Part shown: positions 1 through 26,016 of the stretch, one piece after another
How positions within the stretch are numbered: the first letter of the stretch is position 1
How the letters are laid out: each line of letters starts with the position of its first letter
IMG/VR virus record: IMGVR_UViG_3300008266_000405
Span: 1-26,016 of that record
Source of the DNA: a virus
Length of the DNA stretch: 26,016 nucleotides
Direction: 5' to 3' (one strand)
Translations under genes and position numbers: made by a program
The notes under the pieces: model-generated
The model's input: only the letters and a program-made list of their open reading frames with translations
Told to the model about the DNA's origin: nothing
The model's database searches: none

Positions 1-2
1 AA

Positions 3-167
3 TTGTATGCGTTAATGGGTGCTGTAAATACTATCCGACAGTTCAAACCTGTCATTTCCTGTGAACGTGGTAACGACCTGATACTTGACTTCTTAAAACA
101 ATTCGGTTATAGTGTCGTGGATCATACTATCGCAGACACAATTTATAAGGTGGTTCCTAATGAGTAA
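3..167 (+). CDS. C-terminal end of a probable FkbM-like methyltransferase (5' partial)
   Basis: This open frame enters from the left edge and stops at TAA 165-167, giving about 54 residues. The visible part reads like the C-terminus of FkbM-type SAM-dependent methyltransferases: a GAVNTI helix, the strand KPVISCE, then the helix LILDFLKQFGY. In that family the same region runs 'xGAxxxIxxxxPVIxxE...IxxxLxxxGY'. The catalytic SAM-binding part lies outside the window, so the assignment rests on a short C-terminal pattern. The frame overlaps the next gene by 8 bases, so the two are probably co-transcribed. Phage methyltransferases of this type often modify sugars or other surface groups, but the substrate here cannot be inferred. 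Confidence 0.5.
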   Translation: MYALMGAVNTIRQFKPVISCERGNDLILDFLKQFGYSVVDHTIADTIYKVVPNE

Positions 168-537
168 TTTCGATGATGTAAAGGCTTTCATGAAGGCATT
201 CAAACAGCCTGTTGCTGAAAAAGCTGCTTTTCCTGATTATAAAATAGTTGATTTACGCTATGACCTTATTCAAGAAGAAGTGTTTGAGCTTTCTGAAGCC
301 ATTGATCATGCGGATATCGTTGGTGTTGCTGATGCTCTTGCTGACATTTTGTATGTCACTTATGGCGCAGCTGCTTCGTTTGGTATTGACCTGGACGCTT
401 GCTTTAAGGAAGTGCACAGAAGCAATATGTCGAAGCTTGATGCCAATGGTCAACCTATTTACCGTGAAGATGGTAAAGTCCTGAAGTCTGAGTTGTACAG
501 TAAGCCAGACTTGTCACCTATCCTATTCAAGGAATAA
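160..537 (+). CDS. MazG-like nucleotide pyrophosphohydrolase
   Basis: A 125-aa all-alpha NTP pyrophosphohydrolase of the MazG / phosphoribosyl-ATP pyrophosphohydrolase-like superfamily. These enzymes cleave (d)NTPs to (d)NMP and pyrophosphate in the cytoplasm. The Mg-binding signature is visible as EExxE (E39, E40, E43 in LIQEEVFELSEA) followed by DxxxD (D58 and D62 in VADALADILY). The C-terminal segment HRSNMSKLD...YREDGKV is also typical of this subfamily. I chose ATG 160 over an upstream in-frame ATG at 112 because AAGGTGG at 147-153 is a good ribosome site and the longer start would run deep into the previous gene. It overlaps the previous stop (ATGAGTAA). The exonuclease gene follows 1 base later, suggesting one nucleotide-metabolism operon. 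The exact substrate is not predictable. Confidence 0.85.
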   Translation: MSNFDDVKAFMKAFKQPVAEKAAFPDYKIVDLRYDLIQEEVFELSEAIDHADIVGVADALADILYVTYGAAASFGIDLDACFKEVHRSNMSKLDANGQPIYREDGKVLKSELYSKPDLSPILFKE

Positions 538-538
538 T

Positions 539-1282
539 ATGAAAATCTTACTGTTGGATATTGAAACCGCGCCAAACCTTGCCTATGTGTGGGGTCTTTG
601 GGATCAGAACATTATCATAGACAACATTGTCGAGAGTGGATACACGATGTGTTGGGCTGCGAAGTGGTTGGGTGAACCCGCCAAGAACATGCACTTCGAG
701 AGCATCCTGGGTCAATCCCGTGCCGAAATGTTGAAACCAATTTACGATCTTCTCGATGAAGCCGATGTGGTTGTTCACTACAATGGTAGGAAATTCGACA
801 TGCCAAACTTGAACAAAGAGTTTGTCAAGCAAGAGTGGACACCACCAAGCCCATACAAGCAATTGGATCTTTTGAGTACGGTTCGCCGTCAATTCAAGTT
901 CCCAAGCAACAAGCTTGATTTCGTTTGCCGTGAATTAGGTCTTGGGCAGAAACATCACCACAAGGGCATGAAGCTCTGGCACGAGTGTATGGCTGGTGAT
1001 CAGAAATCCTGGAAGACGATGAAGACCTACAACAAGCAAGACGTTGTGCTTCTTGAGCAGTTGTATCATCGCTTGCTTCCTTGGATCGATGATCATCCGA
1101 ACCGTAGCACATCTGGCGAAATCAACTGCCCAATTTGTGGCTCTTATGATTTCCAACACCGTGGTCCATATCACGCCAAGACACGTTCTTATCAGCGTTA
1201 TCGTTGTGTCAAAGGTCATTGGTTCAAAGGCGATATTATTAAGAGTTCCCGTAAAATCACAACACCATTAGCTATCAACTGA
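539..1282 (+). CDS. DEDDy 3'-5' exonuclease (RNase H-like) with C-terminal zinc ribbon
   Basis: A 247-aa protein with a DnaQ/YprB-like RNase H fold. The DEDD metal ligands are visible: D7 and E9 in LLLDIET, D87 in YNGRKFDMPN, and D168 in TYNKQD. Y164 sits four residues before D168, giving the YxxxD form of DEDDy nucleases. D110 (QLDLL) is a further conserved acidic residue. The last 55 residues carry a treble-clef or zinc-ribbon-like set: CPIC (C197, C200), then C223 and H227 (RCVKGH). The family degrades DNA or RNA from the 3' end. The zinc module presumably helps nucleic-acid binding. It lies between two nucleotide pyrophosphohydrolase genes, so a role in host DNA recycling or phage DNA processing is plausible but inferred. 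Start ATG 539 follows the previous stop by one base (GGAATAATATG). Confidence 0.8.
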   Translation: MKILLLDIETAPNLAYVWGLWDQNIIIDNIVESGYTMCWAAKWLGEPAKNMHFESILGQSRAEMLKPIYDLLDEADVVVHYNGRKFDMPNLNKEFVKQEWTPPSPYKQLDLLSTVRRQFKFPSNKLDFVCRELGLGQKHHHKGMKLWHECMAGDQKSWKTMKTYNKQDVVLLEQLYHRLLPWIDDHPNRSTSGEINCPICGSYDFQHRGPYHAKTRSYQRYRCVKGHWFKGDIIKSSRKITTPLAIN

Positions 1283-1289
1283 GGATATT

Positions 1290-1682
1290 ATGGCAAAAGC
1301 AAAACCAGCAGAAGGCGATCTTGAATCAAAAGACTTTGGTTCTGGTGCTCGTTTCAACTCAAATAAAACTCGTTATGACTTAGTTCCAACGCATTTGTTG
1401 AAATCTACAGCCGATGTGTTTGCTTATGGTGCAGAAAAATATGTGCCGTGGAATTGGGCAAAGTGTGCAAAAATGAGTCAGTACATTGCTTCTGCTAAAA
1501 GACATCTGGCTGCGATTGAAATGGGTGAAGACAATGACCCCGAATCAGGTCTTCCACATCGCGGTCACTTGATGTGCAACTTGCTTATGATCGAACAGTT
1601 GCACAATGTGATTGAAGCGAACCCAGAACTGGCAGAGCTTGATGATCGCCCCCACAAATGGTTTAAAGGTCAAAAATACTGA
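1290..1682 (+). CDS. dATP/dGTP diphosphohydrolase-like protein (DUF5664 / dGTP_diPhyd_N family)
   Basis: A 130-aa protein matching the phage family once called DUF5664 and now described as the N-terminal domain of dATP/dGTP diphosphohydrolases. The signature appears in order: GARFNSNKTRYDLVP (residues 19-33), FAYGAEKYVPWNW (44-56), then SAKRHLAAIEMGEDNDPESG and LPHRGHLMCNLLM (68-100). H90, H93 and N97 are the most conserved positions. Members hydrolyse purine dNTPs; some relatives serve phages that use 2-aminoadenine, but no PurZ homologue is visible here. GAGG upstream of ATG 1290 (CTGAGGATATTATGG) is a good ribosome site. The stop overlaps the next ATG (TGATG). This is the second nucleotide-hydrolysing gene in 1.5 kb. 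Confidence 0.75.
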   Translation: MAKAKPAEGDLESKDFGSGARFNSNKTRYDLVPTHLLKSTADVFAYGAEKYVPWNWAKCAKMSQYIASAKRHLAAIEMGEDNDPESGLPHRGHLMCNLLMIEQLHNVIEANPELAELDDRPHKWFKGQKY

Positions 1683-1897
1683 TGAAAAAAGATTTGTATA
1701 AAATGGAAGATAACATCATGAACGTGTGGCGTTGCGTTGATGATATGAAGCTGTTGAGCGAAAGTGATATGGGTGCAGAAGATCTCAAAAGCGCATTAAA
1801 GGGATTGAGCACCATCACTAACTTAAAATGTGTTGATTTGTGGCATTCTTATGAAAATGCATTAAAACAAAATGTAAAGGATAAAAATGAAAATTGA
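1682..1897 (+). CDS. Hypothetical protein, 71 aa
   Basis: A small charged, mostly alpha-helical protein of 71 residues. I do not recognise a family. The start ATG shares its A with the stop of the upstream diphosphohydrolase gene (TGATG), a coupling arrangement seen throughout this arm. Its end overlaps the next start by 11 bases. Coding status is supported by tight packing, lack of a competing frame and phage-like composition. No motif, membrane segment or signal peptide is visible, so no function is proposed. Confidence 0.7.
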   Translation: MKKDLYKMEDNIMNVWRCVDDMKLLSESDMGAEDLKSALKGLSTITNLKCVDLWHSYENALKQNVKDKNEN

Positions 1898-2135
1898 AAT
1901 TCCTTGTGAAGCTGTCGAACAGATTTTATTTAATTCTATTATTGAAACATTTGAATCTTTCATGCAACCAAGCGCAGATCATGCTGTTTTGGGATTGACT
2001 ATTGATCAGATGGATAACATTTTGGCTGGTGCTATGAACTACTCCAAATGGGTTTGTTCTCGTACCGAACAAAAAATTATCATGGAACGTTGGCTTGCCT
2101 GGACCAACTACAAAGCCATTTTGGAAGATGATTAA
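1887..2135 (+). CDS. Hypothetical protein, 82 aa
   Basis: An 82-residue, predicted alpha-helical acidic protein without a recognised family. ATG 1887 is preceded by AAAGGAT, a good ribosome site, and lies inside the end of the upstream small gene. The protein contains one cysteine in each half and a tryptophan-rich C-terminal helix (ERWLAWTNY). It is the last gene before a late-promoter-like sequence at 2139, so it may end an early or middle transcription unit. No function is proposed. Confidence 0.7.
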   Translation: MKIEIPCEAVEQILFNSIIETFESFMQPSADHAVLGLTIDQMDNILAGAMNYSKWVCSRTEQKIIMERWLAWTNYKAILEDD

Positions 2136-2138
2136 TTG

Positions 2139-2147
2139 TATAAATAC
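2139..2147 (+). promoter_or_regulatory. T4-type late promoter (TATAAATAC)
   Basis: TATAAATAC is a full match to the T4 late consensus TATAAATA, read by RNA polymerase carrying a gp55-type sigma and the gp33 co-activator. It sits between genes, 30 bases before the ATG of the 55-aa ORF, so transcription would begin near 2153. A gp33 homologue encoded at 2920 supports this promoter class being used. Confidence 0.65.
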
Positions 2148-2176
2148 TTACTTCCATAAGAGGAAAACAGGAATCG

Positions 2177-2344
2177 ATGGAAGGTACAGAAAAGCGTTAC
2201 ACCTTAACATCCCAAAGAATGCAGCCTAACCCTGCATATATGCGAGAAACCCCATATGGGGATTGGGTCAAGTACGAAACGTATCTTGAACTCTTTACTC
2301 GCTACAACGAGCTTGTAGAGCTGACCGACTCTAACAAGCGTTAA
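2177..2344 (+). CDS. Small conserved-looking protein, 55 aa
   Basis: This 55-residue ORF fills the otherwise empty space between 2136 and 2428. It starts at ATG 2177 with CAGGAA just upstream and GAGGAAA a little further, and ends with TAA 2342-2344. The sequence is basic at the start and aromatic in the middle (PNPAYMRETPYGDWVKY), followed by an acidic helix. The YxLTSQRMQPNPAYMRETP-like pattern looks like a small, constrained phage protein rather than random sequence. A TATAAATAC late promoter lies directly upstream. Function is unknown. Confidence 0.65.
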   Translation: MEGTEKRYTLTSQRMQPNPAYMRETPYGDWVKYETYLELFTRYNELVELTDSNKR

Positions 2345-2373
2345 TCAAATCGGACAATTGCAATAAGTCTGGT

Positions 2374-2408
2374 TTATCAATACCCCTGATGAGGTTGTAT
2401 ACTCATCA
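2374..2408 (+). promoter_or_regulatory. Putative sigma70-type promoter overlapped by a 7-bp inverted repeat
   Basis: TATACT at 2398-2403 resembles a -10 box, with TTATCA at 2374-2379 as a weak -35 box 18 bases upstream. TGATGAG (2387-2393) and CTCATCA (2402-2408) form a perfect 7-bp inverted repeat with an 8-base loop that covers the -10 box. It could be an operator or an RNA hairpin in a read-through transcript. It lies just before the hydrolase, gp33, gp59, gp32 block. No run of T follows, so it is not a standard terminator. Confidence 0.3.
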
Positions 2409-2428
2409 CCCAAAGTAAAGGTAACCAA

Positions 2429-2917
2429 ATGAAAACAATCAATGTAATCATTTTGCTGGCAGCAATGCTGGTTAGTAGTAAAACACTCGCTCAATGTGCT
2501 GACAACAGCTGTACGTTTGCATACGATATTGAGCAGCCCGTAGTTCAAGAATCAAAATATACTCAGACGGATCTTGACTGCTTATACAAAGCGGTGTATA
2601 ATGAGACAGGTGGAAATGAAAGCCAAGGTGCATCGATGGTCGTAGCAACGATCCTCAATCGCAAACATAGTCCTTTATTTCCAAAGAATGTCTGTGCGGT
2701 GGTTTATCAAAAGGCTCAGTTCACCAATGTAACAAAGGTGAATCCAAATAAGATAACACCCAAGACAAAGGACGTTGTTCACAAGGCAGTGGAAATGTAT
2801 GAAAAGGGGCTGCTCAACACGAGCGTTCTTTTCTTCCATGCTGATTATGTGCGACCATCCTGGTCGTACAAAAAGAAACGAGTAACGAAAATCGGCAATC
2901 ACATTTTTTATAGATAA
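2429..2917 (+). CDS. Exported SleB-like cell wall hydrolase
   Basis: A 162-aa protein with an N-terminal signal peptide (K2, hydrophobic core INVIILLAAMLV, likely signal peptidase I cut after TLA at residue 21). The rest matches the SleB / Hydrolase_2 fold, a transglycosylase-like peptidoglycan hydrolase: LYKAVYNETGGNESQGA (E59 is the likely catalytic acid), VATILNR, then a C-terminal FFHADYVRPSW...KIGNHIFYR block. It should act on the peptidoglycan from the periplasm. A lytic or superinfection role is possible. Unusually, it sits directly upstream of the late-transcription and replication genes gp33-gp59-gp32 rather than in a lysis cassette; no holin is visible beside it. Ribosome site AAAGG lies upstream of ATG 2429. 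Confidence 0.8.
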   Translation: MKTINVIILLAAMLVSSKTLAQCADNSCTFAYDIEQPVVQESKYTQTDLDCLYKAVYNETGGNESQGASMVVATILNRKHSPLFPKNVCAVVYQKAQFTNVTKVNPNKITPKTKDVVHKAVEMYEKGLLNTSVLFFHADYVRPSWSYKKKRVTKIGNHIFYR

Positions 2918-2919
2918 TT

Positions 2920-3150
2920 ATGTTAATCAAATCGGTCAAAGATCCTGAGCAGTTCCATCGTGAAATAGAAGAAAGGGTATCCAAAGGAATGGAGTACCTT
3001 GAAGCAATCGTTTCATATTGTGAGGACAACGGACTTGAAATTGAGTCCGTTGTTTCTCTCATGAAGCAAGGAAGCATCCTACGTGCCAAGCTTCAACATG
3101 AAGCCGAAGGCTTGAATTTAATTGAGAAGTCTGCTATACTACCCATATGA
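2920..3150 (+). CDS. 33: Late transcription co-activator, gp33-like
   Basis: A 76-aa acidic helical protein resembling the short gp33 homologues of distant T4-like phages. In T4, gp33 bridges RNA polymerase and the sliding clamp gp45 to activate late promoters recognised with gp55. The pattern is FHREIEERV...GMEYLEAIVSYCEDNGLEI followed by a short helix, an EAEGLNL segment and a loose tail. The assignment is strengthened by position: gp59 and gp32 homologues follow in the T4 order 33-59-32. The stop overlaps the gp59 ATG (ATGA). The gene starts 2 bases after the hydrolase stop and has no strong ribosome site, so coupling is likely. A perfect 10-bp hairpin lies inside the gene (3026-3053). Confidence 0.7.
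   Translation: MLIKSVKDPEQFHREIEERVSKGMEYLEAIVSYCEDNGLEIESVVSLMKQGSILRAKLQHEAEGLNLIEKSAILPI
3026..3053 (+). repeat. Perfect 10-bp inverted repeat with 8-base loop inside gp33
   Basis: ACAACGGACT (3026-3035) and AGTCCGTTGT (3044-3053) are exact reverse complements separated by TGAAATTG. The hairpin lies within the gp33-like coding region, about 94 bases before the gp59 start. No T-run follows, so it is not a simple terminator. It may be an RNA processing, protein-binding or translation-control site. Confidence 0.7.
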
Positions 3151-3779
3151 ATTTTGGAGCAATGTCTTTCGTGACCCCGTTTGAAGCCTACACAAAGTAT
3201 CTTGCATATCGCAGTCACTTCACCCAGGACTCGTATGATATTTTGAAATACAACGGAAAGGTCAACGCAACAACCAATTCGTTTGAAACACGAAAAGATA
3301 AGTTCTTTTTTCATAAGCTGTCCAAACATAAAGATGTTGATGGATTTTTAATTTCTCATATGCTTGTCGGTAATCCACACAAGAAGTGGATTCGTGATAT
3401 GATTCATGATGAAGAAGATCATCACTACTATGCTGAATGGCTAAAGCGTAAGCAATCGCTCACCTATCTGTTTCAGACAGAGATAGAGCAGCTTGATGAT
3501 GATTACAACAGCAACATTACCATCCCTAAAGATGGTGGTATGCCTAAACTCTATAAGTTAATTCTACGAAACAAGATCTCACCTGAAACTGTTATCGTGC
3601 TAAATACTTTGAGTCCATTTTTTGGTTACTGGTCTGCAAATAACCTTGACCAATATGTGTGGGGTGACATTCGAAAGAAGTACGAGAAGTACACCCCATT
3701 CGTTGAGTTTGATCGTAATAAATTTCGTTCAATACTCTTAGAAAGATTCTCTCATTCCAATTCATCGGATGAGAAATAG
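3147..3779 (+). CDS. 59: Helicase loader, gp59-like
   Basis: A 210-aa protein similar in length and pattern to T4 gp59 (217 aa), which loads gp41 helicase onto gp32-coated forks. The N-terminal domain shows the family signature PFEAYTKYLAYRSHFT, then YDILKYNGKV and FETRKDKFFF (about residues 10-53). The C-terminal all-helical domain includes NKISPETVIVLN and the region around WGDIRKKYEKYTPF. The first ATG (3147) overlaps the gp33 stop; an internal ATG at 3162 follows GGAG by only 2 bases and could be an alternative start. It sits between gp33 and gp32 homologues as in T4, where gp59 physically contacts gp32. The C-terminus is serine-rich and charged. Confidence 0.85.
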   Translation: MNFGAMSFVTPFEAYTKYLAYRSHFTQDSYDILKYNGKVNATTNSFETRKDKFFFHKLSKHKDVDGFLISHMLVGNPHKKWIRDMIHDEEDHHYYAEWLKRKQSLTYLFQTEIEQLDDDYNSNITIPKDGGMPKLYKLILRNKISPETVIVLNTLSPFFGYWSANNLDQYVWGDIRKKYEKYTPFVEFDRNKFRSILLERFSHSNSSDEK

Positions 3780-3831
3780 GCTGTGCTGTGCCTTAAATCA
3801 GCGTTCAACTACTACAAAGGAAAACACAACT

Positions 3832-4716
3832 ATGTCTTTTAATAAACTTAAACAATCCTCAGACGATTTCGAAAAACTTAATAGCCAACTGCAAAAAATG
3901 TCTTCTGCTGAACAGGGTAGCTTTGACGAGCGATTCTGGAAGCCTGAAGTCGATAAGGCTGGTAACGGTTATGCTGTAATCCGTTTCCTTCCAGCCCCTG
4001 ATGGTGAAGATGTTCCGTTTGTTCGTTATTATGATCACGCTTTCCAAGGACCAGGTGGTGCTTGGTACATTGAGAACTCTCTCACAACTCTTGGTCAACA
4101 AGATCCTGTTTCCGAATACAATTCCAATCTCTGGAACACTGGTATCGAATCCAACAAACAGATCGCTCGTAATCAGAAACGCAATCTGCGTTACATTTCG
4201 AACATCTATGTTGTAAACGACCCAGCACATCCTGAGAACAATGGTAAAGTCTTCCTGTTCCGTTATGGCAAGAAGATCTTCGAGAAACTCAACGATGCCA
4301 TGAATCCGAAGTTCCCTGATGATCCGAAGATCAATCCATTCAACATGTGGAGTGGTGCTAACTTCAAGTTGAAGATTACCAAGGATGATGGATACCGCAG
4401 CTATGCCAAATCTGAATTTGATTCGCCTAAGCCTCTCAAAGACGATGATGCAGAACTGGAAGCAATCTACAACCAGGAATTTGGTCTCCAGGAGTTTATC
4501 GCTCCTAGCAAGTTCAAGTCGTATGACGAACTGAAAGCCAAATTTCTGCGTGTGATCGGCGGTGAAGCACCAGCTGATAAACCGCTTGGTGATAACGGAT
4601 TTGCTACTCCGAAGCCTCAGAAGACCGCAGAAGCCAAAGCAGCACCCACTGCTGACTTCAGCGCCGATGATGCGTCAAGTGATGATTTCTTCAAAGAACT
4701 GATGAAAGGCGAGTAA
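3832..4716 (+). CDS. 32: Single-stranded DNA-binding protein, gp32-like, lacking the zinc site
   Basis: A 294-aa protein that aligns with T4 gp32 (301 aa). It has a basic LAST-type N-terminus (MSFNKLKQSS), an OB-fold core (VIRFLPAPDGEDVPFVRYYDH; GAWYIENS; YVVNDPAHPENNGKVFLFRYGKKIF; FNMWSGANFKLKI), then an acidic C-terminal tail ending DDFFKELMKGE. It should coat ssDNA during replication and recombination and recruit gp59 and other replisome proteins. T4 gp32 binds zinc through three cysteines and a histidine after GKWYIET; here the aligned segment has none, and the whole protein has no cysteine. I chose ATG 3832 because AAAGGAAAA precedes it; an in-frame ATG at 3769 would overlap gp59 and has no ribosome site. 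A strong terminator follows. Confidence 0.92.
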   Translation: MSFNKLKQSSDDFEKLNSQLQKMSSAEQGSFDERFWKPEVDKAGNGYAVIRFLPAPDGEDVPFVRYYDHAFQGPGGAWYIENSLTTLGQQDPVSEYNSNLWNTGIESNKQIARNQKRNLRYISNIYVVNDPAHPENNGKVFLFRYGKKIFEKLNDAMNPKFPDDPKINPFNMWSGANFKLKITKDDGYRSYAKSEFDSPKPLKDDDAELEAIYNQEFGLQEFIAPSKFKSYDELKAKFLRVIGGEAPADKPLGDNGFATPKPQKTAEAKAAPTADFSADDASSDDFFKELMKGE

Positions 4717-4722
4717 TAAACT

Positions 4723-4745
4723 AAGCCCCCGAAAGGGGGCTTTTT
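4723..4745. terminator. Bidirectional rho-independent terminator
   Basis: AAGCCCCC, a GAAA tetraloop and GGGGGCTTTTT form a GC-rich 6-7 bp stem followed by a T-run on the plus strand, right after gp32. On the minus strand the same stem is followed by TTAGTTTATT, and it lies immediately after the stop of the minus-strand gene that ends at 4745. It therefore separates the two convergent units and probably serves both. Confidence 0.9.
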
Positions 4746-4966
4746 CATTTGAGTATCGAGTCTATAGTTAATGATATCGGACTATTTGAAGCTGGAATCA
4801 AATCAAATACGCTCCGACTTTCTTCATTTTTTTTAGGTGATATTAGTGCTGCTGCTGCTATTTTTAGTCCTTCAGATAATGAATCAAGAAACATATCATC
4901 ATCGTCTTTTTCTTCTGTAGCCATTGACATTTTGTTAAGATCATTTCCAACGTTTACGTCTTTCAT
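4745..4966 (-). CDS. Hypothetical protein, 73 aa, last gene of the minus-strand tail cluster
   Basis: A 73-aa protein with no recognised family. It has an acidic N-terminal half (EEKDDDDMF) and a short alanine-rich hydrophobic stretch (GLKIAAAALI) too weak to call a membrane helix. ATG at 4966 is preceded on the minus strand by AAAGGATAA, a good ribosome site located at the end of the upstream 406-aa gene. A plus-strand frame of similar length covers the same bases, but it lacks a ribosome site and begins in the terminator's T-run. The minus reading therefore fits the cluster better. Probably a minor structural or assembly protein by context only. Confidence 0.65.
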   Translation of the reverse strand: MKDVNVGNDLNKMSMATEEKDDDDMFLDSLSEGLKIAAAALISPKKNEESRSVFDLIPASNSPISLTIDSILK

Positions 4967-4969
4967 AAA

Positions 4970-6190
4970 TTATCCTTTCAATATTTGATCTGGCGTAACA
5001 GTACCGATTATAGCGGGGGTCTTTTTTGGTTCTGGTTCAGGACCAGATTCTGATTTATTGATAACGGTTATCATATTTTGTGCTATGTTGGCTCTGACTT
5101 TATCTTCTGATTTTTCAACTTGTTCGTTTGATTTTATTAATTGATTACCAGTTGAAGGTGTATTTGCCATTACTTGTTCTTTTGTATCACCCCACAAACC
5201 AGGAAATTCTTTTCTGTTTTCTTCGTTATCTTCCAGTAAAGCTTTGAAATATATTTCAACACCAGCTTCATGTAATTTTTGTGATTCTTCTGAAGATAAT
5301 CCTGGTTCAGGATCCCGACCACCAAAAGTTGTTGCTAAGTCAACAACTTTTCCATCTGGAAAATAATACGCATCATCTGTTTTTACTAGTTGACCAGATG
5401 TTATTGCTTTTTCTCTTGAAACAATTGAACTCTCTACTTTTGTTATCTCTTGTTTTGGTGTTTTGATCTTTTGATCCGCCATATCATTTAACGGCATTAC
5501 TTCTGTTTGTTGATCTTTTTTCTCTACATCTTCACCTGGTGCTTCTTGTGGTGGTTTTTCTGAAATAGCGTTATTTGAATTCTCTGTTTCTTTTTCATCG
5601 CTCATTTCTGATGTGCCAGAGCCTTCACTTGATTCTTCACTGCCTTCTTGATTACCACCTTCACTTGCTGTTTCAGCACTGCTTGGATTTTCACTATCTG
5701 AAAATAAATCAGTTAAAACACTGGCACCAAAGATACCAGCAAGAGCTACTCCAAGAGCAGCCCTGGCAGAAGAACCGATATCTGCAACTGATGTTTTATT
5801 AGAATTCATACCATCTAACAACTTTTCGACATTGAACTTCATCATTTCAACTTTATCTTCAAGAGATCTGATCAACATTGATGGGTCGTTGTTAGAATTT
5901 TTATTCTTTTTATCTTTTAAGTTTTTTACTTCTTCTTCAGATTCCAGAATTTGAATTTGAATTTGTTGTTCTTCTATAGCACTTTGAGTTGTTGACATCA
6001 TGCTATCTGTAACATCAATAATTTTTTGTATGCTATTGTCTATTGAAATTAATGAATCATTAAAATCTATTTTTAAATCGTTTACTTTATCATCTAATCT
6101 ATCAACTTGAGCTTGTATGTCACCCATTTGTTGAGCTTGTTGATCTGCAATTTGTGACATTGTTGTGCTTACATCAAACATACTAGCCAT
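4970..6190 (-). CDS. Coiled-coil structural protein with one hydrophobic segment, 406 aa
   Basis: The family is not recognised. The first 130 residues are strongly helical and coiled-coil-like (QIADQQAQQMGDIQAQVDRL and similar heptads). A hydrophobic segment follows at about residues 143-163 (ALGVALAGIFGASVL). Then comes a long Ser/Glu/Gly-rich disordered region (about 165-240) and a charged C-terminal part with YYFPDGKVVD. It has the same order of parts as the 458-aa protein encoded just upstream: coiled coil, hydrophobic segment, low-complexity linker, C-terminal region. The two genes overlap by one base (TAATG). Location after a frameshifted gp26-like gene suggests a hub, tape-measure or tail-lumen protein, but this is inference. 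Codon use is AT-rich like its neighbours. Confidence 0.8.
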   Translation of the reverse strand: MASMFDVSTTMSQIADQQAQQMGDIQAQVDRLDDKVNDLKIDFNDSLISIDNSIQKIIDVTDSMMSTTQSAIEEQQIQIQILESEEEVKNLKDKKNKNSNNDPSMLIRSLEDKVEMMKFNVEKLLDGMNSNKTSVADIGSSARAALGVALAGIFGASVLTDLFSDSENPSSAETASEGGNQEGSEESSEGSGTSEMSDEKETENSNNAISEKPPQEAPGEDVEKKDQQTEVMPLNDMADQKIKTPKQEITKVESSIVSREKAITSGQLVKTDDAYYFPDGKVVDLATTFGGRDPEPGLSSEESQKLHEAGVEIYFKALLEDNEENRKEFPGLWGDTKEQVMANTPSTGNQLIKSNEQVEKSEDKVRANIAQNMITVINKSESGPEPEPKKTPAIIGTVTPDQILKG

Positions 6191-7566
6191 TATGCCACCA
6201 TACTATTTTTTAGATTTATTGCTGGAATTAAATCTGGCTTATTTGATGAGCTTGCGTTTTGTTGTTTTGGTGCAGATCCATTGATCATACTGACCATGTT
6301 TGACGTGCTTTGCATTTTATTTCTCTTAACATCCTGTGAAGATGTTAACAAGTTTTGTCCAGAATCTGATTTCTTTTCACCAAGCGAAGCATTAGTTTGT
6401 ACTGGTTCTTTTTTGGATGAATTTTGCGCAGCACCAGGTTGAATTTTTGTTGCATCTGAATCAGGAGCTTTAGTTCCCATCTTACCTTCAAGAGGAACTA
6501 CTATACCTTCACGAAACCCTTCTTGCTTTTCCATTGTTTGAATAAGCGTGTTTCTCTGAGCTTCAGACAGTGAAGACAATTTCGTGCTTTCTGGCATACC
6601 TAAAGCTTTAGTCATAGCAGCAGCATAGGCATCTGGGTTACCACCCTTTGATTTTGGTGCATAGTTTTCAGCCAAGAATCTGATATCTTTGTTGAGATAC
6701 ATATTTTTTGGTCCAAATAACAAAGTTTGTCTTGCCTTTCGTCCCATTTCCAGTGTTGGAAATACTGCTGTTGGGTTTCCATCCCCAGCAATTGTGAAAC
6801 CAATAGCACCCATTTTTTCGGCAAATTTGCCTTTTTCGAATACAATATTTCCTGGGTTATTGTTTCTCCAGGAAATAGTGCCACCAACTTTTTTGTACTC
6901 TCCGTAGTTGGTTCCAAGATTTTTATTGATTACGCTTGCATTTGGGTCACCTGAGATCGATAAGTTTCCACCGTTACCTGTACCAGCTGGTAAATTTTCA
7001 CCACCGCCACCACCGCCACCGCCAGCATCGCCTTCTGGTAATCCAAGTTGTGCTGCGGTAACAACTCCTATGGCTATCAGAGTTCCTATCACCCATTTTG
7101 GCATACCTTTTATGGTATCCAGGAAAGAATCTGTATCTTCTGGTCGTATTTTAACTATATCTAAACTAAGCTCATCTATGAACTCTGACAGTTTTTCTAA
7201 TGATTTTTCAACATTAACATCGGATTCTTCTTCTTCAGCAAGCAAAAACTTTTCTTCTAGAATAGCTTCTCTGCTACGAGTTTCGTCTTTCTGTTGTTCC
7301 AGGACACTAGAAAGTTGATTTAAAGTTTGCTTACTGTTTTCAAGAACAGATTCAATTGAGTTCGTCAGTGTTGCTAATCTATCAGAAAACGAAGAAGAAA
7401 AATCATTTATTTTGCTATCTAAATTTTGAACAGCAGAAACTATATCACCCCCATTTTGTGATTGGGGTTGCTGATTTTGTTCAACTTCTTCCTTTTGTTC
7501 ATCCATATAGGTCTGAACCATGAAGTTGCTAACATCAGGAAAAGATTGTGCTGGTTGAATTTCCAT
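6190..7566 (-). CDS. Coiled-coil, membrane-segment structural protein with lysozyme-like RNNPGN domain, 458 aa
   Basis: Visible parts in order: helical coiled-coil region (about 40-145, with SDRLATLTNSIESVLE), a hydrophobic segment at 156-174 (PKWVIGTLIAIGVVTAAQLG), an eight-glycine tract (182-189), and a globular domain at about 225-355. A Ser/Gln-rich tail follows. The globular domain begins SWRNNNPGNI and contains YAPKSKGGNPDAYAAAM, the pattern of muralytic (lysozyme/transglycosylase-like) domains found in phage virion proteins. It could open peptidoglycan during DNA entry. The start codon directly abuts the TAA of the frameshift extension upstream (TAAATG), implying translational coupling. 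Possible tape-measure or hub protein: coiled coil plus hydrophobic segment plus muralytic domain and this gene position all fit, but no signature proves it. Confidence 0.8.
   Translation of the reverse strand: MEIQPAQSFPDVSNFMVQTYMDEQKEEVEQNQQPQSQNGGDIVSAVQNLDSKINDFSSSFSDRLATLTNSIESVLENSKQTLNQLSSVLEQQKDETRSREAILEEKFLLAEEEESDVNVEKSLEKLSEFIDELSLDIVKIRPEDTDSFLDTIKGMPKWVIGTLIAIGVVTAAQLGLPEGDAGGGGGGGGENLPAGTGNGGNLSISGDPNASVINKNLGTNYGEYKKVGGTISWRNNNPGNIVFEKGKFAEKMGAIGFTIAGDGNPTAVFPTLEMGRKARQTLLFGPKNMYLNKDIRFLAENYAPKSKGGNPDAYAAAMTKALGMPESTKLSSLSEAQRNTLIQTMEKQEGFREGIVVPLEGKMGTKAPDSDATKIQPGAAQNSSKKEPVQTNASLGEKKSDSGQNLLTSSQDVKRNKMQSTSNMVSMINGSAPKQQNASSSNKPDLIPAINLKNSMVA
7000..7023 (-). repeat. Poly-glycine codon tract (GGT/GGC x8)
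   Basis: Eight consecutive Gly codons (GGC/GGT mixture on the minus strand) between the hydrophobic segment and the lysozyme-like domain of the 458-aa protein. It looks like a flexible linker and a site prone to length change. Confidence 0.85.
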
Positions 7567-7743
7567 TTATTCTTGCTGTTTTTTAAGTTTTTCTTCTAGA
7601 TATATTTTTAACATATCAACATAAAGATCTCGTTCAAATGGTATCATATTTTCTAACTCTGTTATTGAATACTTGTGATGCTGAGCCATAGCGAATATTA
7701 CGGTGTAATAATTCGACAGAGTGTTGTGACTCAAGCAAACGAA
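7567..7743 (-). CDS. -1 frameshift extension of the gp26-like protein (58 codons)
   Basis: This frame is reached from the gp26-like gene by slipping back one base in an 8-T run. It encodes FVCLSHNTLSNYYTVIFA, then MAQHHKYSITELENMIPFER and a charged helix, ending at TAA 7569-7567. The fusion would be 288 aa. The first ATG in this frame (7689) has no Shine-Dalgarno sequence, and the 18 codons before it are open and protein-like, both pointing to frameshifting rather than independent initiation. The YSITELENMIPFERDLY segment resembles small T-like tail-assembly domains in other phages, where the G/GT frameshift makes the tail-assembly chaperone. In T4 the neighbouring small hub-assembly protein is gp51; relation to it is possible but not shown. 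Confidence 0.75.
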   Translation of the reverse strand, partial: FVCLSHNTLSNYYTVIFAMAQHHKYSITELENMIPFERDLYVDMLKIYLEEKLKKQQE

Positions 7744-8432
7744 AAAAAATCCTTTAAGCCCTCAAGTTTTACTTCTTTTTCTTCGTCAGCAGAATTGACA
7801 TATTTGATTGAAGACACCACTTTTGGCATAGTTTCAAAAAACAATCTTATCTTTTTCATGGTTAGCACATCTAGACTATCCAACCAATCAGAAACTTCAT
7901 TTTCATCATGATCAGCAACGATAATGACGTTATCACCAGAATAAATCTTATCAATAGATCTCACCAGGATTTTAGATGCTTTGTCACCATCATCTTTCAT
8001 TTTCATAATACTATCAATATCGTCAAAGTTTGGATATTTCAGCAGAAGACCAACCGTGTCATTAACCTCGATCTTTGGGCTTGCGCAGCCCTCAAACGAG
8101 ACTTCAACATCATCCAGGTCAGACTCTACCTCGTATTTTTTACCATCGTCAGAATCGGTTACAAGCAGATTTACGATGTTGTTGATAGAACGAGCACGAA
8201 TCTTTATGAAAATGTATTCCACATCAAAAGTCGGCAGTTTACTAACATCAGTATCGTCTAATACACAATTCTGAACCACTTGTTTAATTGCCAATACTTG
8301 TTGGCTCAAACCAGATTGTTTAGCCATTAGAAGAATTTTTTCTTCTTTGACCAGCATCATACGAAGTTTTATTTTCTTACCTGTTGATGGTACTTGAACC
8401 TCAAAGGTAGGGTATTCAATTTTAGGCAGCAT
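7731..8432 (-). CDS. 26: Baseplate hub protein, gp26-like (T4_baseplate family), unshifted form
   Basis: A 233-aa protein matching the T4 gp26 baseplate-hub family (T4 gp26 is 208 aa). N-terminal features are PKIEYPTFEVQVPSTGKKI and FRMML-type strand/helix RMMLVKEEKILLMAK, followed by LAIKQVVQNCV and PTFDVEYIFIKIRARS, the most conserved part. The C-terminal half is acidic. The family acts in hub assembly in the cytoplasm. ATG 8432 follows GAGGAAAT. The gene ends with KDFFSFA and TGA, but four codons earlier it contains a slippery TTTTTTTT, so a proportion of ribosomes probably produces the longer fusion. It lies downstream of a tube-initiator-like gene and upstream of two coiled-coil structural genes. 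Confidence 0.8.
   Translation of the reverse strand: MLPKIEYPTFEVQVPSTGKKIKLRMMLVKEEKILLMAKQSGLSQQVLAIKQVVQNCVLDDTDVSKLPTFDVEYIFIKIRARSINNIVNLLVTDSDDGKKYEVESDLDDVEVSFEGCASPKIEVNDTVGLLLKYPNFDDIDSIMKMKDDGDKASKILVRSIDKIYSGDNVIIVADHDENEVSDWLDSLDVLTMKKIRLFFETMPKVVSSIKYVNSADEEKEVKLEGLKDFFSFA
7742..7749 (-). promoter_or_regulatory. -1 ribosomal frameshift slippery site (T8)
   Basis: On the minus strand the sequence reads GAT TTT TTT TCG in the gp26-like frame, which contains the slippery heptamer T-TTT-TTT. After a -1 slip the next codon is TTC (7743-7741) and the frame stays open to 7567. The unshifted frame stops at 7733-7731. A small possible stem (GAGT/ACTC, minus strand 7732-7719) lies about 9 bases downstream and might stimulate slippage, but it is weak. 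Confidence 0.7.
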
Positions 8433-8444
8433 ATTATTTCCTCA

Positions 8445-9167
8445 TTATCTTCCAAAAAGGGTAGAACCCAGGGATTGTAAAGCATTTGTAAATCCAACAA
8501 GTCTGTCGATCTTACCAAACAGACGATCACTTTTCGATTCAATTCTGAAGCTATCTGAACCGAGGTAATGATAAACTATATCTCTATAGTGCATACGAAC
8601 AACTAATTTTGCCAGCTTATCTCTATCATTCCAATTCAAATCGATTGCTGTAATTGCTGTTGGAAAAGCTTCAGTTAACTCAACAGTTTTAATTCTTTCC
8701 GCAGTCTCATCAAATACATTTATCAATACGGTTGTGGTATAATTGCTTTTGTAATTTGCAAAATAAGGTCTTCTATTTGATACCAAGACACCATCAGATA
8801 TTTTTGATACATAGTCCATAGATCTAACTCTAGAATAATCTACGATTCCAAGAGTCCACTCTTCAAAAAAATCAGCTACGAATTTTTGATCTAAAACGAA
8901 TTCTAGACTTATATCACCCAACGTAGCGTTTGAAATGATTCTTTCTGAGAGACCATATCCGTATTTTTGAATGTCTTTGCCAACCAGAGTTACGCCAGGA
9001 ATGGAAGCAGCACTACAACGTAATGACAGTATTTCAGTTCTTTCTGGGTTCTTACTTCTGGCTTTCATACACGGGGGCATAGAGATCATGACATTGAAGA
9101 GATTGGTCTTCATGACCCCTCTCTTGTTGATCTCCGACATAAATTCGCTTATTCTGAAGGTTGCCAT
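8445..9167 (-). CDS. 54: Tail tube-fold protein, probably baseplate tube initiator gp54-like
   Basis: A 240-aa protein with the gp19/gp54 tube-fold pattern. Near the N-terminus is LFNVMISMPP, then LRCSAASIPGVTLVG, FFEEWTLGIVDYSRV, a strand pair around YTTTVLINVFDE, and EAFPTAITAIDLNW. These match the order seen in T4-superfamily tube proteins. T4 gp54 (320 aa) caps the gp48 ring and starts polymerisation of the gp19 tube. Here a gp48 homologue is encoded nearby on the other strand, and gp26 is the next gene. The length and position favour gp54 over the main tube protein gp19 (163 aa in T4), but a gp19 paralogue is not excluded. Ribosome site CAGGT precedes ATG 9167. Confidence 0.65.
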   Translation of the reverse strand: MATFRISEFMSEINKRGVMKTNLFNVMISMPPCMKARSKNPERTEILSLRCSAASIPGVTLVGKDIQKYGYGLSERIISNATLGDISLEFVLDQKFVADFFEEWTLGIVDYSRVRSMDYVSKISDGVLVSNRRPYFANYKSNYTTTVLINVFDETAERIKTVELTEAFPTAITAIDLNWNDRDKLAKLVVRMHYRDIVYHYLGSDSFRIESKSDRLFGKIDRLVGFTNALQSLGSTLFGR

Positions 9168-9172
9168 TTTGT

Positions 9173-9739
9173 TTACCTGTAAATGAAGTTTCCTGGTGAG
9201 TCAAAAGCTTCTTCCCACATTGCTCTTGGGATTTGTATTTTAGCTGTACGCACATAGCTATTTAGATACTTTTTATAACCTTTGTAATTAGATCCAACTT
9301 CGGATATTAATGCCATAGCCTCGCCTGGATCACCATCATCATCTAGGATATTCATTATTTCTTGTAATAGTGTTTTACGAGCCTGTTTATCGATATAATG
9401 AATATTAATACCAGCAAACCCACCACCAGTAAAATCGGTTACAAACACAACAGGAAATGTGTCCCATACAGGAAGTCTGGCTTTATTCTTTGCATCATAG
9501 GTGAACATCCAGAATTGAAGCGGATATTGGTCTTTACTTGGGTTTTGGCTTTTATTTTCCTGAAGAGCTTCAGTAAGCTCTATTTTTGACACCATTCTGC
9601 CATCTTTGGCATACCAAAAACCGCGCTGTTCATACCCAAGATCTTCCAGGATATCTCGCTGCTCTTCAGTGAATGCCTGTTCTTTTTTGGCTAAGTCTGC
9701 TAATCCGCCAGTCAATACATCAATTAATCTTTCAGCCAT
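9173..9739 (-). CDS. Conserved phage protein of unknown function, 188 aa, next to gp4
   Basis: I do not recognise this protein firmly. The N-terminal third is helical and contains GFWYAKDGRM. The centre has a distinctive motif, FWMFTYDAKNKARLPVWDTF, continuing as PVVFVTDFTGGGFAGINIHY, then ARKTLLQEIM. The C-terminus is a helix pair with aromatic residues ending SPGNFIYR. The motif (a compact 'LPxxDxxPxVF...GGGFxGxNxHY') recalls minor structural proteins of T4-like cyanophages. T4 places gene 2 (DNA end protector) beside gene 4, so a gp2 role is a hypothesis from position only. The start ATG 9739 overlaps the gp4 stop by 8 bases, so the two are co-translated. Confidence 0.75.
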   Translation of the reverse strand: MAERLIDVLTGGLADLAKKEQAFTEEQRDILEDLGYEQRGFWYAKDGRMVSKIELTEALQENKSQNPSKDQYPLQFWMFTYDAKNKARLPVWDTFPVVFVTDFTGGGFAGINIHYIDKQARKTLLQEIMNILDDDGDPGEAMALISEVGSNYKGYKKYLNSYVRTAKIQIPRAMWEEAFDSPGNFIYR

Positions 9740-10178
9740 TGTAGATTATTCCAAGATCTTTTTCGGTTAATATTAGAAATTGCCATTGCCTGTCGGCGCA
9801 ATAGTTTTTTGCTGCCTTCCACTTTGCCTGGTTTACGCCCCAGGTGTACACTTCGGTTAAGTAACTTTTTGTCTTTTTTTTCTGCACAACAGGTTCTTTT
9901 GTTTGCTTTTCTGGCTTGACTTCGACCACAATAGTTTCAATTACCCCATCTTTGTTTTTACGTTTGACCTTAAAGTCTGGGTAATATCTATGAACTTTCC
10001 CATCAATCGGTGATAAATAGGGTATGAAGAACTCCTCACTGGACCATTTTAGAACGTCTGGATGCTTGTCTAACCAGATCATGTACTTCAATTCCCAGGA
10101 GCTTCGGTAGATTATATTAGTGTGTTGCCCTTCGTATTTTGAAGGGTTTTGGGGTTGAAAGTAACCTTTATAAGCCAT
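9732..10178 (-). CDS. 4: Head completion protein, gp4-like
   Basis: A 148-aa protein close in length and sequence pattern to T4 gp4 (150 aa), also known as gp50/65. It shows PQNPSKYEGQHTNIIYRSSW, WLDKHPDVLKWSSEEFFIPY, then DGKVHRYYPDFKVKRK and IVVEVKPEKQT. These resemble a PD-(D/E)XK nuclease-like core: E44-E45 in SSEE, D64 (PDF), and E80-V-K82. In T4, gp4 finishes the packaged head so that tails can join. It is the first gene of the minus-strand unit, with a promoter-like CTAAATAGG just upstream and a weak ribosome site (GTGGA). Confidence 0.9.
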   Translation of the reverse strand: MAYKGYFQPQNPSKYEGQHTNIIYRSSWELKYMIWLDKHPDVLKWSSEEFFIPYLSPIDGKVHRYYPDFKVKRKNKDGVIETIVVEVKPEKQTKEPVVQKKKTKSYLTEVYTWGVNQAKWKAAKNYCADRQWQFLILTEKDLGIIYNG

Positions 10179-10188
10179 TTGAATCCAC

Positions 10189-10197
10189 TATAAATAA
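10189..10197 (+). promoter_or_regulatory. T4-type late promoter (TATAAATAA) for the right arm
   Basis: TATAAATAA matches the T4 late consensus. It lies in the 46-bp gap between divergent genes, 28 bases upstream of the gp48 ATG, so transcription would start near 10203. It probably drives the gp48-gp53-gp27-gp5 cluster. Confidence 0.6.
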
Positions 10198-10207
10198 TAA
10201 GCACTCT

Positions 10208-10217
10208 CCTATTTAGA
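10208..10217 (-). promoter_or_regulatory. Late-promoter-like box (TCTAAATAGG) for the minus-strand arm
   Basis: The minus strand reads TCTAAATAGG, sharing the TAAATA core with the other intergenic boxes. Initiation about 6 bases downstream would start near 10203, about 25 bases before the gp4 ATG at 10178. It faces the plus-strand box at 10189, so the two predicted start points almost coincide. Confidence 0.4.
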
Positions 10218-10224
10218 GACATTT

Positions 10225-11622
10225 ATGGCATTACAAGTAGCAAAACCAGATCAAAAGTTAACCACGGATAATCCAGAAAATCCAATCAAATCGATTGTGA
10301 AGTCTGTTGACGAGAGACTTCAAGAGCTAAATGGTATCCTGGGGACTGCTGTATCAGCTGTTGATGGAAGCTTTAATTCCAGGGAAGAATTTAATAAGTT
10401 CAAAAATGATGTTGCCAAAAAGTATGGTATAGATTCCGCTTTGTCTACAATTAACGAGACTATGGGTTTGGTTAAGTCTTTTGAACTTGCTTTAAAAGGA
10501 ATACCAAACGATGGTTCGCCTAAAGCAAATTATTCTCAGATAACAAAAGTTGGTAAGTATCAATATCCATCAGATTTGGGTGGCATATATTTACAAATAA
10601 GTCTGAAAGAATGGAAGAAATTGAGTGCTTTTGGTAAAAATACAATGGACACAAAAACTACCATTGCTTTACCTTTGCCCAAAAATCTGGTAGAATCACA
10701 CAATGTTGGTTACAAACAAACTTCGTTGGGATCTGTTGTTGGCGGTATGAAACAAGGTGCTCTTGGTGCAGCCACTGGTCAAACCGATGATTATCAAAAA
10801 AGATTGACTGTTAGTATTGGATCTGCTCTAACAGAAGCTGCTATTCGTGAGGCAGAAGGGGCAGCAACAAAAGCAGCTGGAGGTATGCCAATTGGTGGTG
10901 ATGCCCTTGCTTCTATTGCGACAACTACTGCAAATATCGCCACTGAAATAAAAAACGCTTTGGATAATGCAACAGAACAAGCTTTAGGATTGGCATATAA
11001 TCCGAATTTAACATTAGTTCTTGGTGGTCCGACTTTACGACAACATAACTTTACCTGGCTCTTATCAGCAAAAAACTATGCGGAAAGCAAAGTGATAAAA
11101 GATATTGTAAACGAGCTTAGAAAAGCCATGCTTCCATCGTCTGTTGACGGATTTATGTACAAATATCCAAATTACGCTTTGATAAGAATTCATCCAAAAA
11201 ATGATTTCTTGTATAAATTCAAACCATGCGTTATCGCTGGACTTACTGTTAATTATGCTGGTGCTGGCTACCCATCTTTTATGCCAGGTCAAGAAACTGG
11301 TAACCACCCACCAACTTTTGTTGAGTTATCTATTATTTTCCAAGAAGTCGAAACAATCATCAGAGAAAATATTGAAAGCGGTGACGAGTTCTTGAGTAAT
11401 GCTAAAACGGAAGGTTCTACTGTTGGCGTGTTTGATTCGTTCCCAGAATCTATTATTAAAATTGCTGATTTTGGTCTTGACACTGGTATAAACTCTGCTG
11501 TTGATCTTACTTTTGATGCAGCAAAATCAGTCGGAAGTAGAATAGGAAAGATTACTGATAATGCAGCGATAAGACTTAATCCACCAACTCCACCAGCTGG
11601 TGGAACGCCAGGGGGCGGATAA
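10225..11622 (+). CDS. 48: Baseplate tail-tube cap, gp48-like
   Basis: A 465-aa protein (T4 gp48 is 364 aa). The C-terminal half carries the tube-fold pattern: YNPNLTLVLGGPTLRQHNFTW, then SAKNYAESKVIKDIVNELRK, FMYKYPNYALIRI, FKPCVIAGLTVNYAGAGYPS and PPTFVELSIIFQEVE, which is the gp48 signature. The N-terminal half is helical with many Ala/Thr residues (about 160-250), likely an elaboration. In T4 gp48 sits on the hub and nucleates the gp54 ring and the tube. The C-terminus ends in a Pro/Gly-rich tail (NPPTPPAGGTPGGG). The stop shares its last base with the gp53 start (TAATG). Confidence 0.88.
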   Translation: MALQVAKPDQKLTTDNPENPIKSIVKSVDERLQELNGILGTAVSAVDGSFNSREEFNKFKNDVAKKYGIDSALSTINETMGLVKSFELALKGIPNDGSPKANYSQITKVGKYQYPSDLGGIYLQISLKEWKKLSAFGKNTMDTKTTIALPLPKNLVESHNVGYKQTSLGSVVGGMKQGALGAATGQTDDYQKRLTVSIGSALTEAAIREAEGAATKAAGGMPIGGDALASIATTTANIATEIKNALDNATEQALGLAYNPNLTLVLGGPTLRQHNFTWLLSAKNYAESKVIKDIVNELRKAMLPSSVDGFMYKYPNYALIRIHPKNDFLYKFKPCVIAGLTVNYAGAGYPSFMPGQETGNHPPTFVELSIIFQEVETIIRENIESGDEFLSNAKTEGSTVGVFDSFPESIIKIADFGLDTGINSAVDLTFDAAKSVGSRIGKITDNAAIRLNPPTPPAGGTPGGG

Positions 11623-12497
11623 TGGCTAGACCATATTTTTCAAATTTACCAATAATGAATTATGACGGCTATGTTAGCATAGACCTTCTTTCTCGTGTCG
11701 TTGCTAGAACAGTAGCACCTGTTACAGAGTCTTTCTACTTTAACTATGTGGTCAAAGACGGTGAACGTGCTGATTCCGTAGCCAGTGACTTTTATGGTAA
11801 TCCAAATTATGTTTGGTCTATCTACCTGGTAAACAACATACTTGATCCAGCGCATGAGTGGTTTAAGACCGAAGAAGATTTGTATGAGTTCATCATAAAA
11901 AAATATGGAACTTATTCAAAAGCTGCTAATAAAATTGTGTTTTATCGAAATAATTACGATACCGATGATACTGAAGTGTCTTTGGCTGGGTATGAAACCC
12001 TACCAGTAAACCCGTCTGCTGAATATCCATACAATCTAAAACGCTTTTATTCTCCAATCGTGAATGAATATAACAACGTTGTTAGCTACAAAAGAACAAG
12101 TCTTGATGAAGTTCGATCAACCAATAAAATTATAGAACTAACATTAGATTCTACTGATTATAATATTGGTGAAAGAATAACTCAAAAAACTGCTGGTGTT
12201 GTTACTGCATCTGCTTTTGTGTCTGCCAAAGATCTTAACAAATTGGTTGTTCAACATGTAACTGGAACTTTTGGAACAGCATCGGCAGTTGTTGGAGAAG
12301 ATTCCGCAGCATCAGAAACACCATCTGTAGTGACTTTAATCACTAAAGTCATACCTGATGAAGAACTCGCCTTCTTCACTGATGTTACTGCCCTGGATTA
12401 TGAAACAGAATTAAATGAAAGTCGTAAAATTATTAAATTGATTCGCCCAGAATATATTGATAGTATTGAATCTCAACTTATAGGATTATTTGCTTAA
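11622..12497 (+). CDS. 53: Baseplate wedge protein, gp53-like, with an inserted beta module
   Basis: A 291-aa protein versus 196 in T4. The N-terminal 100 residues hold the conserved LysM-like part: YFNYVVKDGERADSVASDFY and GNPNYVWSIYLVNNILDP (about 37-75). The C-terminal 30 residues (YETELNESRKIIKLIRPEYI) match the gp53 helix. Between them, at about 165-255, lies an extra beta-rich region with YNIGERITQKTAGVVTASAF, a module that recurs in the gp7-like, gp8 and gp10-like proteins here. T4 gp53 links wedges to each other around the hub. The gene overlaps both neighbours by one base (TAATG). Confidence 0.85.
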   Translation: MARPYFSNLPIMNYDGYVSIDLLSRVVARTVAPVTESFYFNYVVKDGERADSVASDFYGNPNYVWSIYLVNNILDPAHEWFKTEEDLYEFIIKKYGTYSKAANKIVFYRNNYDTDDTEVSLAGYETLPVNPSAEYPYNLKRFYSPIVNEYNNVVSYKRTSLDEVRSTNKIIELTLDSTDYNIGERITQKTAGVVTASAFVSAKDLNKLVVQHVTGTFGTASAVVGEDSAASETPSVVTLITKVIPDEELAFFTDVTALDYETELNESRKIIKLIRPEYIDSIESQLIGLFA

Positions 12498-13759
12498 TGG
12501 CAACAGATAAGTTTAAACCAGGTGATGTGGATATTAAAAATTTAGTTATATCTACACATACTGGGGTCAGCATTTCTTTGACTGATATGTATATTGAATT
12601 TTCAGTATTCGAAGATATGTTGAGTCCATTTTTAACAGCCACCATACAGGTTGTTGACAGCGTTGGTATATTAAAAAATGCTCCACTTTTAGGTGGTGAA
12701 CTTGTTATTGTTGAATTCGCCACACCAACAAGAAAATCAGCAAAGTATACATTCTATGTTAAGTCTATTGACAACGTTGATGTTGTGGCACCGATGAACG
12801 TCAGCTATAGCTATACACTAAACTGTGTCTCAGAAGAAGCTTTTATAGACAACACAAAAATAATAGCAAAAACATATACTGGAACTGTAAACGATATAAT
12901 AGCTAATGTTTTAAAAAAAGATCTTGGATCAAAGAAGAATTTTTACTACGATACTACAAGAGGTGTTCAGGACTTTGTTATTAATTACGAAAAACCCTTT
13001 ACTGCAATAAGAAGATTATCTAAACGTGGTGTTTCTTTGCAAGAAAGATCTTCATCTTTTATGTTCTTTGAAGGAAGAGACGGGTTTTACTACATGACCC
13101 TGGAATCTCTGGCTGATCTTAAAAAAGATAATATTGGCGATAAAACGTTTTTGAATGTTCCAATGTCAGGATCTAAAGAATCAAATAACCCAGAAGAATT
13201 TCGCAGCTTGATTGGTATGGTTGTTGGAGATACACCAAGCTTATCAGATGATATCGAGTCTGGCGTTATGAATAGTCAAACAAAAACGTTTGACATGCTA
13301 ACAAAAACACTAAAAACTACTAAATTTAATATTGCAGAGAAAGTAAAAGATTATAAATGTTTTTCATCAAAAAAAAATGAATCCATAAGACTGCCAGACA
13401 AAATTGTAAAAAAATATGGAGCCGAGTCAAGTAAAGTTTATTTTCGTGTTAACGATGGCAGCTCTAAAGAAAATTATATTGACGATATGTTAGCGGGTAA
13501 ACTAGCCTATACAATGCTTGCTTTAAAATCGCCAAATCTGATAAATGCTCACGGTGATTCTACTCTTGGTGTTGGTGATTTAATAACTGTAAAATATGCA
13601 AAATCCAGTGCTGTTGATGGTGATAGTAAAAAGGAAGAACGTTATACATCAGGCAATCAAATGGTTATTCGCTTACGACATATGGTTCGCAAAACTGGTT
13701 CTGGTCCTAAATTTGTGACTGCTATGGAAACTATTAGCTTTTTTGGTGGTGAACCATGA
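12497..13759 (+). CDS. 27: Baseplate hub protein, gp27-like
   Basis: A 420-aa protein, close to T4 gp27 (391 aa). The first domain (about 20-120) has the tube-like beta pattern found in gp27, Mu gp44 and VgrG (MYIEFSVFEDMLSPFLTATI, VVDSVGILKNAPLLGGELV). It continues with a region like YEKPFTAIRRLSKRGVSL, which is common in this hub family, then another tube-like domain and a C-terminal strand set (GNQMVIRLRHMVRKTG...). The product should form the central hub trimer that connects the tube to the spike. The stop overlaps the gp5-like start by four bases (ATGA), and gp27 and gp5 form one complex in T4. Sequence identity to T4 is low, so the call rests mainly on fold pattern and gene order. Confidence 0.75.
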   Translation: MATDKFKPGDVDIKNLVISTHTGVSISLTDMYIEFSVFEDMLSPFLTATIQVVDSVGILKNAPLLGGELVIVEFATPTRKSAKYTFYVKSIDNVDVVAPMNVSYSYTLNCVSEEAFIDNTKIIAKTYTGTVNDIIANVLKKDLGSKKNFYYDTTRGVQDFVINYEKPFTAIRRLSKRGVSLQERSSSFMFFEGRDGFYYMTLESLADLKKDNIGDKTFLNVPMSGSKESNNPEEFRSLIGMVVGDTPSLSDDIESGVMNSQTKTFDMLTKTLKTTKFNIAEKVKDYKCFSSKKNESIRLPDKIVKKYGAESSKVYFRVNDGSSKENYIDDMLAGKLAYTMLALKSPNLINAHGDSTLGVGDLITVKYAKSSAVDGDSKKEERYTSGNQMVIRLRHMVRKTGSGPKFVTAMETISFFGGEP

Positions 13760-14571
13760 CTACATTAAGTGTTGGCGAAGAAGGGTTCTTTTGGTTCTTC
13801 GGTGTTGTAGAGGATATCGAAGATCCTTTACAAGTTGGTCGTGTTCGCGTTAGAATTTACAATCAACATAACGAAGACAAGAATCAAATGCCAAAAGAGG
13901 CATTGCCCTGGGCGATGGTTCTACAGTCCTCTGTCAGTGCAGCGTCTGATGGTATCGGTATATCACCAACTGGTATAGCGATAGGATCTACAGTTATTGG
14001 TTTCTTTGTTGATGGTATGGAAAAACAAATTCCGTTTGTTCTTGGGACATATGCTGGTATTCCAAAAGATAATGATGTTGCCCAGGTAGCAAGAGGGAAG
14101 AACAGCGTATCAAAAGAGAAAGTTGGACCAGAACCAGATCAAACATACGATTCTAAATATCCACACAATAAAACAATGACCACTACTTCTGGTCATGTCA
14201 TCGAGATAGATGACACGCCAAACGCTGAGCGAATCCATATATTCCACAAGTCTGGAAGTTATGTGGAGATGAACCAGGATGGATCGGTTGTCAGTAAAGC
14301 TGCTGGATCTGATTTTGATATTGTTGCAAAAGATAAGACAATTTATGTTGGTGGCAACGCCAATATAGAAATCAGTGGTAATGCAAAGATAGATGTTGGT
14401 GGAACTGTCGATGCCACGGTTGGCGGTCAGGTTAATATACAAGCATCAAAAGTCAATATTGGCTGCGATGTTATTGTAGACGGTGATGTTGTCGCTTCTG
14501 GTATCAGTTTAACCAAGCATATACATGGTGGTGTTGATACTGGTCCAGGAAAAACCTCTAAGCCAGAGTAA
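13756..14571 (+). CDS. 5: Central spike protein, gp5-like, without lysozyme domain
   Basis: A 271-aa spike (T4 gp5 is 575 aa). Residues 11-100 form an OB domain (FFWFFGVVEDIEDPLQVGRV, then AIGSTVIGFFVDGMEKQIPF). The gp5/VgrG linker follows: YPHNKTMTTTSGHVIEIDDT, ERIHIFHKSGSYVEMNQDGS (135-176). A repetitive beta-helix with VGGNANIEISGNAKIDVGG-type repeats spans 180-250. The tip KHIHGGV (253-259) contains an HxH pair, as in the iron-binding tips of P2 gpV-type spikes. T4 gp5 carries a lysozyme domain between the OB and helix parts; here it is absent. In the assembled hub it should sit below gp27 and pierce the outer membrane. Confidence 0.88.
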   Translation: MTTLSVGEEGFFWFFGVVEDIEDPLQVGRVRVRIYNQHNEDKNQMPKEALPWAMVLQSSVSAASDGIGISPTGIAIGSTVIGFFVDGMEKQIPFVLGTYAGIPKDNDVAQVARGKNSVSKEKVGPEPDQTYDSKYPHNKTMTTTSGHVIEIDDTPNAERIHIFHKSGSYVEMNQDGSVVSKAAGSDFDIVAKDKTIYVGGNANIEISGNAKIDVGGTVDATVGGQVNIQASKVNIGCDVIVDGDVVASGISLTKHIHGGVDTGPGKTSKPE

Positions 14572-14578
14572 TAAATAC
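14570..14578 (+). promoter_or_regulatory. Late-promoter-like box (AATAAATAC) before gp25
   Basis: AATAAATAC starts inside the gp5-like stop codon and lies 20 bases upstream of the gp25 ATG, with AAAGGA in between as ribosome site. It differs from TATAAATAC at one base. The short leader makes it a plausible internal late promoter for gp25-gp6-gp7. Confidence 0.4.
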
Positions 14579-14597
14579 TGTATAAAAGGATTCAAAA

Positions 14598-15038
14598 ATG
14601 TCCGTAGGATATAAAACAGCGCCATTCACAAGATCTGATAAGTTCACTGAGCTTATCAATAGACCCGTGAAGTTTTCTGATATACCAACAAATCTAGATG
14701 TTCATCCGAACACTAGCGATTTGATTAGAATTACTAACGAAAACTCAATCAAAAAACAGATGAGAAATCTGTTGTTGACCGACAAATATGAGCGTGTGTT
14801 TTTACCATCTTATGGTTGTTCTATCAGAAGTATTTTATTTGAAAATTTAGATGATCAAACTGCTTTGGTTGTTAAAGATTTAATCACAGAAGCAGTGAAA
14901 AATCACATGCCACATGTTCGAGTGTTGGCAGTTAAAGTGAACAGTATGGAAAATGGTGTTGTTATTGAGATTGTTTTTGTAGCACTAAATATTGAAGGCG
15001 ATCAATCATTCAGCTTCTACCTGGAAAGAGTAAGATAA
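14598..15038 (+). CDS. 25: Baseplate wedge protein, gp25-like
   Basis: A 146-aa protein of the gpW/gp25 family (T4 gp25 is 132 aa). The core shows NENSIKKQMRNLLLTDKYER, then VFLPSYGCSIRSILFENLDD, and VVKDLITEAVKNHMPHVRVL. This is the lysozyme-like fold without catalytic function that forms the wedge-sheath junction. AAAGGA 11 bases before ATG 14598 is a good ribosome site. The stop shares its last base with the gp6 start. The family is universal in contractile tails and type VI secretion, so the assignment is secure. Confidence 0.95.
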   Translation: MSVGYKTAPFTRSDKFTELINRPVKFSDIPTNLDVHPNTSDLIRITNENSIKKQMRNLLLTDKYERVFLPSYGCSIRSILFENLDDQTALVVKDLITEAVKNHMPHVRVLAVKVNSMENGVVIEIVFVALNIEGDQSFSFYLERVR

Positions 15039-16822
15039 TGGCAAATAATTCAATTAACCTTGTACCACTAGATTTCATCACCCTTAGAAATCAGTTCAAG
15101 ACATATCTATCAGCACAGTCGCAGTTCACCGACTACGATTTTGATGCTTCTAACCTTTCTGTTTTGATTGACCTACTGGCATACAATACGTTCCATAACG
15201 CATTTTATCTGAACATGATAGGAAACGAGATGTTCCTTGACTCTGCTCAGATGCGAGAATCTGTCATATCTCATGCCAAAGAACTTGGATATACTCCAAG
15301 ATCGAATAAATCTGCTTCCGCTGTTGTCACTCTTCAAATTAACACTGGCACACCAAGCAGCGTTACTATTCCAAAAAATACCCCATTCATTGGTCGTATT
15401 GGTAGTAACACCTATACATTCACCACAAACACTGCTATAATTTCGTCTAGCACAACTAATACTGTGGTGATTGAAAACGTATCTCTTTATGAAGGAACAA
15501 TCGGAAACGATGTGTTTGTCTACGATAGTGGAAACACTTTTCAACGTTTCTTATTGTCTGACCCAAATATAGACACTAGCAGTCTTTATGTTACAGTTCT
15601 TGAAAACAGTGGTGCTAACGTATACACATATCGTCTTGCAACATCATTGTTTGATCTCGATGCACTGTCTCAAGTATATTTCCTGGCTGCTGCCGAAGAT
15701 GGTAAGTATGAAATTAAATTCGGAGACGGCACTATTGGTCGTGTTCCAAAGAACGGATCGACTCTTTCGGCTCAATACAGACGCTGTAATGGAGATCTTC
15801 CAAACTTAATTTCAGTGTTTTCCCCAGCGGGTACTATTGGTGGTTTCTCTAATGTCAATGTTATCACAACAACTGCTGCTCTTGGTGGGCAATACACAGA
15901 GGGTGTTGAGTCTATTCGATTTAATGCCCCACGTCACTTTGCCACCCAGGAACGTGCTGTCACTGCAAGCGACTACGAAACTCTGTTGAAACTAAACTTT
16001 CCAGAGCTTACTTCTGTATCGGTTTACGGTGGTGAAGAAATCGAACCACCACAATATGGTAAAGTGTTCATCACACCAAACATCACTGGTATCACTGGTT
16101 TACCAGCCAGCAAGAAAACTCAGTATATGAATTTCATCAAGACTCGCTCACCGCTTACTATCGAGCCTGTATTTACTGAGCCTGAATACCTGTTCATTGC
16201 TGTTGACTCTGTTGTTAATTATAACTTGAATCTGACTTCAGTTGATCCAGAATTCATCGCTGCTCTGGTGTCTGATGCTATCATCACATTCAACATAAAT
16301 AATATTAGTGACTTCAAATCAACTCTTCGTTACAGTAAATTGGTTGAGGCTATGGATGATGCTGACGAATCTATCATTAGTAATGATACTGATCTTAGTG
16401 TCTACAAAGTTCTCCAGTTTACACCAAACACAACAAAGAATTACACAATTTCCTACGATCTGCCTCTGATCGATAATCTTCCAGCCCTGGAAGCAAGTCA
16501 CCCAGCTCAAGAAATTCATGCTATTTCATCGTCCTATTTCTTCTACAAGGGTCGTGTTTGCCAGCTGGAAGACAATGGTGATGGTATCATGAGAATCGTT
16601 GCTGATGAGAATCAAGTACACTCGACCATTATCAATGTAGGAACAGTTGATTATGCAACAGGAAAGATTGAGCTGATTAACTTTGGCAACATAGCTGCTG
16701 ACAATAATAGAATCAAAGTATATGCAAAAACAAAATCCAAGGATGTTGCATCCAAACGTAATGTTATTCTGACAATTCTAAGAGAAGACATAAATATTGA
16801 CGTTAACCAAGTAAGAGAATAA
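15038..16822 (+). CDS. 6: Baseplate wedge protein, gp6-like (Baseplate J family)
   Basis: A 594-aa protein (T4 gp6 is 660 aa). The N-terminus has FITLRNQFKTYLSAQSQFTD and YDFDASNLSVLIDLLAYNTF, then NAFYLNMIGNEMFLDSAQMR and ELGYTPRSNKSA, the classic gp6/J start. The middle carries YEIKFGDGTIGRVPKNGSTL and HFATQERAVTASDYETLL, also diagnostic. The C-terminal part is beta-rich. gp6 forms the wedge dimer ring that encircles the hub and triggers contraction. It overlaps gp25 by one base and the next gene starts two bases after its stop, so the three wedge genes are probably translated in series. Confidence 0.95.
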   Translation: MANNSINLVPLDFITLRNQFKTYLSAQSQFTDYDFDASNLSVLIDLLAYNTFHNAFYLNMIGNEMFLDSAQMRESVISHAKELGYTPRSNKSASAVVTLQINTGTPSSVTIPKNTPFIGRIGSNTYTFTTNTAIISSSTTNTVVIENVSLYEGTIGNDVFVYDSGNTFQRFLLSDPNIDTSSLYVTVLENSGANVYTYRLATSLFDLDALSQVYFLAAAEDGKYEIKFGDGTIGRVPKNGSTLSAQYRRCNGDLPNLISVFSPAGTIGGFSNVNVITTTAALGGQYTEGVESIRFNAPRHFATQERAVTASDYETLLKLNFPELTSVSVYGGEEIEPPQYGKVFITPNITGITGLPASKKTQYMNFIKTRSPLTIEPVFTEPEYLFIAVDSVVNYNLNLTSVDPEFIAALVSDAIITFNINNISDFKSTLRYSKLVEAMDDADESIISNDTDLSVYKVLQFTPNTTKNYTISYDLPLIDNLPALEASHPAQEIHAISSSYFFYKGRVCQLEDNGDGIMRIVADENQVHSTIINVGTVDYATGKIELINFGNIAADNNRIKVYAKTKSKDVASKRNVILTILREDINIDVNQVRE

Positions 16823-16823
16823 A

Positions 16824-19370
16824 ATGAAAGACTTTGAGAAACAGATTTCATCGCTGATTGCAAATCAGTTCCCATCCTTGTATGCGGAAGAGGGTCCGTT
16901 TCTCATTGAATTTCTGAAAGCTTACTACGAGTGGATGGAGCTTGTCGGTAAACCAGTTTATGAATCAAGAACTCTGTTGAACTACAGGGATGTAGACGAA
17001 ACAGTAGACGAGTTCTTGATTCACTTTAAGAAGAAGTTTCTGGCTGATATTCAGTTTGAAACTACAACAAACAAACGTTTATTCATCAAAAATGCTCTTG
17101 ATTTTTATCGCTCGAAAGGTACAGAAAGATCGGTTGAGCTGCTGTTCAAGCTTGTTTATGGCGAGGATCCAGAAGTATATTTCCCATCAGAAGATATTTT
17201 TAGACTGTCTGATAATGAGTGGGTCAAACCAACATATTTGGAAGTTACACCATCACCATACAATGCACTGTTTATCAATGAACAAATTGTTGGTGTAACA
17301 TCTGGGGCAACTGCTTTTGTCGAGCGTTATGTGAGAAAACGTGTTGGTACAAAATACGTTGAAGTGCTTTACATCTCAGTCCCAACTGGCGACTTTGAAA
17401 CTGGCGAGATTCTGCGTTTATCTGACGGTTCTGTTGTAGAAAATCTACCAGTCGTTGTTGGATCGACAACAACTCTTGATGTGGTTGGTGGTAGCTTGGG
17501 GTTTGCTGTTGGTGATATTGTATCATTCGAATCAGAAACAGGACTCCAGGGTAAAGCTCGTGTAGCAGAAATCTCTGATGTTACTGGTGTTGTTGATTTC
17601 AATTTGGTGGAAAGTGGGTTTGGTTATTTTGCAAACTCCCCTGTTGTGGTCTCAACAAAATCTCTGAACCTGACCAACACATCAAACACAAACTTCGTTC
17701 TCTTTGAAACCGTAACTCAACCAAAAGCAAACGTTCAGTTTGACACCCTTATTGGATCGTTTGTTGCAAATGATGATGTGTACTTTTATTACTCTGACGA
17801 TAGCTCGGCTGGTGTTGGTAAAGTTCTTGAGCAGTCTAACACTGAGCTTTATATTAGCTTGATCTCTGGCGGTATAAAGACTTCGCTATCGACTGTTAAT
17901 GCAGCAATATCGACAAATACCATAACAGTAAAAGCACAATCAAACGCCGTGACTGCAAATGTTACAGCGTTCATCAATAAAACCTCAACTGCTAACTTGA
18001 TGGGTGTTGCCACAAACAACGGTGTTATTGGATTGACTACTATTTTTGGGACTTTTGTTTCTCTCCCAGGTAATTATATTGAGCTTTCAAATAGCGGAAT
18101 AACAGCAAACGTCACGTCAGTCAGCACTGGTACTGGTGCTACGTTCCAGATCGCAAACTTAAACAATCAGGAATCTATTTGGTTCTGGACTGATAGAATT
18201 TCAAGTAAAAATAACGGAAACGTATATTTCTATGACCTTCGTCTTGATGGATCAAACGCAAACAATGCTGGAAGTACATACGGGTTTCCAAAGTTTTTAG
18301 ATGCAAATACATCAACTGTTCTTTATACTGCTTTGAATATTGCATCTGGAAATATTGGTGGTGTATCTTCTATTAAAGCAGAAAACCCAGGAACAGATTA
18401 TAATGTTGATCCTTTTGTTCTTATCCTTGAGGATGATATCTATGGATTTGATAAACGAGATTATGTAATTGATTTTACATACAACACTGGCTCTGTCGAG
18501 TTTATTGTTGGTGAAAAGATTTCTCAGGTACTGACTATTCCAAATAGCGTTACATTAACAGTAACGCAAGCTGGCGCTGGTATTAATTTTGGTGATTATA
18601 TTTTCCAGTCAGATGGTGTGTCAAACGTGGCTACAGGTATCGTCCAAAGCTATTCTATTGTATCAAATACTGGTACTATAGTTGTCAATAGCGTAAGTGG
18701 AACTTTTGATCCAGCATATGATATCACCTTCTTGTCAACGTCAAATACTGCAAACGTGTCTAGCGTTAATGCAACTGCTGTAAGTACAACAGCATCTGGA
18801 GTAATTAAAAGCATAATAAATGCAAACGCAATGACAGTAAAAAGAATATCTTTTGCTAATTCTTTCTCTAATACTGGCGGTGCTATTATTGGTGCTGCTA
18901 CAGCTGCAAGCGCAAATATTGTATTAGCCACCCCACAAACAAACGCTCTTCCTATTGGTATAAATGCCGTAGTTTCAGCAAATGTACAAGCTGGTGCTGG
19001 TGCTATTACTGAACTTGAAGTAGTAGATTCTGGTTTCGGCTACGTTCAGGATGATATAATTTCGGGCACCTCTGAGGACGGTTTGAGAACAGTTAGCTTG
19101 AAAATTAACCTTGGTAAGCAAGGTATCAGCGAGGGTTATTACAACTCCATGAAGAGCTTTGCCAGTGCTGATAAGTATGTTCAAGATGGTGAATACTACC
19201 AGGAATACTCATACGAAATACTATCAAGACTACCGTTTAATAAGTACGCAGATGTTCTGAGAAAGGCACTTCATGTTGCTGGGACAAGATCTTTTGGATC
19301 GGTAGTAATGGCATCAAACAATCAAGCAACAATCACGGCTTCTTCGAATATTGTTTCCGAAGTAGGCTAA
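16824..19370 (+). CDS. 7: Baseplate wedge protein, gp7-like, with repeated beta modules
   Basis: An 848-aa protein (T4 gp7 is 1032 aa). Residues 1-130 have the pattern IANQFPSLYAEEGPFLIEFL, YYEWMELVG, RDVDETVDEF and ALDFYRSKGTERSVELLFKL, similar to P2 gpI-type wedge proteins and to gp7-like proteins of distant T4 relatives. The middle 550 residues are beta-rich with repeated pieces such as VESGFGYFANSPVVV, ENPGTDYNVDPFVLI and VDSGFGYVQDDII. The end has a compact conserved block (DGEYYQEYSYEILSRLP, then HVAGTRSFGSVV). Gene order 25-6-7-8 matches T4's wedge set. Function in wedge formation with gp6 is inferred from this. Confidence 0.7.
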   Translation: MKDFEKQISSLIANQFPSLYAEEGPFLIEFLKAYYEWMELVGKPVYESRTLLNYRDVDETVDEFLIHFKKKFLADIQFETTTNKRLFIKNALDFYRSKGTERSVELLFKLVYGEDPEVYFPSEDIFRLSDNEWVKPTYLEVTPSPYNALFINEQIVGVTSGATAFVERYVRKRVGTKYVEVLYISVPTGDFETGEILRLSDGSVVENLPVVVGSTTTLDVVGGSLGFAVGDIVSFESETGLQGKARVAEISDVTGVVDFNLVESGFGYFANSPVVVSTKSLNLTNTSNTNFVLFETVTQPKANVQFDTLIGSFVANDDVYFYYSDDSSAGVGKVLEQSNTELYISLISGGIKTSLSTVNAAISTNTITVKAQSNAVTANVTAFINKTSTANLMGVATNNGVIGLTTIFGTFVSLPGNYIELSNSGITANVTSVSTGTGATFQIANLNNQESIWFWTDRISSKNNGNVYFYDLRLDGSNANNAGSTYGFPKFLDANTSTVLYTALNIASGNIGGVSSIKAENPGTDYNVDPFVLILEDDIYGFDKRDYVIDFTYNTGSVEFIVGEKISQVLTIPNSVTLTVTQAGAGINFGDYIFQSDGVSNVATGIVQSYSIVSNTGTIVVNSVSGTFDPAYDITFLSTSNTANVSSVNATAVSTTASGVIKSIINANAMTVKRISFANSFSNTGGAIIGAATAASANIVLATPQTNALPIGINAVVSANVQAGAGAITELEVVDSGFGYVQDDIISGTSEDGLRTVSLKINLGKQGISEGYYNSMKSFASADKYVQDGEYYQEYSYEILSRLPFNKYADVLRKALHVAGTRSFGSVVMASNNQATITASSNIVSEVG

Positions 19371-19374
19371 ATAG
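19367..19374 (+). promoter_or_regulatory. Late-promoter-like box (CTAAATAG) before gp8
   Basis: CTAAATAG spans the gp7-like stop codon and lies 27 bases upstream of the gp8 ATG (19401). It shares the TAAATA core with the better boxes at 2139 and 10189. The 30-base gap before gp8 is unusual in an arm where genes otherwise touch, which supports a regulatory site. Confidence 0.35.
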
Positions 19375-19400
19375 ATACAGATCGATAATAGTGGATCATC

Positions 19401-21398
19401 ATGGCAAATAAGAGATTAGTAACCGAATTGTTTAAAACACATATGGCTCGTCAGCTTGTCGAATCATTGGCTGAGCAGTCGAATACCGCATATTACATGT
19501 TCACGGGTAAACATACTCAATACCCTGACGGTGACACCACTGTAACGCAGCCTGTTGATACCATACAGTCGCTTTATATCGATAGCTATGAAAACATGCT
19601 ATTTGGTAAAAGAGTCACATCGAATGATGTGAAGCACATGATCCCAAAAAACACCTGGACAAGTGGTACGGTTTACTCTATGTACGAGCACGACAACGCT
19701 GATCTTTTATCTGAAGATTTCTTTGTTGTTGTCAATGAATCAAGTCTTTATCATGTGTTCAAATGCCTTTACAACAACAATGGTGCAGAATCAACCGTAC
19801 AGCCAAGTTTCAGCGATACTTCTGCTGATGATACTTTCTACGAAACCACCGCTGATGGTTATCAGTGGAAATACATGTATACTGTTGACAGCACCACGTT
19901 TAACAAGTTCTCCACCCTGGACTTCATGCCTGTTGTTGAAAACGCAAACGTCTCTGGGAATGCAGTTAGTGGTGCTATTGATGTTATCACAGTAACCACT
20001 GGTGGAGCTGGATATAACAACTATATTTCTGGACAGTTTAATTCTGGTGGCATAAGAATATCAGGAAACAATATTGCCTATGGTATTTCCAATACAGCTT
20101 CATCGACCAATGGTTTTTACACAGACTGTTACATTTATATTACCTCTGGAACTGGTAACGGACAATACAAAAGAATTACAAATTACATAAATGATGGGAC
20201 CGATAAAAAAATTATATTGGAATCACCATTTTCTTCAAATGTTGATAGTACATCAATTTACTCAATATCTCCAATTGTTGAAATAACCAGTGATGGTAAT
20301 CAAACAGTTAACTGTGTCGCTCGTGCGTTGATCAACTCATCAAGCTCGAACTCAATCTATAAAATAGAAATTATTGATCGTGGAGCTGATTACAGAATAG
20401 CTTCTGCATCTGTCCTATATTCTAATGTTGTTCCTGTGTCAAATACTGCTGGTTTAAAAGTTATCATTGGACCAAAAGGTGGTCATGGTAGCAATCCAAT
20501 TGATGAACTTGGTGGCACTCGTGTCGGGTTTTCTGTCAAATTCTCTAACACAGAATCAAGTACAATTCAGGCATCAAACGATTTTAGAACTGCTGGTATT
20601 CTTAAAGATCCGCTATTTACTGGCGTTGATTTGAATACATCGGGAACAGTTGGAACATTTTCCGAAGGTGAAACAGTTTATCAATACAATCCAGTGGCGC
20701 TTGATGGAACAGTGTCCATTTCTGATACAGCATCGTCTATTACTGGTACTGGCACAACCTTTGGTACTCAAGTCCAAGCTGGTGATTTTGTATTGATCTC
20801 TGCTGGTACGAGCAAGCATTTTGGTGTTGTTAATAACGTTGTCAGCAACACATCTCTTTACCTGACAAGCAACGGAAGCTTTACAAATAGCGCATCCGAC
20901 TTTGCTCTGATTGAAACGTCAGCCCAAGGAACCGCAAGTGATGTTTCTACTGGATTGGTTCAGCTGACAAACGTTGCTGGTGTGTTCTCTGACAGCAGTA
21001 TTATTATCGGCAGAACATCATCTGCCACAGCAACAATAGACACTATTGATATCAACGGTGTCACGAAAGGATTCAACACCTTCAACCAAATGAAAGTCTT
21101 TGTCGGAGCGAACACTCAGCCGTTTGCTAATGACGAAACAGTTAGCCAAGCATTTGGTGGAAACGCTAAGTTTCACTCTATAAATAGTGGTAAGATGTTT
21201 GTGACAAATCAACTTGGTATTATTAATACTAGCGATACCGTTGTTGGACAGACTTCTGGAGCAACCTTTACCATATCATCTAAATACCCAGGTGATATCG
21301 TAGTTGATAGCGGTGACGTTATCTACGTAGAGAATTTCCCAGCAATTGAAAGAGCATCGGATCGTTCCGAAACAATCAAAGTAATCGTGGAGTTTTAA
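19401..21398 (+). CDS. 8: Baseplate wedge protein, gp8-like, enlarged by beta modules
   Basis: A 665-aa protein, about twice T4 gp8 (334 aa). The N-terminal 200 residues match the family: TGKHTQYPDGDTTV, KHMIPKNTWTSGTVY, SSLYHVFKCLYNNNGAEST and DGYQWKYMYTVDSTTFNKF, with DFMPVVE. The very end, SGDVIYVENFPAIERASDRS followed by ETIKVIVEF, parallels the C-terminus of T4 gp8 (an IYMENRPPI-type strand). Between them sit inserted beta modules, including TTFGTQVQAGDFVLISAGTS and IIGRTSSATATI. gp8 is the wedge dimer that holds gp10/gp7 in T4. The insert region (about 20040-20620) is more AT-rich than the flanks. A weak ribosome site (GTGGA) precedes the ATG. Confidence 0.85.
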   Translation: MANKRLVTELFKTHMARQLVESLAEQSNTAYYMFTGKHTQYPDGDTTVTQPVDTIQSLYIDSYENMLFGKRVTSNDVKHMIPKNTWTSGTVYSMYEHDNADLLSEDFFVVVNESSLYHVFKCLYNNNGAESTVQPSFSDTSADDTFYETTADGYQWKYMYTVDSTTFNKFSTLDFMPVVENANVSGNAVSGAIDVITVTTGGAGYNNYISGQFNSGGIRISGNNIAYGISNTASSTNGFYTDCYIYITSGTGNGQYKRITNYINDGTDKKIILESPFSSNVDSTSIYSISPIVEITSDGNQTVNCVARALINSSSSNSIYKIEIIDRGADYRIASASVLYSNVVPVSNTAGLKVIIGPKGGHGSNPIDELGGTRVGFSVKFSNTESSTIQASNDFRTAGILKDPLFTGVDLNTSGTVGTFSEGETVYQYNPVALDGTVSISDTASSITGTGTTFGTQVQAGDFVLISAGTSKHFGVVNNVVSNTSLYLTSNGSFTNSASDFALIETSAQGTASDVSTGLVQLTNVAGVFSDSSIIIGRTSSATATIDTIDINGVTKGFNTFNQMKVFVGANTQPFANDETVSQAFGGNAKFHSINSGKMFVTNQLGIINTSDTVVGQTSGATFTISSKYPGDIVVDSGDVIYVENFPAIERASDRSETIKVIVEF

Positions 21399-21404
21399 GC
21401 AACA

Positions 21405-24400
21405 ATGACTATTCAGACCGATTTAAACGTGTCTCCATATTTCGATGACTACACAGCGAACAGCGACTACTACCGTATCCTGTTCAGACCAGGTGTAGCC
21501 GTCCAGGTCCGTGAGCTTAACCAGCTCCAAGCCATTCTTCAGAACCAAATCGAGAAGTTTGGTGATAACGTTTTCAAGCGTGGTACGATCATCGATGGTT
21601 GTAACTTCAACATCATCCCGTACTACCCATATGCCAAGATCCTGGATCTTCAGATAGATGGTCAGCCTGTAACCCCAGCACTCTATGAAGGCTTGTATGC
21701 GAAGAACTCATCTAATCTAGTATCGACAATCGTCAATTACCAGACTGGATTCGAGTCCCGTGACCCAGATCTTAACACACTCTACTTCAATTACATCAAC
21801 AGTGGTGCAAGCAAAACTGATACCGCATATGCTGCTGATCAAACTCTTACAGTTTACGATTCAAATAACATCATATACAAAGTTAATATCGTAGCTGGTT
21901 CATCTGCCTTCACCAACTCTGATGTTGTTCATATCGTTTCAGCTATCGGTATTCAAAACTCTGTTGGTGGTCTAACCTTTGCCAATGGTGGATTCACTGT
22001 CGGTCAGAAGATCACCCAGGCAACAACTGGATCCACAGCTGTCATTGTCGATGTTGACACCACAACAAACACCGAAATTACAATCCTGAAAGTAAAACCA
22101 GAATCAACCGACTTAATTAATGCTGCTGCATCGTCAAGCGAATGGTCTTTCAGCGAAGGTCTGACAATCACTGCAAACACAACAAGCTCTACAGCTAATG
22201 TAATATCGATCATTGGCTCAAGCTCAACTGCAACATTAGTTACCGATGGTAGCGGTGTTATCTCTTCTGTTGCCGTAACAAACAGAGGTTCAGGATACTA
22301 TGTGGCTCCTTATGTTGCGGTTCAGTCTGCAACGGGTATCATTGGTTCTCTGAACCTTACCGCCCAGAACTATATCGCACAAGTCACTGTTGCCTCGACT
22401 GCAAACGCTGTCGGCAACGGCTACGCTTTCGGTATCTCTGATGGTATCATCTACCAGAAAGGACACTTCCTTCGTGTCGATCCACAAGTGGTTGTTGTTG
22501 AAAAATACAATCAATCTCCAGACAGTAAGGCTGTCGGCTTTGACACAATCGAAACCATCATCAACAGTAATATCGACACTTCGCTGCTCGACAATAGCAC
22601 AGGAACTCTGAATACTCAGGCTCCAGGTGCAAACCGACTGAAGCTTACTCCAACTCTGACTGTTATGTCTTCCGCAAACGCCGAAGCTAACTCAGACTTC
22701 TTCACGATTATTGAATTTGCCGAAGGTCGCCCATTCAAGCAGAACCGCAAAACCCAGTACAATGCTATTGGTGATGAAATTGCACTGCGTTCATATGAAC
22801 AAAGTGGTAACTTCATCATTGACAAGTTCAACGTAACCACCAAGTCACCATCGACAATCAGCAGTGAAGCCAACAACTTCAATCTTGCTGTAGATCGTGG
22901 TCACGGTTACATCAATGGTAAGCGTGTTATCACCCAGACAACATTCGAAGACACCATTCCAAAGAGCACCACATCTCAGGTTGTGAGCAACACCTACATC
23001 AATGTCAGCTATGGTAATTACATCCTGGTCAATGAGCTTGCTGGTAACTTCTTCTTCCCAGCTGGTACACAGATCTCGCTGAGAGATACTGCTGGTCTGT
23101 ACTTGACAAACAACCGTACCCGTGTTACCAGCAATACAGCAGCAGCAATTGCAGTGTCTGGTACTGAGATCGGTAAGGCTCGTATTCGTTCCCTGGTCTA
23201 TGAAGCTGGCACACCAGGTACACCTGATGCTGTCTACCGCATGTACCTATTCGATGTTGAGATGAATGCTGGCAAATCATTCAAGGATGCTAAGTCCGTA
23301 TACCTGAACACAACAGACATTGACGGTATCGCAGATATCTATCTGACCTATGACTCAACCCTGCAAGCCAACGTTGCTCAGATTCAACAGCAAGGCTACA
23401 GTACCTTGATTCTCCCATCTGGTCTGGTTGCTACCAAAGCGGTAAACAACTTCACCTACGAATACAGAACCATTTCGTTCTCTGGCATCCAAGCAAACAC
23501 CCAGGGTATCGTTGAGCTTACTCTGTCTGGTAGCGAAACATTCCCATACACAGGAAGCTTGAGTGCAAACGACAAAGAAGATCTGGTCGTGGTTCCGCTG
23601 GCTAACACACAAGCCACAACCAATGCGACAGGCACAATCACAACCCTAACCACAAGTCCAAACCTTGTCGGCTCAAGCACAACATTCCTTGCCGACTTCG
23701 TTCCAGGTGATTATGTTCTGTTGTCAGATGGTACAAACTCTGATATCAGAAGAGTTGAAAAGGTTGTCAACAACACCTTGATGATCGCAGAAGCCAACAC
23801 AAGCTATGCAAGCAGCGCCGTCAAAGCTAAGATGTTCTACCCACACAACGTTCCATTGAATTTATTCCGTGCGGGTCGTGGTGGTAACGTAAGTGTCAAC
23901 CAACAGTCGCTTAAAATTGCATTTGGTAATGCAATTCCTTCTGCTGTTAATGTCGCAGTTAGCTATACTGTCAAGGTTGCTAATGCTTCGCTTGATCAGA
24001 AAGTTGTGACTCGTGATGCTAAAGTTCGTTTGAACCTGGCAAACAACGCTGCATCAAACAGTGGTCCTTGGTGCCTTGGTGTTCCAGAAATTATTCGCCT
24101 GAAAGGTGTCTATAAATCTACCGATGTTGCAACAGTCAATCTGAACTCGGACGATGTTACTTCACACTTCTTTATCGACAGCAACCACACCGAAGACTAC
24201 TTGGATCTTGGTTATCTGTACAAGAAGCCAACCTCTACTCTGGCTCTGACAACAAGTGATGCACTGCTTGTCGTTTATGATGCACTGACCCGTACAGGTG
24301 ACGGTCCAGCAACTGTATCTCAATATCCAATCAATGATACACTACAGCTGGCAAGCGCCTCGGCAACCATGCACACCCTGGAAATCCCAGAAGTGTTTGG

Positions 24401-26009
24401 TAACCGCGACAACTACTATGATCTTCGTGACTGCATCGACTTCCGTCCTCGCGTTGTGAACACTGCTGTTGTCACTGCGACTCTGGCTTCGTCTAACATC
24501 AACCCTGTTGTGCAGACTGCTGGTGGTAAGTTCGGTAACACTGTCGATCCAGCCAACAACAAGAAATTCCCAGTACCAGGAAGTGATAACTTCTTCACTG
24601 CCGAATACTACTTGGGTCGTAAGGATCGCGTGGTTGTCACAGGCAACAGTGATATCAAGATCATTGGTGGTACTCCAGACAGCTTGGCTCAGGCTAAGTT
24701 CTCTCCACCACCACAAGACAGCTTGACCATCGCAACCCTGGTTGTCCCACCATATCCTTCGATGCCTCTGACCCTTTCTGCCGAAATGTATCAGTACGCA
24801 GAAACGAATGTCATTAACCAAAAGGCTACAGGTCGTAGACGTGGTTCATACACCATCAGCGTTGATCCTACCAAGGTTCAGACTCGTGGCTACACCATGA
24901 ACGATATCGGTAAGCTGGAACGCCGTATTGAAGCTCTTGAGTATATCTCACAGCTATCGTCAATCGAAGACAGCGTTAAGAACATCAACATCCCAAGCTC
25001 TATCGATCCGTTGACCAATCGCTTCAAGTTCGGTTTCTTTGTTGATAACTTCACATCGCTGAGCCTGACTGACTATGCGGATCCAGAATACAATGCTACC
25101 ATCCTGGATGGTGTGTTGACTGCTAAGCTTGAACAGCTGAACCTACCATTGGAAAACACTGGCAACAGCACCATTACATTCGAAGAATTTGATCTGATTA
25201 GTCAGACTGGTGCTACTGATGGTCCACTGGTTTCCGCAAACGTTGAACCAACATCGTCAACCATCTGTGTCCGTCAGTCGAGCACATCGGTTGAGGATCC
25301 ATCGTTCAAGTATGTCTTCAGTGCAAATAGCGGTGCAGCAACCCTGTACTTCTTGAACTATGGCGTAAAAGATATGTTTGAAGTTTATCAATCAAATTCA
25401 CCAGAAATTGAAGGCAATTCTATTGCAACTTTAGCTACTTCAGCTGTATTATCAACAGCGGAAAAGCAAACATACTTTGCAAATACAACAGCTGCTAATT
25501 ATGCTACCGCTACAATTGATACTAAAGTGTATGCGTCTGGTGTTGGTAAAATAAGCTTTACCCACAATCCAGCAAATGGTGTTTACTACACTGTAAAGAC
25601 CAAGAAGAGCACTGCTAGTTCTAAGTGGGTATATGTTCTTTGCTACCCATACGACTCGGCTGATAACTCGGCTAACACCACACCACTGCCACAACCAACA
25701 CGTTATGCTGGTACGATGAAAGTCTCACCATCTAACTACACTGGCGGTACTATCTTGGTCACACCAGTCACAAGTGCTGCTCTGCCTCTTGCCCCATCGA
25801 ATCCGCAGTCTTCTATTTCGATCTCGGATCCAAATGCAAGTAACACTTCACTGTCGAACAATGCTATTACACCACCTGTTCTGAAATCTGGTTTTGACAC
25901 ATCGATCACTGATGTAAGCTCAATCGTTGCTCCATCAACGCTAAATATTGAGCCACCAGTAATTATTTCGATTAAGCCAAACTATCAAAGCATGAGTGAG
26001 GAAAGATAA
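21405..26009 (+). CDS. Large DUF4815 baseplate protein, gp10-like
   Basis: A 1534-aa protein. The N-terminus reads DLNVSPYFDDYTANSDYYRI, LFRPGVAVQVRELNQLQAIL and QNQIEKFGDNVFKRGTII, the DUF4815 signature of phage baseplate proteins. Further DUF4815 marks appear late: EYYLGRKDRVVV (about 1065-1076), then GSYTISVDPTKVQTRGYTMN and DIGKLERRIEALEYIS, RFKFGFFVDNFTS. Between and after are beta-rich modules, including FTVGQKITQATTGSTAVI and STTFLADFVPGDYVLLSDGT. Position directly after gp8 and the size suggest the periphery of the wedge, where gp9-gp10-gp11 or fibre connectors sit in T4. It probably links receptor-binding proteins to the wedge. Only four bases separate the gp8 TAA and the region before this ATG. 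The stop overlaps the next start. Confidence 0.8.
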   Translation: MTIQTDLNVSPYFDDYTANSDYYRILFRPGVAVQVRELNQLQAILQNQIEKFGDNVFKRGTIIDGCNFNIIPYYPYAKILDLQIDGQPVTPALYEGLYAKNSSNLVSTIVNYQTGFESRDPDLNTLYFNYINSGASKTDTAYAADQTLTVYDSNNIIYKVNIVAGSSAFTNSDVVHIVSAIGIQNSVGGLTFANGGFTVGQKITQATTGSTAVIVDVDTTTNTEITILKVKPESTDLINAAASSSEWSFSEGLTITANTTSSTANVISIIGSSSTATLVTDGSGVISSVAVTNRGSGYYVAPYVAVQSATGIIGSLNLTAQNYIAQVTVASTANAVGNGYAFGISDGIIYQKGHFLRVDPQVVVVEKYNQSPDSKAVGFDTIETIINSNIDTSLLDNSTGTLNTQAPGANRLKLTPTLTVMSSANAEANSDFFTIIEFAEGRPFKQNRKTQYNAIGDEIALRSYEQSGNFIIDKFNVTTKSPSTISSEANNFNLAVDRGHGYINGKRVITQTTFEDTIPKSTTSQVVSNTYINVSYGNYILVNELAGNFFFPAGTQISLRDTAGLYLTNNRTRVTSNTAAAIAVSGTEIGKARIRSLVYEAGTPGTPDAVYRMYLFDVEMNAGKSFKDAKSVYLNTTDIDGIADIYLTYDSTLQANVAQIQQQGYSTLILPSGLVATKAVNNFTYEYRTISFSGIQANTQGIVELTLSGSETFPYTGSLSANDKEDLVVVPLANTQATTNATGTITTLTTSPNLVGSSTTFLADFVPGDYVLLSDGTNSDIRRVEKVVNNTLMIAEANTSYASSAVKAKMFYPHNVPLNLFRAGRGGNVSVNQQSLKIAFGNAIPSAVNVAVSYTVKVANASLDQKVVTRDAKVRLNLANNAASNSGPWCLGVPEIIRLKGVYKSTDVATVNLNSDDVTSHFFIDSNHTEDYLDLGYLYKKPTSTLALTTSDALLVVYDALTRTGDGPATVSQYPINDTLQLASASATMHTLEIPEVFGNRDNYYDLRDCIDFRPRVVNTAVVTATLASSNINPVVQTAGGKFGNTVDPANNKKFPVPGSDNFFTAEYYLGRKDRVVVTGNSDIKIIGGTPDSLAQAKFSPPPQDSLTIATLVVPPYPSMPLTLSAEMYQYAETNVINQKATGRRRGSYTISVDPTKVQTRGYTMNDIGKLERRIEALEYISQLSSIEDSVKNINIPSSIDPLTNRFKFGFFVDNFTSLSLTDYADPEYNATILDGVLTAKLEQLNLPLENTGNSTITFEEFDLISQTGATDGPLVSANVEPTSSTICVRQSSTSVEDPSFKYVFSANSGAATLYFLNYGVKDMFEVYQSNSPEIEGNSIATLATSAVLSTAEKQTYFANTTAANYATATIDTKVYASGVGKISFTHNPANGVYYTVKTKKSTASSKWVYVLCYPYDSADNSANTTPLPQPTRYAGTMKVSPSNYTGGTILVTPVTSAALPLAPSNPQSSISISDPNASNTSLSNNAITPPVLKSGFDTSITDVSSIVAPSTLNIEPPVIISIKPNYQSMSEER

Positions 26010-26016
26010 TGGCAAC
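26009..26016 (+). CDS. Start of the next gene (3' partial)
   Basis: ATG 26009-26011 shares its A with the TAA of the large baseplate gene and follows GAGGAAAGAT, a strong ribosome site. Only M-A and part of a third codon are visible. By position it is likely another baseplate or tail-fibre gene. Confidence 0.6.

Follow-up and report, generated by a model that had tools for sequence, protein, structure and literature searches.

A single gene in the window, the whole 26,016-nucleotide stretch of viral DNA analysed here, is predicted, with a probability of roughly 0.92, to encode both tail assembly chaperones of a T4-like contractile-tail phage by means of a programmed -1 frameshift. The evidence lies in sequence comparison: the relation between the two reading frames, its conservation, the geometry of the slip site, the homology of the frameshifted extension to gp51, and the presence of two copies of the gene in T4. 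The features on which the argument depends are the following.

10178-9732, minus strand: gp4-like gene
9739-9173, minus strand: gp2 gene
8445-9167, minus strand: tail tube / gp54-like gene, upstream neighbour of the gp26-like ORF (phrog_45, tail tube, E=2e-26)
7731-8432, minus strand: gp26-like ORF of 233 aa, the short form (TAC-N), matching PF12322 and phrog_150
7750-7763, minus strand: Shine-Dalgarno (SD)-like GAGGGCTTAAAGGA upstream of the slip site, read directly from the sequence
7742-7749, minus strand: run of eight T, read directly from the sequence
7749-7743, minus strand: slippery heptamer T_TTT_TTT, in the zero frame of the gp26-like ORF
7567-7743, minus strand: -1 frame extension of 58 codons plus TAA, the C-terminal gp51 domain (phrog_634)
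7680-7736, minus strand: possible downstream stimulatory RNA structure, starting about 5-6 nt past the heptamer
7732-7734, minus strand: TTG of the -1 frame that overlaps the TGA of the zero frame, start of the ORF 7567-7734 and sole possible coupled restart
7687-7689, minus strand: first ATG in the -1 frame, codon 19, with no SD sequence
6190-7566, minus strand: next gene, 458 aa, candidate tape measure (phrog_2276, E=1.7e-14)

The zero-frame 3' end of the gp26-like ORF reads ...GGC TTA AAG GAT TTT TTT TCG TTT GCT TGA, with the stop TGA at 7733-7731, and thus contains the GAT TTT TTT TCG stretch with eight T exactly as described in the initial annotation. The -1 frame is open for 58 codons from 7743 to 7570 (translation FVCLSHNTLSNYYTVIFAMAQHHKYSITELENMIPFERDLYVDMLKIYLEEKLKKQQE), and its TAA (7569-7567) abuts ATG 7566 of the next gene. 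The predicted fusion, the long form (TAC-NC), comprises 230 + 58 = 288 aa, with a junction peptide around LKDFFFVCLSHN. The figures first given for the open frame, its stop and the fusion were all correct, as was the statement that the first ATG of the -1 frame has no ribosome site, there being no SD at 7689-7687. A +1 (or -2) shift was also considered and rejected: that frame is open for about 35 codons in the window (RLLESQHSVELLHRNIRYGS...), matches no family and is broken in relatives.

Several other genes in the window carry matches of their own. The gp4-like head closure protein (9732-10178, minus strand) shows a match to PF08722, the N-terminal domain of the TnsA endonuclease (E=1.5e-23). 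On the plus strand, a 247-aa protein at 539-1282 has its match in phrog_403, a family of DNA polymerase exonuclease subunits, so that the exonuclease may be a separate subunit or the DNA polymerase may be split, and two separate ORFs inside the replication-gene cluster, at 1290-1682 and 2429-2917, match endolysin families (phrog_2252, which is also a pyrophosphohydrolase family, and phrog_938).

The short form possesses the gp26 domain (PF12322, E=1.7e-52) and matches phrog_150 (baseplate hub) at E=4.5e-57 over profile positions 7-233 of 282. The search of the extension against gp51 families that had been recommended as a check matched phrog_634, the gp51 family labelled 'baseplate hub assembly catalyst', with E=1.2e-23 across residues 3-58, and a second, weak match was to positions 239-276 of phrog_150, the gp26 family (E=0.006); a search of Pfam with the extension gave no match. 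In T4, gp26 (208 aa) and gp51 (249 aa) both possess a PF12322 domain. T4 gp26 consists of PF12322 alone, whereas T4 gp51, which also matches phrog_634, is PF12322 followed by the C-terminal domain found here in the -1 frame; gp26 and gp51 can therefore be regarded as the short and long forms of one protein, and this shared architecture accounts for the weak match of the extension to phrog_150. The alignment is free of gaps across the junction, where T4 gp51 reads ...DVFKLLVNPDEIFTFYQIN... and phage Ah1 reads ...DFF|RLTLVNDSVYDLFNVN... (the bar marks the slip). By this comparison, the gp26-like protein of the window together with its extension corresponds to full-length T4 gp51. The extension had initially been thought to replace a separate gp51-like gene, a view that has to be revised, given that the phrog_634 match and the T4 comparison identify the extension itself as the gp51 C-terminal domain.

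A scan with the gp26-like protein retrieved 80 viral contigs and an independent scan with the extension only retrieved 80 more; with 13 loci from isolated phages, the dataset comprises 173 loci, of which 87 form a non-redundant set (<75% identity in the extension). In 173/173 loci the gp26-like ORF has a T run at its end and the extension in its -1 frame; a few of these ORFs are truncated at a contig edge. The same frame relation to the gp26-like ORF is present in 80/80 loci from the extension-only scan. T_TTT_TTN occurs in the same phase in 84/87 non-redundant loci, the T run begins at codon position 3 in 84/87, and the zero-frame stop is at most three codons away in 84/87. As a background, the other 20,575 codons in these genes yield 18 T_TTT_TTN sites, and the motif is found at 12 of the 85 Phe-Phe pairs elsewhere in them. 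This conservation of the slippery run and the -1 frame across aligned homologous loci agrees with the programmed -1 frameshift at the T8 run that had been proposed, and none of the outcomes named beforehand as counting against it (no homologue, an interrupted frame, no slippery run, or an independent start) occurred.

Homopolymers are prone to sequencing errors, and an indel error in the T8 run, or decay of the gene, could in principle have interrupted one continuous gene. The run is, however, kept in close relatives of the window, in contigs at 100%, 87% and 74% identity to it, so that a homopolymer assembly error is very unlikely, and the frame relation is the same with runs of six, seven and eight T, isolated phages being among the 173 loci; this conservation already refutes an indel or decay, the probability of which is negligible. 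Long T runs can also cause transcriptional slippage, and with eight T in the window RNA polymerase might slip to give mRNA with an extra or missing U, from which a normally translating ribosome would read the fusion. In 44/87 non-redundant loci, however, the run is only six T, which is short for transcriptional slippage and disfavours it; moreover, the start of the run at codon position 3 is needed for tandem tRNA slippage alone, and the SD-like and downstream RNA elements described below fit a ribosomal event. Slippage of the polymerase is accordingly judged very improbable.

A further alternative makes the extension a small gene of its own, read by coupled restart at TTG 7734 or started at ATG 7689. 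Public cyanophage annotations assume as much. In its favour, the TTG overlaps the zero-frame stop in the window, one cyanophage group has an ATG just past the zero-frame stop that is annotated as the gp51 start, and TAATG overlaps are present in KVP40, nt-1 and Ackermann-like loci. Against this, 37/87 loci have no ATG, GTG or TTG within the first 12 codons of the extension, and although 27/87 have an ATG within these codons, ahead of the conserved core, an SD-like motif precedes the ATG in only 1/87. In the window sequence itself, no SD was seen at proper spacing from TTG 7734. Coding conservation also begins ahead of any ATG: between the slip site and the first ATG, pairwise comparison of the close relatives L006 (identical to the window), L007 and L008 gives 14 differences, 12 of them on third positions of the -1 frame, which bears out the earlier view that the 18 codons ahead of the first ATG are coding. 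Across 1098 locus pairs, which overlap and are therefore descriptive, differences are distributed over codon positions as 24/19/57%. Furthermore, the first predicted helix of the extension spans residues 9-23 and would be truncated by a start at ATG 7689, the heptamer is held in a fixed phase that a restart would not need, and T4 gp51 has the extension domain covalently fused to the gp26-like domain. A separately translated extension is therefore considered improbable, and the -1 frameshift is retained as the preferred reading.

In the proposed mechanism, most ribosomes would terminate at TGA 7733 to give the 233-aa short form (gp26-like, TAC-N), and a minority would slip by -1 with tRNA-Phe on both Phe codons of T_TTT_TTT. 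The slipped ribosomes would read 58 more codons and so produce the long form of 288 aa (TAC-NC), the counterpart of full-length T4 gp51. GAGGG about 9 nt upstream, pairing in the manner of an SD sequence, and an RNA structure starting about 5-6 nt downstream would probably assist the slip. If the pair works as lambda G/GT does, coating of the tape measure protein would fall to the short form and recruitment of tail tube subunits to the long form. The occurrence and rate of slippage, the action of the stimulators and the partners bound are inferences from these sequence features.

In the window, GAGGG (7763-7759) ends 9 nt ahead of the heptamer. Family-wide, anti-SD pairing of 8-mers at -12 to -6 from the heptamer exceeds that of synonymous-codon shuffles, with -2.74 kcal/mol at -10 (shuffled, -0.98 +/- 0.28) and -5.09 kcal/mol at -7 (shuffled, -3.66 +/- 0.19); a subgroup ending ...TCTCAAAGATTTTTTTATG has no SD-like element upstream of the slip site. 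Downstream, the structure in the window is modestly unusual (minimum free energy -12.9 kcal/mol, z -1.48), and across the family, 60-nt stretches that start 12 nt from the beginning of the heptamer fold with a mean z of -2.06, 47% of loci lying under -2 at this position and values being about zero at -60 and +60. A single downstream structure conserved family-wide was not found; the structures are instead lineage-specific, and an Rfam search returned nothing of weight. In one cyanophage group, an 11-bp hairpin begins 5 nt past the heptamer, with 95% of cells paired and two pairs showing compensatory changes on both sides, and its covariation score was reached by 0/500 shuffles and in no slid register. 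These 20 sequences are mutually related and were selected for pairing, and so the hairpin is supported within that cyanophage group only. Stimulatory elements, both SD-like and structural, thus appear to be present at the family level, and the window alone is suggestive of them. The layout is like that of the -1 frameshift in Escherichia coli dnaX, where an SD-like element lies about 10 nt upstream of a tandem heptamer and a hairpin lies downstream. The two differ in that the dnaX slip site is A_AAA_AAG as opposed to T_TTT_TTN, and the shifted dnaX product is the shorter one.

The initial annotation treated the gp26-like product as a hub protein and the extension as a T-like tail-assembly domain. 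The evidence supports regarding gp26 as a tail assembly chaperone in preference to a hub subunit, and the locus, by analogy, as a chaperone pair of the lambda G/GT type adjoining a tape-measure candidate. An AlphaFold2 model of the gp26-like protein (pLDDT 88.5) gave, among the PDB fold matches listed, two with a probability above 0.7: 2ob9, the HK97 tail assembly chaperone (probability 0.77, E=0.69, 59 columns), and 3fgx, from Bacillus and uncharacterised (0.75). With E-values that fall short of significance, the likeness to the HK97 chaperone is suggestive. A model of the extension has a pTM of 0.50. A sequence-profile search of the PDB gave nothing meaningful, and profile comparison with lambda G and T detected no similarity. 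The T-like designation is thus upheld by architecture and weakly by fold (2ob9), but not by sequence similarity to lambda gpT or gpG. In the record of phage Abraxas, gp26 and gp51 are both named 'tape measure protein assembly chaperone'.

The next gene, suggested at first as a possible tape measure, is a candidate for that role, its 458-aa product matching phrog_2276 (tail length tape measure) over residues 129-419, with a hydrophobic segment near residue 158 by hydropathy and a hydrolase-like part after it. The consecutive proteins encoded at 6190-7566 and 4970-6190 (minus strand) each possess one mid-protein hydrophobic segment, and the former contains an octaglycine stretch and a WRNNNPGNI hydrolase-like part. 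Either of the two products is a candidate for the tape measure.

A single PF12322 gene is present in each of 13 named non-T-even phages, namely S-CAM9, S-PRM1, S-SRM01, S-SSM7, P-RSM4 and phiM7, together with KVP40, Ah1, S13, Mendera, RL38J1 and two Ackermann-like phages; T4 has two. The window record, which is a fragment, and its longer twin (L006/G001) have one each, and the T-even two-gene arrangement is absent from the window record and from the 13 isolated non-T-even phages. The device is not peculiar to this phage; frameshifting is the norm among cyanophages and is common to many further T4-like phages, with the T-evens as the exception. The gene pair 26 and 51 is also present in 44RR, Abraxas, RB49-like phages and RB43-like EC-F2. 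In Enterobacter phage EC-F2 (L098, 1501-3188), genes 51, 26 and 25 lie in tandem on one strand, whereas T4 genes 26 and 51 are divergent, and the tandem looks like an unrearranged duplication.

On a phylogenetic tree, in which several long branches were flagged by the program, the T-even gp26 and gp51 sequences group together (96/95), those of gp51 make up a single clade (100/99), and the frameshift-type phages KVP40, nt-1, Ah1 and S13 sit outside the T-even gp26/gp51 group. The simplest reading of these sequences is that the T-even genes 26 and 51 probably arose from one duplication in the T-even ancestor, which replaced the frameshift. A broader history is somewhat favoured, in which a single frameshifting chaperone gene, with T_TTT_TTN, an SD-like element and a lineage-specific hairpin, would be ancestral to T4-type phages as a whole. 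The T-evens would have lost the frameshift once via duplication, gene 51 becoming the in-frame long form and gene 26 the short form with their dosages decoupled, and annotation artefacts would explain why gp51 looks 'shortened' in cyanophages and vibriophages and 'missing' in Aeh1.

Some relatives depart from the common slip site. Two Ackermann-like loci (L092, 2200-2400; L093, 2210-2400) have no tandem heptamer and possess ACTTTTT or ACTTTTC with TAATG. In these two and in L101 (1800-1990), also Ackermann-like, the extension or a gp51-annotated ORF is kept alongside runs of only four to five T (ACTTTTT, ACTTTTC, CATTTTC) and a TAATG overlap, and they may use coupled restart or single-codon slippage instead. 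In the unannotated record of Desulfovibrio phage 7757 (L100, about 2150-2350), which is outside the usual T4-like hosts, the gp26-like gene ends in EDFF and the conserved extension lies in another frame.

In comparison with known systems, T4 has the same pair of proteins, a gp26 domain alone as the short form and a gp26-type domain with the same C-terminal domain as the long form, but encodes them in two divergent, separate genes with no slippery run, whereas the window has a single gene with a predicted -1 slip. PMC5009743 assigns tape measure binding in lambda to the G part and recruitment of tail tube subunits to the T part, and cites Xu et al. 2004 for the gpG/gpGT -1 frameshift, which has analogues in other long-tailed phages. 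The window shares with lambda a short form and a -1 extended form from one gene, a slip near the stop and a position upstream of a tape measure candidate. It differs in its T_TTT_TTN slip site, its place in a T4-type baseplate cluster, where it follows a tail-tube/gp54-like gene, and the lack of detectable sequence similarity of its proteins to lambda G or T. A conserved -1 frameshift in tail assembly chaperone genes is also known from Vandenendeviridae and Andersonviridae (PMC12846349), with a poly-T motif (GTTTTT), a -1 frame open in all genomes and an extension mis-annotated as a separate gene; these are other phage families.

Among the papers covered by a full-text search, none was a primary paper on a gp26/gp51 frameshift, and the work of Vladimirov, Gautam and Davidson 2022 (Virology 566:9-15), which identified gp26 and gp51 as the T4-like chaperone pair, is known here via citing papers. 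PMC10274946 refers to it for T4-like phages, some of which have a short chaperone gene and a long fusion gene and no frameshifting, and in PMC12846349 it is the source given for poly-T signals for frameshifting within the TAC-N genes of such phages. Judging from these citations, the principle was already known, and the poly-T slip variant of T4-like chaperones seems to be known too. The stimulators, the finding in Aeh1 and the mis-annotation of cyanophage gp51 may be additions to it.

In 2010, gp51 of cyanophages and vibriophages was noted to be without its first ~200 residues (~20% of normal length for cyanophages) and gp51 was noted to be missing in Aeh1 (PMC3037559). In Aeromonas phage Aeh1 (L187, NC_005260; 1044-1260), an unannotated extension lies in the -1 frame after GATTTTTTCGACTGA, with a T6 run at the end of gp26, and in many records the extension appears as a gene of its own or is left out altogether. 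Frameshifting offers a simple account of the 2010 remark and corrects a recurrent mis-annotation, in which gp51 appears as a separate ~60-aa gene or is missing. The comparative evidence points to it as the most likely route to the long chaperone in this phage and in a large share of T4-like phages, the examined cyanophages included. The T4-like phages would thereby provide a natural comparison of two ways to set the dosage of one protein pair, through the efficiency of a frameshift or through separate expression of two genes.
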